Shown here: positions 1 to 64,000 of the stretch, piece by piece
Position numbering within the stretch: position 1 is the stretch's first letter
How the letters are laid out: each line of letters starts with the position of its first letter
From: Streptomyces spectabilis
GTDB taxonomy: Bacteria > Actinomycetota > Actinomycetes > Streptomycetales > Streptomycetaceae
Assembly (NCBI RefSeq): GCF_008704795.1
Contig: NZ_CP023690.1
Coordinates: 7,326,501-7,390,500 of the forward strand
Direction of reading: 5' to 3'
Length of the DNA: 64,000 bases
Made by a program: the position numbers and the translations under genes
The notes under the pieces: model-generated
Database searches by the model: none
What the model was told of the DNA's origin: nothing
The model's input: only the letters and a program-made list of their open reading frames with translations

Positions 1-1021
1 TGTCGAGCGTCGCCGCCAGCGGGTCGTTGGTGAACTGGATCGACTTCCAGGCCGGGTCGATGACCTCGGCGGGCAGCGCCTTGCCGGAGTGCTGCTTCAG
101 CTTGGCGTTGGCGGCGGCCTTGGCCTTCTCCGGGTTGTCCTGGATGAACTGGTTCGCCTTCACCGCGCCCCGCAGCACGGCCTCGACGACCTTGGGGTGG
201 TCCTTCAGGAACTGCTGCCGCACGATGATGTTCGTGATCACGAACTTCTTGCCGGGCCACAGGTCCGCCTCGTCGAGCAGCACCTTCGCGCCCTCGGCGA
301 CCAGCTTGGACGCGGTGGGCTCCGGCACCCAGGCGCCGTCGATCGAGCCGGACTTGTAGGCGTCCGGGGTGATCTTGTTGTCGGTGCGGACCACGGAGAC
401 GTCGCCCTTGCCGCTCTGGGCGTCGACCTTCCAGCCCTTCTCCTTGATCCAGTTGAGGAAGGCCACGTCCTGGGTGTTGCCGAGCTGCGGTGTGGCGATC
501 TTCTTGCCCTTGACGTCGTCGAGGGACTTGATCTTCTTGGGGTTCACCACGAGCTTCACGCCGCCGGAGGCCGAGCCGCCGATGATGCGCAGGTTCTCGC
601 CGTCGGACTTGGTGTAGCCGTTGATGGCGGGCGACGGGCCGATCCAGCCGATGTCGATGGACTTCGAGTTCAGCGCCTCGATCTCCGAGGGGCCCGCGTT
701 GAACTGCGCGTACGACGCCTTGGTGGCGCCCAGCTCCTTCTGGAACAGGCCCTCGTGGTCGCCGACGAGCGCCGTGCCGTGGGTGAGGTTCGGAAAGTAG
801 CCGATCTTCACCTCGTCCAGACCGTCGATCTTCTTCGCATCGGCGGCGATCTTCGCCTTGCCGTTGTCGTCCTTGTCCGAGTCCGAGCCGTATCCGCAGG
901 CGGAGAGGGTGAGCGCGAGCAGGGGGAGCGCGGCGACGGCGGTCAGACGGCCGGTGCGGCGCGCGCGGGCGGAGCGGGGAGCGCGGGGAGAAGGGGAGCC
1001 AGGGGTGCGGATGGCTGGCAC
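1..1021 (-). CDS. ABC transporter substrate-binding lipoprotein, sulfonate/SsuA-like (3' end cut)
   Basis: Periplasmic-binding-type lipoprotein that would deliver an organosulfur or sulfonate ligand to an ABC importer. The GTG at 1019-1021 follows AGAGGA by about 9 nt. The first 45 residues are an Arg-rich n-region, a hydrophobic stretch and a lipobox LTLSAC followed by a Gly/Asp-rich linker. The mature part shows family features such as KIGYFPNLTHG, DIGWIGPSPAINGY and GAWVPEPTASKLV, typical of the NMT1/SsuA/TauA fold. The gene runs off the left edge, so the C-terminus and the expected permease and ATPase are not seen. It lies downstream of the cys operon on the same strand, separated by 233 nt in which I see nothing, which suggests sulfur acquisition. 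The ligand is inferred from context only. Confidence 0.85.
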   Translation of the reverse strand, partial: MPAIRTPGSPSPRAPRSARARRTGRLTAVAALPLLALTLSACGYGSDSDKDDNGKAKIAADAKKIDGLDEVKIGYFPNLTHGTALVGDHEGLFQKELGATKASYAQFNAGPSEIEALNSKSIDIGWIGPSPAINGYTKSDGENLRIIGGSASGGVKLVVNPKKIKSLDDVKGKKIATPQLGNTQDVAFLNWIKEKGWKVDAQSGKGDVSVVRTDNKITPDAYKSGSIDGAWVPEPTASKLVAEGAKVLLDEADLWPGKKFVITNIIVRQQFLKDHPKVVEAVLRGAVKANQFIQDNPEKAKAAANAKLKQHSGKALPAEVIDPAWKSIQFTNDPLAATLD

Positions 1022-1254
1022 GGGAGGGGTTCCTCTCGTTCGCCCGGCGGGAGCACGGTCAGGGTGCGGCCGGGTGGATGTCGGCGGATCTTCGTCTGCG
1101 TACGAAGGGACGGCGGGGGGTGAGGGCGCGCGAGCGGTGCGCGTACGTCACCGCACACATCGCGTCACGCCGCCGGAGCCCGCGCCGAGGGCGCCGCTGC
1201 CGACGCGGCCGCCCTCCTTGGCGAAGGTCGAGTAGACATCGGGGGAGGACATGG

Positions 1255-2604
1255 TCAGAAGTCCCACCCGTCCTCGTCGTCCGCCGCCGACGCGGGCGCC
1301 TCGGCCCTGGCGAAGGCCTCGCCCGCCATCCCGGCGGCGAGGGTCGTGCCGTCCGCCGGGTCGATCAGGAGGAAGGACCCGGTGCGGCGCGAGTCCGCGT
1401 ACGCGTCGAGCGCGAGCGGCTCCGCGGTGCGCACCAGGACCCGGCCGATGTCGTTGGCGGCGAGGATCCCCGGGTTCGGGTGCTGCGACAGGTCGTCCAG
1501 GGTGAGCCGGGACGGGATCTGCTTGACGATGGCCTTGACCGTGCGGGTGGTGTGCTTGAGCAGCACCCGCTGGCCCACGCGCAAGGGCGTGTCGGCGACG
1601 TGGCAGACGGTGGCGGCGATGTCCTGGGTGCTCGTCGGCGTATCACTGCTCGGGACGAGCATGTCACCCCGCGAGATGTCGAGGTCGTCCTCCAGGAGCA
1701 CGGTCACCGACTGCGGCGTCCACGCCACGTCCACGGGCCTGCCGAGCAGGTCGATGCCCGCGACCTTGGTGGTGCGCCCCGACGGCAGCACCGTCACCTC
1801 GTCGCCGACGCGGAACGTGCCCGCGGCGATCTGCCCCGCGTAGCCGCGGTAGTCGGGGTGCTCGGGGGTCTGCGGCCGGATCACGTACTGCACGGGCAGG
1901 CGCGCGTGGCAGCTGGTCAGGTCGTGGCTGACCGGCACGGTCTCCAGGTGCTCCAGGACGGTCGGGCCGCCGTACCAGTCCATGTTCGACGACGGCTCCA
2001 CCACGTTGTCCCCGGCGAGCGCGGAGATCGGGATGGCGGTGACCTCCGGGACGCCCAGCTCGGTGGCGTACGCGGTGAACTCCTCGGCGATCTTCGCGAA
2101 GACCGGCTCCGCGTAGGCGACCAGGTCCATCTTGTTCACCGCGAGCACCACGTGCGGCACGCGCAGGAGCGCGGCCACCGCGGCGTGCCTGCGGGTCTGC
2201 TCGATCACGCCGTTGCGGGCGTCGACCAGGACCACGGCGAGGTCGGCGGTGGAGGCGCCGGTGACCATGTTGCGGGTGTACTGCACATGGCCGGGGGTGT
2301 CGGCGAGGATGAAGCGGCGGCGCGGGGTCGCGAAGTAGCGGTAGGCGACGTCGATGGTGATGCCCTGCTCGCGCTCGGCGCGCAGGCCGTCGGTGAGCAG
2401 CGCGAGGTCGGGTCCCTCGGCGCCGCGTGCGCGCGAGGCGTGCTCGACGGCCTCCAGCTGGTCGGTGAGGACCGACTTGGAGTCGTGCAGGAGGCGGCCC
2501 ACGAGGGTGGACTTGCCGTCGTCGACGGAGCCCGCGGTGGCGAAGCGCAGCAGGGTGGTGGCCGAGAGCCCGGCCAGCTGTGCGGCGGCGGTGGTGCTGG
2601 TCAT
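1255..2604 (-). CDS. cysN: Sulfate adenylyltransferase large subunit (GTPase)
   Basis: GTPase subunit of ATP sulfurylase. With CysD it activates sulfate to adenosine 5'-phosphosulfate (APS), using GTP hydrolysis to drive the reaction. The 449-residue protein has an EF-Tu-like G domain: P-loop GSVDDGKST near residue 26, switch II ADTPGHVQYTRNM, and G4 NKMDLV. Two beta-barrel domains follow. It is a stand-alone CysN with no fused APS kinase, consistent with the separate cysC in this operon. The ATG lies 2 nt after the cysD stop, so translation is probably coupled. It is the last cys enzyme gene in the leftward operon. Confidence 0.96.
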   Translation of the reverse strand: MTSTTAAAQLAGLSATTLLRFATAGSVDDGKSTLVGRLLHDSKSVLTDQLEAVEHASRARGAEGPDLALLTDGLRAEREQGITIDVAYRYFATPRRRFILADTPGHVQYTRNMVTGASTADLAVVLVDARNGVIEQTRRHAAVAALLRVPHVVLAVNKMDLVAYAEPVFAKIAEEFTAYATELGVPEVTAIPISALAGDNVVEPSSNMDWYGGPTVLEHLETVPVSHDLTSCHARLPVQYVIRPQTPEHPDYRGYAGQIAAGTFRVGDEVTVLPSGRTTKVAGIDLLGRPVDVAWTPQSVTVLLEDDLDISRGDMLVPSSDTPTSTQDIAATVCHVADTPLRVGQRVLLKHTTRTVKAIVKQIPSRLTLDDLSQHPNPGILAANDIGRVLVRTAEPLALDAYADSRRTGSFLLIDPADGTTLAAGMAGEAFARAEAPASAADDEDGWDF

Positions 2605-2606
2605 GG

Positions 2607-3575
2607 TTAGAAGTACCCCTCGCGCTTGCGGTCTTCCATCGCGGCCTCGGAGAGCTTGTCGTCGGCCCGGGTCGCGCCGCGCTCGGTGAGCCGGGAGGCG
2701 GCGATCTCGGCGATGACGGCCTCAAGCGTGGTCGCGTCGGAGTCGACGGCTCCGGTGCAGGACATGTCGCCGACGGTGCGGTAGCGCACCAGGCGCGTCT
2801 CGACGTCCTCGCCGTCCTTGGGGCCGCCCCAGTCCCCGGCGGTCAGCCACATGCCGCTGCGCCGGAAGACGGGGCGCTCGTGGGCGAAGTAGATGTCGGG
2901 CAGCGCGATCCGCTCCCGGGCGATGTACTGCCACACGTCCAGCTCGGTCCAGTTGGACAGCGGGAACACGCGCACGTGCTCGCCCGGGGCGTGCCGGCCG
3001 TTGTACAGCTGCCACAGCTCGGGCCGCTGGCGGCGCGGGTCCCACTGCGAGAACTCGTCCCGCAGCGAGAACACCCGCTCCTTGGCGCGCGCCTTCTCCT
3101 CGTCGCGGCGCCCGCCGCCGAAGACCGCGTCGAAGCGCTCGGCGGCGATCTTCTCCGTCAGCGGCAGCGTCTGGAGCGGGTTGCGGGTGCCGTCGGGGCG
3201 CTCCTTGAGCGCGCCGCGGTCGATGTAGTCCTGCACGGAGGCCACGTGCAGCCGGAGCCGGTGCTCCGCGACCACGCGGTCGCGGTACTCGATGACCTCG
3301 GGGAAGTTGTGCCCGGTGTCGACGTGCAGGAGCGAGAAGGGGACCGCGGCCGGGGCGAAGGCCTTCAGCGCCAGGTGCAGCATGACGATGGAGTCCTTGC
3401 CGCCGGAGAACAGGATCACCGGCCGCTCGAACTCGCCCGCCACCTCGCGGAAGATGTGGACGGCCTCGGACTCCAGGGCGTCCAGGTGGCTGAGCGCGTA
3501 CGGGCTGCTCCCCGCGCGGTTCCCCGCGGCGTCCCCGGCCTCCCCGGCGGCCTCCACGCTTGCGGCGGTCGTCAT
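2607..3575 (-). CDS. cysD: Sulfate adenylyltransferase small subunit
   Basis: Catalytic subunit of ATP sulfurylase, forming APS from sulfate and ATP together with CysN in the cytoplasm. The protein has 322 residues and a PP-loop nucleotide-binding motif FSGGKDSIVMLHLA near residue 50. The C-terminal ending DRKREGYF is typical of CysD. The frame is open further upstream, but the ATG at 3573-3575 overlaps the cysC stop as ATGA, which fixes the start. The extra upstream residues are Arg/Ala-rich and do not look like CysD. Confidence 0.96.
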   Translation of the reverse strand: MTTAASVEAAGEAGDAAGNRAGSSPYALSHLDALESEAVHIFREVAGEFERPVILFSGGKDSIVMLHLALKAFAPAAVPFSLLHVDTGHNFPEVIEYRDRVVAEHRLRLHVASVQDYIDRGALKERPDGTRNPLQTLPLTEKIAAERFDAVFGGGRRDEEKARAKERVFSLRDEFSQWDPRRQRPELWQLYNGRHAPGEHVRVFPLSNWTELDVWQYIARERIALPDIYFAHERPVFRRSGMWLTAGDWGGPKDGEDVETRLVRYRTVGDMSCTGAVDSDATTLEAVIAEIAASRLTERGATRADDKLSEAAMEDRKREGYF

Positions 3576-4138
3576 GCCAGACCCCTCTCGGTGAGCAGCG
3601 CGTGCACGGCTGCGGCGGACTCCTGCACGGTCTGGTCCTGCGACTCGATCCGCAGGTCCGGCGACTCGGGCTCCTCGTACGGGTCGTCGACGCCGGTGAG
3701 CCCGGACAGCTCGCCCGCGGCCTGCTTGGCGTACAGGCCCTTCACATCGCGCACCGAGCACACCTCCACGGGCGTGGCGACGTGCACCTCCAAGTACGGC
3801 GTGCCGCCCGCCTGGTGGCGCTTGCGCACCGCCTCGCGGCTGTCCGCGAACGGGGCGATCACGGGGACGAGCGCGAGCACGCCGTTGCGGGCGAGCAGCT
3901 CGGCGACGAAGCCGACGCGCTGCACGTTGGTGTCCCGGTCCGCGCGGCCGAAGCCGAGGCCCGCCGAGAGGAACTCGCGGATCTCGTCGCCGTCGAGCAC
4001 CTCGACCGCGCGGCCCCGCTCGCGCAGGGTGCGCGCGAGCTCGTACGCGATGGTGGTCTTGCCCGCGCTCGGCAGGCCGGTGAGCCAGACGGTGGCTCCG
4101 GTCACGTCGGTCTCCTGGACGGGTCGGGGGGCGCTCAT
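3572..4138 (-). CDS. cysC: Adenylylsulfate kinase (APS kinase)
   Basis: Phosphorylates APS to PAPS. The 188-residue protein has a Walker A motif GLPSAGKTT near residue 20, an LDGDEIRE segment and the family block GFGRADRDTNVQR, followed by FADSREAVRKRHQ and DVKGLYAKQ. Start and stop overlap the neighbours by four bases on both sides (cysH stop/cysC start and cysC stop/cysD start), a tightly coupled arrangement. Because CysH in actinobacteria usually reduces APS directly, CysC here probably feeds PAPS to sulfotransferases. That last point is inference. Confidence 0.95.
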   Translation of the reverse strand: MSAPRPVQETDVTGATVWLTGLPSAGKTTIAYELARTLRERGRAVEVLDGDEIREFLSAGLGFGRADRDTNVQRVGFVAELLARNGVLALVPVIAPFADSREAVRKRHQAGGTPYLEVHVATPVEVCSVRDVKGLYAKQAAGELSGLTGVDDPYEEPESPDLRIESQDQTVQESAAAVHALLTERGLA

Positions 4139-4854
4139 CCGTGCAGCCCGCATTCGGTCTTGGCGCGTCCGGCCCAGCGGCCGGCGCGCGCGTCCTCGCC
4201 GTCGAGGAGGCGTCGGGTGCACGGGGCGCAGCCCACGGAACCGTAGCCGTCCATGAGCAGCGGATTGGTGAGCACGCCGTGCTCGGCGACGTAGGCGTCC
4301 ACGTCGTCCTGCGTCCAGCGGGCGATGGGGGAGACCTTCACCTTGCGGCGCCGGTCGTCCCAGCCGACGACGGGCGTGTGCGCGCGCGTCGGCGACTCGT
4401 CGCGGCGCAGCCCCGTGGCCCACGCGAGGTACGGCGTCAGACCGTCCTCCAGTGGCTTGACCTTGCGCAGGGCGCAGCACAGGTCGGGGTCGCGGTCGTG
4501 CAGGCGCGGGCCGTGCTCGGCGTCCTGCTCGGCCACGGACTGCACCGGCGTCAGGGTGAGGACGTTGACGTCCATCACGGCCTCGACGGCGTCACGGGTG
4601 CCGATGGTCTCCGGGAAGTGGTAGCCGGTGTCGAGGAACACCACGTCCACGCCGGGGCGCGCGCGGGACGCGAGGTGGGCGACCACCGCGTCCTCCATCG
4701 AGGAGGTGACGCAGAAGCGCGCGCCGAAGGTGCCGGCCGCCCAGGTGAGGATCTCCAGGGCGGAGGCGTCCTCCAGGTCGCGCCCGGCCCGCTCGGCGAG
4801 CGTCTTCAACTCGTCGGCCGGGGTGTCGGCCGACACCTGCTGAATGGTCGTCAT
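4135..4854 (-). CDS. cysH: Adenylylsulfate (APS/PAPS) reductase
   Basis: Reduces APS (or PAPS) to sulfite with thioredoxin. The 239-residue protein has the PP-loop-derived motif TSSMEDAVVAHL, a FLDTGYHFPET block, and the two cysteine pairs that bind [4Fe-4S] in the assimilatory APS-reductase branch: LCCALRK near residue 130 and GCAPCTR near 207. The C-terminal ECGLHG carries the redox-active cysteine. The cluster cysteines argue for APS rather than PAPS as substrate. The ATG at 4852-4854 overlaps the stop of the upstream zinc-ribbon gene. A longer open frame upstream is Arg-rich and was rejected. Confidence 0.95.
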   Translation of the reverse strand: MTTIQQVSADTPADELKTLAERAGRDLEDASALEILTWAAGTFGARFCVTSSMEDAVVAHLASRARPGVDVVFLDTGYHFPETIGTRDAVEAVMDVNVLTLTPVQSVAEQDAEHGPRLHDRDPDLCCALRKVKPLEDGLTPYLAWATGLRRDESPTRAHTPVVGWDDRRRKVKVSPIARWTQDDVDAYVAEHGVLTNPLLMDGYGSVGCAPCTRRLLDGEDARAGRWAGRAKTECGLHG

Positions 4855-5030
4855 ATCGCTGCCTCTCCACCGTCGTTGCGCTGAAGTCCACGGGTGAGCA
4901 ACCCGAGGAACTTCAACTGGAAGGCACGGTTGCACGCCGCGCATTCCCACGCGCCGTGGCCCTGCTCGCCCGGACGCAGGTCCTCGTCGCCGCAGTAGGG
5001 GCAGTAGAAGGGGGCGGCCCGCTCGCTCAT
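4851..5030 (-). CDS. Small zinc-ribbon protein of the cys operon
   Basis: A 59-residue protein of unknown function between sulfite reductase and cysH. It has two CxxC knuckles, CPYC near residue 10 and CAAC near residue 30, so a zinc ribbon or small redox site is likely. It ends in a hydrophobic FLGLLTRGL stretch. It overlaps cysH by four bases and starts 28 nt after the sulfite reductase stop, so it is co-transcribed with the sulfate-reduction genes. From memory, a similar small protein sits at this place in other Streptomyces cys operons. A role in metal or cluster supply, or as a regulatory partner of CysH, is speculation. Confidence 0.85.
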   Translation of the reverse strand: MSERAAPFYCPYCGDEDLRPGEQGHGAWECAACNRAFQLKFLGLLTRGLQRNDGGEAAI

Positions 5031-5058
5031 GATGTGGTCCTCGTCTCGCTCGCGGCGC

Positions 5059-6756
5059 TCACGAAAGGGCGCTCTCGTCGGCCCGCGCGACCCAGGCGGC
5101 GAACCGCTCGCCGTCCGCGCGCTCGGCCTGGAAGCGTCCAAGGACCCGCTCCACGTAGTCCGGCAGCTCGGCGGACGTCACCTTCAGGCCGCGCACCTTG
5201 CGGCCGAACCCGGCCTCCAGGCCGAGGGCGCCGCCCAGGTGCACCTGGAAGCCCTCGACCTGGTCGCCGTTCTCGTCCAGGACGAGCTGGCCCTTGAGGC
5301 CGATGTCGGCGACCTGGATGCGCGCGCAGGCGTTCGGGCAGCCGTTGATGTTGATGGTGATCGGCTCGTCGAAGTCCGGGACGCGGCGCTCCAGTTCGTC
5401 GATGAGCGAGGCGCCGCGCGCCTTCGTCTCGACGATGGCGAGCTTGCAGAACTCGATGCCGGTGCAGGCCATGGTGCCGCGCCGGAAGGGGGAGGGGCGC
5501 ACCGCAAGGTCGAGCGACTCCAGGCCCGCCACCAGGGAGGCGACCTGGTCCTCGGCCACGTCGAGGACCAGCATCTTCTGCTCGGCGGTGGTCCGCAGAC
5601 GGCCCGAGCCGTGCCCGGCGGCGAGGTCGGCGATCTTCGTGAGCGTGGTGCCGTCGACGCGGCCGACGCGCGGGGCGAAGCCGACGTAGTAGTTGCCGTC
5701 CTGCTGCCGGTGCACGCCCACGTGGTCGCGCCAGCGCTGGAGGGGCTGCTCGGGCGCGGGCCCGTCGACGAGCTTGCGCAGCAGGTACTCGTCCTCCAGG
5801 ACCCGGCGGAACTTCTCGGCTCCCCAGTCGGCGAGCAGGAACTTCAGCCGGGCGCGGGTGCGAAGGCGGCGGTAGCCGTAGTCGCGGAAGATCGAGATGA
5901 CGCCCTCGTAGACGTCCGCCACCTCGTCGAGGGGCACCCAGGCGCCGAGCCGCTGGCCGATCTTGGGGTTGGTGGAGAGACCGCCGCCGACCCACAGGTC
6001 GAAGCCGGGCCCGTGCTCGGGGTGGCGCACGCCGACGAACGCGATGTCGTTGATCTCGTGCGCCACGTCGAGCAGCGGCGAGCCGGAGATCGCGGACTTG
6101 AACTTGCGCGGCAGGTTCGAGAACGCCGGGTTGCCGACGATGCGGCGGTGGATCTCGTCGATCGCGGGCGTGCCGTCGATGATCTCGTCCTCGGCGATCC
6201 CGGCGACGGGCGAGCCCAGGATGACGCGCGGGGTGTCGCCGCAGGCCTCGGTCGTGGACAGGCCCACGCCCTCCAGGCGGCGCCAGATCTCCGGCATGTC
6301 CTCGATGCGGATCCAGTGGTACTGGATGTTCTGCCGGTCGGTGATGTCGGCGGTGCCGCGCGCGAACTCCTGCGAGATCTCGCCGATGACGCGCAGCTGC
6401 TCGGTGGTCAGCCGCCCGCCGTCGATCCGCACCCGCAGCATGAAGTACTCGTCGTCCAGCTCCTCGGGCTCCAGGATCGCGGTCTTGCCGCCGTCGATCC
6501 CGGGCTTGCGCTGGGTGTAGAGGCCCCACCAGCGCATCCGGCCGCGCAGGTCGTTGGGGTCGATGGAGTCGAAGCCGCGCTTGGAGTAGATCGTCTCAAT
6601 GCGTGTCCGCACATTGAGACCGTCGTCGTCCTTCTTGAACTGCTCGTTGCCGTTCAGCGGAGTGAAGTGACCGGCGGCCCACTGGCCCTCGCCACGGTGG
6701 CGGCCCGTCTTGCGGCGGGGTGCGGCAGGCGTGGATCGATCCGGGACGGTGGCCAT
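5059..6756 (-). CDS. Ferredoxin-dependent sulfite reductase (siroheme, [4Fe-4S])
   Basis: Reduces sulfite to sulfide by six electrons. The 565-residue protein has two ferredoxin-like half-domains and two nitrite/sulfite reductase halves. The siroheme/[4Fe-4S] ligands are visible as TGIEFC (residues 465-475 region) and CPNAC about 40 residues later. DRQNIQYHWI is the substrate/siroheme arginine block of this family. The ATG at 6756 is preceded by GAAGGA at good distance. A GTG five codons upstream (6771) is possible but lacks a ribosome site. It is the first enzyme gene of the operon and lies about 110 nt downstream of a leader peptide. Confidence 0.95.
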   Translation of the reverse strand: MATVPDRSTPAAPRRKTGRHRGEGQWAAGHFTPLNGNEQFKKDDDGLNVRTRIETIYSKRGFDSIDPNDLRGRMRWWGLYTQRKPGIDGGKTAILEPEELDDEYFMLRVRIDGGRLTTEQLRVIGEISQEFARGTADITDRQNIQYHWIRIEDMPEIWRRLEGVGLSTTEACGDTPRVILGSPVAGIAEDEIIDGTPAIDEIHRRIVGNPAFSNLPRKFKSAISGSPLLDVAHEINDIAFVGVRHPEHGPGFDLWVGGGLSTNPKIGQRLGAWVPLDEVADVYEGVISIFRDYGYRRLRTRARLKFLLADWGAEKFRRVLEDEYLLRKLVDGPAPEQPLQRWRDHVGVHRQQDGNYYVGFAPRVGRVDGTTLTKIADLAAGHGSGRLRTTAEQKMLVLDVAEDQVASLVAGLESLDLAVRPSPFRRGTMACTGIEFCKLAIVETKARGASLIDELERRVPDFDEPITININGCPNACARIQVADIGLKGQLVLDENGDQVEGFQVHLGGALGLEAGFGRKVRGLKVTSAELPDYVERVLGRFQAERADGERFAAWVARADESALS

Positions 6757-6868
6757 GGGTGTGTCCTTCACGGCAGACTGAGAGCGGCTCTGACCTGCGC
6801 ACTCGCGCAGAAGGCGCGGCGGTGCGCGGGGAGGGGTCAGTTCAGGGAAAGCGGCGGTGCTGGGTCTC

Positions 6869-6952
6869 TCAGCTCGCCGGACACATGGCGCTGGACACGC
6901 GAACGAGGTCGACGTGACGTCGACTCACCAAGGCGATTCCAGTGCGGGACAT
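6869..6952 (-). CDS. cys-operon leader peptide (27 aa)
   Basis: A 27-codon ORF starts at ATG 6950-6952 and ends in TGA 6869-6871, 112 nt upstream of sulfite reductase. It begins MSRTGIALVSRRHVDL and ends VSSAMCPAS, with one cysteine four residues from the end. Peptides with the core LVSRRHVDL..R..SAMC are known as putative leader peptides upstream of actinobacterial sulfur-assimilation genes. I see no strong Shine-Dalgarno close to the ATG. The expected role is cis-control of the downstream operon by translation of the peptide, perhaps sensing cysteine supply. The mechanism is inference. Confidence 0.85.
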   Translation of the reverse strand: MSRTGIALVSRRHVDLVRVSSAMCPAS

Positions 6953-7045
6953 GGCGAAAGCGTGGCATGCGCCTTTCGGCACCGTCCACCACTGTCCATC
7001 CTGTGGACGAAGTTGTCTCGGATAGTGGACTCGGGTAGTTGTATG

Positions 7046-7128
7046 GGCGCTCCGCGCCTCGTCCTCAAACGCCGGACGGGCTGGATCCTCCAGCCCGTCC
7101 GGCGTTCACGGACGAGGCGCGGAGCGCC
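7046..7128. repeat. Dispersed palindromic repeat, copy 1 (terminator-like)
   Basis: Two 40-nt arms (7046-7085 and 7089-7128) pair at 37 of 40 positions around a 3-nt loop. The core is CAGCCCGTCCGGCGTT plus GGACGAGGCGCGGAGCGCC. It lies directly after the stop of the leftward GNAT gene, so it can act as its terminator and insulate the cys leader. The same sequence recurs at 30285, 33425 and 37235. The rest of the 6953-7045 interval is the cys promoter region and shows no gene. Confidence 0.9.
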
Positions 7129-7140
7129 GGATTTCGTGGC

Positions 7141-7701
7141 TCAGGCCCCCGGCCACGGGCCCGGCGTCGGCTGCTCGGGCTGCTCGGACGTCTCCGTCTT
7201 GAAGAGCTTGAAGCCGCGCCGCGTGTAGTTGTCCATGGCGTGCTCGCCGTCCAGGCTGCACGTGTGGAGCCACACCCGCTCGGTGGGCGTCCGCTCCGGC
7301 CAGCGGTCGGCCAGGTCCCAGGCCCGGGCGGTGCCGTAGGACAGGAGGTGGCCGCCGATGCGGCGCCCCCGGAAGGCGGGGATCAGGCCGAAGTAGACGA
7401 TCTCCACGACCCCGTCGTCCTGCGCGTCCAGCTCCACGTACCCGGCGGGCGTGCCCTTCTCGTACGCGACCCACGTCTCCACGCCCGGCCGCGTCAGCTG
7501 CTCCCGCCACTGCTCGTAGCTGAGCGAGAGACGGTCGATCCACTGGATGTCGCCGCCGACGGCGGAGTAGAGGAACCGGCTGAACTCGGGCGAGGGCACC
7601 TCGGCCCGCACGATCCGCACGTCGCCTTCCGGCTCGGCGGCGGGCCGCAGATCGGTGGGAGCGGTCTGCTCCAGGGACCAGGTGGTGACAGTGATGCTCA
7701 T
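7141..7701 (-). CDS. GNAT-family N-acetyltransferase
   Basis: Predicted cytoplasmic acetyl-CoA-dependent acyltransferase of 186 residues. The acetyl-CoA pyrophosphate motif is RGRRIGGHLL near residue 113, followed by a C-terminal NYTRRGFKLFKTE block typical of GNATs. The preceding strand VVEIVYFGLIPAFRG fits beta-4 and the start of alpha-3. The N-terminal 60 residues contain SRFLYSAVGGDIQWIDRLSLSY, seen in streptomycete GNATs of unknown substrate. It is a single gene with a strong hairpin just after its stop. The substrate cannot be assigned. Confidence 0.9.
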   Translation of the reverse strand: MSITVTTWSLEQTAPTDLRPAAEPEGDVRIVRAEVPSPEFSRFLYSAVGGDIQWIDRLSLSYEQWREQLTRPGVETWVAYEKGTPAGYVELDAQDDGVVEIVYFGLIPAFRGRRIGGHLLSYGTARAWDLADRWPERTPTERVWLHTCSLDGEHAMDNYTRRGFKLFKTETSEQPEQPTPGPWPGA

Positions 7702-7816
7702 GGCGGCCAGGGAATCACGGGGCGGACCGGGGCCGCCACGAGGGGCGGGGCCCGCCCGGCACGGGCCTGACTCGTGTCACCGCGGCGGGGGTGCGGCTGC
7801 GGGCGCGCCCCCGGCC

Positions 7817-9118
7817 TCAGGGCCCCGCGCCCGCCCGGGCCCGTATCACCGCCGGGGCCATGGAGTGCGGAAGGAGTCGCGCCGCGTCGTCCGGCAGCAC
7901 CAGATCGACGTCGGCCTCCTCGTGGAAGCGGTACGGGCGGTGCGCGACCAGGCCGCCCAGATAGCGCCGGACGCGCGACAGCTCGGCGCGGACCGTCACC
8001 GTGCGGCCGGGGTCGCCGAACAGGTCGGCGGCGAGCCCCGCCGCGCTGCGCCCCGCGCGCTGCGTGCCGAGGAGGTAGAGCAACTCGGCGTGGCGCGGGG
8101 AGAGTTCGTGCGTCCAGCAGCCCGCGCTGCCGCTGACGGTCACCGACCAGCGGCGCTCCCCGCTGACGTCCACCACCACCCGGGTCATGGCCGAGGTGGC
8201 GGCCACGGCGGCCTCGTCGTCCTCCACGCGCAGCAGCCAGCCGCCGGGCAGCGGCGCCACCGCGCACCGGCCGAGCGACGGCAGCCACGCCCGGCCGTCG
8301 GTCAGGGACTTGGGCAGCGTGATCCGGTCCACCGGCGGCATGCCGGTGACCGCCGCGGTCCAGCCGTGCGCGTCCACCGCCACGGCGCGCCCGTCGAGGC
8401 GGGCGAGGAGTGGCGCCGCCACCGAGCGCAGCCGGTCCAGGGCCGTCAGATGCCCCTCGCGCAGCCGGGCCTCGGCGAGCTTGGCGACCGAGCAGACCAG
8501 GGCGAGGGTCGCCGGATGCATGGTGTCGAGCGGGCCGCTGATGTCGACGACGCCGATCAGCCGCCCGTCGCGCGGGTCGGTGATGGGCGCGCCCGTGCAC
8601 GTCCACGGGTGGTGCGAGCGCACGAAGTGCTCGGCGGCGAAGACCTGGACGGGCCGCCGGGTGACGATCGACGTGCCCACGCCGTTCGTGCCCACGACGG
8701 TCTCGCGCCAGTCGGCGCCGACGTCGAAGCCGTGCCCGTCGGCCATCTTGAGCACGGACTTGTTGCCCTCGCGCCACAGCAGCCGCCCGTCGGCGTCCGC
8801 GATCACCATGATGTGCTGGGCCACGTCCGCGACGGACAGCAGCCCTTCGCGCAGCACCGGCAGGATGGTCTTCAGGGGCGAGGTCTGCCGCCGCCGCTCC
8901 ACCTCGTCCGTGCTCAGCACGCCCGTGCGGTGGTCCCGCTCGGGGTCGACGCCGTTCGCCAGCATCCGGTCCCACGACGCGCCGATGACGGGCCGCGGCC
9001 CGAACCTGGCGCGCTGCCCCGCGATCCGGGCGTCCCGCATCTCCATGAGCACCCGTGTGGCCTGGCCGGCGTTCGCGGCGGCGAGCCGCTCCAGGTCGAA
9101 CGTGGCATGCGTGTTCAT
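7817..9118 (-). CDS. GAF-domain transcriptional regulator (AcoR-like sensor without AAA+ domain)
   Basis: A 433-residue regulator. The N-terminal third resembles the AcoR sensory region: IGASWDRMLANGVDPERD, then a GAF-like domain with GTNGVGTSIVTRRPVQVFAAEHFV and WTCTGAPITDPRDGRLIGVVDISG. There is no sigma-54 AAA+ module. The C-terminus (ELLYLLGTQRAGRSAAGLAADLFGD, then RAELSRVRRYLGG) looks like a winged-helix DNA-binding domain. Such proteins in Streptomyces often control aldehyde or alcohol dehydrogenases, but none is adjacent. The ATG at 9118 follows GGAGG by 8 nt. An inverted repeat 108 nt upstream (9226-9245) is a candidate operator. Confidence 0.88.
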   Translation of the reverse strand: MNTHATFDLERLAAANAGQATRVLMEMRDARIAGQRARFGPRPVIGASWDRMLANGVDPERDHRTGVLSTDEVERRRQTSPLKTILPVLREGLLSVADVAQHIMVIADADGRLLWREGNKSVLKMADGHGFDVGADWRETVVGTNGVGTSIVTRRPVQVFAAEHFVRSHHPWTCTGAPITDPRDGRLIGVVDISGPLDTMHPATLALVCSVAKLAEARLREGHLTALDRLRSVAAPLLARLDGRAVAVDAHGWTAAVTGMPPVDRITLPKSLTDGRAWLPSLGRCAVAPLPGGWLLRVEDDEAAVAATSAMTRVVVDVSGERRWSVTVSGSAGCWTHELSPRHAELLYLLGTQRAGRSAAGLAADLFGDPGRTVTVRAELSRVRRYLGGLVAHRPYRFHEEADVDLVLPDDAARLLPHSMAPAVIRARAGAGP

Positions 9119-9225
9119 ACCGGTTTCCTCCCGCTCTCCGAGCAGGCCCACAGCGCGGACACCTACTCATCGTGCCCGCTGGGGCAGGTCGAAGGACATG
9201 CTTCGGCCGTGTTGTTGAAGGCCGG

Positions 9226-9245
9226 AGTTGCAACCCCCTGCAACT
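9226..9245. promoter_or_regulatory. Inverted repeat AGTTGCA-N6-TGCAACT, candidate operator
   Basis: Perfect 7-bp half-sites separated by six bases, 108 nt upstream of the GAF regulator start. The 302-nt interval between the two leftward genes (9119-9420) otherwise holds only the terminator at 9327-9360. An autoregulatory site is a reasonable guess, based only on symmetry and position. Confidence 0.5.
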
Positions 9246-9326
9246 CTGGCGAACAGTCGTGCGGTGTCCAAAACTTGGCAGCACGCCGCCCCGCGCGGCG
9301 CCCGTCCCGACGGGGACCTGAAGACC

Positions 9327-9360
9327 GGGGGTGGTGCCGTGTCGGCGCAGCACCACCCCC
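9327..9360 (-). terminator. Stem-loop after the acyl-CoA dehydrogenase gene
   Basis: GGGGGTGGTG (9327-9336) pairs perfectly with CACCACCCCC (9351-9360) around a 14-nt loop, 61 nt past the stop of the leftward acyl-CoA dehydrogenase. There is no U-tract, as is usual in these genomes. Confidence 0.6.
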
Positions 9361-9420
9361 GTGACAGGGCCGCTCGGCAGCCCGTGCCGAGCGCCCCGGA
9401 CGGCGGGGTCCGGCCGCCCG

Positions 9421-11055
9421 TCAGAGGTGCACGGCCGCCCGGTCCACGACCGCCCGCAGATCCAGGCTGTGCGGCAGCGTGCCGAACGCCGCGCCCCAGT
9501 CCCCGCCGAGCCGCGAGGCACAGAACGCGTCCGCGACGGCGGGCGGCGCGTGGCGCACGAGGAGCGAGCCCTGGAGCACCAGGGCCATCCGCTCGACCAG
9601 CCGCCGCGCCCGCGCCTCCACGCCCTGGAGATCGGCGAGCTCCGTGAGCAGGTCCTTGATCGCCGCGTCGAGGCGGTGGTCGGCGCCGCGCGCCGCGCCC
9701 ACCTCCTCCAGGAACGCGTTCAGGGCCAGCGGCTCCCGCTGGAGCGCGCGCAGCACGTCGAGGGCCTGGACGTTCCCTGAGCCCTCCCAGATCGAGTTCA
9801 GCGGCGACTCGCGCAGCAGCCGCGGCATGCCCGAGTCCTCCACGTAGCCGTTGCCGCCCAGGCACTCCAGGGCCTCCGCGGCGAGGGGCGTGCTCCGCTT
9901 GGTCACCCAGTACTTGGCCGCGGGCACCGCGAGCCGCAGGAACGCCCGCTCGCGCTCGCTCCCGTCGTCGTACGCGGCGGCGAGGCGCAGCGCGAGCGTC
10001 GTCGCCGCCTCCGACTCCAGGGCCAGGTCCGCGAGGACGTTGCGCATCAGCGGCTTGTCGACGAGCTTGCCGCCGAACGCCTCCCGGTACGTGGCGTGGT
10101 GCACGGCCTGCGCGACGGCCTGCCGCATCAGCGCCGCCGAGCCGATCACACAGTCGAGCCGGGTCGCCGCCACCATCTCGATGATGGTGCGCACCCCGCG
10201 CCCCTCGTCCCCGACCCGCCGCGCCCACGTCCCGTCGAACTCGACCTCGCTGGAGGCGTTGGAGCGGTTTCCGAGTTTGTTCTTCAACCGCTGGATCGCG
10301 AACGCGTTCCGCGTCCCGTCGGCCAGGACCCGGGGCACCAGAAAACAGGTGAGTCCGGCCTCCGCTTGCGCGAGCACCAGGAATCCGTCGGACATGGGAG
10401 CGGAACAGAACCACTTGTGCCCGACGAGTTCATACGTGCCCTCCTCGGAAAGCGCGGTGGCACGCGTCGTATTCGCGCGTACGTCGCTTCCGCCCTGCTT
10501 CTCCGTCATTCCCATGCCGAAGAGCGCGCCCGCCTTCTGCGCGGCGGGCCGCAGCCCGTCGTCGTACACGGTCGACGTCAGGAGCGGCTCCCACTCGGCG
10601 GCAAGGGCCGGGTCGGTGCGCAGCGCCGGAACCGCCGCGTGCGTCATCGACACCGGGCACCCGTGTCCCGCCTCGGCCTGCGTCCACACCAGGAACCCGG
10701 CCGCGCGCCGCACGTGCCCGCCCGGCCTGTTCCAGGCGGAGGTCAGGCCCGCCGCGACGGCCTTGCCGAGTAGCCGGTGCCACGCCGGGTGGAAGGCGAC
10801 TTCGTCGACACGGTTCCCATAACGGTCGTGTGTGTGCAGAACGGGTGGATTCTCGTTGGCGAGCGCCCCCCACTCCTGCGCCTGCGCGGAGCCCGCGGTG
10901 CGGCCGAGCAAGGAGAGTTCCGCGCGCGCGTCGTCGAGGAGCGACCCGTCGAGATGACGTTCGACGCCCTCGACGAGAGCCCGGTCGCACGTGAAGACGT
11001 CGTATCCCACCAGGGGCGGAGCCTGGTTGGTCACTGTGTGGGTGGTGGCTGCCAT
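9421..11055 (-). CDS. AidB-type acyl-CoA dehydrogenase family protein
   Basis: FAD enzyme of the acyl-CoA dehydrogenase fold, 544 residues, close to the length of E. coli AidB (about 541). Visible blocks are GMGMTEKQGGSDVRANTT (FAD/substrate region), GHKWFCSAPMSDGFLVLAQA, and the C-terminal ECLGGNGYVEDSGMPRLLRE plus SIWEGSGNVQALDVLRAL with the AidB/isovaleryl-type catalytic region. In E. coli, AidB is linked to alkylation-damage response, but its substrate remains unclear. ATG 11055 is divergent from the YihY gene with only 17 nt between the two start codons, so their promoters overlap or one transcript is leaderless. Confidence 0.93.
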   Translation of the reverse strand: MAATTHTVTNQAPPLVGYDVFTCDRALVEGVERHLDGSLLDDARAELSLLGRTAGSAQAQEWGALANENPPVLHTHDRYGNRVDEVAFHPAWHRLLGKAVAAGLTSAWNRPGGHVRRAAGFLVWTQAEAGHGCPVSMTHAAVPALRTDPALAAEWEPLLTSTVYDDGLRPAAQKAGALFGMGMTEKQGGSDVRANTTRATALSEEGTYELVGHKWFCSAPMSDGFLVLAQAEAGLTCFLVPRVLADGTRNAFAIQRLKNKLGNRSNASSEVEFDGTWARRVGDEGRGVRTIIEMVAATRLDCVIGSAALMRQAVAQAVHHATYREAFGGKLVDKPLMRNVLADLALESEAATTLALRLAAAYDDGSERERAFLRLAVPAAKYWVTKRSTPLAAEALECLGGNGYVEDSGMPRLLRESPLNSIWEGSGNVQALDVLRALQREPLALNAFLEEVGAARGADHRLDAAIKDLLTELADLQGVEARARRLVERMALVLQGSLLVRHAPPAVADAFCASRLGGDWGAAFGTLPHSLDLRAVVDRAAVHL

Positions 11056-11072
11056 GCCGCTACGGTAAGGAG

Positions 11073-12203
11073 GTGCACCAGGCAAAAGAAACACCCGGGC
11101 GCCCACCGGGCCGCTGGAACCGGGCCCGCGCTCTTTACCGCAACGTCTCCAAGCGCAGGACCGCCTGGCTGCTGCTGAAGGACACCGTCAACTCCTGCAT
11201 CGAGTACCGCATCCTGGGACTCGCTGCGGAAGCGGCGTTCTTCACGCTCCTTTCCGTGCCGCCGCTGCTCCTCAGCCTCATCGGACTCCTCGCCTACGTG
11301 GACCGGTGGACCGGCGCCCGCACGATCGAGAGCGTGGAGAACAACATCCTGGAAGCGGCCCGCACGATCCTGTCCGAAAAAGGCGTGCGCGAGATCGCTC
11401 AGCCGATCCTCGAAGACGTCATGAAGGTCGGCCGTCCGGACGTCGTCTCCATAGGGTTCCTGTTCGCCCTGTGGTCCGGCTCCCGCGCCGTCAACGTCTT
11501 CATCGACACCATCACCGTCATGTACGGACTCGACGGGGCCCGCGGCATCGTCAAGACCCGGCTGCTCGCCTTCGGGCTCTTCCTCGTTGCCCTGGTCATC
11601 GGCTCGGTGGCGCTGCCGCTGATGGTGGCGGGCCCGGACGCGGTGGTGAAGCTGGTCCCGGGCTCGACGACGGTCGTGCAGATCCTGTACTGGCCCGTGG
11701 TGATCCTGCTCTCCGTCGTCTTCCTGACCACGCTCTACCACGTGTCGGTTCCGGTGCGGTCGCCGTGGGTGGAGGACATGCCGGGCGCGCTCATCGCCCT
11801 CGGCATGTGGGTCCTCGGCAGCTTCCTGCTGCGCATCTATCTGACGAGCACGGTGGAGGGGCCCACCATCTACGGCTCCCTCGCGGCGCCCGTCGCCGTC
11901 CTGTTGTGGATCGGTGTGTCCGCTTTCGCCGTCCTCGTCGGCGCCGCCGTCAACGCGGCGATCGACCGGGTCTGGCCGTCTCTCCAGACGGCCGCGGCGC
12001 GGGCCGCGCAGGACCGGGTCAAGGAGGCCAGGGCGGCCGAGCTCATCGCCAGGGCCGCGGCGGCGCGGGCCGACGACGATCCCGACGACCCCGACATGCC
12101 CGCGGAGTTCCCCGAGCGCTGGTCCCGCTTCCTGCCCCCGGACGACGTCTCGGGCCGCCTCCGCGCCCACCACGCCAAACGGGACGACTCCCCGGACCTG
12201 TAG
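11073..12203 (+). CDS. YihY/BrkB family inner-membrane protein
   Basis: A 376-residue integral membrane protein of the YihY (BrkB, once called RNase BN) family. About six hydrophobic segments span residues 45-300, with the family blocks AAEAAFFTLLSVPPLLLSLIGL and TIYGSLAAPVAVLLWIGVSAFAVLVGAAVNAA. A charged Ala/Asp-rich cytoplasmic tail follows. Function is unknown. GTG 11073 is the only plausible start, yet the Shine-Dalgarno-like AAGGAG ends right at it with no spacer, so initiation may be leaderless. It is divergent from the AidB-like gene and ends in a strong hairpin. Confidence 0.9.
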   Translation: MHQAKETPGRPPGRWNRARALYRNVSKRRTAWLLLKDTVNSCIEYRILGLAAEAAFFTLLSVPPLLLSLIGLLAYVDRWTGARTIESVENNILEAARTILSEKGVREIAQPILEDVMKVGRPDVVSIGFLFALWSGSRAVNVFIDTITVMYGLDGARGIVKTRLLAFGLFLVALVIGSVALPLMVAGPDAVVKLVPGSTTVVQILYWPVVILLSVVFLTTLYHVSVPVRSPWVEDMPGALIALGMWVLGSFLLRIYLTSTVEGPTIYGSLAAPVAVLLWIGVSAFAVLVGAAVNAAIDRVWPSLQTAAARAAQDRVKEARAAELIARAAAARADDDPDDPDMPAEFPERWSRFLPPDDVSGRLRAHHAKRDDSPDL

Positions 12204-12232
12204 CGGCCCGCCCTCCCTTTACGGGCGGGCCG
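12204..12232. terminator. Bidirectional terminator between convergent genes
   Basis: CGGCCCGCCC (12204-12213) and GGGCGGGCCG (12223-12232) form a perfect 10-bp stem with a 9-nt loop. It starts right after the YihY stop and lies 10 nt before the stop of the convergent NmrA-type gene, so it can serve both. Confidence 0.75.
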
Positions 12233-12241
12233 AGGCGGGGT

Positions 12242-13114
12242 TCAGTCCTTCCAGGCGCCCGCCTCCACCGCCTCGCGCACGAAATCGGAGAATTCCCGGG
12301 GCTCCCGTCCGAGCACCTCCCGAACGCCGTCCGAGACATGTGCGTTGCGCCCGTCCAGATTCGTCTCGAAAAGCTCGATCAGAAATTCCACTTCGCTTTC
12401 CGGAACGCCGAATTCGGTGAGTGAGGCACCGTATTCCCGCGCCCCCACGGGTACGTATGCGAGAGGGCGCCCGCTCGCCGCCGCCAGCTCCGCCACCGCG
12501 TCCCGGAAGGAGAGCGGCCGCGCCCCGCTCACCTCGATGATCCGCCCGGCGTACCGCTCCCCGGCGGCCAGCACCGCGACCACCACGTCCGCGATGTCCC
12601 GTACGTCGACGAACGGTTCGAGGACCTCGCCGGCGGGGAAGACGAGCTCCCCGGCCCGCAGTCCTTCGACGAGCGGGCCCTCACTGAAGTTCTGCATGAA
12701 CCAACTGGCGCGGACGACCGTCCACCGGGCGACCCCGGAGTCCGCGAGGGCACGCTCCGTGGCGTGCGCCTGGTCCTCGCCGCGCGCGGAGAGCAGCACG
12801 AGGTGCCGCACGCCCAGCTCCGCGGCCCGCCGGGCGAGTGCGCCCACGGCGTCCGCCGCGCCGGGCGCGCCGACGTCGGGGAGGTAGGCGAGGGAGGCCG
12901 CGTCGGCGCCGTGCAGCGCGTGGTCCCAGGTAGAGCGTTCGTTCCAGTCGAAGCGGACCTCGCCGGAGCGGGAGGCGGCCCGCACGGTGTGCCCCGCCGC
13001 GCGGGCGGCCTGCGCGACCCGGCTGCCGGTGCGCCCGGTGGCCCCGGTCACGAGGACCGTGAGAGCGGTGCCGGTGGCCGGGTCGTCCGTCGTGTGCTGC
13101 GCGTTCGTCGTCAT
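12242..13114 (-). CDS. NmrA-like NAD(P)H-binding oxidoreductase
   Basis: Atypical short-chain dehydrogenase, 290 residues. The N-terminal Rossmann motif is VTGATGRTGSRVAQAARAAGH. Downstream are LVLLSARGE, then FVDVRDIADVVVAVL, typical of NmrA/YtfG-type quinone or NADPH-sensing proteins. There is no clear YxxxK catalytic pair. It is transcribed divergently from an AraC regulator with 81 nt between starts, so that regulator probably controls it. The substrate is unknown. Confidence 0.9.
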   Translation of the reverse strand: MTTNAQHTTDDPATGTALTVLVTGATGRTGSRVAQAARAAGHTVRAASRSGEVRFDWNERSTWDHALHGADAASLAYLPDVGAPGAADAVGALARRAAELGVRHLVLLSARGEDQAHATERALADSGVARWTVVRASWFMQNFSEGPLVEGLRAGELVFPAGEVLEPFVDVRDIADVVVAVLAAGERYAGRIIEVSGARPLSFRDAVAELAAASGRPLAYVPVGAREYGASLTEFGVPESEVEFLIELFETNLDGRNAHVSDGVREVLGREPREFSDFVREAVEAGAWKD

Positions 13115-13195
13115 GCCCTGAAGTCAACTGCCGCCAGGGCCCCGCGGCCATCCGTCAGGAACTCGCCCCCATACGCGTGCGTCTACGCTGCCCCC

Positions 13196-14137
13196 ATGGA
13201 CGTACTCGCCGGCTTGTTGGAGGGCCCGCGCGCACGGGGGGCCTTCATGATCAAGGCGTGCTTCGAGCCGCCGTGGGCCGTGCGCATCGCGGACGAGGCT
13301 CCGGTCTCGGTCATGATCATGGTGCGGGGCGACGCCTGGATCGTCCCCGAAGGCCCCGCAGGGCCGGTGCCCCAGCTCGTCCGCCCCGGCGACGTGGCCA
13401 TCGCCCGCGGCCCCGACCACTACCTCGTCGCGGGCGAGCGGGACACCCGGCCCTTCGCGGAGATCCGGCCCGGCCAGGCCTGCGTGCCCCTGAACGGCGC
13501 CGCGGACGACCACTACGCGCGCTTCGGGATGCGCGCGTGGGGCCAGCCCGGCGGCCCGGTCCAGATGCTGATCGGGACGTACCAGATGCGGGGCGAGATC
13601 ACCGCGCGGCTCCTGGACGCGCTACCGCCGCTGCTCGTGCTGCCCACCGAGGTGTGGGACTGCCCCCTGACGCCGTTCCTCGCCGAGGAGATCGGCAAGG
13701 ACGAGCCGGGCCAGGAGGTGGTCCTCGACCGGCTGCTCGACCTGCTGCTCATCGCGGCCCTGCGCGCGTGGTTCTCCCGCCCGGAGGCGGCCGCCCCCGC
13801 CTGGTACCGGGCGCTCGGCGACCCGGTGGTCGGCCCGGTCCTGCGGCTCCTCCAGGACGACCCCGCGCACGCCTGGACGGTGGCCTCGCTCGCCGCGAAG
13901 GCGGGCGTGTCGCGGGCCTCGCTCGCCCGCCGCTTCACCGAGCTCGTGGGCGAGCCCCCGATGACGTATCTGACGGGCTGGCGGCTCGCGCTCGCCGCGG
14001 ACCTGCTGCGCGACAGCGAGCAGACGATCGCCGCGATCGCCCGCAAGGTCGGCTACGGCAGCGCGTTCGCGCTGTCCAGCGCCTTCAAACGGGTGTACGG
14101 CGTCAGCCCGCAGGAGCACCGCACGGGCGCGGCGTAG
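13196..14137 (+). CDS. AraC-family regulator with AraC-ligand-type cupin domain
   Basis: A 313-residue regulator. Residues 1-180 are a cupin-like ligand domain of the type found in CqrA/RipA-like regulators ([49 protein letters not shown]). Residues 210-310 hold two helix-turn-helix motifs ([20 protein letters not shown] and [21 protein letters not shown]). It is divergent from the NmrA-like oxidoreductase, the usual arrangement for this AraC subgroup and an adjacent reductase target. The ATG is chosen as the first codon of the conserved MDVLAGLL start. Confidence 0.92.
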
Positions 14138-14147
14138 CCTGGGGACC

Positions 14148-14882
14148 ATGGCCGCGGGGGAGCGGGGCGAGAAGACCGCCGGGTACGCCGAGCGGCCCTC
14201 GCCGCTGCTGCCCGGCGCCGTCGTGTGGACCAAGACCGCGCACCCCTCGGGCGGCGGCTCCGCCGTCCTGCCCGACGGGTGCATGGACCTGCTGTGGACC
14301 GAGGGCAGGCTGTTCGTCGCGGGCCCGGACACCCGCGCCCACGCGCCCGGCACCGCGGCGCCCCCGGGCCGCTACGCCGGCATCCGCTTCGCCCCCGGCA
14401 CGGCCCCGGCCGTCCTCGGCGTCCCCGCGCACGAACTGCGGGACCGGCGCGTCGACCTCGCGGACCTGTGGAGCGCCGCCGAGGTCCGCCGTCTGACCGC
14501 GCGCGTGGACGCGGCCGCCGACCCCTTGGCCGCCCTGGAGCGCCTCGCGTACGAGCGCACGGACCGCGCCCCGGCCCCCGACCCGCTGCTCGCCCGCGTC
14601 GTGGCGCATCTGAACGCGGGCCGCGGCGTCGCCGAGACGGCCGCCGCCGTGGGGCTCGGCGCGCGCCAACTGCACCGCCGCGCGCTGCCCGCCTTCGGCT
14701 ACGGCCCCAAGACGCTGGCCCGCGTGCTGCGCCTCCAGCGGGCGCTCGCACTGGCCCGCGACGGCCTTGGCCAGGCCGAGACGGCAGCCGCCGCGGGCTT
14801 CGCCGACCAGGCCCATCTGGCCCGGGACGTCAAGGAGTTGACGGGCATGCCGCTGGGGCTGCTGTTGGGCGGCGCCCCGTAG
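14148..14882 (+). CDS. AraC-like regulator (DUF6597-type N-terminus)
   Basis: A 244-residue protein, 10 nt downstream of the preceding AraC gene and probably co-transcribed. The N-terminus ([56 protein letters not shown]) matches the DUF6597 domain found ahead of AraC-type HTHs. The C-terminus carries an HTH_18-type region, [19 protein letters not shown] and [21 protein letters not shown]. The target is unknown. A two-regulator unit next to one oxidoreductase is slightly unusual. Confidence 0.9.
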
Positions 14883-14924
14883 GAGCGCGGGGAAATGCGC
14901 GACCAGCCACGACGAACCCGCAGA

Positions 14925-15335
14925 TCAAGCGAACAGATCGGCCCCGTTGCCGTCCGGGTCGAGCACCACCGCGTACCGCTGCCCCCACGGCGCGTCGAAC
15001 GGCTTCAGCTCCGAGCGGTATCCGGCCGCCACCAGCTCCTCGTACACCGCGTCCACGCCCGCGGACGTGCCGCAGTGGAAGGCGAGCCCGAGCCGCCCGG
15101 AGTCGGCGGGGGGCTGCCAGCCGGGCATGAAGGACCGGAGGGTGTCCTCGGTGTCGAAGGCCACCCGCAGACCGCCCGGCAGGGTGGTCTCCACATGCGG
15201 AGCCTCCTCGGAGCCGGCCTCGAACACGAGGCCGAGCCGGCGGTAGAAGGCCAGCGATGCCGCCATGTCGGAGGTGACGATGCCGATCAGATCGAGCCGG
15301 GGCGTGACGTGGGGTGTGCTGCTTTCGCTGTTCAT
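14925..15335 (-). CDS. VOC-family (glyoxalase/bleomycin-resistance fold) protein
   Basis: A 136-residue protein with two beta-alpha-beta-beta-beta units. It has LDLIGIVTSDMAASLAFYRR at the N-terminus and the C-terminal WGQRYAVVLDPDGNGADLFA signature. Family members are metal-dependent lyases, dioxygenases or drug-binding proteins, and the specific role cannot be read here. The start is set at ATG 15335 because the extra upstream codons are not conserved-looking. It is convergent with the AraC-like gene and lies 76 nt downstream of the beta-galactosidase start-to-stop unit's 3' end on the same strand. Confidence 0.88.
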   Translation of the reverse strand: MNSESSTPHVTPRLDLIGIVTSDMAASLAFYRRLGLVFEAGSEEAPHVETTLPGGLRVAFDTEDTLRSFMPGWQPPADSGRLGLAFHCGTSAGVDAVYEELVAAGYRSELKPFDAPWGQRYAVVLDPDGNGADLFA

Positions 15336-15411
15336 GCCGGGAGCGTAGGCGGGGCGCCCACCCGTGGTCTTGAAGGAAACGGACACCACCGGGCAGGCGC
15401 ACCTGGCTCCC

Positions 15412-18345
<2,934 letters not shown>

Positions 18346-18480
18346 TCATTTCGGGGCGGGCGTTGTTGGATTTCTGCCGGGGGGCTTGGACGGGGTGCCG
18401 CCGGGGTGGCGGCCGGGTGGCGGGCCGACGGCGGGCGGGTGACCGGCGGGCGGCGCGGGGGCGGTGTGCGGCCGTGCCGT

Positions 18481-18540
18481 CGGAAGTCGACAGAAGCCGT
18501 CGGAAGCCGTCGGAAGCCATTGGAAGCCGTCGGAAAAGGA
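18481..18540. repeat. Six 10-bp tandem repeats, consensus CGGAAGCCGT
   Basis: Six consecutive decamers, cggaagtcga / cagaagccgt / cggaagccgt / cggaagccat / tggaagccgt / cggaaaagga, fill 18481-18540 exactly. A 10-bp period places each copy on the same DNA face. The array lies between the divergent beta-galactosidase (18309) and the rsgA leader region (18637). The rest of the 469-nt interval is G-rich sequence plus the leader ORF described separately. A cooperative regulator site is the leading idea. Confidence 0.7.
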
Positions 18541-18636
18541 GTGGCGTGGCGTCGGCGGGCGGGTCTAGAGTCCTGTCCGTTCCCCGGTGGCGTGTGTCGC
18601 CGCCGCAGGTCGAGTCGTGAGTGGAGGTGTGATCAA

Positions 18637-18711
18637 TGGCTGTCGTTGCGATGGGTGTTGCCCGCGTTCGGACGTTCGTCATCACATCCACCTCCGTGGT
18701 CTCCGGCTGAC
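18637..18711 (+). CDS. Putative leader peptide upstream of rsgA (24 aa)
   Basis: A 24-codon ORF with a strong ribosome site (GGAGG, 8-nt spacing, 18624-18628). The peptide starts MAVVAMGVARVRTF and ends VITSTSVVSG, unusually rich in valine (7 of 24). It stops 67 nt before the rsgA TTG. Its own Shine-Dalgarno GGAGG-TGTGAT is complementary to ATCACA..CCTCC (18682-18696) inside the ORF, apart from a 4-nt bulge, so ribosome position could change the fold. No homology can be checked here, so coding status is a proposal. Confidence 0.45.
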
Positions 18712-18756
18712 CTCTCTCCGCGTCTTTCGCCGCGCCGTCGTGCGCGGGCCGGGGCC

Positions 18757-18771
18757 ACCCTTGTGAAGGGT
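18757..18771 (+). promoter_or_regulatory. Hairpin covering the rsgA ribosome-binding site
   Basis: ACCCTT (18757-18762), loop GTG, AAGGGT (18766-18771). The right arm contains the AAGGG that would serve the TTG start at 18779. The Shine-Dalgarno can also pair with the pyrimidines just before the start (CTCCCCTT). Both pairings would lower initiation unless something opens them. Confidence 0.4.
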
Positions 18772-18778
18772 TCTCCCC

Positions 18779-19918
18779 TTGTCTTCGTCTTCTTCCGACT
18801 TCTCCTCCTCGTCCTCTTCCGCCCCGTCGGCCGTCGGCGCCCACGCGCTCGCCGCGTACGGCTGGGACGAGGACTGGGAGGCCGCCTTCGCCCCGTACGC
18901 GGAGCGCGGGCTGCTGCCCGGCCGGGTGATCCGGGTCGACCGGGGCAGCTGCGACCTGGTCGTCACCGAGGAAGGTGTCATCCGGGCCGACACCACCTAC
19001 GTCACGCCGCACGACCCGCTGCGGGTCATCTGCACCGGGGACTGGGCGGCCGTGGACGCGCCCGGCGGCGACCCGCGGTACGTGCGCGACTATCTGCCGC
19101 GGCGCACCTCGTTCGTGCGGTCCACCTCCTCCAAGCGGTCCGAGGGGCAGATCCTCGCCGCCAACGTCGACCACGCGGTCATCGCCGTGTCCCTGGCGGC
19201 CGAGCTCGACCTCGGGCGCGTCGAGCGGTTCCTCGCGCTCGGCTGGGAGTCAGGGGCGCAGCCCGTCGTCGTGCTCACCAAGGCCGACCTCGTGCCCGAC
19301 GCCGCGTCGCTCGGCCACCTCGTGCAGGACGTGGAGACCGCCGCGCCCGGCGTGCCGGTGCTGCCCGTCAGCGCGGCGCGGGGGGACGGCGTCGACGTGC
19401 TCGCCGCCGTGGTCTCCGGCGGCACCTCCGTCCTGCTCGGGCAGTCGGGCGCGGGCAAGTCCACCCTCGCCAACGCGCTCGCGGGCGCCGACGTCATGGA
19501 CGTGCGGGCCGTCCGCGATGTCGACGGCAAGGGACGGCACACCACCACCACCCGCAACCTCATCCCGCTGCCCGGCGGCGGTGTCCTCATCGACACGCCG
19601 GGGCTGCGCGGCGTCGGCCTGTGGGACGCCGGGAGCGGCGTCGGGCAGGTCTTCGCCGAGATCGAGGAACTGGCCGGGGGCTGCCGCTTCCAGGACTGCG
19701 CACACGTCGCGGAGCCCGGTTGCGCGGTGCTCGCCGCCCTGGAGGACGGCACGCTGCACGAGCGGCGCCTCGACAGCTACCGGAAGCTGCTGCGCGAGAA
19801 CCAGCGGATCGTCGCGAAGACGGACGCGCGGGTGCGGGCGGAGATGCGGCGCGAGTGGCGGCGGCGGGGGGCCGAGGGCAAGGCCGCGATGGAGGCCAAG
19901 CGGGGGCGGCTCCGGTAG
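18779..19918 (+). CDS. rsgA: RsgA-like circularly permuted GTPase
   Basis: Ribosome small-subunit-dependent GTPase homologue, 379 residues. The order of G motifs is permuted as in RsgA/YjeQ: G4 TKADLV (about residue 168), then P-loop GQSGAGKSTLANAL (about 220), then G3 DTPGLRG. A C-terminal zinc finger with CRFQDCAH and GCAV follows. The N-terminal OB-like domain begins after a Ser-rich tail of about 18 residues. Known members act in late 30S maturation. TTG 18779 follows GAAGGG by 8 nt. It is preceded by a candidate leader peptide and hairpins, so translational control is possible. The Ada/AlkA gene follows on the same strand. Confidence 0.9.
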   Translation: MSSSSSDFSSSSSSAPSAVGAHALAAYGWDEDWEAAFAPYAERGLLPGRVIRVDRGSCDLVVTEEGVIRADTTYVTPHDPLRVICTGDWAAVDAPGGDPRYVRDYLPRRTSFVRSTSSKRSEGQILAANVDHAVIAVSLAAELDLGRVERFLALGWESGAQPVVVLTKADLVPDAASLGHLVQDVETAAPGVPVLPVSAARGDGVDVLAAVVSGGTSVLLGQSGAGKSTLANALAGADVMDVRAVRDVDGKGRHTTTTRNLIPLPGGGVLIDTPGLRGVGLWDAGSGVGQVFAEIEELAGGCRFQDCAHVAEPGCAVLAALEDGTLHERRLDSYRKLLRENQRIVAKTDARVRAEMRREWRRRGAEGKAAMEAKRGRLR

Positions 19919-20097
19919 CGCCTCCGTTTCGGGCTCGGGGGTACCCCCCCGGCTGCCCCGGGACCGGCCCCGGTCGTGCGGTGGCTCGGCGCCCGGGGCT
20001 GTGCCCACCCGTTCCGCCCTGCGGGACGATTGCCCACAGCGGACTACGTGTCCGATTTCCGCTAGCCGGTGTCCGGGGCGCCGCTCACACTGGACGT

Positions 20098-21489
20098 GTG
20101 AACGATCTCGACACCAGGTACGAAGCCGTCCGCAGTCGCGATGCCCGGTTCGACGGGGAGTTCTTCTTCGCCGTGTCCACGACCGGGATCTACTGTCGGC
20201 CGAGCTGTCCCGCCGTGACGCCCAAGCGGCAGAACGTGAAGTTCTATCCGACGGCCGCCGCCGCGCAGAGCCAGGGTTTCCGGGCCTGTCGGCGGTGCCG
20301 CCCGGACGCCGTGCCGGGGTCCGCGGAGTGGAACGTACGCGCGGACGTCGTGGGCCGCGCCATGCGGATGATCGGCGACGGGGTCGTGGACCGCGAGGGC
20401 GTGGGCGGGCTCGCGGTGCGGCTCGGGTACAGCGCCCGGCAGGTGCAGCGCCAGCTCACCGCCGAGGTGGGCGCGGGCCCCGTCGCGCTCGCCCGGGCAC
20501 AGCGCGCGCACACCGCGCGCGTGCTGCTCCAGACCACCGACCTGCCGGTCACGGAGATCGCGTTCGCGGCGGGCTTCGCGAGCGTGCGGCAGTTCAACGA
20601 CACCATCCGCGCCGTGTACGCGCTGACGCCGACCGCCCTGCGCGCCGCCGCGCCCAAGCGGGGCGGCGGCCGGGCCACGCCCGCCGCGGGCATCCCGCTG
20701 CGGCTCGCCTACCGCGGGCCCTACCAGACCGTCGCCGCCTTCGACCTGCTGGCCGACGAGGCGCTGCCCGGCGTGGAGGACATGCGCGGCGAGCGCGGCA
20801 CCCGCACCTACCGGCGCACGCTGCGCCTCCCGCACGCCTCGGGCATCGTGGCCGTCGAGGAGCGCGACCCGCGCAGGCGCGGCGACGCCGGGCAGGGCGG
20901 CTGGCTCGAAGCCCGGCTGCACCTGACGGACCTGCGGGACCTGACCACGGCCGTGCAGCGGCTGCGCGGTCTGTTCGACCTGGACGCCGACCCGTACGCC
21001 GTCGACGACCGGCTCGGCGCGCACGCCCGCCTCGCGCCGTTGGTGCGGGCCCGGCCGGGGCTGCGGTCGCCGGGCGCAGCGGACCCCGAGGAGTTCGCGA
21101 TCCGCGCGGCCGTGGGCCCGGAGGCCGCCGCGCGGATCGTCGCGGAGCACGGCACGCCGCTGGCGTCCCCGTGCGGCGCGCTCACGCACGTCTTCCCCGA
21201 GCCCGCGGCCCTGGCCGACCGCCTTCCGCTCGCGGCCGCGCTCGCCGAGGGCGTCGTACGCCTGGACGCGGGCGTGGACCGCGACGACGCCGAGCGGCGG
21301 CTGCTCGCCGTGGACGGCGTGGACGCGACGGCGGCCGCCGTCATCCGCATGCGGGCGCTGGGTGACCCGGACGTGGCCCTGCCGGGGGAGCGGGTGGACG
21401 ACGCGTGGCGGCCCTGGCGGTCGTACGCGGTGCGGCACTTGCGCGCGCAGGCGCGTACGGAGCCGTCAGGGCCGTCGGTCACCGGCTGA
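20098..21489 (+). CDS. Ada-type alkylation sensor fused to AlkA-like domain (glycosylase core eroded)
   Basis: A 463-residue protein. Residues 1-75 are the Ada metal-binding domain with all four cysteines (C33, C37, C64, C67: IYCRPSC and ACRRC). Residues 85-180 are an AraC-type HTH. Residues 195-280 are an AlkA N-terminal domain (LAYRGPYQTVAAFDLLADEALPGVE). The C-terminal HhH-GPD region is abnormal. The hairpin GIGxWTA reads GVDATAA, the catalytic Asp of LPDD is LPGE (about 428-431), and about 18 residues that normally follow are absent before WRPWRSYA. It probably still senses methylphosphotriesters and binds DNA, but glycosylase activity is doubtful. No methyltransferase gene is adjacent. 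Confidence 0.85.
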   Translation: MNDLDTRYEAVRSRDARFDGEFFFAVSTTGIYCRPSCPAVTPKRQNVKFYPTAAAAQSQGFRACRRCRPDAVPGSAEWNVRADVVGRAMRMIGDGVVDREGVGGLAVRLGYSARQVQRQLTAEVGAGPVALARAQRAHTARVLLQTTDLPVTEIAFAAGFASVRQFNDTIRAVYALTPTALRAAAPKRGGGRATPAAGIPLRLAYRGPYQTVAAFDLLADEALPGVEDMRGERGTRTYRRTLRLPHASGIVAVEERDPRRRGDAGQGGWLEARLHLTDLRDLTTAVQRLRGLFDLDADPYAVDDRLGAHARLAPLVRARPGLRSPGAADPEEFAIRAAVGPEAAARIVAEHGTPLASPCGALTHVFPEPAALADRLPLAAALAEGVVRLDAGVDRDDAERRLLAVDGVDATAAAVIRMRALGDPDVALPGERVDDAWRPWRSYAVRHLRAQARTEPSGPSVTG

Positions 21490-23572
21490 GTCCCGCGGGA
21501 CGCCGGGCGCGGCGCAGCGCGTACCAGCCCGACGCGACGAGGGCCGCCGCGAGGGCCGCGGCCGATGCCACCGTCACGCCGGTGGAGGCGAGGCTGCCGC
21601 CGGTGGGGGAGGTGGTGTCGGACCCGCCGCCCACCGAGCCGCCGCCGGGCCCGCCGCCACTGCCGCCCCCGGACCCGCCGGTGGTCCCGGAGCCGGATCC
21701 GCCCGCCGAGCCGTCGCCGGGGTCGTCGCCCCCGCCGCCGGTGTCGCCTCCTTCGCCTCCGTCGTCCCCGTCGCCTCCGTCGTCCGCGAACGTCACCGGT
21801 ACCCGTACGTCCTGCGACCGGTCGCCCGGACGCGTGTGGTCGGCGCGGGTGGCGAGCACGCACCGCGTCGTGAGGCAGTCGGTGTACGCGTCCTTCGCGT
21901 CGAGGGTCAGGCCGACCTCGAAGGAGCCGTTCTCGCCGTAGGGCGTGGCGAGGTCGCCGCCGTGCGGCGGCGGGTCGTCGGAGATCCACGCCGAGGACTT
22001 GGCGCCGCCGGTGGTGGCCGCCCCGCCCACGCAGGGCGTCGGCGTCCTGCCGGGGCCGTTGTCGACGCAGAGGGCGACGTAGATGCCCTTCTTGCGGTCG
22101 TAGCCGGTGCCGGTGACCGTCACCTTCTGGTCGTGCGGCGCGAGGCCGCGCACCGGGGTGACCGTGAGCCTCTGGCCGTCGGGGCCGGTGGCGGAGCCCT
22201 CGTCGCCCGGTCGCGCGCCCTCGACCGTCAGGGTCGCGGGCTCGGTGTGCGCGGTGCCCGCGTCGTTGCCGAACTCGGCGCGGAAGAGGTGACCGTCCTG
22301 GGCGGTGCGGGCCGTGAAGGTGTACGAGGCGGTGGTCGCGCCCTCGACGGCGCGCCAGGAGCGGCCGCCGTCCGTGCTGCGCTGCCAGCGCGCGACCGGC
22401 TCGGGGGAGCCCTCGGCGCGGGCCTCTAGCGTGACCTCGGCGCCGTCCTTCGCCGTGACGTCCTCGGGCGACTCGGTGACGCGCGGTGGCGTCGCGCGGA
22501 CGATCCGGGTGACGCGGCCCTGGGCGGGGCTGGTGACGAAGACCTCGGCGCCGCCCGGCGCCACCGCGACGGCTGCGGCGCCCAGTTGGGCGACGTTGCC
22601 GTGCAGCGGCACCGGCTTCGCGGCGGGCTTCAGGGTGCCGGTGTCGAGGACCGTCAGGGCGCCTTGCCCGTCGTACCCGGGCGCGTCCGGGTCGCCGACG
22701 TCCTGCCAGGCGACGTACGCGCGGCCGCCGTCGAAGGCCACGTCCCGGGCGAGGTCGGTGCCGGTGAGGGTGGTGCGCGCGGTGCCGTCCGCGCCGAACA
22801 CCATGATCTTGTCCTGGCGGCCCACCCACACCGCGCCCGTGTCCGGATCGACAGCGGTGAAGCCCTCCGCCCCCTCGGCGACGGGGAGTTCGACGGTCCT
22901 GGTCACCGTGAAGGAGTCGGTGTCGACGCGGTACAGGCGGTTGTTCGCGAGGTCGGCCGACCACACCGCCTCGCGGCGCGCGTCGACGGCGAACTGCCCG
23001 CCGCCCGCGAGGGTCACCGTCCGCGCGGCCGCGCCGGTGGCCGTGTCGACCTCCGCGAGGTCCGTGCCCTGGGCGACCAGCGTCGTACCGGCGGCGACGC
23101 CCGGTCCGACGTCCGTCACCTTGGCGCCCGGCAGCCAGACGCCCTTCGCCTCCGGGTCGCCGCCCCTGGCCGTGCCGAGGCCCTTGAGCGGGTAGTGGAA
23201 GACGACGCCGTCGCCGGGCAGCGGCCCCGCGATGCGGCGCACGGCCGCCTCGCGGGGCGCGCCCGTGGAGCCGGGCGCCTTGGCGGTGTGGCCGCGTACG
23301 GTGCCGTCGGCGCGGTCCAGGACGTACAGGCCCATCTCGTTGACGTCCGCTGTGCCCGCGTCGTCGTCGGAGCCGACGTAGAGCTTGCCGGACTCGGGGT
23401 GGACCAGGACGTCGAGGGGTCTGCCCGCCGTGGCGAAGTCGGCGGCGCGGTGGTAACCGAGCCCGCCCGCCGGGGAGTTCGCTCCGTCGGCGGCCGGCGC
23501 GAACCCCGCGAAGGGCACCGCGAGCGCGGCGAGGGTCGCCGCCGCCGCGGTCAGGGGAAGGTGGCGTCTCAT
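21479..23572 (-). CDS. Iron-regulated, sortase-anchored surface protein (beta-propeller, Ig-like and neocarzinostatin-like domains)
   Basis: A 697-residue exported protein. It has a signal peptide (1 to about 30), a YncE-like beta-propeller region (about 35-390, with repeats such as LYRVDTDSFTVTRTVELP), an Ig-like domain (about 395-480, DGAEVTLEARAEGSPEPVARWQRS) and a domain at about 495-605 with two disulfide-type cysteine pairs. This last domain resembles the smaller protein encoded upstream. A Gly/Ser linker, the sortase motif LASTG, a membrane segment and RRARR follow. It is cotranscribed (17 nt gap) with that protein behind an iron box. Its 3' end overlaps the convergent Ada/AlkA gene by 11 nt. 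A role in surface iron or heme handling is inference from the box. Confidence 0.82.
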   Translation of the reverse strand: MRRHLPLTAAAATLAALAVPFAGFAPAADGANSPAGGLGYHRAADFATAGRPLDVLVHPESGKLYVGSDDDAGTADVNEMGLYVLDRADGTVRGHTAKAPGSTGAPREAAVRRIAGPLPGDGVVFHYPLKGLGTARGGDPEAKGVWLPGAKVTDVGPGVAAGTTLVAQGTDLAEVDTATGAAARTVTLAGGGQFAVDARREAVWSADLANNRLYRVDTDSFTVTRTVELPVAEGAEGFTAVDPDTGAVWVGRQDKIMVFGADGTARTTLTGTDLARDVAFDGGRAYVAWQDVGDPDAPGYDGQGALTVLDTGTLKPAAKPVPLHGNVAQLGAAAVAVAPGGAEVFVTSPAQGRVTRIVRATPPRVTESPEDVTAKDGAEVTLEARAEGSPEPVARWQRSTDGGRSWRAVEGATTASYTFTARTAQDGHLFRAEFGNDAGTAHTEPATLTVEGARPGDEGSATGPDGQRLTVTPVRGLAPHDQKVTVTGTGYDRKKGIYVALCVDNGPGRTPTPCVGGAATTGGAKSSAWISDDPPPHGGDLATPYGENGSFEVGLTLDAKDAYTDCLTTRCVLATRADHTRPGDRSQDVRVPVTFADDGGDGDDGGEGGDTGGGGDDPGDGSAGGSGSGTTGGSGGGSGGGPGGGSVGGGSDTTSPTGGSLASTGVTVASAAALAAALVASGWYALRRARRPAGLSR

Positions 23573-23589
23573 GGCGGCGGCGGTCCCGC

Positions 23590-24123
23590 CTACTGGAAGG
23601 TGACCGGGATGTGTACGTCGTACTTGCGGTCGCCGGAGTCGAAGTGGTCGGCGCGCGTCACGATGGCGCACTCCACCGTCTCGCCGCAGACTTTGCCGCC
23701 GCCGAGGTCGGCCTTCACGTGGATCTTCACCGAGAAGCTGCCGTTCGCGCCGAAGCGGGAGCTGTTGGGCACGGTGCCGCCGCCGGTGTTGGACACCCAG
23801 TGCGAGGCGCCGGTGGTGCCGGACTGGTCCTGGCCGCCGAGGCACGGGGTCGGCTTGTTGGCGCCGGGCGCGCCGTCGACGGCGCACAGGCCGACGTAGA
23901 CGCCCTGCCCGGTGTTGTAACCGGTGCCGGACACGGTGACGTTGGCGCCCCCGGCCGCCGCCGAGTTCGGTCCCGTCAGGGCGAGCTGGTATGTCTTGCC
24001 GCCGTCGGTGATCGTTCTTTTCGCGGTGACGTCGGCGGCGGACGCCGAACTCGCGAGGGCGACGGTGAGCGCGGCCGCCATGAGCGGGGCGGCGGGCAGG
24101 AGGGCACGGGTACGCGTACGCAT
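23590..24123 (-). CDS. Secreted iron-regulated protein with neocarzinostatin-like fold
   Basis: A 177-residue secreted protein. The signal peptide is MRTRTRALLPAAPLMAAALT followed by a cleavage site near ASSASA-ADV. The mature part is a single Ig-like beta-sandwich with VTVSGTGYNTGQGVYVGLC and VCGETVECAIVTRADH. Four cysteines are placed as in neocarzinostatin-type domains. The same domain occurs in the downstream anchored protein, whose residues RADH..PGDRSQDVRVPVTF match RADHFDSGDRKYDVHIPVTF here. ATG 24123 is preferred to a GTG four codons earlier that overlaps the ribosome site. It is first gene behind the iron box at 24173. Confidence 0.82.
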   Translation of the reverse strand: MRTRTRALLPAAPLMAAALTVALASSASAADVTAKRTITDGGKTYQLALTGPNSAAAGGANVTVSGTGYNTGQGVYVGLCAVDGAPGANKPTPCLGGQDQSGTTGASHWVSNTGGGTVPNSSRFGANGSFSVKIHVKADLGGGKVCGETVECAIVTRADHFDSGDRKYDVHIPVTFQ

Positions 24124-24172
24124 GGGTGCGGGCACCTTTCTGGGCCGAGCGACACCCCGGAGGGCTCGCTAG

Positions 24173-24191
24173 TTAGGTAAGGCATACCTAA
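24173..24191. promoter_or_regulatory. DmdR/DtxR-type iron box
   Basis: TTAGGTAAGGCATACCTAA, a 19-bp interrupted palindrome close to the actinobacterial iron-box consensus TTAGGTTAGGCTAACCTAA. It lies 50 nt upstream of the secreted-protein operon reading left, so that operon should be repressed when iron is plentiful. The gene to its right also reads left, so the box does not face it. Confidence 0.85.
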
Positions 24192-24275
24192 GCTTGCTCG
24201 CTCTCCGGTGTCAACGCCGCCCCCGCGCTCCCTCGTGCCCCAACTGCGCCGCGCCTTACGCCCGCTGGCCCGCCG

Positions 24276-24653
24276 TCACCCCGCGTCCTCCTCCAGGCCC
24301 CAGCTGTGGATGCGCCGCGGATGGATGCGGATCAGCTCCTCGCTCAGGTGCGGGCCCAGCTCGTGCGGCCCGGTGAGCAGCTCCGCGTCGCCGCGGACGT
24401 CCACGCCCCGCACCTTCCACGGCCGCTCGCTCACGATGTCGTCCACGACCAGCGCCACTTTCGGATTCGCCTGGAGGTTGCGCCACTTCTTGGTCGTGCC
24501 CATCGCGTAGCCGCCGATGAGGATCGTGCCGTCGTCCTGTGGGAAGAAGCCGACGGGGTTGGCCTGCGGCTGCCCGTTCGGGTCGACGGTGGCGAGCCTG
24601 CCCAGACGCCGGGACTTCAGATACGCGCGCTCGGCCGCGCTGAATTCGGTCAT
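24276..24653 (-). CDS. PPOX-class F420-dependent oxidoreductase
   Basis: A 125-residue split-barrel flavin/F420-binding protein. The family signature is LKSRRLGRLATVDPNGQPQ near the N-terminus, then NPVGFFPQDDGTILIGGYAMGTTKKWRNLQANPKVALVVDD. The end IHPRRIHSWGLE is characteristic of the streptomycete subgroup. Members reduce or bind small molecules with F420H2 or FMN, but the substrate is unknown. ATG 24653 is chosen over a longer frame because the family begins MxxFSAAERAYL. No strong ribosome site is seen. Confidence 0.9.
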   Translation of the reverse strand: MTEFSAAERAYLKSRRLGRLATVDPNGQPQANPVGFFPQDDGTILIGGYAMGTTKKWRNLQANPKVALVVDDIVSERPWKVRGVDVRGDAELLTGPHELGPHLSEELIRIHPRRIHSWGLEEDAG

Positions 24654-24759
24654 GGGGTGAGGCTGGCACGCGGACCTCGTGCGCGCACCGGTGCGCGGTC
24701 CCACGTCACGGGCGGCATAGGCGTCATGGGCCCGGGGCCCTCCGGAGGCGGCCGGGCGC

Positions 24760-25245
24760 TCATCCCCTGGCGAGCACCGCGCCCACCCACGCGCCCACGA
24801 TCAGCAGACACGCGTACAGCTCCACGAACACGCTCCAGCCGCCCGCCCGCAGGGCCGACCGCACCGCCGTCACGGCCTCGCCGCGCCCACCGAGCCGCAG
24901 CCGCTCCGCCAGATACATCCCGCCCACGAACCCGGGCGCCGCGCCGAGCACCGGGAGGAGGCAGAACCCGAGCAGCGCCCCGGCCCCCGCGTACGCGGCC
25001 AGGCGGTGGCTCGCCCCCGACTCCCGAAGGCGCCGGGGCGGCAGCTGCCAGCGCACCGCCCGGGACAGCAGGAGCACCAGGGTCGCGCCCACCAGGACCC
25101 CCCAGGCCAGGCCGTGCGGGTCCTGGAGCGCCCACCACAGCACCCCGGCCCACACCAGCCACGAGCCGGGTACGCCGGGCACAAGGACTCCGCAGAGGCC
25201 GAGCAGCATCACCACCCCGACCAGTGCGAGTTCCCACGCTCCCAT
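24760..25245 (-). CDS. DUF456 family membrane protein
   Basis: A 161-residue integral membrane protein with four to five hydrophobic segments. It opens WELALVGVVMLLGLCGVLVPGVPGSWLVWAG, the DUF456 signature, and has a Gly-rich GAAPGFVGGMYLAERLR turn in the middle. Function is unknown for the family. It is a single gene, reading left, with no clear partner. Confidence 0.9.
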   Translation of the reverse strand: MGAWELALVGVVMLLGLCGVLVPGVPGSWLVWAGVLWWALQDPHGLAWGVLVGATLVLLLSRAVRWQLPPRRLRESGASHRLAAYAGAGALLGFCLLPVLGAAPGFVGGMYLAERLRLGGRGEAVTAVRSALRAGGWSVFVELYACLLIVGAWVGAVLARG

Positions 25246-25320
25246 CTGCCCAGGGTGCAGGAGCGGGTGCGAAACCGCAGGTCGCGTTAGTCCCCGCGCC
25301 TCCGCGCCCGGGCCGGTCGG

Positions 25321-26328
25321 CTAGCCGCGGGCCGGTCGCGGGGCGCCCGCCTCGCGGGCCACCCAGCCCCGTTCGTACGCGTGCCAGCCCAGCTGGAGCC
25401 GGGTCGTCACGCCTGTCAGCTCCATCAGCCGCTTGACCCGGCGCTGCACCGTGCGCAGGCCGAGGTCGAGCTGTTTCGCCACGCTCGCGTCCGTCATCCC
25501 GGCGAGCAGCAGCGACAGGACCTCCAGGTCCGTGCCGTCGGGCCCGTCCGCGGCCTCGCGCACCGCGCCGCCCTCGCCGAGCCGCAGCGGCAGCGCGCCC
25601 CGCCACACCGCCTCGAACAGGCCCGTGAGGGACTCCAGGAGCCCGCTCGCGTGCACCACGAGCGCCGCGGGCTCCGCCGTCCGCGAGGTCAGCGGCACCA
25701 TCGCGAGCGAGCCGTCCGCGATCACCAGCTTCGTCGGTACGCGGTCCACGACCCGCACCCGCTCCGCCCGGCCCATCGCCTCCGCTATCTCGGTCAGGCC
25801 CGTCGGCGCGGCCAGCACCGAGCGCTCCACCACCACGCGGTAGGCGACGCCCCGGCTCGCCGCCTGCTCCTCCGCGTCGTTCTCCATGCCGGTCACCGCG
25901 ACCGGCCTGCCCGTCACCAGGGCGCACACCTCGCGGCTCGCGCCGAGCTGGAGCTGGAGGAAGCGCTGGGATACGGCGGCCGCGCCCGTCACCACCTCGA
26001 CCAGGTCGTGCACGGTGGGCTCGGCCGCCCCGCCCCGGAACTCCTCGGCGAGCAGCGTCGCCGCCAGCTCCGCCTGCTCCAGCTCGTGCCGCCGCTGGGT
26101 GAGCAGCGCGCCCAGGGCCACGCCGGGCGGCGCCGCCACCCAGCGCCCGGCCCGGCCCGACGCCTGCGCGGCGAGGCCGTGCCGTTCGAGCCGGCGCAGC
26201 GCCCGCTCCGTGTCCGGCTCGGCGAGCGTGAGGCGGCGCGCCAGGTCCGGCACGTCGGCTGCCCCGACCGACACCAGGGCGCGGTACGCCGCCTCGTGCG
26301 TCTCGTCCAGACCAATAGCGGCCAGCAT
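25321..26328 (-). CDS. TrmB-like / LuxR-type HTH regulator
   Basis: A 335-residue regulator. Residues 1-65 form a TrmB-like winged helix (GLDETHEAAYRALVSVGAADVPDLARRLTL). The centre is an effector region with no receiver or ATPase signature. The C-terminus is a LuxR-type HTH (LEVLSLLLAGMTDASVAKQLDLGLRTVQRRVKRLM). ATG 26328 follows GGGAGGGAG by 7 nt. Streptomycetes have many such two-HTH regulators of unknown target. It is divergent from the PP2C-like gene with a 244-nt gap that contains an inverted repeat. Confidence 0.88.
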   Translation of the reverse strand: MLAAIGLDETHEAAYRALVSVGAADVPDLARRLTLAEPDTERALRRLERHGLAAQASGRAGRWVAAPPGVALGALLTQRRHELEQAELAATLLAEEFRGGAAEPTVHDLVEVVTGAAAVSQRFLQLQLGASREVCALVTGRPVAVTGMENDAEEQAASRGVAYRVVVERSVLAAPTGLTEIAEAMGRAERVRVVDRVPTKLVIADGSLAMVPLTSRTAEPAALVVHASGLLESLTGLFEAVWRGALPLRLGEGGAVREAADGPDGTDLEVLSLLLAGMTDASVAKQLDLGLRTVQRRVKRLMELTGVTTRLQLGWHAYERGWVAREAGAPRPARG

Positions 26329-26369
26329 GCGGCGGCTCCCTCCCCGATCACTCCGGCGCGTTCCTGCTG

Positions 26370-26389
26370 TTCCGCCCTGGCTGGCGGAA
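26370..26389. promoter_or_regulatory. Inverted repeat TTCCGCC-N6-GGCGGAA
   Basis: Perfect 7-bp arms with a 6-nt spacer, 42 nt upstream of the LuxR-type regulator, in the divergent promoter region shared with the PP2C-like gene. It may be an operator for that regulator. The evidence is symmetry and position only. Confidence 0.4.
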
Positions 26390-26572
26390 ACCGGCCACGG
26401 CGTAAACCCGCCGCGAACATCATCACCGCACCACCTGCCGGTCTGCCAGGGTGGCCTCCTCGCCGGGCGGTCCTCCCGTGGGGGGTGGGCCCGCCCGGCA
26501 CCTCGCGCCACCCCCGGCTGGAATTTCCGGATGCACCGTTTTCGTACGGCCTGTGCGGTGGACAATAGGGGC

Positions 26573-28417
26573 ATGAGCCAGCAGGGGGAGAGGCCCACCG
26601 GTCAGGAGGCCGACTGGTGGGCGCAGTTGTACGACGAGGCGAGGGACGACACGGGGCCCGCGGCCGCGGGCGATTCCCTGGACGACCGGTTCGCGTCGGC
26701 CGCGGGCACGGTGGGCCCGGAGGCGGGCGCCCCGCCGGGTCCCGCCTCCACCGCTGATTCCCGGGGCGGCCGGTCCGCCCCGCGGGACGCCACCACGTAC
26801 GCCGCGGGCAGCGCGCGGGTCGGGCCCGCCGACGACGGTCCGCCCGCCCCCACGAGGCCGCCCGACGAGTTCCGCCCGAAACCCCCGGCGGGGCGAGCCG
26901 AGCCCCCGCCTCCACCCCGCAGGCCCTGGCCCCCCGAGCCCCCGGCCCGTACGCCGGACGCCAAGGCTTCGCCTTCGGCAGGCAGCGCGGGACCCCCGAG
27001 CGCCGGGCCTTGGCCAGAGGCGGACGAACCCCCGGCGCCGGGTGCCAGGCCCTCGCCTTCCGCAGGCGGTGCGGAACCTCCAAGTGCCGGGCCCCCGCCC
27101 CCGAGCGGCAGGCCCTGGTCGGAGAAGGCCCAGCCCCCGGCCCCCGCACGGCCCCCCGGCGTCGAACCGCCCCGCAGCCCCGCGGCACCCCCGGCGGCAC
27201 CCCCCGCACCACCCGGCCCGGCCCCGGCCGTACCCCCGCGCACGGATCCCCCCACCTACCGCGCCCCCGCTCCCTGGACGCCCGCCACCCCCGCCGGCCC
27301 CGTCACCTTCCCCTCCGCGCCCGAGCGGCCCGCCGCGCCTCCCGTCCGTTCCTCCACGGAGAGCAGCGATGCCACCGTTCCGGCCTCGCGCACCCCGGAG
27401 AGCTCGGCGGAGCCGGATGCCCAGGGGCCCGTGGTCGAGGCCCTGGAACTTCCCGCGAGGGCGTACGTGGGCGACGGACCCCCGACGTACGAGGCCGAAC
27501 CGACGGGCCTGCCCGCGGCCGACCCGGACGACCTCGGCAGCCTCGTCGCCGACACCGTGCTCGACGGCGCCCGGTACGGCTCCAGCACGCTGCGCGCGGT
27601 CTCCGTACGCGGGGACTCGGCCCGGTACCGCGCCGAGCCGCGCCGGGACGCGCTGCTCACGGCCCGCTTCGGCGCGGGCGACGATGCCCTCGTCCTGGTC
27701 GCCATGGCCACCGGCGCCCGGGCCACGGCGGGCGCCCACCGCGCGGCGGCCGACGCCTGCGCGTGGATCGGCCGCGCCGTGGGCCGCAGCCACGCCCGGC
27801 TCGCGCAGGACATCAGGGCCGCGCGGCGCGGCGACCTGAAGTCAGGGCTTCACCGGCTCACCGACCGCAGCCTCGGCAAGCTGCGCGCCCGCGCCGCGGA
27901 CCTCGGCCTCCAGCCGGACGAGTACACGGCATCGCTGCGCTGCCTGCTGCTGCCCGCCGACCCGCGCTGCCGCACCCGGGTGTTCTTCGGCGTCGGCTCC
28001 GGCGGCCTGTTCCGGCTGCGCGGCGGCGAGTGGCAGGACATCGAGCCGCGCGTCGCCACCACGTCGGGCGCCGCCGTCGTCGGCTTCGGTTCGCCGCCCA
28101 CCGAGACCCCCGAGGGCGACCGGCTCACCATGGACCTGGGCATCACCTCGCCCCCGAGCCCGTACGAGCCCGCGCCCGCCCCGCCCCGCGACCCCTTCCG
28201 CTTCCGCGCCTCCGTCGCCCGCCCGGGGGACGCGCTGCTGCTGTGCACGGGCGGCCTCGCCGAACCGCTGCGCGGCGAGCCCGAGCTGTCCCGGCACCTC
28301 ACCCGCCGGTGGGCCGAGGGCGGGCCGCCCGGCCTCGCCGCGTTCCTCGCCGACACCCAAGTACGGGTCAAGGGGTACGCCGACGACCGGACGGCCGCCG
28401 CCGTTTGGGAGGCGTGA
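26573..28417 (+). CDS. PP2C-like protein phosphatase with long Pro-rich N-terminal arm
   Basis: A 614-residue protein. Residues about 30-290 are low-complexity Pro/Ala/Gly-rich sequence, probably disordered. Residues 320-614 carry a PP2C_2-type phosphatase domain: STLRAVSVRGDSARYRAEPRRDA, LVLVAMATGARATAGAHRAAADACAWIGRAVG, and FRASVARPGDALLLCTGGLAEPL, where the last block normally holds a metal Asp (CTDGL in active members, CTGGL here). The substitution and the Ala-rich VAMATGA stretch suggest weak or absent catalysis. The ATG at 26573 opens with MSQQGERPTGQEADWWAQLY, a streptomycete start. It may serve Ser/Thr kinase signalling. Confidence 0.85.
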   Translation: MSQQGERPTGQEADWWAQLYDEARDDTGPAAAGDSLDDRFASAAGTVGPEAGAPPGPASTADSRGGRSAPRDATTYAAGSARVGPADDGPPAPTRPPDEFRPKPPAGRAEPPPPPRRPWPPEPPARTPDAKASPSAGSAGPPSAGPWPEADEPPAPGARPSPSAGGAEPPSAGPPPPSGRPWSEKAQPPAPARPPGVEPPRSPAAPPAAPPAPPGPAPAVPPRTDPPTYRAPAPWTPATPAGPVTFPSAPERPAAPPVRSSTESSDATVPASRTPESSAEPDAQGPVVEALELPARAYVGDGPPTYEAEPTGLPAADPDDLGSLVADTVLDGARYGSSTLRAVSVRGDSARYRAEPRRDALLTARFGAGDDALVLVAMATGARATAGAHRAAADACAWIGRAVGRSHARLAQDIRAARRGDLKSGLHRLTDRSLGKLRARAADLGLQPDEYTASLRCLLLPADPRCRTRVFFGVGSGGLFRLRGGEWQDIEPRVATTSGAAVVGFGSPPTETPEGDRLTMDLGITSPPSPYEPAPAPPRDPFRFRASVARPGDALLLCTGGLAEPLRGEPELSRHLTRRWAEGGPPGLAAFLADTQVRVKGYADDRTAAAVWEA

Positions 28418-28471
28418 GCGCGCCCCGTGTGAATTCATGGACCCATAGCGACCGAAGGGGTGCATGAAGAC

Positions 28472-30214
28472 ATGGCCAAGCAGAACGTCGCCGAGCAGTT
28501 CGTCGACATCCTCGTCCGCGCCGGGGTCAAGCGCCTGTACGGGGTCGTCGGCGACAGCCTCAACCCGGTCGTGGACGCCATCCGCAGAACCGAGGCGATC
28601 GACTGGATCCAGGTCCGGCACGAGGAGACCGCCGCCTTCGCGGCCGGCGCGGAGGCCCAGATCACGGGCACCCTGGCCGCCTGTGCGGGCTCCTGCGGCC
28701 CCGGCAACCTCCACCTCATCAACGGCCTCTACGACGCCCACCGCTCCATGGCCCCGGTGCTCGCCCTGGCCTCCCACATCCCGTCCTCGGAGATCGGCCT
28801 CGGCTACTTCCAGGAGACCCACCCCGACCAGCTCTTCCGCGAGTGCAGCCACTACAGCGAGCTGATCTCCAACCCGAAGCAGATGCCGCGCCTGCTCCAG
28901 ACCGCCATCCAGCACGCCGTGGGCCGGTCCGGCGTCAGCGTCGTCTCGCTGCCCGGCGACATCGCCTCCGAGCCCGCGCCGGACAAGGCCGCCGAGACCG
29001 CCCTCGTCACCTCGCGCCCCTCCGTGCGCCCCGGCGACGCCGAGATCGACAGGCTCGCCGCGATGATCGACGAGGCGGACAGGGTCACGCTCTTCTGCGG
29101 CAGCGGCACCGCGGGGGCGCACGCCGAGGTCATGGCCTTCGCCGAGAAGCTCAAGGCCCCCGTCGGGCACGCCCTGCGCGGCAAGGAGTGGATCCAGTAC
29201 GACAACCCGTACGACGTGGGCATGAGCGGGCTGCTCGGCTACGGCGCCGCGTACGAGGCCACCCACGAGTGCGACCTGCTGATCCTGCTCGGCACCGACT
29301 TCCCGTACAACGCGTTCCTGCCCGACGACGTGAAGATCGCCCAGGTCGACGTGCGGCCGGAGAACCTGGGGCGCCGCTCGAAGCTGGACCTCGCGGTCTG
29401 GGGCGACGTGCGCGAGACCCTGCGCTGTCTCACCCCGCGCGTCTCGCCGAAGTCGAACCGCAAGTTCCTCGACAAGATGCTGAAGAAACACGCCGACGCG
29501 CTCGAAGGCGTGATCAAGGCCTACACCCGCAAGGTCGAGAAGCACGTCCCGATCCACCCCGAGTACGTGGCGTCGGTCCTCGACGACCTGGCCGACGACT
29601 CCGCGATCTTCACCGTCGACACCGGGATGTGCAACGTCTGGGCCGCCCGCTACCTCACCCCGAACGGCAGGCGCCGCATCATCGGCTCCTTCAGCCACGG
29701 CTCCATGGCCAACGCCCTGCCCCAGGCGATCGGCGCCCAGTTCGTCGACCGCGGGCGGCAGGTGATCTCCATGTCCGGCGACGGCGGCTTCACCATGCTG
29801 ATGGGCGACTTCCTCACGCTCGTGCAGTACGACCTGCCGGTGAAGGTGGTCCTCTTCAACAACTCGTCCCTGGGGATGGTGGAGCTGGAGATGCTCGTCG
29901 CGGGCCTCCCCTCGTACGGCACCGCCAACCACAACCCCGACTTCGCGGCCGTGGCCCGGGCGGCCGGCGCCTACGGCGTGCGCGTGGAGAAGCCCAAGCA
30001 GCTCGCGGGCACCCTCAAGGACGCCCTCGCCCACAAGGGCCCCGCCCTCGTCGACATCGTCACCGACCCCAACGCCCTGTCCATCCCCCCGAAGATCAGC
30101 TCCGACATGGTCACCGGCTTCGCCCTCTCCGCCAGCAAGATCGTCCTGGACGGCGGAGTGGGCCGCATGGTCCAACTGGCCCGCTCCAACCTGCGCAACA
30201 TCCCGAGGCCGTAG
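28472..30214 (+). CDS. Thiamine-pyrophosphate enzyme, pyruvate dehydrogenase (quinone)/PoxB-like
   Basis: A 580-residue ThDP-dependent flavoenzyme, close to E. coli PoxB (572). Residues 1-165 are the Pyr domain with the catalytic Glu in VRHEETAAFAAGAEAQ. Residues 190-320 are the FAD-binding middle domain. Residues 360-540 are the PP domain with the ThDP motif SGDGGFTMLMGDFLT ending LFNNSSLGMV. The usual reaction is oxidative decarboxylation of pyruvate to acetate with quinone reduction. ATG 28472 is chosen; a GTG at 28460 overlaps GAAGGGG, the probable ribosome site. The gene is convergent with a GntR gene and followed by a repeat and a terminator. Confidence 0.92.
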   Translation: MAKQNVAEQFVDILVRAGVKRLYGVVGDSLNPVVDAIRRTEAIDWIQVRHEETAAFAAGAEAQITGTLAACAGSCGPGNLHLINGLYDAHRSMAPVLALASHIPSSEIGLGYFQETHPDQLFRECSHYSELISNPKQMPRLLQTAIQHAVGRSGVSVVSLPGDIASEPAPDKAAETALVTSRPSVRPGDAEIDRLAAMIDEADRVTLFCGSGTAGAHAEVMAFAEKLKAPVGHALRGKEWIQYDNPYDVGMSGLLGYGAAYEATHECDLLILLGTDFPYNAFLPDDVKIAQVDVRPENLGRRSKLDLAVWGDVRETLRCLTPRVSPKSNRKFLDKMLKKHADALEGVIKAYTRKVEKHVPIHPEYVASVLDDLADDSAIFTVDTGMCNVWAARYLTPNGRRRIIGSFSHGSMANALPQAIGAQFVDRGRQVISMSGDGGFTMLMGDFLTLVQYDLPVKVVLFNNSSLGMVELEMLVAGLPSYGTANHNPDFAAVARAAGAYGVRVEKPKQLAGTLKDALAHKGPALVDIVTDPNALSIPPKISSDMVTGFALSASKIVLDGGVGRMVQLARSNLRNIPRP

Positions 30215-30284
30215 CCCTCGCGGGCGCGCCCCAGACCCGCCCCTCCCCGAACCAGGGGGGCCTCCGGCCCGCACCGGAGACTTT

Positions 30285-30322
30285 CAGCCCGTCCGGCGTT
30301 TGAGGACGAGGCGCGGAGCGCC
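30285..30322. repeat. Dispersed repeat, copy 2 (single arm)
   Basis: The 38-bp core beginning CAGCCCGTCCGGCGTTTGAG and continuing GACGAGGCGCGGAGCGCC, nearly identical to the right arm of copy 1 but without the left arm. It lies between the convergent pyruvate-oxidase and GntR genes. Confidence 0.85.
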
Positions 30323-30336
30323 GAAAGAGCGGGGGC

Positions 30337-30356
30337 CCGGGGGCGCAGCCCCCCGG
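30337..30356. terminator. GC hairpin between convergent genes
   Basis: CCGGGGGC, loop GCA, GCCCCCCGG with one bulged C, located just after repeat copy 2 and 18 nt before the GntR stop. Confidence 0.55.
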
Positions 30357-30373
30357 TGACGGCAAGGCGTGGC

Positions 30374-31081
30374 TCAGCTGCCCGCGAAGTGCTCCCGCAC
30401 CAGGGACTGCACCACGCCCAGGTCGCCCACGACCAACGCGTCGAGGAGGGCCGTGTGTTCGGCCGCGTCCGCGACCAGGTCCGCGCGGCGGGCGTGCACG
30501 GGGCCGGTGACCAGGGGCCACTGCGAGCGCCGGTGGAGGTCGTCCGCGACCTGGACGAGCTGCCCGTTGCCGGAGAGCCCGAGCAGCGCCCGGTGAAAGG
30601 CCCGGTCCGCGTCCGCGTAGCGGGCCCGGTCGCCGGCCGCGGCGGCCGCCACGGTCGCCTCCGCGAGCGGGCGCAGCGCCTCCCACCGCCCGGCGGGCAC
30701 GCTCCGGGCGAGCCGCAGCATCACCGGTACCTCTATCAGGGCCCGCACCTCGGCCAGCTCGCCGAGTTCCCGCGCACCGCGCCGCGCGACCCGGAACCCC
30801 CGGTTCGGCACGACTTCGACCGCGCCTTCGAGGGCGAGCTGCTGCATGGCCTCGCGCACGGGCGTCGCGGAGACGCCGAAGCGCTCCCCGAGGGCGGGGG
30901 CCGAGTACACCTCGCCGGGGGCGAGGTCGCCGTCGACGAGCGCGGCCCGCAGCGCGTCGAGGACCTGCCCGCGCACGGAGCTGCGCCGCACGCCGCCGCG
31001 CGCCCCCGGGTCCTGCTCCGGGGCCCTCGTGGGGGCGCGGCGGGCGGCGGCCTCCGTCACACGCGCTCCGGCCCGCTCCAC
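30374..31081 (-). CDS. GntR-family regulator, FadR/FCD subfamily
   Basis: A 235-residue regulator. The winged helix covers residues 40-100 (VLDALRAALVDGDLAPGEVYSAPALGERFGVSATPVREAM, then LEGAVEVVPNRGFRV). The FCD effector domain covers 110-230 with the metal-type His in FHRALLGLSGN. GTG 31081 follows GGGAGG by 5 nt. Ligand and target are not evident. It is convergent with the pyruvate-oxidase-like gene, and its promoter region faces the iron-regulated FhuF-like gene. Confidence 0.9.
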   Translation of the reverse strand: MERAGARVTEAAARRAPTRAPEQDPGARGGVRRSSVRGQVLDALRAALVDGDLAPGEVYSAPALGERFGVSATPVREAMQQLALEGAVEVVPNRGFRVARRGARELGELAEVRALIEVPVMLRLARSVPAGRWEALRPLAEATVAAAAAGDRARYADADRAFHRALLGLSGNGQLVQVADDLHRRSQWPLVTGPVHARRADLVADAAEHTALLDALVVGDLGVVQSLVREHFAGS

Positions 31082-31218
31082 TGTTACCTCCCGCTCCCGC
31101 GTCCCCGCGGCCCACCCGTCACGTATGGGATCGCACCGGGGTCGAAACGTACGACCCGAATCACCCGAGAAGCACCTTAGGCGGACCGCACTCCAGTTGA
31201 AACCTCGATCATGTTGGG

Positions 31219-31237
31219 TAAGGTTAGGCTTACCTGC
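31219..31237. promoter_or_regulatory. Iron box upstream of the FhuF-like gene
   Basis: TAAGGTTAGGCTTACCTGC matches 15 of 19 positions of the DmdR/DtxR consensus and contains the full AGGTTAGGCT core. It ends 26 nt before the ATG at 31264, so a bound repressor would cover the transcription start. Confidence 0.85.
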
Positions 31238-31263
31238 AATCGATCGTGATTCGGCGGTCCCGC

Positions 31264-32133
31264 ATGTCCGTTCCCACCCTGGAGCCCGGCGCCCGGCACA
31301 CGGCGCCCCGCCACAGCCCCGTCACGGGCGCCTACGCCCGCCTCACCGAGGTGTACCCCGGGCTGCGGATCCAGGAGCTGGCCGAGGACGAACAGGCGCC
31401 CCGGGGCGACGGCTGGGTCTCCGTGGCGCGGCTGGCCGAGGCGGGCCCGGAGTTCGAGGAGTTCCTCGCCTGGGACGAGGCCCAGGTCCTCAAGGACTAC
31501 GGCCGGCGCGCCCGCCCCGACGTCGTGGCCAGCTTCGCGCTGCACCGCTACGCCTGGCCCGCCGTCCTGCTGATCACCGTGCCGTGGTTCCTGCACCGCC
31601 GCGTCCCGCGCTACCCCGTGGAGCACGTCTCCTTCCAGCGCGCGCTCGGCAAGCTGGCCGTGCGCCCCACCGCCTTCGCCTGTCTGCCGGGCGACCCGGC
31701 GGCCGCGCTGCCCGGCGCCACCGTCGTACCGGACGAGGAGGCGCTGCGCGCCGAGGTGCGGGCCGCCGTGGCCGAGCACCTGGGTCCGCTGCTCGACGGC
31801 TTCGGGCCGCGCATGCGGCGCCGCGGGCGCGCGCTGTGGGCCATGGCGACGGACGAGATCGTCGAGGGCATCTGGTACGTCGCCCACCTCCTCGGCGAGG
31901 AGGAGCGCGCCACCGCCGAGCTGGAGCGGCTGCTTCCCGGCGCCACCAAGCCGTACGTCGGCACGGCCGCCTTCCGCGAGCTGACCGGGCCGAACGGCGA
32001 GAAGCTGCCCACCCGCGACCGCGCGAGCTGCTGCATGTTCTACACGCTGCGGCCCGAGGAGACCTGCGTCACCTGCCCGCGGATGTGCGACGCGGACCGC
32101 GTCGCCAAGCTGGCCGCCGAGGCCGCCGCCTGA
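31264..32133 (+). CDS. FhuF-like (2Fe-2S) siderophore-iron reductase
   Basis: A 289-residue protein with the C-terminal FhuF cluster motif C-C-x10-C-x2-C seen as SCCMFYTLRPEETCVTCPRM. The N-terminal part resembles ferric-iron reductase FhuF-like domains (WPAVLLITVPWFLHRRVPRYP, HLGPLLDGFGPRMRRRGRALW). Such proteins reduce ferric siderophores in the cytoplasm. An iron box immediately upstream supports this. ATG 31264 is selected; GTG 31246 six codons earlier is the alternative, and neither has a good ribosome site, so the mRNA may be leaderless. No siderophore transporter gene is adjacent. Confidence 0.88.
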   Translation: MSVPTLEPGARHTAPRHSPVTGAYARLTEVYPGLRIQELAEDEQAPRGDGWVSVARLAEAGPEFEEFLAWDEAQVLKDYGRRARPDVVASFALHRYAWPAVLLITVPWFLHRRVPRYPVEHVSFQRALGKLAVRPTAFACLPGDPAAALPGATVVPDEEALRAEVRAAVAEHLGPLLDGFGPRMRRRGRALWAMATDEIVEGIWYVAHLLGEEERATAELERLLPGATKPYVGTAAFRELTGPNGEKLPTRDRASCCMFYTLRPEETCVTCPRMCDADRVAKLAAEAAA

Positions 32134-32359
32134 CCCGCTCAGGTCCGCTCCGCCCGGGCCCCGGCCCGTCCCGTCGTCCCCGCGCGCCCGTCTAATCGAA
32201 CTCAACTCGCATATTCCTGGCAGTAGTTCGAACGATTCCCGGCGTGGCGCGGTCCTTGCCACCCACTTGGCGTCCTCTTGCCGGAAAACCCCTTGAGCGC
32301 CGTCGGGCGTGGGTCACTATGGCGCCCGAAACGCCCTACCGCGACGCAAGGGACCCCAG

Positions 32360-33412
32360 ATGAGACTGACCGACATATCGCTGGACTGGCTGCTGCCCGG
32401 CGGCGTCCTGCTCTTGGGCATGGCAGTGGCGGTGGCGGTGCTCGCACGGGGCAAGAAAGCCCAGACGAAGGCGGCCGCCGCTGACGACTCGTGGGAACGC
32501 AACGAGGAGCGCCGCAGGCGCAAGGAAGTCGTCTACGGCACCGCCTCCTACGTCCTCCTCTTCTGCTGCGCGGCCGTCGCCGCGGCCCTCTCCTTCCACG
32601 GCCTGGTCGGCTTCGGCCGGCAGAACCTGAACCTGTCGGGCGGCTGGGAGTACCTGGTGCCGTTCGGGCTCGACGGGGCCGCCATGTTCTGCTCCGTGCT
32701 CGCGGTGCGCGAGGCCAGCCACGGGGACGCGGCGCTCGGCTCGCGGCTCCTGGTGTGGACGTTCGCGGGGGCCGCCGCCTGGTTCAACTGGGTGCACGCG
32801 CCGCGCGGGCTCGGCCACGCGGGCGCGCCCCAGTTCTTCGCCGGGATGTCCCTGTCCGCCGCCGTCCTCTTCGACCGGGCGCTCAAGCAGACCCGCCGCG
32901 CCGCCCTGCGCGAGCAGGGCCTCGTACCGCGGCCGCTGCCGCAGATCCGGATCGTACGGTGGCTGCGGGCGCCCCGGGAGACCTTCGGCGCGTGGTCGCT
33001 GATGCTCCTGGAGGGCGTGCGCACGCTCGACGAGGCCGTCGAGGAGGTCCGCGAGGACCGGCGCGAGAAGGAGCAGGCCAGGACGCGCCGCCGCGACCAG
33101 GAGAAGCTGTCGCGGGCACAGCTGAAGGCCATCAGCAGGGGCCGTGGCTACCACGGGCGCGGGGGTCGGCAGGCCGACGTCCCGGCCGTGCCGCAGTCGA
33201 TGGGGTCCGCGCAGGTCGGCGCGGACCCTGCCATAGCGGCGCCGCCGCAGCAGGAGCAGTTGCCCGTGCGGTCCCGTCCCTCCCTCCAGGCCGTCAAGGG
33301 CGGCCCTGAGACCGTGACGGTCGATCTCACGGCCGAGGACGACACGCAGACGATCCCCCGCCTCGACTCCCTGGAGCGCAAGCTGAAGGACCTGGAGCAG
33401 CAGTTCGGCTGA
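32360..33412 (+). CDS. DUF2637 (SpdB-like) membrane protein
   Basis: A 350-residue protein. The N-terminal half has about five hydrophobic segments (WLLPGGVLLLGMAVAVAVLA, SYVLLFCCAAVAAALSFHGL, VPFGLDGAAMFCSVLAVREA, LLVWTFAGAAAWFNWVHAP) in the DUF2637 pattern found in plasmid spread proteins such as SpdB2 and in many chromosomal streptomycete genes. The C-terminal half is charged and coiled-coil-like (EEVREDRREKEQARTRRRDQ) and ends LDSLERKLKDLEQQFG. ATG 32360 follows AAGGGA. No tra, rep or integrase gene lies nearby, so this looks like a resident chromosomal copy. Confidence 0.87.
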   Translation: MRLTDISLDWLLPGGVLLLGMAVAVAVLARGKKAQTKAAAADDSWERNEERRRRKEVVYGTASYVLLFCCAAVAAALSFHGLVGFGRQNLNLSGGWEYLVPFGLDGAAMFCSVLAVREASHGDAALGSRLLVWTFAGAAAWFNWVHAPRGLGHAGAPQFFAGMSLSAAVLFDRALKQTRRAALREQGLVPRPLPQIRIVRWLRAPRETFGAWSLMLLEGVRTLDEAVEEVREDRREKEQARTRRRDQEKLSRAQLKAISRGRGYHGRGGRQADVPAVPQSMGSAQVGADPAIAAPPQQEQLPVRSRPSLQAVKGGPETVTVDLTAEDDTQTIPRLDSLERKLKDLEQQFG

Positions 33413-33424
33413 CCCTCATGGGGC

Positions 33425-33484
33425 AACGCCGGACGGGCTGGAAGTCTCCGGCTCGGGCCGTGGGCATTCAGCCGGTCCGGCGTT
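33425..33484. repeat. Dispersed repeat, copy 3 (stem-loop)
   Basis: AACGCCGGACGGGCTGGA (33425-33442) pairs with TTCAGCCGGTCCGGCGTT (33467-33484) at 16 of 18 positions, with a 24-nt loop. It lies between the convergent DUF2637 and ATP-binding protein genes and can terminate both. Confidence 0.85.
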
Positions 33485-33498
33485 CAAGGAGCGGCGGG

Positions 33499-33978
33499 CT
33501 AGAGGCGGTCCGCGTCCAGCTCGAACCAGACCGCCTTGCCCACGCCGTGCGCCCGTACGCCCCACGCGTCCGCCAGGGACTGGACGAGCATGAGGCCGCG
33601 GCCGTGCGTGGCGTCGCCCGCCGCGGGCGTCCGCACCCGTGGCCGCCGGCCCACGAAATCCCGGACCTCGACCCGCAGCCGCCGCGGCCCCACCGTCGCC
33701 GTCAGGACGGCGTCCCGGTCCGTGTGCACCAGGGCGTTCGTCACCAGCTCGCTGGTGAGCAGCTCGGCCACGTCGGACGAGTCGGCGCGCCCCCAGCGCC
33801 GCAGCAGGTCCCGCAGCGCCGCCCGGGCCTCGGACACCGCCCTGAGGTCGGAGCGCCCCAGTCTGCGCCGCAGCTGGAGCCCGCTCTCACCCGTCACACC
33901 GTCGACTTGATGGTCCTCTCGTCTCACTGAGGCCGCCCCCCAACCGATGGCGGCACCTCCTTGCGCGTACCTGGCCAT
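33499..33978 (-). CDS. Anti-sigma-factor-type ATP-binding protein (HATPase_c_2)
   Basis: A protein of about 159 residues of the RsbW/SpoIIAB-like histidine-kinase-ATPase fold, an abundant streptomycete family. The N box is VAELLTSELVTNALVHTDRD and the G box DATHGRGLMLVQSLADAWGV. Members bind ATP and act as anti-sigma factors or serine kinases in partner-switching. The start is uncertain: ATG 33978 is given, ATG 34002 is eight codons longer, and a GTG further in is possible. No sigma factor or anti-anti-sigma gene is adjacent. Confidence 0.85.
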   Translation of the reverse strand: MARYAQGGAAIGWGAASVRREDHQVDGVTGESGLQLRRRLGRSDLRAVSEARAALRDLLRRWGRADSSDVAELLTSELVTNALVHTDRDAVLTATVGPRRLRVEVRDFVGRRPRVRTPAAGDATHGRGLMLVQSLADAWGVRAHGVGKAVWFELDADRL

Positions 33979-34142
33979 GACCCCCGCCCACAAGTCCGTC
34001 ATCGAACATGCTCACGGGATGCATGCCCGCCCCACTTGGCGCCACTCATGTCCATTCGTCAACCAACGAAGCGGATGCGCCGATGGGTTGAGGGGAAGTG
34101 AAGCCGAGTACCACTCGGGATCGACCATGTGGAGGAGCCGCC

Positions 34143-37100
34143 GTGCACGACGACCGACTGCTGGTGGAGGAGCGCCTGGAACGCGCGGTGCGGCAGTTCC
34201 TCCGGCCCGCCCAGTACGCCGACCGCGTGCCGCTCACGCTGTCGGTGTGGCACGCGCCGGGCGAACCGGTGCCCGTCACCGAGGCGCTCGCGGCGGCGTA
34301 CGAACCCTTCGGCACCGGCACCGCCTGGGGAAGGCCCTGGTCGACGAGCTGGTTCCGCATCGAGGGGCAGGTGCCGCAGGCGTGGCGCGGGCGGCGCGTT
34401 GAGGTGGTCCTCGACCCGGGGTTCACCGGCGAGGGGCCCGGGTTCCAGGTCGAGGGCCTCGTCCACGACGCCGCGGGGGTCCCGCTGAAGGGCATTCACC
34501 CGCGCAACCGGCACGTCCCCGTCGTGGCCCGCGCCCAGGGCGGCGAGCCGGTGCGCCTGTTGCTTGAGGCGGCGGCCAACCCGGCGGTCCTGCACGACTT
34601 CGTACCGACCCCGCTCGGCGACGTCCTGACCGCGGGCGATCGGCCGATGTACCGATTCGCCGCTGCCGACGTGGCCGTACTCGACGAGGCCGTCTGGCAT
34701 CTGCTCCTGGACATCGAGGTCCTGTCGGAGCTGATGGGCGAGTTGGACGCGGCGCGTCCGCGGCGCCACGAGATCCTCCGGGCCCTGGAGGACATGCTCG
34801 ACGCGCTCGATCTGCACGATGTGCGGGGCACCGCCGCCGCGGCCCGCGCGGAGCTGGCCGAGGTGCTCGCGCGGCCCGCGCACGCCAGCTCCCACCGCGT
34901 GTCGGCCGCCGGGCACGCGCACATCGACTCGGCGTGGCTGTGGCCGCTGCGCGAGACGGTGCGCAAGGCGTCCAGGACGTTCGCGAACGTGACCGCGCTC
35001 GCGCGTGACTATCCGGAGCTGGTCTTCGCCTGCTCGCAGGCGCAGCAGTACGCGTGGGTCAAGGAGCACCAGCCGCACATCTGGGAGCGGATCAAGAAGG
35101 CGGTGACCGAGGGGAACTGGGCGCCCGTCGGCTCGATGTGGGTGGAGTCGGACGCGAACATGCCGGGCGGGGAGGCCCTGGCCCGGCAGATCGTGCACGG
35201 CAAGCGCTTCTTCCAGGAGGAGTTCGGGGTCGAGACCGAGGAGATCTGGCTGCCCGACTCCTTCGGGTACACGGCCGCCTTCCCGCAGCTCGCGCGGCTC
35301 GCGGGCGTGCGCTGGTTCCTCACCCAGAAACTGAGCTGGAACCAGTCCAACAAGATGCCGCACCACACCTTCTGGTGGGAGGGCATCGACGGCACGCGCG
35401 TCTTCACGCACTTCCCGCCCGTGGACACCTACAACTCCCAGTTCCTCGGCTCCGAACTGGCCCACGCCGAGCGGAACTTCGCGGAGAAGGGGCGCGCGAC
35501 CCGCTCCCTGGTGCCGTTCGGCTGGGGTGACGGCGGGGGCGGGCCGACCCGCGAGATGCTGGAGCGGGCCCGCAGACTGCGGTCCCTGGAGGGCTCGCCG
35601 CGGGTCGAGATCGAGAAGCCGTCGGCGTTCTTCGCCGCGGCCGAGGAGGAGTACGGCGAGCGGGCGCCGGTGTGGTCCGGCGAGCTCTATCTGGAGCTGC
35701 ACCGGGCGACGTACACCACCCAGGCGGCCACCAAGCGCGGCAACCGGCGCAGCGAACACGCCCTCAGGGAAGCCGAGTTGTGGTGCGCCACGGCCGCGCT
35801 CAAGGACCCCGGGTACGCCTATCCGTACGATGCCCTCGACCGGCTGTGGAAGACGGTCCTGCTGCATCAGTTCCACGACATCCTGCCGGGCTCGTCCATC
35901 GCGTGGGTGCACCGGGAGGCGCGGGACACCTACGCACGCGTGCTCGCCGAGCTGGACGGCATCACCGCGGACGCGGTACGTCACCTCGGCGCGGGCGAGG
36001 TCAGTGTCCTGAACGCGTCGCCGTACGCGCGCAGCGAGGTCGTCGAGCACGACGGCGCGCTCACGCATGTGCACGTGGGCCCCTTCGGCACCCGCGCTCT
36101 CGCCGTCGCCGCAGATCACGAGCGGGCACCGGAGGCGGTGACGTCGGCGACGCGGACCGGCACCGAGATCATCCTGACGAACGAGCACCTGCGCGTGACC
36201 GTCGACGCCGACGGGCTGCTCGCCTCCGTGCGGGACCTGGACCACGACCGCGAGGTCCTCGCGCCCGGGACCCGCGGCAACCTCCTCCAGCTCCATCCGG
36301 ACCACCCCACCCGCTACGACGCCTGGGACCTGGACAAGCACTACCGCCACCGGCACACCGACCTGACGGCCGCGGAGTCCGTGGAGCTGGTCGAGGACGG
36401 GCCGCTGCGCGCCTCCGTACGGGTCGTACGCGCCTTCGGGATCGGTTCGCGGATCACGCAGGAGCTGCGGCTCGCGGCGGGCGCCCGCCGCATCGACGTG
36501 GTCACGGACGTGGACTGGCGCGAGTCGGAGAAGGTGCTCAAGGCCGCCTTCCCGCTGGACGTGCACGCCGAACGGTCCGCGGCGGAGATCCAGTTCGGGC
36601 ACGTCCACCGGCCGACGCACGCCAACACCGGCTGGGACGCTGCCCGGTTCGAGATCTGCGCGCACCGATGGCTGCGGGTGGGCGAGGACGGGTACGGGGT
36701 CGCGGTCCTCAACGACTCGACGTACGGGCACGACGTGACGCGCGCCGAGCACACCGACGGGCTCGGCACCACCGTGCGCCTCACGCTCCTCCGGGCGCCG
36801 CACAGCCCGGACCCGGAGACGGACCTGGGGCCGCACCGGTTCACGTACGCGCTGCTTCCCGGGGCCGAGGTGGGGGACGCCGTGGCCGAGGGGCTCGCGC
36901 TGAACCTGCCGGTGCGGGTGGCGGAGGCGGGCGACGTCGCGCCGCTCGTGCGGGTCGACCATCCCGGGGTGACGGTGGAGTCGGTGAAGCTGGCGGAGGA
37001 CCGGAGCGGGGATGTGGTGGTGCGCCTCTACGAGTCCCGGGGCGGGCGGGCTCGGGCTGTGCTGACCTCGGCGTTCGCCGTCGCCCACGCCGAGGTCACG

Positions 37101-37205
37101 GATCTGCTCGAACGCCCCCTCCACCCCGCCACCACCACCGGCGCGGGCCTCACCCTCTCCTTGCGGCCCTTCCAGATCCTGACACTGAGGCTCCGGCCGG
37201 CGTAG
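34143..37205 (+). CDS. Alpha-mannosidase, glycoside hydrolase family 38
   Basis: A 1020-residue GH38 enzyme. The catalytic domain has the zinc motif AGHAHIDSAWLWPLRE (about residue 260) and the nucleophile Asp in WLPDSFGYTAAFPQLARLAG, with TQKLSWNQSNKMPHHTFWWEG shortly after. A mid domain and C-terminal beta domains follow. There is no signal peptide, so it is cytoplasmic and probably acts on imported mannosides or glycans. GTG 34143 follows GGAGGAG by 5 nt. No transporter is adjacent. It ends before repeat copy 4. Confidence 0.92.
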   Translation: MHDDRLLVEERLERAVRQFLRPAQYADRVPLTLSVWHAPGEPVPVTEALAAAYEPFGTGTAWGRPWSTSWFRIEGQVPQAWRGRRVEVVLDPGFTGEGPGFQVEGLVHDAAGVPLKGIHPRNRHVPVVARAQGGEPVRLLLEAAANPAVLHDFVPTPLGDVLTAGDRPMYRFAAADVAVLDEAVWHLLLDIEVLSELMGELDAARPRRHEILRALEDMLDALDLHDVRGTAAAARAELAEVLARPAHASSHRVSAAGHAHIDSAWLWPLRETVRKASRTFANVTALARDYPELVFACSQAQQYAWVKEHQPHIWERIKKAVTEGNWAPVGSMWVESDANMPGGEALARQIVHGKRFFQEEFGVETEEIWLPDSFGYTAAFPQLARLAGVRWFLTQKLSWNQSNKMPHHTFWWEGIDGTRVFTHFPPVDTYNSQFLGSELAHAERNFAEKGRATRSLVPFGWGDGGGGPTREMLERARRLRSLEGSPRVEIEKPSAFFAAAEEEYGERAPVWSGELYLELHRATYTTQAATKRGNRRSEHALREAELWCATAALKDPGYAYPYDALDRLWKTVLLHQFHDILPGSSIAWVHREARDTYARVLAELDGITADAVRHLGAGEVSVLNASPYARSEVVEHDGALTHVHVGPFGTRALAVAADHERAPEAVTSATRTGTEIILTNEHLRVTVDADGLLASVRDLDHDREVLAPGTRGNLLQLHPDHPTRYDAWDLDKHYRHRHTDLTAAESVELVEDGPLRASVRVVRAFGIGSRITQELRLAAGARRIDVVTDVDWRESEKVLKAAFPLDVHAERSAAEIQFGHVHRPTHANTGWDAARFEICAHRWLRVGEDGYGVAVLNDSTYGHDVTRAEHTDGLGTTVRLTLLRAPHSPDPETDLGPHRFTYALLPGAEVGDAVAEGLALNLPVRVAEAGDVAPLVRVDHPGVTVESVKLAEDRSGDVVVRLYESRGGRARAVLTSAFAVAHAEVTDLLERPLHPATTTGAGLTLSLRPFQILTLRLRPA

Positions 37206-37234
37206 GGGTCCCCTCGCGGCGCGTCGGCCTTCGG

Positions 37235-37320
37235 CCTCGTCCTCAAACGCCGGACGGGCTAAATGATCTCGACTGCGGCCCAGCGGACAGTTTCAGCCCG
37301 TCCGGCGTTTGAGGACGAGG
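37235..37320. repeat. Dispersed repeat, copy 4 (long stem-loop)
   Basis: The left arm (37235-37263) starts CCTCGTCCTCAAACGCCGGA and the right arm (37291-37320) ends GGCGTTTGAGGACGAGG. They pair with a single 1-nt indel over about 29 bp. It lies between the convergent mannosidase and TPR-like genes. Confidence 0.9.
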
Positions 37321-37346
37321 GGCGGGTCTGGGGCACTCCGCGAGGG

Positions 37347-38123
37347 CTACGCGGCCGGGGCCGGTGGGGTCAGTTGGGGGGCCAGCCAGGAGGGGACGCC
37401 GCCGAGGAGGCGGAAGAGGCGGGTGGCCTCGGCGCGCAGGCGGGAGGACTCGGGTTCGGGCTCGGCGTCGGCGAGGGCGGCGAGCGCGGGGGCCGTGCCG
37501 ACGAGGAAGCCCAACTCCTCCCGCAGCCGCAGGGATTCGGCGAAGCCGTGCCGGGCCTCCGCCAACTCCCCCTCGCGCAGGGCGAGTCCGGCGAGGTGCC
37601 GCCAGGTGAAGGAGAGCAGGAGGGAGTCCTCGTGCGCGGTGGCCCCGGCGTGGGCGCGCCGGTACGCGGCGCGCGCGGCCTGCGGCGAGTCGGCGAGGTG
37701 CTCCGCGACCAGGCCGCGGCGGAAGTCGAGCAGGGCCCGCCCGATCGCCCCGGGGGCGAGCAGCGCGGCCGCCCGGCCGAGCGCGGTACGGGCCTCGTCG
37801 GCCCGGTCGCGTACCCCCAACACGGTGGCGGCGTAGGCGAGTTGACCGCGCTCGCAGGCCGCGGCCCCGCGCGCGTCGTCATCGTCGGCGACGGCCTCCG
37901 CCGTCCGCAGGCTGTCCTCGGCCTCGCCCCACCCCTCCCCGGTGAACAGACAGCGCTCGACGAGCAGGGAGGTTCTCTGGAGCGCGGCGGCCGCGCCCTC
38001 CCGGGGCGCGAGCAGTGCTGCGGCGTCGGTCCAGCAGCCGCGCGAGCGCAGCCGCCATACCGCGGTCTGGAGTGGATCGTGCCCTGAGCCATTTCCCGTA
38101 CCAGACATGGCGGTATGCGCCAC
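37347..38123 (-). CDS. TPR-like helical-repeat protein, function unknown
   Basis: A 258-residue, Ala/Leu/Arg-rich helical protein with about five TPR-like helix pairs (GCWTDAAALLAPREG, DSLRTAEAVADDDD, ADEARTALGRAAALLAPG, GELAEARHGFAESLRLREELG). It has no catalytic motif, signal or membrane segment. GTG 38123 follows GGGAGGG by 4 nt; an ATG five codons later has no ribosome site. The repeats suggest a protein-interaction role. It reads left from a 163-nt gap shared with the PucR 3' end. Confidence 0.8.
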   Translation of the reverse strand: MAHTAMSGTGNGSGHDPLQTAVWRLRSRGCWTDAAALLAPREGAAAALQRTSLLVERCLFTGEGWGEAEDSLRTAEAVADDDDARGAAACERGQLAYAATVLGVRDRADEARTALGRAAALLAPGAIGRALLDFRRGLVAEHLADSPQAARAAYRRAHAGATAHEDSLLLSFTWRHLAGLALREGELAEARHGFAESLRLREELGFLVGTAPALAALADAEPEPESSRLRAEATRLFRLLGGVPSWLAPQLTPPAPAA

Positions 38124-38286
38124 GTTGCCCTCCCCTAGCGCACCATTGAGCTGTTGAGTCGTGGGCGAATCTCAGCACGGATCGGCGCGCCTGGCCAAGG
38201 GGGTGGGTGAAGGATTTCACAAAGTTGGGGGAGGCGGATGGTGTCGTTTTGGGCTACGCCGACCGGTTCACGCCCGCGCGCGTGGC

Positions 38287-40005
38287 TCAGCTCATGCGCA
38301 ATGCCAAGAAGAAATCCAGCTTGTCCTCCAGGCGCGCGAGGTCACGGCCCGTCAACTGCTCGATTCGGCCCACGCGGTAGCGCAGTGTGTTGACGTGGAG
38401 GTGCAGCCGGGTCGCGCAGCGCGTCCACGAGCCGTCGCAGTCGAGGAACGCCTCCAGGGTGGGGATGAGCTCCGCCCGGTGGCGCCGGTCGTACTCGCGC
38501 AGCGGGTCCAGGAGCCGGGCCGTGAAGGCGCGGCGCACGTCGTCGGGCACGAACGGCAGCAGCAGCACGTGGGAGGCCAGCTCCTGGTGGCCCGCGGCAC
38601 AGACCCGGCCGGGGCGTGCGGCCGCGACCCGGCGGGCGTGCCGGGCCTCCTCCAGGGCGCCGCGCAGGCCCTCCGCCGAGTGCACGGCCGCGCTGACGCC
38701 GAGGGTGAGGCGGCCGTCGTCGGCGAGGCCCGCCGCGAGGGGTTCGCGCACGGCGGCCAGGAGCGCGTCGGCGAGCAGGCCCGCGTCGCCGCCCTCGGCC
38801 TCCGGGGACATCGCCGGGAGCGGCACCAGGGCGATGGCCTCGTCGCCGGTGTGCGCGACGGCGATCCGGTCGGACGGGTCGGGGCCCGCGGTCGCCGGGT
38901 CGACGAGGATCTCCTCCAGGAGCGCCTGGGCGACGGGACCGCTCTCGATCCCCGCGCGGCGCCCGCCGGCGGCGTCGGCCGACGGCCCGCCCTGTACGTC
39001 GTCCCACTCCACGCGGGCCACCACGACCTGCCAGTGCGGGGCCGCGCCGAGCCCGGGAAGCAGCACAGGGGCCGCGACCCGCAGCCGCGCGGCGATCTCG
39101 GCGGGGGCGGCACCCGTCTGGACCAGTTCGAGGACCTCCTGGGCCAGGCGGCGGCGCACCGTGCGCGCCGCGTCCCTGCGGTCCCGCTCGACGGCGATCA
39201 GCTGGGTCACGCCCTGGAGCAGGTCGAGCCGCTCCTCGGGCCAGTCGCCCGCGTCGGCCTCGACGGCGAGCAGCCAGTCGGAGAGCACGGTCTCGCGCAC
39301 GTCCCGGGAGGCGCCCGCGCTGCCCCGGCCGCTGGAGCGGATGGGGAACAGTGAGTAGGTGAGGCCGTCCACGGCCACCCGGTGCGGGCCGCGCCGCCCG
39401 GTGCGGGCGGCGGCCAGGTGCTCCCCGGCGAGCCGCGCGCGGATCGGGGCCGAGAGGCCGGGCGCGCCCGCGGCCGCCCCGGCGATGGCGCGCCCGGCGG
39501 GGGAGAGCACCCAGGCGCGCAGGTCCAGGTCCGAGCCGAGCAGGTCGAGGACCACGTCCGGGCCGCCGCCCGCGGGGCCCGACGTCATCAGGCGGCGGTG
39601 CCGGTCCACGACGGCCGCGAGGTCGCCCGCGCGCTCGCCGGAGACCTGGCGCACCACGTGCTCGGTGATCGTCGCGAAGGCCACCGACTCGTTGACGGCG
39701 AAGAGCGGGAGCCGGTGCCGGGCACAGGCCTCGACCAGGTCCTCGGGGATGTCGCCCAGCTCGGCCTCGCCCGCGGCGAGCGCCGCGACCCCGGCGGTCG
39801 CGAGGATGCGGACGAAGGGCTCCGTGTCGGCGGCGTCCCGGCGCCAGGCGAGGCCGGTGAGCACCAGCTCGCCGCCGCCCAGATAGCGGCTGGGGTCGCG
39901 CAGGTCCGTGGTCATCACGCCCCGCACGGTGCGGTCGAGCTCGTCCTCGCCGCCGAGCAGCCTGAGGCCCAGCGCGTCGGTGTCAAGGAGTGCGCGCAGC
40001 CGCAT
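38287..40005 (-). CDS. PucR-family regulator of purine catabolism
   Basis: A 572-residue regulator. Residues 1-130 are the PucR sensory domain (RGVMTTDLRDPSRYLGGGELVLTGLAW, DIPEDLVEACARHRLPLFAVNE). The centre is a GGDEF-like/CdaR region. The C-terminus is the PucR-type HTH (LIPTLEAFLDCDGSWTRCATRLHLHVNTLRYRVGRIEQL). It is divergent from the xanthine dehydrogenase operon, which is its likely target. The ATG at 40005 is taken as the first Met before RALLDTDALGLRLL; the frame stays open upstream without a family-like sequence. Confidence 0.92.
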   Translation of the reverse strand: MRLRALLDTDALGLRLLGGEDELDRTVRGVMTTDLRDPSRYLGGGELVLTGLAWRRDAADTEPFVRILATAGVAALAAGEAELGDIPEDLVEACARHRLPLFAVNESVAFATITEHVVRQVSGERAGDLAAVVDRHRRLMTSGPAGGGPDVVLDLLGSDLDLRAWVLSPAGRAIAGAAAGAPGLSAPIRARLAGEHLAAARTGRRGPHRVAVDGLTYSLFPIRSSGRGSAGASRDVRETVLSDWLLAVEADAGDWPEERLDLLQGVTQLIAVERDRRDAARTVRRRLAQEVLELVQTGAAPAEIAARLRVAAPVLLPGLGAAPHWQVVVARVEWDDVQGGPSADAAGGRRAGIESGPVAQALLEEILVDPATAGPDPSDRIAVAHTGDEAIALVPLPAMSPEAEGGDAGLLADALLAAVREPLAAGLADDGRLTLGVSAAVHSAEGLRGALEEARHARRVAAARPGRVCAAGHQELASHVLLLPFVPDDVRRAFTARLLDPLREYDRRHRAELIPTLEAFLDCDGSWTRCATRLHLHVNTLRYRVGRIEQLTGRDLARLEDKLDFFLALRMS

Positions 40006-40460
40006 GGTGTCGTCGCCGCCGATCTGTCTCGATTTCGTGTGCGCCCGGCCGCGCCGGGGGGTCCGGGGGCCGTGGGCCCCGGCGTCCTGGCGGTTTCCGG
40101 GGGAATCCGAAGAGGTTACTGGGGCCTGTTCTTCATATGAATCTACAAGACTCGCGGCTTGGCCTGCCAACTCCTTCATGGTTTCGGTGACTGACCCCAT
40201 CGGAGGAGCGGGCGGTGTACTTGCCCCACTCCGCGTTAACAGGACATGAACGAGCAGTCGAGAGGCGTACGGCCCACATGGCCGGATCGATCGCCTCCAC
40301 TCGGAAGCCGCGCCCCCGCCGCCACCCGGAAGGCGGACAGCCGCTTCCCCCGGAAGACCGCGACAGGCGTTCACGATCAGCAACATCGCCCCCGGTCGCG
40401 CGCACCGCGTACGAACACCGAGCACGATGACGACGCACGATTACGAAGAGAGAGCCACTC
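40006..40460. promoter_or_regulatory. Divergent control region between pucR and xanthine dehydrogenase genes
   Basis: A 455-nt gap without a supportable gene. It holds a 10-bp palindrome TTCATATGAA at 40132-40141, conspicuous in this GC-rich sequence, and a purine-rich ribosome site (GAAGAGAGAG) before the xanthine dehydrogenase ATG. A PucR operator is expected here; which element it is cannot be told. Confidence 0.5.
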
Positions 40461-41351
40461 ATGGACTTCCTTCGCCCCGCCAGCTGGGAGGAGGCGCTCG
40501 CCGCGAAGGCCGAGCACCCCACGGCTGTGCCGATCGCGGGTGGCACCGACGTCATGGTCGAGATCAACTTCGACCACCGGCGTCCGGAGTACCTCCTGGA
40601 CCTCAACCGCATCGGTGAGCTGCGGGAGTGGGAGGTCGGCGAGGACACCGTCCGGCTCGGCGCCTCCGTTCCGTACACCGACATCATGGAGAACCTGCGC
40701 GCCGAGCTGCCCGGCCTCGCGCTCGCCTCGCACACCGTGGCATCGCCGCAGATCCGCAACCGCGGCGGCGTCGGCGGCAACCTGGGCACCGCGTCCCCGG
40801 CCGGTGACGCCCATCCGGCGCTCCTCGCCGCGGGCGCCGAGGTCGAGGCGGAGTCCGTGCGCGGCACCCGGCGGATCCCGATCGACGACTTCTACACCGG
40901 GGTGAAGCGCAACGCGCTCGCCCCGGACGAGCTGATCAGGGCCGTGCACATCAAGAAGGCCGAAGGACCGCAGCAGTACTCCAAGGTGGGTACGCGCAAC
41001 GCCATGGTCATCGCCGTGTGCGCATTCGGCATCGCGCTGCACCCCGGCACCCGCACCGTGCGCACCGGCATCGGCTCCGCGGCCCCCACCCCGATCCGCG
41101 CGAAGGCCGCCGAGGAGTTCCTGGACGCGGCCCTGGAAGAGGGCGGCTTCTGGGACAGCAAGAAGATCATCACCCCGTCGGTCGCCAAGCAGTTCGCGGA
41201 GCTCGCCGCCGGTGCCGCCAACCCCATCGACGACGTCCGCGGCACCGCGAGCTACCGCCGCCACGCCGTCGGCATCATGGCCCGCCGCACGCTCGGCTGG
41301 GCCTGGGAGTCCTACCGCGGCGACGGCCGCAGCACGGAGGGAGTCGCGTAA
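40461..41351 (+). CDS. Xanthine dehydrogenase, FAD-binding subunit
   Basis: Middle subunit of a molybdenum hydroxylase, 296 residues. FAD contacts are visible as TAVPIAGGTDVMVEI (about 22-36) and SPQIRNRGGVGGNLGTASPAGD (about 95-116), with a CO-dehydrogenase flavoprotein C-terminal domain after residue 175. It passes electrons from the Fe-S subunit to NAD+. It is first in the operon, and its TAA overlaps the ATG of the next gene. Confidence 0.95.
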   Translation: MDFLRPASWEEALAAKAEHPTAVPIAGGTDVMVEINFDHRRPEYLLDLNRIGELREWEVGEDTVRLGASVPYTDIMENLRAELPGLALASHTVASPQIRNRGGVGGNLGTASPAGDAHPALLAAGAEVEAESVRGTRRIPIDDFYTGVKRNALAPDELIRAVHIKKAEGPQQYSKVGTRNAMVIAVCAFGIALHPGTRTVRTGIGSAAPTPIRAKAAEEFLDAALEEGGFWDSKKIITPSVAKQFAELAAGAANPIDDVRGTASYRRHAVGIMARRTLGWAWESYRGDGRSTEGVA

Positions 41352-41944
41352 TGCGTGTCAACTTCACGGTCAACGGCCGGCCGCAGGAAGCCGACGACGT
41401 GTGGGAGGGCGAGTCCCTGCTGTACGTGCTGCGCGAGCGCATGGGCCTGCCGGGCTCGAAGAACGCCTGCGAGCAGGGCGAGTGCGGCTCCTGCACGGTC
41501 CGCCTCGACGGCGTGCCGGTGTGCGCCTGTCTGGTCGCGGCCGGGCAGGTCGAGGGCCGCGAGGTCGTCACCGTCGAGGGCCTCGCCGACTTCGCCAAGC
41601 AGCGGGCGGAGCACGCCGGGTGCGCCCCTGAGGCCTCGGGCGCCTGTGGGGTGTCCCTGGATCAGGCCAAGCGCTGGCAGGCGGGGCCCGCCGACTCCCA
41701 CACCGGCGAGGGCACCGAACTCTCGCCCGTCCAGCAGGCGTTCATCGACGCGGGCGCCGTCCAGTGCGGCTTCTGCACGCCGGGCCTGCTCGTCGCCGCC
41801 GACGAGATGCTGGAGCGCAACCCGGACCCCTCGGACGCCGACATCCGCGAGGCCCTCTCCGGCAACCTGTGCCGCTGCACGGGCTACGAGAAGATCCTGG
41901 ACGCGGTCCGCCTCGCCGCCGCGCGCCAGACCGAGGAGGTCTGA
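41351..41944 (+). CDS. Xanthine dehydrogenase, [2Fe-2S] subunit
   Basis: Small subunit, 197 residues. The plant-type [2Fe-2S] motif is CEQGECGSCTV with a later VCAC. The helical second cluster is CGFCTPG and CRCTGYEKI. An insertion of about 35 residues between the two clusters (HAGCAPEASGACGVSLDQAK) adds two more cysteines and is longer than in common xdh small subunits. It transfers electrons from Mo to FAD. The ATG at 41351 overlaps the preceding stop (TAATG). Confidence 0.94.
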   Translation: MRVNFTVNGRPQEADDVWEGESLLYVLRERMGLPGSKNACEQGECGSCTVRLDGVPVCACLVAAGQVEGREVVTVEGLADFAKQRAEHAGCAPEASGACGVSLDQAKRWQAGPADSHTGEGTELSPVQQAFIDAGAVQCGFCTPGLLVAADEMLERNPDPSDADIREALSGNLCRCTGYEKILDAVRLAAARQTEEV

Positions 41945-41948
41945 GGAC

Positions 41949-44339
41949 ATGGCCGACACCCGCACCACGGGCATTCCCGCCAACGTCACCCAGGGGTCGC
42001 AGACCAAGGGCGGCATCGGCGAGTCCACGCTGCGCCCGGACGGCACCCTCAAGGTCACCGGCGAGTTCGCGTACTCGTCCGACATGTGGCACGAGGACAT
42101 GCTGTGGGGCCAGATCCTGCGCTCCCCGGTCGCGCACGCCGAGATCGTCTCCATCGACACCGGCGAGGCCCTGGCGACCTCCGGGGTCTACGCGGTCCTC
42201 ACGTACGACGACCTGCCGACCGACGTGAAGAACTACGGCCTGGAGATCCAGGACACCCCGGTCCTCGCGCACGGCAAGGTCCGCCACCACGGCGAGCCGG
42301 TGGCCCTGGTGGCCGCCGACCACCCGGAGACCGCGCGCCGCGCCGCCGCCAAGATCAAGGTCGAGTACCGCGAGCTGCCCGTCATCACCGACGAGGCCAG
42401 CGCGACGGCGCCGGGCGCGGTCCTCGTCCACGAGGGCCGCGACGACCACCACGCGGGCCACGTCCCGCACCCGAACATCGTGCACCGCCAGCCGATCGTC
42501 CGCGGCGACGCGGCCGCGGCCGCCGAGCGGGCCGATGTGATCGTCACGGGCGACTACACCTTCGGCATGCAGGACCAGGCCTTCCTCGGCCCCGAGTCCG
42601 GCCTCGCCGTACCGGGCGAGGACGGCGGCGTCGACCTGTACGTGGCCACCCAGTGGCTGCACTCGGACCTCAAGCAGATCGCCCCGGTGCTCGGCCTGCC
42701 CGAGGACAAGGTCCGGATGACGCTCGCCGGGGTCGGCGGCGCGTTCGGCGGCCGCGAGGACCTGTCGATGCAGATCCACGCCTGCCTCCTGGCGCTGCGC
42801 ACCGGCAAGCCCGTCAAGATCGTCTACAACCGCTTCGAGTCCTTCTTCGGGCACGTCCACCGCCACCCCGCCAAGCTCCACTACGAGCACGGGGCCACCA
42901 AGGACGGCAAGCTCACGCACATGAAGTGCCGGATCGTCCTGGACGGCGGCGCGTACGCCTCCGCGTCCCCGGCCGTGGTCGGCAACGCCTCCTCGCTGAG
43001 CGTCGGCCCGTACGTCGTCGACGACGTGGAGATCGAGGCCGTCGCGCTGTACACCAACAACCCGCCCTGCGGCGCCATGCGCGGCTTCGGCGCGGTCCAG
43101 GCGTGCTTCGCGTACGAGGCGCAGATGGACAAACTGGCCGCGAAGCTCGGAATGGACCCCGTCGAGTTCCGGCAGCTCAACGCCATGGAGCAGGGCACGA
43201 TCATGCCGACGGGGCAGCCGGTCGACTCCCCGGCCCCGGTCGCCGAACTCCTGCGCCGGGTCAAGGCGATGCCGCTGCCGCCCGAGCGCCAGTGGGAGAC
43301 CACCGAGGGCTCGGACGTGCGCCAGCTTCCCGGCGGCCTGTCCAACACCACGCACGGCGAGGACGTCGTCCGGGGCGTCGGCTACGCGGTCGGCATCAAG
43401 AACGTCGGCTTCTCCGAGGGCTTCGACGACTACTCGACCGCCCGGGTCCGCATGGAGGTCGTCGCGGGCGAGCCGGTCGTCACCGTGCACACCGCGATGG
43501 CCGAGGTCGGCCAGGGCGGCGTCACCGTGCACGCGCAGATCGCCCGTACGGAACTCGGCGTCACGCGGGTGACCATCCACCCGGCCGACACCCAGGTCGG
43601 CAGCGCGGGGTCGACGTCCGCGTCGCGCCAGACGTACGTCACCGGCGGCGCGGTCAAGAACTCCTGCGAGGCCGTCCGCGAGAAGGTCCTGGAGATCGGC
43701 CGGGCGAAGTTCGGCACGTACCACCCGGCGTGGGCCACCGCCGAACTCCTCCTGGAGGGCGGCAAGGTCGTCACCGACGGCGGCGAGGTCCTGGCCGACC
43801 TCGTGGACGTCCTGGAGGGCGAGGCCGTCGACATCGAGCTGGAGTGGCGCCACCGGCCCACCGAGCCCTTCGACCTGCGCACCGGGCAGGGCAACGGCCA
43901 CGTCCAGTACTCCTTCGCCGCGCACCGTGCCGTCGTCGAGGTCGACACCGGGCTCGGCCTGGTCAAGGTGATCGAGCTGGCCTGCGCGCAGGACGTCGGC
44001 AAGGCGCTCAACCCGCTCTCCGTGCTCGGCCAGATCCAGGGCGGCACCATCCAGGGCATGGGCATCGCGGTGATGGAGGAGATCGTCGTCGACCCCAAGA
44101 CCGCGAAGGTCAGGAACCCGTCCTTCACGGACTATCTGCTCCCGACCATCCTCGACACGCCGACCATCCCGGTCGACGTCCTCGAACTCGCCGACGAGCA
44201 CGCCCCGTACGGGCTTCGCGGCATCGGCGAGGCCCCGACCCTGTCGTCGACCCCGGCGGTGCTCGCCGCCATCAGGAACGCGACGGGCCTCGAACTGAAC
44301 AGGACGCCGGTCCGCCCGGAGCACCTCACCGGAACCTGA
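41949..44339 (+). CDS. Xanthine dehydrogenase, molybdopterin-binding subunit
   Basis: Catalytic subunit, 796 residues, oxidising hypoxanthine and xanthine to urate. Molybdopterin contacts are visible as GVGGAFGGREDLS, GAMRGFGAVQ and TSASRQTYVTGG, and the catalytic Glu lies in YGLRGIGEAPTLSSTPA near the C-terminus. The Ald_Xan_dh N-terminal domain covers residues 25-140. It starts 4 nt after the previous stop. The permease and XdhC genes that follow complete a purine-use locus. Confidence 0.95.
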   Translation: MADTRTTGIPANVTQGSQTKGGIGESTLRPDGTLKVTGEFAYSSDMWHEDMLWGQILRSPVAHAEIVSIDTGEALATSGVYAVLTYDDLPTDVKNYGLEIQDTPVLAHGKVRHHGEPVALVAADHPETARRAAAKIKVEYRELPVITDEASATAPGAVLVHEGRDDHHAGHVPHPNIVHRQPIVRGDAAAAAERADVIVTGDYTFGMQDQAFLGPESGLAVPGEDGGVDLYVATQWLHSDLKQIAPVLGLPEDKVRMTLAGVGGAFGGREDLSMQIHACLLALRTGKPVKIVYNRFESFFGHVHRHPAKLHYEHGATKDGKLTHMKCRIVLDGGAYASASPAVVGNASSLSVGPYVVDDVEIEAVALYTNNPPCGAMRGFGAVQACFAYEAQMDKLAAKLGMDPVEFRQLNAMEQGTIMPTGQPVDSPAPVAELLRRVKAMPLPPERQWETTEGSDVRQLPGGLSNTTHGEDVVRGVGYAVGIKNVGFSEGFDDYSTARVRMEVVAGEPVVTVHTAMAEVGQGGVTVHAQIARTELGVTRVTIHPADTQVGSAGSTSASRQTYVTGGAVKNSCEAVREKVLEIGRAKFGTYHPAWATAELLLEGGKVVTDGGEVLADLVDVLEGEAVDIELEWRHRPTEPFDLRTGQGNGHVQYSFAAHRAVVEVDTGLGLVKVIELACAQDVGKALNPLSVLGQIQGGTIQGMGIAVMEEIVVDPKTAKVRNPSFTDYLLPTILDTPTIPVDVLELADEHAPYGLRGIGEAPTLSSTPAVLAAIRNATGLELNRTPVRPEHLTGT

Positions 44340-44558
44340 CCGCCCCCCCCGCCCTCCGGGCGGTGTGTGCCTCCCAGGAACGTCACACTTCCGCCAGCCC
44401 ACACCGCCCGGAGCCGCCGAGCACCGCGCCGCTCGCGGTCGTCACGCTCCTCGTGAGCCCCCGTTCGTCTCGGGCCGTCCCCCGGGTCGTGCAGCCAGTC
44501 ACCATCCCAAATCCCGCGGCTGACGCGGGTGCCCCTGTGAACCTTGGGAGTAGGCACC

Positions 44559-46016
44559 ATGACCCAGCAGTCCCTGGAGCCCAAGACCACCGCGGAGGAC
44601 GCGGGCCGCGGCTCGCGCGTCCCCGCCGGGCGGTCTTGGCTCGACCGGTACTTCCACATATCCCACCGGGGATCGACTCTCGCGCGTGAGGTGCGCGGCG
44701 GCATCACGACCTTCATGGCGATGGCGTACATCGTCCTGCTCAACCCGCTGATCCTGTCCGGCAAGGACGCCGCGGGCGACACGATGGGGCAGAAGGCCCT
44801 GATCACCGCGACGGCCTTCGCCGCGGCGGTCACCACGCTGCTCATGGGCTTCGTCGGCAAGGTGCCGCTGGCCCTGGCGGCCGGGCTCTCGGTGTCCGGC
44901 GTGATCGCGTCCCAGGTGGCGCCCGAGATGACGTGGCCGCAGGCCATGGGCATGTGCGTGATGTACGGCGCCGTGATCATGCTCCTGGTGGTCACCGGCC
45001 TCCGCGAGCTGATCATGAACGCGATCCCGCTCGCCCTCAAGCACGGCATCACCATGGGCATCGGCCTGTTCATCGCCATCATCGGCCTGGTCAAGAGCGG
45101 CTTCGTGCACCAGGGCAAGGCGACCCCGCTCACCCTGGGCCCCGCCGGTGAGCTGGCCGGGTGGCCCGTCCTGCTGTTCGCGGGCACCCTGCTGCTGATC
45201 TTCATGCTCCAGGCCCGCGAGACGCCCGGAGCGATCCTCATCGGCATCGTGACCGGCACGGTCGTCGCGGTCGCCCTGAACGCGATGGACGTCATCGACC
45301 CCAAGCAGTGGGCCAACGGCGCCCCCGAGCTGCACGGCAGCGCGGTGTCGTCGCCCGATTTCTCGCTCTTCGGCGACGTGGAGTTCGGCGGCTGGGGCGA
45401 GGTCGGCGCGATGACGGTCGGCATGATCGTCTTCACCCTGGTCCTCGCGGGCTTCTTCGACGCGATGGCCACGATCATCGGCGTCGGCACCGAGGCCAAC
45501 CTCGCCGACGACAAGGGCCGCATGCCCGGTCTGTCGAAGGCCCTGTTCATCGACGGCGCGGGCGGCGCGATCGGCGGCGTCGCCGGCGGCTCGGGCCAGA
45601 CCGTCTTCGTGGAGTCCGCGACGGGCGTGGGAGAGGGTGCCCGTACGGGGCTGGCCTCGGTCGTCACCGGTCTGTTCTTCGCCGCGTGCCTGTTCTTCAC
45701 CCCGGTGACCGCGATCGTCCCGCAGGAGGTCGCGTCCGCCGCGCTGGTCGTCATCGGAGCGATGATGATGATGAACGCCCGGCACGTCGACTGGGCCGAC
45801 CGAGCCACCGCGATCCCGGTCTTCCTGACCGTGGTCCTGATGCCCTTCACCTACACCATCACCACCGGTGTGGCCGCGGGTGTGATCAGCTGGGTCGCCA
45901 TCAAGATCGCCCAGGGCAAGGCGCGGGAGATCGGGGCCTTCATGTGGGGCCTGACCGTGATCTTCCTCGTGTACTTCGCCCTCAACCCCATAGAGAGCTG
46001 GCTGGGCGTCCACTAG
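44559..46016 (+). CDS. NCS2-family (AzgA-like) nucleobase permease
   Basis: A 485-residue inner-membrane transporter with about 13 hydrophobic segments. It opens with the AzgA-type signature STLAREVRGGITTFMAMAYIVLLNPLIL and has SVSGVIASQVAPEMTWPQAMGM and EANLADDKGRMPGLSKALFIDG, features of the adenine/guanine/hypoxanthine branch of NCS2. It probably imports purine bases for the upstream dehydrogenase. ATG 44559 follows GGGAG by 8 nt. The 219-nt gap before it shows no gene. Confidence 0.92.
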   Translation: MTQQSLEPKTTAEDAGRGSRVPAGRSWLDRYFHISHRGSTLAREVRGGITTFMAMAYIVLLNPLILSGKDAAGDTMGQKALITATAFAAAVTTLLMGFVGKVPLALAAGLSVSGVIASQVAPEMTWPQAMGMCVMYGAVIMLLVVTGLRELIMNAIPLALKHGITMGIGLFIAIIGLVKSGFVHQGKATPLTLGPAGELAGWPVLLFAGTLLLIFMLQARETPGAILIGIVTGTVVAVALNAMDVIDPKQWANGAPELHGSAVSSPDFSLFGDVEFGGWGEVGAMTVGMIVFTLVLAGFFDAMATIIGVGTEANLADDKGRMPGLSKALFIDGAGGAIGGVAGGSGQTVFVESATGVGEGARTGLASVVTGLFFAACLFFTPVTAIVPQEVASAALVVIGAMMMMNARHVDWADRATAIPVFLTVVLMPFTYTITTGVAAGVISWVAIKIAQGKAREIGAFMWGLTVIFLVYFALNPIESWLGVH

Positions 46017-46056
46017 GCGCGCCCGCCCGACGTTCCGTACCCCCAAGGAGGCCGAC

Positions 46057-47211
46057 ATGCTGGACATCGCCGAAGAGCTGCACCGGTGGGTCGAGCAGGG
46101 GCGTGACTTCGCGGTCGCCACCGTGGTGACCGTCAGCGGCAGCGCGCCCCGGCAGCCCGGCGCCGCGCTCGCCGTCGACCGTGACGGCACGGCGATCGGC
46201 TCGGTCTCCGGCGGCTGTGTCGAGGGCGCCGTCTACGAGCTGTGCCGGCAGGCCCTGGAGGACGGCGAGACCGTCGTCGAGCGCTTCGGCTACAGCGACG
46301 AGGACGCCTTCGCCGTGGGCCTGACCTGCGGAGGCGTCCTCGACATCCTGATCACACCGGTCCGCGCGGACGGTCCCGCGCGGCCGGTGTTCAGCGCCGC
46401 GCTCGCCGCCGCCGCCCGGGGCGAGGCGGCGGCGGTCGCGCGGATCACCGCGGGACCCGGCGAGCTGCTCGGCCGCGCGCTCCTGGTGCGCGGCGACGCG
46501 CAGGCCGGGGACCACGAGGGCGGGCTCGGGGGACACCCCGAGCTCGACCGGACGGTGGCGGCCGAGGCCCGCGCCCTGCTCGACGCGGGCCGCACGGGCG
46601 CCGTGGAGATCGGCGCCGACGGCTCCCGCTGCGGCCGCCCGCTCACCGTCCTCGTCGAATCCTCCGTACCGCCGCCCCGGATGATCGTCTTCGGCGCGAT
46701 CGACTTCGCCTCGGCGCTCGTCAGGGTCGGCAAGTTCCTCGGCTACCACGTGACCGTGTGCGACGCGCGGCCCGTCTTCGCGACCCGCGTCCGCTTCCCC
46801 GACGCCGACGAGGTCGTGGTGCGCTGGCCGCACGAGTACCTCGCGGACACCGAGGTCGACGGCCGCACCGTGCTGTGCGTCCTCACCCACGACGCCAAGT
46901 TCGACGTGCCCCTGCTGCGCCTCGCGCTGCGCCTGCCGGTCGCGTACGTCGGCGCGATGGGCTCGCGCCGCACCCATCTGGACCGCGCGGCGCGGCTGCG
47001 CGAGGTCGGCGTCACGGACCTGGAGCTGGCCCGGCTGCGCTCCCCGATCGGCCTCGACCTCGGGGCGCGTACGCCCGAGGAGACCGCGCTCTCCATCGCG
47101 GCGGAGGTCGTCGCGCACCGCAGGGGCGGCGGCGGCCGCTCCCTGACCGGCGCCCACACGCCCATCCACCACGACGCCCCCGCGCCCCGCGGCATCACCT
47201 CGGTGGCGTGA
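46057..47211 (+). CDS. XdhC-family molybdenum-cofactor maturation/insertion protein
   Basis: A 384-residue protein. The N-terminal XdhC/CoxI domain has GSAPRQPGAALAV and GSVSGGCVEGAVYE. The C-terminal NAD-binding-like domain has MIVFGAIDFASALVRVGKFLGY and AYVGAMGSRRTHLDR followed by RLRSPIGLDLGARTPEETALS. XdhC proteins bind and sulfurate Moco and deliver it to xanthine dehydrogenase. The ribosome site is AAGGAGG. It completes the xdh locus. Confidence 0.94.
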   Translation: MLDIAEELHRWVEQGRDFAVATVVTVSGSAPRQPGAALAVDRDGTAIGSVSGGCVEGAVYELCRQALEDGETVVERFGYSDEDAFAVGLTCGGVLDILITPVRADGPARPVFSAALAAAARGEAAAVARITAGPGELLGRALLVRGDAQAGDHEGGLGGHPELDRTVAAEARALLDAGRTGAVEIGADGSRCGRPLTVLVESSVPPPRMIVFGAIDFASALVRVGKFLGYHVTVCDARPVFATRVRFPDADEVVVRWPHEYLADTEVDGRTVLCVLTHDAKFDVPLLRLALRLPVAYVGAMGSRRTHLDRAARLREVGVTDLELARLRSPIGLDLGARTPEETALSIAAEVVAHRRGGGGRSLTGAHTPIHHDAPAPRGITSVA

Positions 47212-47293
47212 GCCACGCCTTCGCGCGCCCTTCGGCGCGCCCGTGCCGCTCCGGCGGGTTTCGGGAGCCGGTGCGGAGCGTCACCATGGAGGT

Positions 47294-48550
47294 ATGGATC
47301 CCCAACAGCACGCCAGAGTGGATGAGTTGACGCGCGATCCGTATCCGCTGTACGCGCGTGCCCGGCGTGCGAAGGGGCTCACCTACGTGCCCGAGTTCGG
47401 CGCCTGGCTGGTGGCCAGGGACGCCGACGTGCGCGAAGTGCTGCGGCGGCCCGACGTGTTCTCGTCGGCGAACGCGGTCCGCGGCGGCGTCCGGCCGTCC
47501 GCCGCGGCGCTCGCGGTCCTCGCCGACGGCGACGGCGGCAGCCCCCGCGGCCGCGTGGTGGTCACCTCGGACGGCCTCGCCCACCAGCGGCTGCGCGCGC
47601 CGCTCGTGCGCGGCCTCGGCCCCGCCCGGGTGGCCGCCGCGCTGCCGTACGCGGCCGAGCGCGCCGAGGCGCTCGTCGAGGCGTTCGCCGACGACGGCCG
47701 CGTGGAGCTGATGGAGGCGTACGCCATGCGCCTGCCGGGCCAGGTCGTCGGGCACGTCCTCGGCTTCGACCCGGCGGACGTGCCGCTCGTCGTGCGCGCC
47801 GGGCACCGCACCGAGGCGCTGCTCTCCCGGCACCTCAGCGAGGAGGAGCAGGTGGCGGCGGCGCACGACATGGTCGCCCTGAAGCGGCTCCTGGACGGCT
47901 ACGTCCGCGACCGGTACGCCGCGCCGCGCGACGACCTGTGCAGCGAGCTGGTCACCTCACTCGTGCAGCCGGACGACGCGGAGGAGGGCGAGGCGGGTCT
48001 GCTCACGCTCGCCCAGCGCACCGAGCTGGTCGCCCATCTGAACAACTTCCTGCTGGCCGGGCATCTGACCACGACCGCCCTGATCGGCACGGCGTTCCTG
48101 CATCTGCTGAGCCATCCCGACCAGTGGCGGATGGTGTGCGCGGACCCGGAGCGGATGATCCCGGCCGCCATCGAGGAGACGGCCCGTTTCGACACCGCCC
48201 TGCAGGCGTTCCGGCGCGTCACCACGCGGCCCGCGACGCTCGCGGGCACCGAACTGCCCGCGGGTGCCGAGCTCCTGGTCGCGTTCGGCGCGGCCGGGCG
48301 CGACGGCGCGCGCTATCCGCGGCCCGACGTCTTCGACATCACCCGTCCCGCGGCCGCCCGGCACCTCGCCTTCGGCCTCGGCGCGCACGCCTGCCCCGGG
48401 GCCCAACTGGCCAGGGAGCAGGTGCGGTTGACCCTTGAGCTGTTCATACGCCGGTTCCCCGGCCTGCGGATCGCCGAGGACGGGCCTCCGGTCGCGATGC
48501 GGCCCACACTCATCCACCGCGCCCCGGAGGCCCTGCACCTCACCTGGTGA
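47294..48550 (+). CDS. Cytochrome P450
   Basis: A 418-residue soluble bacterial P450. The I-helix oxygen motif is LLAGHLTTTALIG, the K-helix ExxR is IEETARF, and the heme-binding loop is FGLGAHACPGAQLAR with the axial Cys. Residues 1-30 begin MDPQQHARVDELTRDPYPLY. ATG 47294 directly follows GGAGGT with a short spacer. No ferredoxin or reductase gene is adjacent; the only one in the window is at 61.5 kb. The substrate cannot be read. The gene ends 9 nt before the stop of the convergent deacetylase, so no terminator separates them. Confidence 0.93.
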   Translation: MDPQQHARVDELTRDPYPLYARARRAKGLTYVPEFGAWLVARDADVREVLRRPDVFSSANAVRGGVRPSAAALAVLADGDGGSPRGRVVVTSDGLAHQRLRAPLVRGLGPARVAAALPYAAERAEALVEAFADDGRVELMEAYAMRLPGQVVGHVLGFDPADVPLVVRAGHRTEALLSRHLSEEEQVAAAHDMVALKRLLDGYVRDRYAAPRDDLCSELVTSLVQPDDAEEGEAGLLTLAQRTELVAHLNNFLLAGHLTTTALIGTAFLHLLSHPDQWRMVCADPERMIPAAIEETARFDTALQAFRRVTTRPATLAGTELPAGAELLVAFGAAGRDGARYPRPDVFDITRPAAARHLAFGLGAHACPGAQLAREQVRLTLELFIRRFPGLRIAEDGPPVAMRPTLIHRAPEALHLTW

Positions 48551-48559
48551 GGCGGCCGG

Positions 48560-49348
48560 TCAGCGGTAGACCTTGCCCGGCTCCGCCTTGCCCGGCGCGA
48601 GGAGCTGGGGCACGGTGACGAAGACGTAGCCGCGCTTCTTCAGCTCGGCGATGACGCCGGGCACGGCGGGCACGGTGCCCTTGTAGATGTCGTGCAGCAG
48701 GATGATGCCGTCACGGCCCGCCTGTTCGAGCACCCGCTTCTCGATCAGCGCGGAGTCCTCGGTGGTGTAGTCCTTCGCCGTCACCGTCCAGAGGATCTCG
48801 GCCAGTCCGAGGTCGCGGGAGATCTTGTTGACGGTGTCGTTCGTGCGGCCCTGCGGGGGCCGCATCAGCGTCGGCTTCTTGCCGATGAGCTTCTCGATCG
48901 CCTTGTTCGGGCGCTCCAGCTCCGCGCGCGCCTCCGCGGGCTTGATCTTGGTGAGGATCTTGTGGGACCAGGTGTGGCTCGCGACCTCGTGCCCCTCGCG
49001 GTCCATCTGCTTGACCAGCTCGGGGTACTTCTCGATGTGGTTCTTGCCGAGGGTGAAGAAGGTCGCGGGCACCTTCTCCTTCTTGAGGATCTTCAGCAGG
49101 CGCGGGGTGTTCTCGCTGGGGCCCGCGTCGAAGGTCAGCGCGATGCACTTGGCCTTGCGGCAGTCGACGGTGCCGAAGGCGGCCCGGTCCTTGCCCTTCG
49201 CGTCCGCAGCGTCCTTGCGGACGGAGCTCGGGGAGACGGTGTCGAGCTTGGTGCAGCCGGTGAGGGCGAGGGCTGCGGCCACGCTCGCGGCGAGCGCGGC
49301 ACCGGTGAATCCGGTACGCGGGAGCAACCGCTTGCCCATGTTCGTCAT
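48560..49348 (-). CDS. NodB-type polysaccharide deacetylase lipoprotein
   Basis: An exported, lipid-anchored carbohydrate esterase family 4 protein, about 262 residues. It has a signal peptide with lipobox LALTGC, then the NodB domain (about 75-250). Motif 2 SHTWSH (zinc His pair) and motif 3 RPPQGRTND are present. Motif 1 reads TFDAGPS instead of TFDDGP, so the metal-ligand Asp is Ala. The likely substrate is peptidoglycan or chitin-like GlcNAc, but the substitution casts doubt on activity. ATG 49348 is a guess among 49339, 49348 and 49378; none has a good ribosome site. Confidence 0.88.
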   Translation of the reverse strand: MTNMGKRLLPRTGFTGAALAASVAAALALTGCTKLDTVSPSSVRKDAADAKGKDRAAFGTVDCRKAKCIALTFDAGPSENTPRLLKILKKEKVPATFFTLGKNHIEKYPELVKQMDREGHEVASHTWSHKILTKIKPAEARAELERPNKAIEKLIGKKPTLMRPPQGRTNDTVNKISRDLGLAEILWTVTAKDYTTEDSALIEKRVLEQAGRDGIILLHDIYKGTVPAVPGVIAELKKRGYVFVTVPQLLAPGKAEPGKVYR

Positions 49349-49386
49349 CTTGCTGTGCGGAGTGGCTATCGGACGCATGCGCGCAC

Positions 49387-49403
49387 TATACATGCCGTGT
49401 ATA
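49387..49403. promoter_or_regulatory. Inverted repeat TATACA-TGCCG-TGTATA, candidate operator
   Basis: A perfect 6-bp inverted repeat in an AT-rich patch just upstream of the deacetylase, overlapping its expected promoter. The 323-nt interval up to the IclR gene (49349-49671) holds nothing else I can support. Confidence 0.5.
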
Positions 49404-49671
49404 CGTCCCGTTCATAGCGCCTCGGGAGCCCGATGAGCGGGACGTTCGCACGGCATGCCCTCCGTAGGCGCCGAGCGCCGCGCGGACACGCCACCACCCT
49501 TTGCGCGGTCGCTCCTGTGACGTGTGGGACGACAGAGTCGCAGGCGCCTGGTGTGAGTGGCCGGTAGTCGGCGCAATCTGATCTGGCGGGCCGGCCGCGT
49601 CGCACCGCACCATGGCCAGTTGCCCGCGACTTCGCCAGGGGGTCACGGGTGTGCGAAACGGGGGAACGACC

Positions 49672-50487
49672 ATGCCAGGGACAGGACTGTCATCAGCCAT
49701 GCCCGCACGCGGCCGTGGCACGTCGAAACGGGGGGTGCCCCGCCAGGAACTCCGTCGGGACACCGGCAAGGAGCCGCGGCCCGACGGGGAGACACCACCG
49801 GAAGATCAGGGAGCATCCCTGACGCAGGGCAGGGGGGTGCTCGTCGGAGCCTTTGCCCTGCTGGAGGCCTTGCGCCGCCGCGGCGGCGAGGCGGGACTCA
49901 CCGAACTCGCCCTCGCCTGCGCGCTGCCCAAGGGCAGCGCGCACCGCCTCCTCGACCAGCTCGGCCTGCTCGGCGCCGTGGAGCGCAGAGGCAACCGCTA
50001 CGCCGTCGGCTCGCAGCTCTTCCGGCTCGGCCAGGCCTGGCAGCCCTATCCGGGGCTGCGCGCCGCCGCCCGCGTTCCGCTGCACCGCCTGCGCGCCTCG
50101 ACCGGCGCCAGTGTCGTGCTCACCGTGCTGCGCGACGAGCTCGCCCTGACCGTGGCCTCGGTGCCCGGCCGGGTCGAGGGCGTGGTGCCGGTGCGCAACG
50201 GCATGAGCTTCCCGCTGGTCACGGCCGCCGGGCGGGTGCTCACCGAGGGGCCGCGCGGCCCGGTCCTGGACCGGGAGGAGATCCAGGAGGGCGTGGCCTG
50301 CGTCGCCATGCCCGTGCGGGCGCCGGACGGGCTCACCGTCGCGGCCCTCGCCGCCGTGGTGCCCGCGCGGCAGCGGCTTCCCCAGGTCGCGGACGCGACG
50401 GCCGCCGCGTCCGCGGCCATCGAGAGCCGGCTGACCCGGATGCCGCCGCGCGAGGTGGCGGTGCGCTCGGCGGTGCTCCGTTACTGA
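49672..50487 (+). CDS. IclR-type regulator
   Basis: A regulator of about 271 residues. After a disordered charged N-terminal 45 residues comes a winged helix (FALLEALRRRGGEAGLTELALACALPKGSAHRLLDQL) and an effector domain (RLRASTGASVVLTVLRDELALTV, GVACVAMPVRAPDG) that is shorter than in typical IclR proteins. The start is uncertain. ATG 49672 follows GGGGGA; ATGs at 49612 and 49699 are alternatives. The ligand is unknown. Confidence 0.85.
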   Translation: MPGTGLSSAMPARGRGTSKRGVPRQELRRDTGKEPRPDGETPPEDQGASLTQGRGVLVGAFALLEALRRRGGEAGLTELALACALPKGSAHRLLDQLGLLGAVERRGNRYAVGSQLFRLGQAWQPYPGLRAAARVPLHRLRASTGASVVLTVLRDELALTVASVPGRVEGVVPVRNGMSFPLVTAAGRVLTEGPRGPVLDREEIQEGVACVAMPVRAPDGLTVAALAAVVPARQRLPQVADATAAASAAIESRLTRMPPREVAVRSAVLRY

Positions 50488-50501
50488 ACGTCCGCTTCCG
50501 T

Positions 50502-50561
50502 GGCGGGGGCCGCGCGGGTGTCCGTTCCGGTGAACGGAACTCCCGTAGCGCGGCCCCCGCC
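50502..50561 (+). terminator. Nested hairpin after the IclR gene
   Basis: GGCGGGGGCCGCGC (50502-50515) pairs perfectly with GCGCGGCCCCCGCC (50548-50561). The loop contains a second inverted repeat GTTCCG-GTGAA-CGGAAC (50524-50540). It begins 15 nt past the stop, so it is the likely terminator. The inner repeat could also be a protein site. The remaining 291 nt up to the serine hydrolase show no gene. Confidence 0.65.
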
Positions 50562-50852
50562 GCGTTCGCCAGGGTGAGGTCACCCGGGGGCCGGGGAGAT
50601 GCCGGCCGGAATCGGGAGGAACGGGTCGAGCGGCCGGCGGTGACGCCCTGGCCGCGGCCGCTCGACTCCGGCTCCGCGCGGGCCGCGGGCGGGAGCGGGA
50701 TCCCACGGCGGGGGAGCGGCCTCCCAGAGGCCGGGAGCGGGGTCCCACAAGGGGGGCGGGGGCTGTCCGGATGGTGGTGCCGATCTCGGGCGCACAGGAT
50801 GAAGGGGCTGGGGCTTCGGCCCAACCATCCTGTCCCACCAGGGGAGTTCACC

Positions 50853-52076
50853 GTGATCGACCGTTCCGCGTCCGTACGCTCCGACCGCTCCGACCGCTCC
50901 GCCGTGCGTGCGCGCACCGGCTCTTCGCCCCGGCGGCGGGCCGTCGCGGCGGTGGCGGTCCTCGCCGCCGCCCTCGGTGCGGCGGGCACGCTGCCCGCCT
51001 CCGCGGCGCCGTCCCACGGCCCGCGTGACGCCGTACGCAAGGACATCGAGCGCCTGGTGACCGACGCCGGGTTCCCCGCGGCCCTGGTCGCCACGGCCGA
51101 CGGCGCCGGGCGGGCGCGCCACTACACGGCCGGTGTCGCGGACCTGCGGACGAAGGGGAAGGTGCCGGTCGACGGGCGGGTGCGGGCGGGCAGCAACACC
51201 AAGACGTTCACCGCCACGGTGGTCCTCCAGCTGGTCGGCGAGGGCAAGGTCGACCTGGACGCCCCCGTCGAGAAGTACCTGCCGAACCTGCTGCGCGGCG
51301 ACGGCGTCGACGGCCGCGCCATCAAGGTCCGCCAACTGCTCCAGCACACCAGCGGGCTGCCCGAGTACACCGCTCACATACTCAAGGACGTCTTCGGCAA
51401 GAACCGCCACACCTACTACCAGCCCCGCGACCTGCTCGACATCGCGCTGAAGCACAAGGCGGACTTCGCCCCCGGCAAGGGCTGGGCGTACAGCAACACC
51501 AACTACGTCGTCGCCGGGCTCCTCATCGAGAAGGTCACCGGGCGGCCGCTGGCCGAGCAGCTCACCGAGCGGGTCATCGACCGCGTCGGCCTGCGCCGCA
51601 CCTACTTCCCCGGCGTCGGCGACGAGGGCATCAAGGGGCCGCACCCCCGCGGCTACGACGCCGCCGAGCCCGGGGCGCCGCTCAAGGACGTCACGAAGCT
51701 CGACCCCTCCTGGGGCTGGGCCGCCGGGCAGCTGATCTCCACGCCCGGCGACCTGAACCGCTTCTTCTCCGCACTGCTGGGCGGCAAGCTGCTCGAGCCC
51801 GCGCAGCTCGCCCAGATGCGCACCACCGTCAAGGTGCCCGACGACTTGGGCTACGCGAAGGGCGCGCGCTACGGCCTCGGCCTGATCCGCACCCCGCTGA
51901 GCTGCGGCGGCGCGATGTGGGGGCACGGAGGGAGCATCCCCGGCTCCTACACCTACCCCGGTGTCACCGAGGGCGGCCGCGCCGCCACGATCGCCGTCAC
52001 CGCCAACAGGGAACCCACCCTGGACGCCTTCGCCAAGGCCGACGCGGTCGTGGACGCCGCGCTGTGCCGGAAGTGA
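50853..52076 (+). CDS. Secreted serine hydrolase, class C beta-lactamase/DD-peptidase fold
   Basis: A 407-residue exported protein. A long signal peptide (Arg-rich n-region to about residue 25, hydrophobic VAAVAVLAAALGAAGTL, cleavage near ASA-AP) precedes the Beta-lactamase (PF00144) domain. The active-site SxxK is GSNTKTF (S114, K117), the YxN is AYSNTNY, and the third motif is GHGGSIPG. It is probably a D-alanyl-D-alanine carboxypeptidase-type or esterase-like enzyme acting outside the membrane. GTG 50853 follows GGGGAG by 6 nt. Confidence 0.92.
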   Translation: MIDRSASVRSDRSDRSAVRARTGSSPRRRAVAAVAVLAAALGAAGTLPASAAPSHGPRDAVRKDIERLVTDAGFPAALVATADGAGRARHYTAGVADLRTKGKVPVDGRVRAGSNTKTFTATVVLQLVGEGKVDLDAPVEKYLPNLLRGDGVDGRAIKVRQLLQHTSGLPEYTAHILKDVFGKNRHTYYQPRDLLDIALKHKADFAPGKGWAYSNTNYVVAGLLIEKVTGRPLAEQLTERVIDRVGLRRTYFPGVGDEGIKGPHPRGYDAAEPGAPLKDVTKLDPSWGWAAGQLISTPGDLNRFFSALLGGKLLEPAQLAQMRTTVKVPDDLGYAKGARYGLGLIRTPLSCGGAMWGHGGSIPGSYTYPGVTEGGRAATIAVTANREPTLDAFAKADAVVDAALCRK

Positions 52077-52088
52077 GCGCGGCCGCTC

Positions 52089-53090
52089 CTACGGCGCGCC
52101 GGTGAACGAGCGGCGGTAGGAGCGGGGCGGCACGCCCCGGCGGCGTACGAACTGCTCGCGCAGCACGGCGGCGCTGCCGTACCCGACGCGGCGGGCGATC
52201 TCCTCGATGGGCAGGTCCGTGGTCTCCAGGAGCTCCTCGGCGGCGCTCAGACGCAGGTTCCGCAGCCAGGCGTGCGGCGTCGTGCCGGTGGCGGCGGTGA
52301 AGCGCCGGGCGAAGGAGCGCTTGCTCATCGTGGCGCGCCGGGCCAACTCCGCGACGGGGAGCGGCTCGTGGAGATGGGCGCGGGCCCAGGCGAGGACGTC
52401 GGCGAGCCGCTCGTCCCGGGCGTCCTCGGGGACGGGCGCGGCGAGGTACTGGGCCTGCCCGCCGTCGCGGTGCGAGGGCAGCACCATGTCACGGGCGACG
52501 GCGTTGGCCGTCGCCGCGCCGTGCTCGCGGCGCAGCAGGTGGAGGCACATGTCGAAGCCCGCGGCCGCTCCCGCGCCCGTGACGATGTGCCCCTCGTCGA
52601 CGTAGAGGGAGTCGGACTCGACGCTGACGTCCGGGTGGCGGCGGGCGAGGAGTTCGGCGAACCGCCAGTGCGTGGTGGCCCGCCGCCCGTCGAGCAGACC
52701 GGCCGCCGCGAGCGCGAACGCGCCGACGCAGTGGGCCGCGACAAGGGCGCCGCGCTCGTGGGCGGCCGTCAGCGCGTCGAGCACGGCCGGGCCGGGCGGT
52801 GTCCGGAATCCCGCCGAGGGCAGGGCGATGAGGAGGTCGGCGCGGGCGAGCCGGTCCAGGCCGTGCGCGACGGTGACCGGTACTCCGACGTCGGTGGTGA
52901 CCGGGCCTGGACGGTCGGCGCAGAGCGCGAAGTCGAAGGCGGGCAGGCCCTCGCCGTGCGGGGCGAACACCTCGGCGACGACGCCGACGGCGAGCATGCC
53001 GACCCCGGGCGGAGCGTAGGCGGCGACGTTGGTGAAGGGCGGCACGGGGGGCAGTGTGCCATGTGGCACGAATCCCGCGATCGTAGGCAT
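52089..53090 (-). CDS. GlxA-type regulator: DJ-1/PfpI domain plus AraC HTH
   Basis: A 333-residue regulator. Residues 20-190 form a DJ-1/PfpI (glutamine-amidotransferase-like) domain with the elbow Cys in VAAHCVGAFALAAAGLLDGRRATTHW. Residues 230-330 carry an AraC-type double HTH (LPVAELARRATMSKRSFARRF and PIEEIARRVGYGSAAVLREQF). It is divergent from the MBL-fold gene with 45 nt between starts, so that gene may be its target. ATG 53090 is preferred; a GTG three codons earlier is in frame. Confidence 0.92.
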   Translation of the reverse strand: MPTIAGFVPHGTLPPVPPFTNVAAYAPPGVGMLAVGVVAEVFAPHGEGLPAFDFALCADRPGPVTTDVGVPVTVAHGLDRLARADLLIALPSAGFRTPPGPAVLDALTAAHERGALVAAHCVGAFALAAAGLLDGRRATTHWRFAELLARRHPDVSVESDSLYVDEGHIVTGAGAAAGFDMCLHLLRREHGAATANAVARDMVLPSHRDGGQAQYLAAPVPEDARDERLADVLAWARAHLHEPLPVAELARRATMSKRSFARRFTAATGTTPHAWLRNLRLSAAEELLETTDLPIEEIARRVGYGSAAVLREQFVRRRGVPPRSYRRSFTGAP

Positions 53091-53135
53091 TGATGCCACT
53101 CGTGGGGCGCTGACCTGCTCGGAAGGATGAAGGGC

Positions 53136-53729
53136 ATGACAGCCGCACCGCTCGGCCGCAGCGCCGACTACACGATCCTGACCACCGGCTACGTGGGCTC
53201 CACCGGCCCCGGTGTCGCCGCGACCGTCTCCTACGTCGCCGACGCGGGCCGCCACTTCGTCTTCGACCCCGGCATGGTCGCGAGCACCGACGACATCCTC
53301 GGCCCGCTCGCCGAACGGGGGCTCGGCCCCGACGACATCACCGACGTGGTGCTCAGCCACCACCACCCGGACAACGTCCTGAACGCGGGCCTGTTCCGCC
53401 GGGCCCGGGTCCACGACCACCAGGTGGAGTACCTCGGCGACCAGTGGCGCAATCGCGACGCCGAGGGCTACGAACTCACCCCGTCACTGCGGCTGATCCG
53501 CACCCCCGGGCACAGCCGCGAGGACATCACGCTCCTCGCGGGCACGGCCGACGGCGTGGTGGCCTTCGCCGGTGACCTGTGGTGGCACGCGGCGGGCCCG
53601 GCGGACGACCCCGTCGCCCCCGACCGCGACGTCCTGCGTGCCTCCCGGCGCCGGGTCATGGCCGTGGCGGACCTGATCGTGCCCGGACACGGCGCCCCTT
53701 TCGTGCCGGACGCAACAACTCCGCTTTAA
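53136..53729 (+). CDS. Metallo-beta-lactamase-fold protein (MBLAC1-like)
   Basis: A 197-residue MBL-fold hydrolase. The metal motif is LSHHHPDNVLNAGLF, where the usual HxHxDH ends in Asn, followed by RTPGHSREDITLL, FAGDLWW and a C-terminal VPGHGAPF. The short length and FDPGMVA opening suit the MBLAC1/CG9000-type branch. Loss of the DH His suggests one of the two metal sites is altered. ATG 53136 follows GGAAGG by 9 nt; an ATG three codons earlier overlaps the ribosome site. The substrate is unknown. Confidence 0.87.
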   Translation: MTAAPLGRSADYTILTTGYVGSTGPGVAATVSYVADAGRHFVFDPGMVASTDDILGPLAERGLGPDDITDVVLSHHHPDNVLNAGLFRRARVHDHQVEYLGDQWRNRDAEGYELTPSLRLIRTPGHSREDITLLAGTADGVVAFAGDLWWHAAGPADDPVAPDRDVLRASRRRVMAVADLIVPGHGAPFVPDATTPL

Positions 53730-54277
53730 CCGGTGGAACCTCACCCGTAAACGCCGCCGGGGCGATAAGGAACCGTCAATGTTTCGAGGGCCGCGCGGTA
53801 CGGGGTTTGAATGGCGCGGTAGTGGAAGCGGGCCAGGGCCGCACATCCCGTCCGTCCCGTCGGCGGGACATTTATCGACGGCGAAAAACGACGACTCGGC
53901 AGTGGCGCGATATCGCTCAAAAAGTCTTGAAGGGATTCCGGCCACCGGTCTAACGTGACGGGCAACCGTGGTCGATGAACATCATTTTCCCTTTCGGGCA
54001 ACGTCCGGCCGGAGGCAGCAATGCGCTCTTGTGGAGCGCCGTCTGCGCCTGCCGAGTTCCGGACCCTGGAGGCCCATGGGGGGATGGCATTACGCTCGGC
54101 CCGGCAAAGGAACCAGAAGGTTTTATGGTACACGCTTTCCTTGAATCCGTGGGTCCGTTTGCGGAACTTCTCATTTCGCAAACACGGGTACCCGCTGGTT
54201 CCTGACGCACGCCGTTCGGCTGTCATTCCGACAGGACCGCTCACACCGCACAGAGAGACCAAGAGAAGGGCACTCCC
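53730..54277. promoter_or_regulatory. Promoter region of the halogenase locus
   Basis: A 548-nt interval, more AT-rich than its surroundings, with no supportable full gene. It holds a promoter-like pair TTGAAG (53927-53932) and TAACGT (53951-53956) spaced by 18 nt, a 10-bp palindrome GCGATATCGC (53907-53916) just upstream, and a possible 26-codon ORF at 54125. The strong ribosome site for the carrier protein (GAAGGG) is at its right end. A cluster regulator could act at the palindrome. Confidence 0.5.
54125..54205 (+). CDS. Possible 26-aa ORF in the leader of the halogenase operon
   Basis: ATG 54125 follows AGAAGG by 4 nt. The encoded peptide starts MVHAFLESVGPF and ends LLISQTRVPAGS. It lies between the predicted promoter and the carrier-protein start at 54278. 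Coding status cannot be confirmed, and the AT-rich codons differ from the neighbours. It could be a leader peptide or chance. Confidence 0.25.
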   Translation: MVHAFLESVGPFAELLISQTRVPAGS

Positions 54278-54565
54278 ATGCAGGGTTCGGCAACAAACGA
54301 AAAGGAAGCTCGCGCAGTGAGTGCAGCGGATGTGGAGCAGGCGGCTGTGACGTGGCTGCGCACCGAGTTGGACGACCCGGAGATCAGCGGCTCCGACAAC
54401 TTCCTCGACATCGGCGGCCACTCGCTGACCTTCTCGAAGCTGAACGCCTTCCTCGGGGACTCGTTCGGCATCGTCCTCGACATGAAGACGACGTACGACG
54501 GGACCCTGGCCGCGGCGCTCACTGCCGCGCAGCCGATCGACAACACCGCGCCGACCAGTAAGTAA
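54278..54565 (+). CDS. Free-standing peptidyl/acyl carrier protein
   Basis: A 95-residue carrier protein. The phosphopantetheine site is S49 in [17 protein letters not shown], with the GGHSL form of NRPS thiolation domains. The order carrier protein then Fe/2OG halogenase matches systems in which the amino acid is chlorinated while tethered (CytC2/CytC3, and the T domain of SyrB1 with SyrB2). ATG 54278 follows GAAGGG by 7 nt. It starts 14 nt upstream of the halogenase and is cotranscribed with it. It needs an adenylation domain in trans; the only one in view is in the NRPS at 58062-61211. Confidence 0.92.
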
Positions 54566-54579
54566 GGGAGTCACCAGAC

Positions 54580-55536
54580 ATGACCAGCAGCCCCGTGCGT
54601 ACGGAGTTCTCGCTGTCGGAGGACGAGCTCGCGTTCTTCCGCAAGAACGGCTACATCGGTCCGATCACCATCTACACGCCCGAAGAGATGGACCAGATGT
54701 GGAAGACCATCCAGCGCGAGACGCTGGACCGGTCGCACGCCGCGTACCCGGAGGTGGACAAGGGCGTCGGTGCCCCGAACATCTTCAACTACGACCGGCA
54801 CCTGGACGTCGACCTGCTGGCCCGGCACGTCATGAACCAGCGGATCACCGACCGCGTGGCCTCGATCCTCGGCCCGGACCTGCTGTGCTGGCGTTCGGAG
54901 TTCTTCCCGAAGTACCCCGGTGACGAGGGCACCGACTGGCACCAGGCGGACACCTTCGCCAACGCCAGCGGCAAGCCGCAGCTGCTGTGGCCCGGTGAGT
55001 CCGAGGAGTCGTTCGGCGCCGGCACGCTCACCGTGTGGACCGCGTTCACCGAGTCCACCCGCGAGAACGGGTGTCTGCAGGTCATCCCCGGCACGCAGCA
55101 CCAGATGAACTACGACGAGACCAAGCAGATGGACTACAACGAGGGGCGCATCAACTCCGAGGTCAAGGACGGCGTCCCGCGCGGCTTCTTCGGCTACGAC
55201 TACCGCCAGCTCCAGAAGGACCCGAACTGGAAGCCCAACGAGGAGGACGCGGTCGCCTTCGAGATGGAGAAGGGCCAGTGCATCATCTTCTGGTCCACGC
55301 TGATGCACGCCTCGCTGCCGAACATCTCCACCGGCAAGAACTACCGCATGGGCTTCGCCACCCGCTACGTGCCCACCGCGGTGCAGATCTACCCCGGCAC
55401 CGACCACATCGAGGAGTACGGCGGGAACATCTCGCTGGACAAGTGGTCGGCCGTACTGGCCCGTGGCCGTGACGAGTTCGGCCACAACAAGATCGCCACG
55501 GAGACGCTGCGCGGCACGAAGTACCTGCCCGCGTAA
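54580..55536 (+). CDS. SyrB2/CytC3-type non-heme Fe(II)/2-oxoglutarate halogenase
   Basis: A 318-residue aliphatic halogenase. The iron site is H121-Q122-A123 in [17 protein letters not shown] and H243 in [10 protein letters not shown]. The carboxylate ligand of hydroxylases is replaced by Ala, leaving room for chloride as in SyrB2 (H116/A118/H235). Most of the chain matches SyrB2 blocks: [65 protein letters not shown]. The enzyme chlorinates an unactivated carbon of a carrier-protein-bound aminoacyl group such as Thr, aminobutyryl or Val. Its substrate here is not known. A strong hairpin 50 nt past the stop separates it from the thioesterase. Confidence 0.96.
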
Positions 55537-55585
55537 CCCGTACGGCGACAAGCCCCACGCCGCAGCCCGGCGGCGTGACGGAGAG

Positions 55586-55624
55586 GTGACGACCCGCGGC
55601 CCCGCCCCGGCCGCGGGTCGTCAC
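55586..55624 (+). terminator. 16-bp perfect hairpin after the halogenase gene
   Basis: GTGACGACCCGCGGCC (55586-55601) and GGCCGCGGGTCGTCAC (55609-55624) pair perfectly around a 7-nt loop, 50 nt past the halogenase stop. It implies that carrier protein and halogenase form their own unit, or that thioesterase expression is set lower by attenuation. The 174 nt after it contain loose GGCACRGC-type direct repeats and no gene. Confidence 0.75.
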
Positions 55625-55798
55625 TTGACGCCGTGTCAGGTATGGGCGAAGGGCACGGCAACGGGCGCGGCAACAGGCACAGTCAAAGGCACAGCTTCGG
55701 GGCACAGCACCACCATCTACCGATCACAGCCGGGCCGTCCGCAGGAGCTTCGTGCCCGCGAACGGCCCGTGCGACGCCACCCGGGGGACAGCGACACC

Positions 55799-56497
55799 GT
55801 GACCACACCGAGCACACCCAGACCCGCGGTCGCCTTCATCCCGCCGTCCTGCTGCGGAGCGGGCTACTTCCGCCGGCTGCGCCGGGAGCTCGGCGACCGG
55901 GTCACCTTCCACGCCCTGGAGCTTCCCGGCCACGGCCGCCGCTACCAGGAGACCCCGCTCACCGACGCCACCGCTGCCGTCGCGGACCTCGCCGCGCGCA
56001 TCGACACCCCGCTCGACGCCCTGTACGGCGAGAGCCTGGGCGCCTATCTCGCGCTGGGCGTGGCGGACGTCCTGAAGCAGGAGCGGCCGCCGCTGCTGCT
56101 CGCCGCGTCCAACTCCCCGCCCTCGGTGCGCGACCGGATCGACCTGGAGGGCCTCGACTCCATCGAGTCCGCGGTCGCCGCGCTGCGCGCGATGGGGGGC
56201 GAGATCCCCCCGGAGGTGCTCAGCGACCCCGAACTCGCCGCGGGCGCCTACCCGTTGATGCGCGCGGACCTGCACCTGGGCCAGTCGTGCATCGACCTCG
56301 TCCGCGGGAGCGCCGCGGCCGGGAACCTGACCGTGTTCGCCGGGGCCGACGACACCGCCCTGACCCGCCTGGAGTCGTGGGCCGCGCACACCCGGGGCCG
56401 CTGCGACGTGACGCCGCTGCCCGGCGGTCACCTGCTCTCCGCCACGAACCCCGCGGGCGTCGCCGAGCGCGTCCTGGAAGCGCTGGCCCGCGGCTGA
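55799..56497 (+). CDS. Type II thioesterase (alpha/beta hydrolase)
   Basis: A 232-residue editing-type thioesterase of NRPS/PKS loci. The nucleophile is S79 in LYGESLGAYLALG, the oxyanion region is FIPPSCCGAGYFRRL, and the catalytic His lies in PLPGGHLLSA near the C-terminus. In cytotrienin-type cassettes a thioesterase accompanies the carrier protein and halogenase. It may release the chlorinated amino acid or clear misloaded carriers. GTG 55799 is chosen because the preceding in-frame sequence is not protein-like. Confidence 0.92.
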   Translation: MTTPSTPRPAVAFIPPSCCGAGYFRRLRRELGDRVTFHALELPGHGRRYQETPLTDATAAVADLAARIDTPLDALYGESLGAYLALGVADVLKQERPPLLLAASNSPPSVRDRIDLEGLDSIESAVAALRAMGGEIPPEVLSDPELAAGAYPLMRADLHLGQSCIDLVRGSAAAGNLTVFAGADDTALTRLESWAAHTRGRCDVTPLPGGHLLSATNPAGVAERVLEALARG

Positions 56498-56657
56498 GAC
56501 CGGCCGGGCCGCCCGCCTCCGCCGGGCGCCGTCCCCTCACTTCCCGGGCGCCCGTCCCCTGTTCCTCCCCCTGGCGCCCGCTCCCTTCGTTCCTCCCCTC
56601 CCGCCGCGCGGACCGCGCGGCGGCGACCGTTCGGTCCTTTACCCGGAAGGAATCACG

Positions 56658-57971
56658 ATGGTGCTGTCCCAAGCGCCTCTTCCCGCGATCGGCCACCATC
56701 AGATGCTGGTCTTCCTGCTCCAGGTCGGCCTGCTCCTCGTGGTCGCGGTGCTGCTCGGCAGGCTGGCCACCTGGTTCCGGCTGCCCCGCGTGGTCGGCGA
56801 GCTGTCCGCGGGCGTGCTCCTCGGCCCTTCGGTGTTCGGCAACCTGCTGCCCGACCTGCGCGACTGGCTGCTCCCGCACGACACCGCGCAGATGCACCTG
56901 CTGGCCGCGGTGGCGCAGCTCGGCGTGCTGCTCCTCGTCGGCATCACGGGCGCGCACATCGACTTCGGCCTGATCCGCAGCAAGCGCAAGGTGATCGGCT
57001 ACGTCAGCGCGGCCAGCGTGCTCCTGCCGCTGGCCCTGGGGGTGGGCCTCGGCTTCCTCATGCCGCAGTCGCTGATGGCCCCCGGCGCCGAGCGCGGCAC
57101 CTTCGCCCTGTTCGTCGGCGTCGCGATCGCCGTCAGCGCGCTCCCGGTGATCGCCAAGACCCTGCTCGACATGAACCTGCTGCACCGCAACGTCGGTCAG
57201 CTCATCATCGGTGCGGCCGCGATCAGCGACATCGTCGGCTGGATGCTCCTGTCCGTCGTCGCCGCGATGGCCACGCGCGGGCTGACCACGGGCCTGGTCC
57301 TGGAGTCCGTCGGCTATCTGATCGCGGTCCTCGTCGCCACGGTCCTGGTGGCCCGGCCGGTGGCCCGCAAGGTCCTGGAGTTCACCGACCGCTCGCCGCA
57401 GAAGGACGTCAGCGCCGCCACGATCGCCGCGATGATCCTGCTCTTCTCGGCCGGCACGCTCGCCCTGGACATGGAGCCGATCCTGGGCGCCTTCCTGTGC
57501 GGCATGGTGATCTGCTCCCTCGGCACCTCCGCCCGCCGGTCCCTGGACTCCATGCGCACCTTCGTGATGTCGACGCTCGCCCCGCTGTACTTCGCCACCG
57601 CCGGGCTCCAGGTCGACCTGTCCGCGCTGACCCGGCCCACGGTGCTCCTGGCGGCGGTGGTCACGCTGCTCATCGCCACCCTGGCCAAGTTCGCGGGCGG
57701 CTACCTCGGCGCCCGGATGGGCGGACTCCAGCACGGCGAGGGCCTCGCCATCGGCGCCGGTCTCAACGCCCGCGGCGTGGTGGAGATCGTCATCGCCACC
57801 GTCGGGCTCAACCTCGGCGTCCTGACCACCGCCACGTACACGATCGTGGTCCTTATCGCCGTGATCACCTCGATGATGGCGCCGCCGTTCCTGCGCCACG
57901 CCACCCGGTCCATGCCGACCACCACCGCCGAGCACGAACGGCAGCGGGAGCTGGCCGGACAGGCCTCCTGA
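56658..57971 (+). CDS. CPA2-family cation:proton antiporter (Kef-type)
   Basis: A 437-residue membrane protein with about 12 hydrophobic segments. Typical CPA2 features are PRVVGELSAGVLLGPSVFGNLLP, the paired acidic region AAISDIVGWMLL and LGAFLCGMVICSLG, and GLNARGVVEIVIATVGLNLGVL. There are no C-terminal TrkA-N domains. Antiporters of this kind occur in several antibiotic loci and may drive export or adjust pH or ion balance. Here its role is inferred from position between the thioesterase and the NRPS. The ribosome site is GGAAGGA. A 31-bp perfect hairpin follows. Confidence 0.92.
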   Translation: MVLSQAPLPAIGHHQMLVFLLQVGLLLVVAVLLGRLATWFRLPRVVGELSAGVLLGPSVFGNLLPDLRDWLLPHDTAQMHLLAAVAQLGVLLLVGITGAHIDFGLIRSKRKVIGYVSAASVLLPLALGVGLGFLMPQSLMAPGAERGTFALFVGVAIAVSALPVIAKTLLDMNLLHRNVGQLIIGAAAISDIVGWMLLSVVAAMATRGLTTGLVLESVGYLIAVLVATVLVARPVARKVLEFTDRSPQKDVSAATIAAMILLFSAGTLALDMEPILGAFLCGMVICSLGTSARRSLDSMRTFVMSTLAPLYFATAGLQVDLSALTRPTVLLAAVVTLLIATLAKFAGGYLGARMGGLQHGEGLAIGAGLNARGVVEIVIATVGLNLGVLTTATYTIVVLIAVITSMMAPPFLRHATRSMPTTTAEHERQRELAGQAS

Positions 57972-57992
57972 CCGCGGCCCCAGACCCCGCGG

Positions 57993-58057
57993 GATCCGGT
58001 AACGCCAGGGCCCCGCCCCCGAGATTCGGGGGCGGGGCCCTGGCGTTACCGGATCCG
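57993..58057. terminator. 31-bp perfect palindromic hairpin between antiporter and NRPS genes
   Basis: Arms at 57993-58023 and 58027-58057 are exact reverse complements with a 3-nt loop GAT. The outer part reads GGATCCGGTAACGCCAGGG and the inner part CCCCGCCCCCGA. It lies 21 nt after one stop and 4 nt before the other, so it can terminate both convergent genes. Confidence 0.9.
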
Positions 58058-58061
58058 CGCC

Positions 58062-61000
58062 CTACACGGAGCCGAGGTGCTCGGCGAGCAGCGCCGGGGT
58101 CGGCGCCTGGAAGACCGCCCGCACCGGCACCCGCAGGCCGAGCTCCGCGCCCGCACGGCCGCTCAGCCGGACCGCGAGCTGCGACGTCCCGCCGAGGTCG
58201 AAGAAGTCGTCGTCGACGCCGACCTCATCGCGCTGGAGCAGCTCCGCGAACAGGGCGGCCAGGGCGCCCTCCCGCCCGGTGCGCGGCGTCCGGCCCGCGC
58301 CCGGGTCGGCCGCACTGCCCGCGCCACGGCGCGGGGCGGGCAGCGCGGCCCGGTCCAGCTTCCCGTTCGGGGCCAGCGGCAGCCGGTCGAGGACCACGAA
58401 CGCGGACGGGATCATGAAGGTGGGCAGCCGGTCCACCACATAGCGCCGCAGCACCCGCGGGGTAAGACCGGCCGCCGCCGTGCCGCCCGGCTCGGCCGGT
58501 ACGACGTAGGCGACGAGGGCACCGCTGCCCGAGCCCGCCGCGGGGCGGAGCGCGACCACGGCCTGGACGATGTCGGGGTGGGCGACCAGGGCCGCCTCGA
58601 TCTCGGCCGGCTCGATGCGGATGCCGCGCAGCTTCATCTGGCCGTCGTCGCGCCCGAGGAGCTCCAGCTGCCCGTCGGCGTTCCACCGGGCCAGGTCGCC
58701 GGTGCGGTACATCCGCTCGCCCGCGGGACCGAACGGGTCGGCCAGGAAGCGCTCCGCGGTCTGGCCCGGCCGCGCGTGGTAGCCGCGGCCCACCGCGCCC
58801 GCCACGAACAGCTCGCCCGCCACGCCCTGCGGGACCGGCACCAGACCGGGGCCGAGCACGTACGTGCGCATGTTGCCCAGCGGCGTCCCGATGGGCACGC
58901 CGCCCTCGCCGTGCCAGCCGTCGGGGACGGTGAACGTGGTGGCGTAGAAACTCTCCGTCTGGCCATAGGCGTTGATCAGGGTCGTGTCCGGGAGGGCCGC
59001 CCGCACCTGGTCGGCCAGGGCCGCCGTGAGCTTCTCCCCGGCGAACACCGCTGTGTCCACGGTCAAACGCCCCTGGATCCGCTCCAGTACCTCGGCGAAC
59101 ACCGACGGGACCGTGTGCAGGACGGTGCCCGACCACTGCCCGCGCTCACCGAGCTCAAGCACGTCGCGGACGACCTCGACGGTGGCGCCGGTGCTCAGCG
59201 CGGTGAACACCTCGAACACCGACACGTCGAAGTTGATGGAGCTGCTCGCCAGCATCCGCGCGCCGGGCCGCATGCGCACGATGGAGGCCAGGCGGATCAC
59301 GCCGTTGACGATGTTGGCGTGCGAGAGGGCCACGCCCTTCGGCGTGCCCGTCGAGCCGGAGGTGTACATCAAGTAGGCGAGGTTGTCGGGCCGCGGCGGC
59401 TGTGCGGGGGTGACTCCGGAGCCGTCCCCGGCGGGATCGTCATCGTCGAGGCCGAGCTCTTCGATCAGGCAGCACGTGATGTCGTGCTCCGGCAGCGTCC
59501 CCGCGGTGTCGGCGTCCGTGAGGATCAGGCCGGGCGCGGCGTCCTGGAGGAGATGGCCGAGGCGGCGGCTGGGGTAGCGGGGGTCGATCGGCAGATAGCC
59601 GGCGCCGGACTTCAGGATGCCGAGGAGCGCCACCACCAGGTCGGCGGAGCGCGGCAGGGCGAGGCCCACCACCGACTCCGGGCCGACCCCGGCGGCAAGG
59701 AGCGTGCGGGCGAGCCGGTCGGTGCGCTCGTCCAGTTCGCGGTACGTCAGCGACACGTCGCCGCAGACCACCGCCACGGCGTCCGGGGCCGCGGCGAACT
59801 GCGGCGCCACCAGCTCCGGGATCGTCACCGGCGGGGTGGGGGCCGCGGTGTTCACGAAGTCCACGAGCAGCCGCTGCCGTTCGGCGTCGTCGAGGACGTC
59901 GACCGCGCCCACCCGCACCGCGGGATCGGCGGTCACGTGCCGCAGCGCGCGCAGATAGCAGGCCGCCAGGTACTCCGCGCCCGCGGCGTCGAACAGGTCG
60001 GCGGCGTACTCGACCGTGCCGCGCAGCTCCGCGCCGCCCGCCGCGGCGCGAAGGCGCAGCGACAGGTCGTAGGGGGTGCTGTCCAGCGGCGCCGGCCACG
60101 CGGTGACCGTCAGGCCGGGCAGCGCGGGGGTGGGCTCCGGGCCCTCGCTCAGGTCGAACTCCACCTGGAACAGCGGGTGGTGGGCCAGGGAGCGCTGCGG
60201 GTCGAGCGCGTCCACGAGGAGGGCGAACGGCAGGTCCCGGTGGGCTTCGGCCGCCGCCGTCCTGCGGCGCACCTGGTCCAGGAGGTCCGTGAAGGCCGGG
60301 TTGCCGCTCAGGTCCGCCCTGAGCACCCAGGTGTCGTCGAAGGGGCCCACGCAGCGGGCCCAGGACGCGTCGGGGCGCCGCGCGTCCGACGAGCCGATGG
60401 GGATGTCCGCGCCGCTGCCCAGCTGGTGGAGCACCACCGCGAGGGCGGCGCGCAGCACCGTGCCGGCGGGCACCCCGCGCTGTGCGGCGAGGCCGGTCAC
60501 CGCCGCGGTGAGGTCCTCGTCCACGACCAGGGGGACCCGGCCCGCGCGGTGGCTCGCCTCCGGCGGCCGGGGCCGGTCGGCGGGCAGCGGCAGCGGCGCC
60601 GGCACGCCCGCCAGTTCGGTGCGCCAGAAGGCGGTGTCGCGCGCGAAGGCGCCGTGCGGTCCGCTCTCCTCCTCCAGGAACTTCTGCTCCCACAGGGCGA
60701 AATCCGCATGGGGAACCAGCGTGTCCGGCCAGACGGGCGCGACCCCGTCCCGGCGCGCGGCGTAGGCGGCCGCCAGGTCGTCGGCCAGCGGCCGCAGCGA
60801 TGCCTCGTCCGCGGCGATGCGGTGCGTCACCAGGACGAGCACGTGTTCCTCGGGAGCGCACCGCAGGACCGTGGCGCGTACCGGAATGTCGGTGGTGAGA
60901 TCGAAACGGTGGGACACCCGCGCGGAGACGGCGTCGGAAAGCCGCTCGGGCGCCACCTCGACCAGGGATACGGCGAGGTCGATTTCGGACTCGGGCAGTA

Positions 61001-61211
61001 CGCGCCGGGCGGGAACTCCCTCCGCGTCCTCGGCGCATATCGTGCGCAAACCTTCGTGGCGGGCCACGACGTCCCTGACGGCGCCCATCAGCGCGGTCGT
61101 TTCGAGGGCCCCGGTCATCCGCAGCACCAACGGAATGTTGTGCATGGCCGACGGGCCCTGAATTCGGTGGATGAGCCACAGTCGGCGCTGCGCAAGTGAC
61201 AACGGATTCAT
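58062..61211 (-). CDS. Non-ribosomal peptide synthetase module, C-A-T
   Basis: A 1049-residue single module. The condensation-type domain (1 to about 445) has intact C1 [10 protein letters not shown]2 RHEGLRT, C6 [13 protein letters not shown] and C7 HHPLFQVEF. The active-site C3 motif HHxxxDG reads H130-R131-IAA-D135-E136. The adenylation domain (about 460-965) has [29 protein letters not shown] and NGKLDR. By alignment to GrsA I read the pocket as D-V-F-S-V-A-A-Y-A-K, which I cannot assign. The carrier domain has S1010 in [10 protein letters not shown]. There is no thioesterase domain. ATG 61211 follows AAGGAG by 9 nt. It reads left, convergent with the antiporter and divergent from the ferredoxin. 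Confidence 0.95.
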
Positions 61212-61474
61212 GCGTGCCTACTCCTTATTCGTCCGGCGTGGTCCGAGTCTGTCGGGACCGTCCGCGCCGTGCCATAGTTCCGAGGTGTTCGCCCGGAACA
61301 GTGCGTGCGCATTGCCGTGGCCGACCTCGATGCGCGATTCTCGACGCGTCATTTCGACAAAACCCGGTCGCGTTCCCCCTGTCCCGTCAACGGGACCGGG
61401 GGAGACGAATGACATGGCGATCGGGACCCCACTCACGGACGAGCCGGAACCGACCGGAGCCGAACGGAGAAATC

Positions 61475-61672
61475 GTGCACATCACCGTCGATGAACAGTC
61501 CTGCGTCGGGGCGGGCCAGTGTGTCCTGTCCGTCCCCGACGTCTTCGACCAGGACGAGATGACCGGCCGTGTCGTCCTCCTCCAGGGGCGTCCGCCCGCG
61601 GACCTGGAGGACGACGTGGTCGAGGCCACCCGGGCCTGCCCGGCCCAGGCGATCACCGTGACGGACGACTGA
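61475..61672 (+). CDS. [3Fe-4S] ferredoxin of P450-partner type
   Basis: A 65-residue ferredoxin. The cluster ligands are C-x5-C in SCVGAGQCVLSVPDVFDQD and a third Cys in ACPAQAI. The Gly at the fourth-ligand position marks the [3Fe-4S] type that serves cytochromes P450. GTG 61475 follows GGAGA. An in-frame ATG at 61409 with a better ribosome site (GGGGGAG) would add 22 Arg-rich residues, less likely given family length. It is divergent from the NRPS with a 263-nt gap. No P450 is adjacent, so a partner probably lies past the right edge, or is the P450 at 47.3 kb. Confidence 0.9.
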   Translation: MHITVDEQSCVGAGQCVLSVPDVFDQDEMTGRVVLLQGRPPADLEDDVVEATRACPAQAITVTDD

Positions 61673-61726
61673 TTCTCCGGGCTCGATTCTCCGGGCTCGA
61701 TTCTCCGAGCCTGATTCTCCGGGCCG
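61671..61726. repeat. Four 14-bp tandem repeats, GATTCTCCGGGCTC
   Basis: Copies at 61671-61684, 61685-61698, 61699-61712 and 61713-61726. The first two are identical, the third is GATTCTCCGAGCCT and the fourth GATTCTCCGGGCCG. The first copy supplies two bases of the ferredoxin stop codon, so the array lies wholly in the 3' untranslated part. Confidence 0.85.
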
Positions 61727-61730
61727 TACG

Positions 61731-61774
61731 AGCCGTATCCCCCGGTCGCCTGCGGGCGGCCGGGGGATACGGCT
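61731..61774. terminator. 15-bp hairpin between ferredoxin and dehydrogenase genes
   Basis: AGCCGTATCCCCCGG (61731-61745) pairs perfectly with CCGGGGGATACGGCT (61760-61774) around a 14-nt loop, between two convergent genes. Confidence 0.8.
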
Positions 61775-61875
61775 CTGTGGGGGGAAGGGGCGCCGGACCG
61801 GCCGCGGTGGAGCGGGGGTCCGGCGCCTTGCGCACACGGGGCGAGCGGGGGCGGCGCTGCCCTCGTGCGGGCGGG

Positions 61876-62982
61876 TCAGCTCGTGAGGACCGCCTTCATG
61901 ACCGATCCGTCGGCGACCGCGGCCAGGGCGTCCGCGTGCCGGTCCAGCGGGAACGCCGTCACCAGACTCGCCAGGTCGAACCGGGCGGCGAGCGTCGGCA
62001 GCAGCCGCACGTACTCGACGAGGTGCGCCCCGGTGAAGGCCCAGGAGCCGATGACGTCGAGCTGGCGGTAGACGATCTGGTGCGGGTTGACCAGCGTGTC
62101 ACCGGCGTCCGTGTACTGGCCGATGACCAGGTACGTGCCGCCCCTGCGGGCCAGGTAGAGGCCCTGGGCGACGGCCTGGGGGACACCGGCGCACTCGATG
62201 ACGAGGTCGGCGCCCTGGCCGCCGGTGGCCGCGTGCACCTCGTTCAGGATGTGGTCCGGGTCGGTGGCGTCGGCGATGTTCAGGTGGACGTCGCCGATGC
62301 CCGCGCGCGCCGCGGCCTCCAGACGCTCGGCCGGGCCGCCGATGACGATGACCTTGGCGGCCCCGGAGAGCTGGGCGAAGGCCGCGGCCGCGAGGCCGAC
62401 CGGGCCGCTGCCCTGGACGACGACGACCTCACCGAGCCGCACCGGGCGGCGCTCGTACAGGGCGTGCACGACGGTGGGGCCCGCGCAGGCCAGTGACATC
62501 GCGGCGAGCGGGTCGACGCCGTCGGCCGCCTTGACGACGGTGGTGCCCTCCTGCAGGACGATGTGGTCGGCCCACGAGCCGGACAGCTCGGGACCGTCCA
62601 CGGTCGAGCGGTTGACCCCGTACGTACGGCGGTTCTCGCAGAGCGTCGGCTCGCGGTGGATCCGGCACGGGGGACAGGTCCCGCAGGCGATGGACGAGGC
62701 CCACATGACGGAGTCGCCGGGCTTGAGCTCGGTGCCGAGGGCGTCGTGCGTGAGGCCCTCGCCCAACTCCCGTATCACGCCCAGGCCTTCGTGGCCCAGG
62801 ACGAGCGGGGTGGGGATCGGCAGGTGGCCCTGGTGCAGATGCAGGTCGGTGCCGCAGATGCCGCCGTAGCCGCAGGCGACGATCATGCCGCGCTCCGGTG
62901 CGGCGGGAAGCGGGTACTCGCGCAGCGCGAGGGGCTTGCCGAACTCCTCCAGGACGACGGCGCGGCCGGTGCGGGCGGTCAT
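61876..62982 (-). CDS. Zinc-dependent medium-chain alcohol dehydrogenase
   Basis: A 368-residue MDR enzyme. The catalytic zinc ligands are in YGGICGTDLHLHQGH and LGHEGLGVI. The structural zinc site is C-x2-C-x2-C-x7-C (CGTCPPCRIHREPTLC). The Rossmann motif is VVVQGSGPVGLAAAAFAQL. It probably oxidises an alcohol made by the adjacent Fe/2OG hydroxylase, or a related intermediate, with NAD(P)+. The ATG overlaps the hydroxylase stop (ATGA), so the two are translationally coupled. Confidence 0.93.
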   Translation of the reverse strand: MTARTGRAVVLEEFGKPLALREYPLPAAPERGMIVACGYGGICGTDLHLHQGHLPIPTPLVLGHEGLGVIRELGEGLTHDALGTELKPGDSVMWASSIACGTCPPCRIHREPTLCENRRTYGVNRSTVDGPELSGSWADHIVLQEGTTVVKAADGVDPLAAMSLACAGPTVVHALYERRPVRLGEVVVVQGSGPVGLAAAAFAQLSGAAKVIVIGGPAERLEAAARAGIGDVHLNIADATDPDHILNEVHAATGGQGADLVIECAGVPQAVAQGLYLARRGGTYLVIGQYTDAGDTLVNPHQIVYRQLDVIGSWAFTGAHLVEYVRLLPTLAARFDLASLVTAFPLDRHADALAAVADGSVMKAVLTS

Positions 62983-63791
62983 ACGGTCGCCTCCTCGAGG
63001 TCGTCGAGGAAGGTGCCGTCGAGCGGGGCGAGCGGCGCGGAGTCGCGGCACACCACGTAGTCGGGACGGGCCTCGCCGGGCCAGCTCGGCAGATTGCTGA
63101 CCTCGTTGTACGTCGCGATGAGCAGGCGACGGGCGAAGGGCGACATGTTCGGGGCCGAACCGTGCACGATCTCCGAGGAGAAGAGCACCACGGAACCGGC
63201 CGGGCCCTTCGGGCTGACCATGCCGTGCCGGTCGACGAGGTCGGCCAGCTGCTCGGGGGAGAGCGAGATGTCGTCCGGGTCCAGGTGCTGGCTGGACTTG
63301 CGCTCCTCCTTGCGGCCCTCGTGCACGAGCCCGTCGCGGTGCGAGCCGGGCAGGAAGATGACCGGGCCGTTGAACTCGGTGACGTCGTCGAGGAAGACGC
63401 CCACGTTGACCTGGACCGGGGCGGGCAGGTTGTCGGAGATCTGCCAGGCGAGGAAGTCCTGGTGCCACGCCCACTTGTCGCCGCCGAAGGCGGGCTTGGC
63501 GTTGATCTTGAACTGGTAGACGTACACGTCGTCGGTGAGCAGCTGCTGGGCGGGGACCAGGATGCGCGGGTCACGCATGAGGCGGGCGTATTCGGCCTGC
63601 CGCTGGTGCGAGGAGTACACGGCGCGCACTTCCTCGCCGCCGTCCTCGATGATCCGGTGCGGACCCGGCGTGTTGCAGTCGCGCTGGAACGCCGTGCGCA
63701 GCCGGTCCACCTCGTTCTCGTCCAGCAGGGAATCGAGGAGTAGGAAACCGTTGTCCCGGTACTGCTCCAACTGCTCCTGGGTCAGACGCAT
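62979..63791 (-). CDS. PhyH-type Fe(II)/2-oxoglutarate hydroxylase
   Basis: A 270-residue phytanoyl-CoA-dioxygenase-family enzyme resembling ectoine and amino-acid hydroxylases. The facial triad is complete: H110-x-D112 in WHQDFLAWQ and H210 in SSEIVHGSAPN. R221 follows, placed to bind 2-oxoglutarate. Unlike the halogenase at 54580, Asp is kept, so hydroxylation rather than chlorination is expected. The likely substrate is an amino acid or carrier-bound intermediate of this locus. It is second in the leftward operon, 67 nt after the SDR stop, with AAGGAG 11 nt before the ATG. Confidence 0.92.
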   Translation of the reverse strand: MRLTQEQLEQYRDNGFLLLDSLLDENEVDRLRTAFQRDCNTPGPHRIIEDGGEEVRAVYSSHQRQAEYARLMRDPRILVPAQQLLTDDVYVYQFKINAKPAFGGDKWAWHQDFLAWQISDNLPAPVQVNVGVFLDDVTEFNGPVIFLPGSHRDGLVHEGRKEERKSSQHLDPDDISLSPEQLADLVDRHGMVSPKGPAGSVVLFSSEIVHGSAPNMSPFARRLLIATYNEVSNLPSWPGEARPDYVVCRDSAPLAPLDGTFLDDLEEATV

Positions 63792-63858
63792 GGTTCTTTT
63801 CGCTCCTTATGCGAGGGAGTTCACGTAGGGGGCGCGCACCTGGGTTCGCGCCGGGGGT

Positions 63859-64000
63859 TCACCCCATGAAATGTCCGCCGTCCACGATGAGCTGCTGCCC
63901 CGTGATGTAGGCCGACCGCGACGTCACCAGGAATTCGAGCGCGTCGGCGATGTCCTGCGGGGTGCCGATGCGCTTCTGGGGAATGGAGTCGAGGATGGCC
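63859..64000 (-). CDS. Short-chain dehydrogenase/reductase, C-terminal fragment
   Basis: Only the last 46 residues are in the window. They read RIGTPQDIADALEFLVTSRS then YITGQQLIVDGGHFMG, the classic C-terminal signature of SDR-family oxidoreductases. The N-terminal Rossmann motif and YxxxK lie past the right edge. It is the first visible gene of the SDR, hydroxylase, zinc-dehydrogenase series and shows that the biosynthetic locus continues. Confidence 0.9.
   Translation of the reverse strand, partial: AILDSIPQKRIGTPQDIADALEFLVTSRSAYITGQQLIVDGGHFMG

Follow-up and report, generated by a model that had tools for sequence, protein, structure and literature searches.

The 64,000-nucleotide window of Streptomyces spectabilis analysed here (positions 7,326,501 to 7,390,500 of NZ_CP023690.1) raises the question of which residue is chlorinated by the small halogenase cassette at 54278-56497, and for what product. 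Three forward-strand genes make up this cassette: a discrete carrier protein of 95 amino acids (54278..54565; PF00550, 23.5 bits against a cut-off of 20.8) with a GGHSL motif (GGHS at residue 46), a KthP-type Fe(II)/2-oxoglutarate halogenase of 318 amino acids (54580..55536), separated from the carrier gene by 14 bp, and a type II thioesterase of 232 amino acids (55799..56497; PF00975, 72.4 bits). The open frame of the thioesterase spans 55463-56497, with a likely GTG start 112 codons further in, at 55799, from which the protein carries a G-E-S-L-G elbow. The halogenase, the single match of its kind in the genome, scores 445.9 bits against the chlorinating enzyme model TIGR01762, above the curated cut-off of 226.3, and its iron site is formed by H121-Q-A123 and H243, with HxA in place of HxD...H. 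These residues align with those of CytC3 (PDB 3gja, E 2.5e-129) and SyrB2 (PDB 2fct, E 2.3e-128), with which the enzyme has its sequence family, iron site and carrier-bound substrate in common. The preliminary description of this locus, made from the letters alone, had recognised the carrier, halogenase and thioesterase, with these motifs and in this order, which the ORFs, the matches to PF00550, TIGR01762 and PF00975 and the CytC3/SyrB2 alignment bear out. An aliphatic halogenase that depends on a carrier protein, and that is predicted to supply a nonribosomal peptide with a chlorinated residue, is thus supported.

In a careful tree of 41 rows, hand-picked out of the 86 rows of a larger tree, the window halogenase falls in an 11-row clade (support 99/94) which leaves out CytC3, the KtzD-side gene and L017-L019. 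CytC3 is found in a separate, strongly supported clade with L053, L034, L025, L036, L041, L021 and L031. This rules out a CytC-type substrate as first choice and displaces the CytC2-C4 set, earlier named as the closest parallel, despite the gene order of the same kind in the CytC3-like locus L053. The carrier-halogenase-thioesterase order is conserved in all 11 clade members, and is followed by an antiporter gene in nine, the window counted; the arrangement is thus not due to chance. The GESLG motif is likewise present in all 11 thioesterases, while the carrier motif is GGHSL in ten and GGHSM in L005. L018 and L019, the closest rows outside the clade (one from S. iakyrus), presumably chlorinate threonine, and a substrate switch is possible in this region of the tree. 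Just outside the clade, L017 has a stand-alone A domain, the code of which we take to be threonine-like, and gave no piperazate synthase match.

Two halogenases of this kind are encoded in Kutzneria sp. 744, 75% and 54% identical to the window enzyme. The former, a member of the clade, is assigned here to KthP of kutzneride biosynthesis on the basis of gene context rather than by a match to a UniProt record. Its locus shows the same carrier-halogenase-thioesterase order, together with an antiporter gene and, on the opposite strand, a C-A-T protein with a piperazate-type code and a lost catalytic His. The antiporter there is, however, a distant homologue (only ~32% identical) encoded upstream of the carrier gene, and the C-A-T gene lies upstream and is divergent, whereas that of the window is downstream and convergent. 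The 54% identical halogenase adjoins, by eye, an acyl-CoA-dehydrogenase-like ORF and also a 531-aa A-domain protein with the code DAFFLGMTFK, and its locus is taken to be the KtzD side; KtzD-type cryptic cyclopropanation was rejected for the window enzyme on this low identity and the different partner genes. A further clade member, 78% identical, is encoded on plasmid pFRP1-1 of Pseudonocardia sp. EC080625-04, in the same carrier-halogenase-thioesterase-antiporter order and with ligase-KR-T (51%) and thioesterase (57%) homologues nearby. Unlike the window, pFRP1-1 has MbtH and LmbU-type regulator genes upstream, and an adjacent C*-A-T protein was not seen within the stretch read, while a 5454-aa NRPS frame is found elsewhere on the plasmid. 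Published accounts indicate that KthP acts on piperazyl bound to a T domain and places chlorine at its C5 (PMC11705231, PMC12615548), that strain EC080625-04 produces gerumycins (PMC10932968) and that gerumycins contain piperazate bearing chlorine and/or hydroxyl (PMC4778507).

The S. spectabilis genome can make piperazate by gene content of the KtzT/KtzI type. Its one PF04299 gene, matching the piperazate synthase of PDB 9ebk at 332.6 bits, adjoins an ornithine hydroxylase gene at 7.896 Mb, ~514 kb from the halogenase, whereas the Kutzneria homologue lies ~63 kb from the KthP-assigned gene. Piperazate genes inside the cluster, as expected of a cyclic hexa(depsi)peptide cluster of the kutzneride, himastatin and lunaemycin type, were not found: the genes are unlinked, and none of the 11 PF13434 matches in the genome lies inside the peptide cluster. 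In one search, piperazate synthase homologues were found in 8/8 clade genomes, against 3/32 other halogenase genomes at at least 49% identity, plus one weak match at 32%; they also occur in the L004 and L005 stretches. This co-occurrence could mirror shared cluster history rather than substrate. Several branches within the clade are weak or unresolved, and the substrate was therefore inferred by bracketing. The grouping with the KthP-assigned and gerumycin-producer enzymes and the piperazate synthases of the clade make 5-chloropiperazate the most likely chlorinated residue. On these sequence grounds the locus is very probably a KthP-type cassette that forms chloropiperazate, and the cluster around it would direct the synthesis of a cyclic peptide or depsipeptide rich in piperazate. 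Of the chlorinated aliphatic residue earlier proposed for a peptide, the carrier-dependent aliphatic halogenase thus stands, but the aminobutyryl, valyl and threonyl substrates give way to piperazate, to which the clade and the piperazate synthase point.

The NRPS cluster that contains the cassette resembles those of kutzneride and lunaemycin; ~47 kb of it were read, and it continues to the right of the window. Over 1551 aligned positions, the identity of its NRPSs to the Kutzneria protein in the KtzE position is 59%, and identity to Lun22 reaches 64%, so that a gene set at first not recognised from any described cluster now has relatives. The motif map, similarity and the published lunaemycin layout identify a starter A-T-E with an inactive module and a four-module terminal NRPS with TE. 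The lunaemycin cluster (S. lunaelactis pSLUN1) shares this layout, a stand-alone C-A-T protein with a dead condensation domain and piperazate codes; it differs in that its C-A-T has an Ile code and that the stretch read, with 20 annotated features, shows no halogenase or ligase-KR-T, while an MT domain in the second NRPS module is a feature of S. spectabilis. A 1270-aa protein, considered as an 'A-KR-T' keto-acid module, was instead classed as ligase-KR-T, its first domain best fitting fatty acyl-CoA/AMP ligase models. A metallo-beta-lactamase-fold protein (53127..53729, forward strand; PF00753), found, among the loci compared, only in L009 of strain NRRL B-1347 (94%), may mark the left edge. 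Beyond the cassette lie a single-cluster ferredoxin of 65 amino acids from a GTG start (61475..61672, forward strand; PF13370/PF13459; 98% in L009 and 83% in L010) and, on the reverse strand, a Zn-dependent medium-chain dehydrogenase (368 aa, 61876..62982; PF00107/PF08240; 98% in L009), a PhyH-family 2-oxoglutarate dioxygenase (270 aa, 62979..63791; PF05721, 112.6 bits) and a short-chain dehydrogenase (244 aa; PF13561; L002:11863-12594:-), which occupies 63859..64000 and continues to 64593 beyond the window. The PhyH protein is ectoine-hydroxylase-like, yet under the cut-off of that model, and its H110-Q-D112 motif, which is of the hydroxylase type, rules it out as a second halogenase. A P450 gene is also found near the cassette.

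Two radical-SAM proteins are encoded at 96197-98521 and 98534-101080 (extended coordinates), and because of these enzymes svetamycin-type products are a candidate for the cluster. At the level of prediction, its residues resemble those of the svetamycins, namely a gamma-halo-piperazate, a C-methylated piperazate, a hydroxylated piperazate-like residue and a hydroxy acid. The cluster in its entirety may be identical with the svetamycin cluster already published, or closely allelic to it, a possibility we take seriously without favouring it. The cassette would then provide gamma-halogenated piperazate, a B12 radical-SAM enzyme delta-methylated piperazate, the P450, PhyH and dehydrogenase proteins a dihydroxylated piperazate-like residue, and the ligase-KR-T protein glycolate. 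The feature list given in PMC13194151, together with the two radical-SAM proteins and the ligase-KR-T protein, argues for this identity. Against it, the B12-binding Pfam match is below the cut-off in the first radical-SAM protein and just at it in the second, and kutznerides, with their own hydroxy acid, could share several such genes. Furthermore, PMC12701797 reports that the sve MIBiG entry contains another cluster and that the strain in question also has the bab supercluster, for an indolocarbazole and an aromatic polyketide. In the S. spectabilis genome, the search for a flavin Trp-halogenase gave only one 62-residue match (25.7 bits), above the Pfam cut-off of 21 and not convincing.

A stand-alone C*-A-T protein of 1049 amino acids (58062..61211, reverse strand; PF00668/PF00501/PF00550) is encoded convergent with the halogenase operon. 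Its adenylation code, DVF(T/H)VAAYAK, is of the piperazate type, as are those of ArtG-A2, HmtL-A1 and KtzH-A1 in a published listing. The code caller was exact on the published Lun23 and Lun20 domains, but differed at position 278 in Lun22 and at 330/331 in three of its four domains, and codes are thus used here as type only. The condensation motif of the C*-A-T protein, THRIAADE, lacks the catalytic His, which is lost in all six cassette-adjacent C-A-T proteins, and its T domain carries GGTS; on account of the lost His, the protein looks like a trans-loader. It might, however, load (chloro)piperazate in trans onto module 2 of the 2041-aa NRPS, which has a degenerate A domain (A*), rather than serve the halogenase, a reading that we consider doubtful. 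In lunaemycin, Lun20, a C-A-T protein with an Ile code and no halogenase beside it, similarly lacks the catalytic His and may load in this manner, and the hydroxy-Ile of lunaemycin A would correspond to the place of the inactive module of Lun23. By contrast, the C*-A-T protein adjoins the halogenase operon in 6/11 clade loci, albeit only in those six, and the ligase-KR-T protein is itself a candidate feeder of module 2 in depsipeptide clusters.

In the chloropiperazate pathway that we infer, in which the substrate, carrier, fate after release and final product are all predictions, L-piperazate would be made by the ornithine N-hydroxylase and piperazate synthase encoded elsewhere in the genome, activated as the aminoacyl-AMP by the A domain of the C*-A-T protein, and loaded on the T domain of this protein or, via transfer, on the discrete carrier. 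The halogenase, with Cl- in the site opened by the Asp to Ala change, would then take H from C5 and rebind Cl, while the type II thioesterase would free 5-chloropiperazate or clear mis-loaded carriers. Incorporation of 5-chloropiperazate into the ring would finally fall to an A domain of piperazate type in the main NRPS. The chlorination may alternatively be cryptic, with the intermediate consumed by the nearby dehydrogenases (elimination or cyclisation, e.g. to dehydropiperazate) and a product without chlorine. The MDR, SDR, ferredoxin, PhyH and P450 genes nearby would fit this, but such an outcome appears improbable, as the accessory genes of S. spectabilis and L009 lie outside the conserved cassette and kutznerides 2 and 8, which we take to be products on the KthP side of the clade, presumably keep their chlorine. 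The literature provides a precedent in KtzD (PMC12615548) and, on the other side, describes chlorine retained in at least some congeners of the gerumycins (PMC4778507). Least probable, and very unlikely, is an acyclic aminoacyl substrate (threonyl, 2-aminobutyryl or valyl) of the kind used by CytC3 and SyrB2, with the C*-A-T protein an unrelated module: the gene order of L053, the common HxA site and the presumed threonine type of the L018/L019 branch favour it, but CytC3 stands apart in the tree, the KthP-assigned and gerumycin-producer enzymes lie within the clade, every clade genome searched has a piperazate synthase and the code of the adjacent A domain is of the piperazate type.

The fourth gene on the cassette strand codes for a CPA2-type cation:proton antiporter of 437 amino acids (56658..57971; PF00999, 160.6 bits), the best NCBIfam match of which is the CPA2 model TIGR00932 (134.5 bits, below the cut-off of 238.3). 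This neighbour is 58-91% identical in eight other clade loci, and no description of a linkage between aliphatic halogenases and antiporters was found in a full-text literature search, judged on titles and the start of abstracts. Kutzneride biosynthesis already provides a known example of this enzyme type; the C-A-T loader with the dead condensation domain and the recurrent antiporter linkage are new leads. They may be drawn together, tentatively, in a transferable chloropiperazate unit, in which piperazate, once activated by the C*-A-T protein, is passed in trans to the discrete carrier and chlorinated there, the condensation domain of the C*-A-T protein having become a non-catalytic transfer or docking domain; like proteins would supply the inactive modules of related clusters, such as that of lunaemycin, and the linked antiporter would be a functional, repeatedly recruited part of aliphatic chlorination, for ion/pH balance or self-protection. 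The proposal of a piperazyl substrate replaces a vague 'chlorinated amino acid' with a specific one and points to the discrete ACP, the dead-C C-A-T protein and the thioesterase as the probable partners of KthP-type enzymes in nature. It also marks a halogenase clade that may be mined for chloropiperazate peptides, while the loader bears on how discrete carriers, or NRPS modules whose A domain is defective, are fed in trans, and the antiporter linkage may serve as a general clue on aliphatic halogenase clusters.

The preliminary description placed a carrier protein, a halogenase and a type II thioesterase at 54278-56497; all three genes are present there (plus strand; 54278-54565, 54580-55536 and 55799-56497) with the motifs attributed to them, and the halogenase residues H121-Q-A123 and H243 were verified in the sequence. 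The halogenase scores 445.9 bits against the NCBI chlorinating-enzyme model (cut-off 226.3), and CytC3 and SyrB2 align with it across almost its entire length. Relatives were collected by scanning genome contigs, with the best 80 of 226 retained, and used in a quick tree (86 rows) and a careful tree (41 rows hand-picked from those 86). Both trees group the window halogenase with one Kutzneria sp. 744 halogenase and with those of L004, L005 and L009-L015 in an 11-row clade (support 99/94 in the careful tree), while CytC3 is placed outside this clade with strong support; branching within the clade is only partly resolved. The two Kutzneria matches are 75% and 54% identical to the window enzyme. 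The gene order around the former is antiporter-carrier-halogenase-thioesterase, and a C-A-T protein is encoded upstream on the opposite strand; the latter adjoins an acyl-CoA-dehydrogenase-like ORF (by eye), an A-domain protein with the code DAFFLGMTFK, which we take to be isoleucine-like, and the NRPS in the KtzE position. Jiang and co-workers (2011) reportedly counted 12 ORFs between KthP and the main kutzneride cluster. KtzD acts cryptically on isoleucyl and KthP on C5 of piperazyl, according to passages of PMC12615548 and PMC11705231. From gene context and these published roles we putatively assign the 75% halogenase to KthP.

Each of the 11 clade loci has the halogenase gene between a carrier gene and a thioesterase gene; the carrier motif is GGHSL in ten and GGHSM in the plasmid locus L005, and the thioesterase motif is GESLG throughout. 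The next gene downstream in the window, on the same strand, codes for a CPA2-type antiporter (56658-57971) and is convergent to a stand-alone C-A-T NRPS gene (58062-61211, minus strand), beyond which lie, in order, ferredoxin, Zn-dehydrogenase, PhyH-family and SDR genes; the PhyH-family protein has HQD and is thus a hydroxylase, not a halogenase. Downstream antiporters (58-91% identity) recur in L004, L005 and L009-L014, that of Kutzneria sp. 744 is a distant homologue upstream of the cassette, and none was found within 10 kb in L015. Among the loci compared, high-identity homologues of the PhyH and Zn-dehydrogenase proteins occur only in L009, while the SDR has homologues in L009 (98%) and L018/L019 (57%), and the ferredoxin in L009 (98%) and L010 (83%), where the contig ends.

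Across 295 genomes of the same genus, 29 TIGR01762 halogenases are encoded in 27 genomes. A PF00999 antiporter, a family broader than the CPA2 group, is located within 10 kb of at least 12 of 28 halogenases (150 of 215 antiporter matches listed; the window halogenase excluded, its antiporter lying outside the matches listed), as against 0 of 85 MbtH genes among the matches listed. The latter, a stand-in for NRPS clusters generally, are the 94 MbtH genes minus nine within 30 kb of a halogenase (Fisher 6e-9, with lower bounds on both sides and relatedness ignored). The halogenase-side antiporters comprise two sequence types, that of the window and that of Kutzneria, L036, L041 and L047. A search of the open-licence literature, a directed query included, met no description of this linkage.

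Several lines of evidence bear on the substrate. The locus L005 belongs to pFRP1-1 from Pseudonocardia sp. EC080625-04, a plasmid that presumably carries the strain's ger genes. The strain produces gerumycins (PMC10932968), which contain a piperazate bearing chlorine and/or hydroxyl (PMC4778507), and a review describes the gerumycin cluster only as plasmid-borne in one strain (PMC7793712). The piperazate synthase of the window genome was searched genome-wide against 40 genomes, representing all eight clade loci from the best-80 scan and a hand-picked spread of other halogenase loci. Matches occur in 8/8 clade genomes (57-95% identity) and in four of 32 non-clade genomes, of which three reach 49-87% and the fourth is a weak match of 32% (Fisher 2e-6 for 8/8 vs 3/32 and 6e-6 for 8/8 vs 4/32, relatedness ignored). 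A piperazate synthase is also encoded in the window genome and in the L004 and L005 stretches. Just outside the clade, the Saccharopolyspora locus L017 (8190-10918) combines a carrier and halogenase with a stand-alone A domain, whose code DFWSVGMVHK we take to be threonine-like; on this assumption the set is likely a chlorothreonine cassette, and its genome yielded no piperazate synthase match in the genome-wide search. Separately, a halogenase of 64% identity occurs on a Salmonella enterica plasmid typed IncI1 (L006:13181-20311), in a set with an A domain, carrier, transporter, hydrolase and phosphopantetheinyl transferase, near plasmid maintenance genes.

The adenylation code of the window C-A-T protein reads DVF(T/H)VAAYAK (T by script, H by ungapped reading by eye), and DVFSVGPYAK is the code read for A domain 1 in the 5902-aa NRPS encoded past the window edge; in a control on the lunaemycin NRPSs, the code caller recovered two published codes exactly and matched four piperazate codes to type only. 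Published piperazate codes are DVFTVAAYAK (ArtG-A2), DVFSVAAYAK (HmtL-A1) and DVFSVGPYAK (KtzH-A1) (PMC9866976).

The catalytic second His of HHxxxDG is lost in all six cassette-adjacent C-A-T proteins: THRIAADE in the window and L009, VHGIAADE in L010, VHQIAADE in L004, THRIAADD in Kutzneria sp. 744 and LHPLAVQD in L011. HH is kept in 31/31 other distinct C domains aligned, which were the best matches to the dead domain rather than a random set and lie mostly in larger NRPSs. One of these, L112, lies in a frame of 1228 aa, the size of a single module; single-module C-A-T proteins with a live C domain may therefore exist too. The stand-alone Ile C-A-T protein Lun20 of the lunaemycin cluster (L136:29868-33086) has LHQIAADR and is dead; His loss is therefore not confined to halogenase cassettes. 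In L005 and L012-L015, no stand-alone C-A-T protein was seen in the stretch read. We read the dead-C proteins as loaders that would charge a carrier in trans. For the window loader, the carrier encoded next to the halogenase suggests itself as the target, with the degenerate-A module of the 2041-aa NRPS as the alternative. Lun20 may similarly feed the inactive module of Lun23 in trans; in the published scheme it is elongation module 3 (PMC9866976). Open-licence literature searches, aimed at other topics, met no description of such a loader.

The cluster is truncated by the window, and the same genome was read further rightward (coordinates extended past 64000), giving ~47 kb from the carrier gene onward. 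It codes for a 2041-aa NRPS (65472-71597; A-T-E followed by C-A*-T, whose A domain is degenerate), a thioesterase (71611-72390), a ligase-KR-T protein (72387-76199), the 5902-aa NRPS (76360-94068), a P450 (94188-95459), two radical-SAM proteins (96197-98521 and 98534-101080) and a methyltransferase (101087-101731). Module order in both NRPSs is read from motif positions, with Pfam backing the MT domain, and the 5902-aa protein reads as C-A-T-E, C-A-MT-T, C-A-T-E and C-A-T-TE. Its MT domain is embedded in an A domain of piperazate-like code (~83700-85240), an unusual pairing. The B12-binding matches of the radical-SAM proteins are 22.8 and 32.1 bits (cut-off 32.1), and the second reaches 609 bits against TIGR03975 and contains DUF5825; the best models of this adjacent pair are P-methyltransferase and RiPP C-methyltransferase families, despite the NRPS setting. 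The 2041-aa NRPS shares 59% identity over 1551 aligned positions with the Kutzneria sp. 744 protein in the KtzE position, and the 5902-aa NRPS up to 64% with Lun22. Two features of the window cluster recur in the published lunaemycin layout (PMC9866976): A-T-E followed by an inactive module, and a terminal NRPS of four modules. In the L009 genome, the contig with the cassette also carries a frame of 5867 aa whose C domain matches; it lies ~15 kb from the C-A-T gene, as in the window genome.

The single PF04299 gene of the window genome (332.6 bits against the solved piperazate synthase 9ebk) is located at 7.896 Mb (L103:10677-13029), ~514 kb from the halogenase. A divergent ornithine N-hydroxylase gene, an MbtH gene (7898372) and ArgJ-like and acetylornithine transaminase-like ORFs (by eye) accompany it, likely forming a supply operon. 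The NRPS cluster holds 0/11 of the genome's ornithine-hydroxylase-family matches and 0/7 of its MbtH matches, and therefore probably depends on this unlinked operon. Lunaemycin has the same kinds of supply genes beside its NRPSs.

Svetamycins contain gamma-halogenated piperazate, delta-methylated piperazate, dihydroxylated tetrahydropyridazine and glycolic acid (PMC13194151). For every one of these residues the window cluster encodes a candidate enzyme. We tentatively propose it as a possible match to the svetamycin cluster, which is credited to Morshed et al. 2021 (cited in PMC12701797) and whose MIBiG entry is said to contain a different cluster (PMC12701797). The enzyme type, chemistry and compound class are already known, and the window cassette is a new member.
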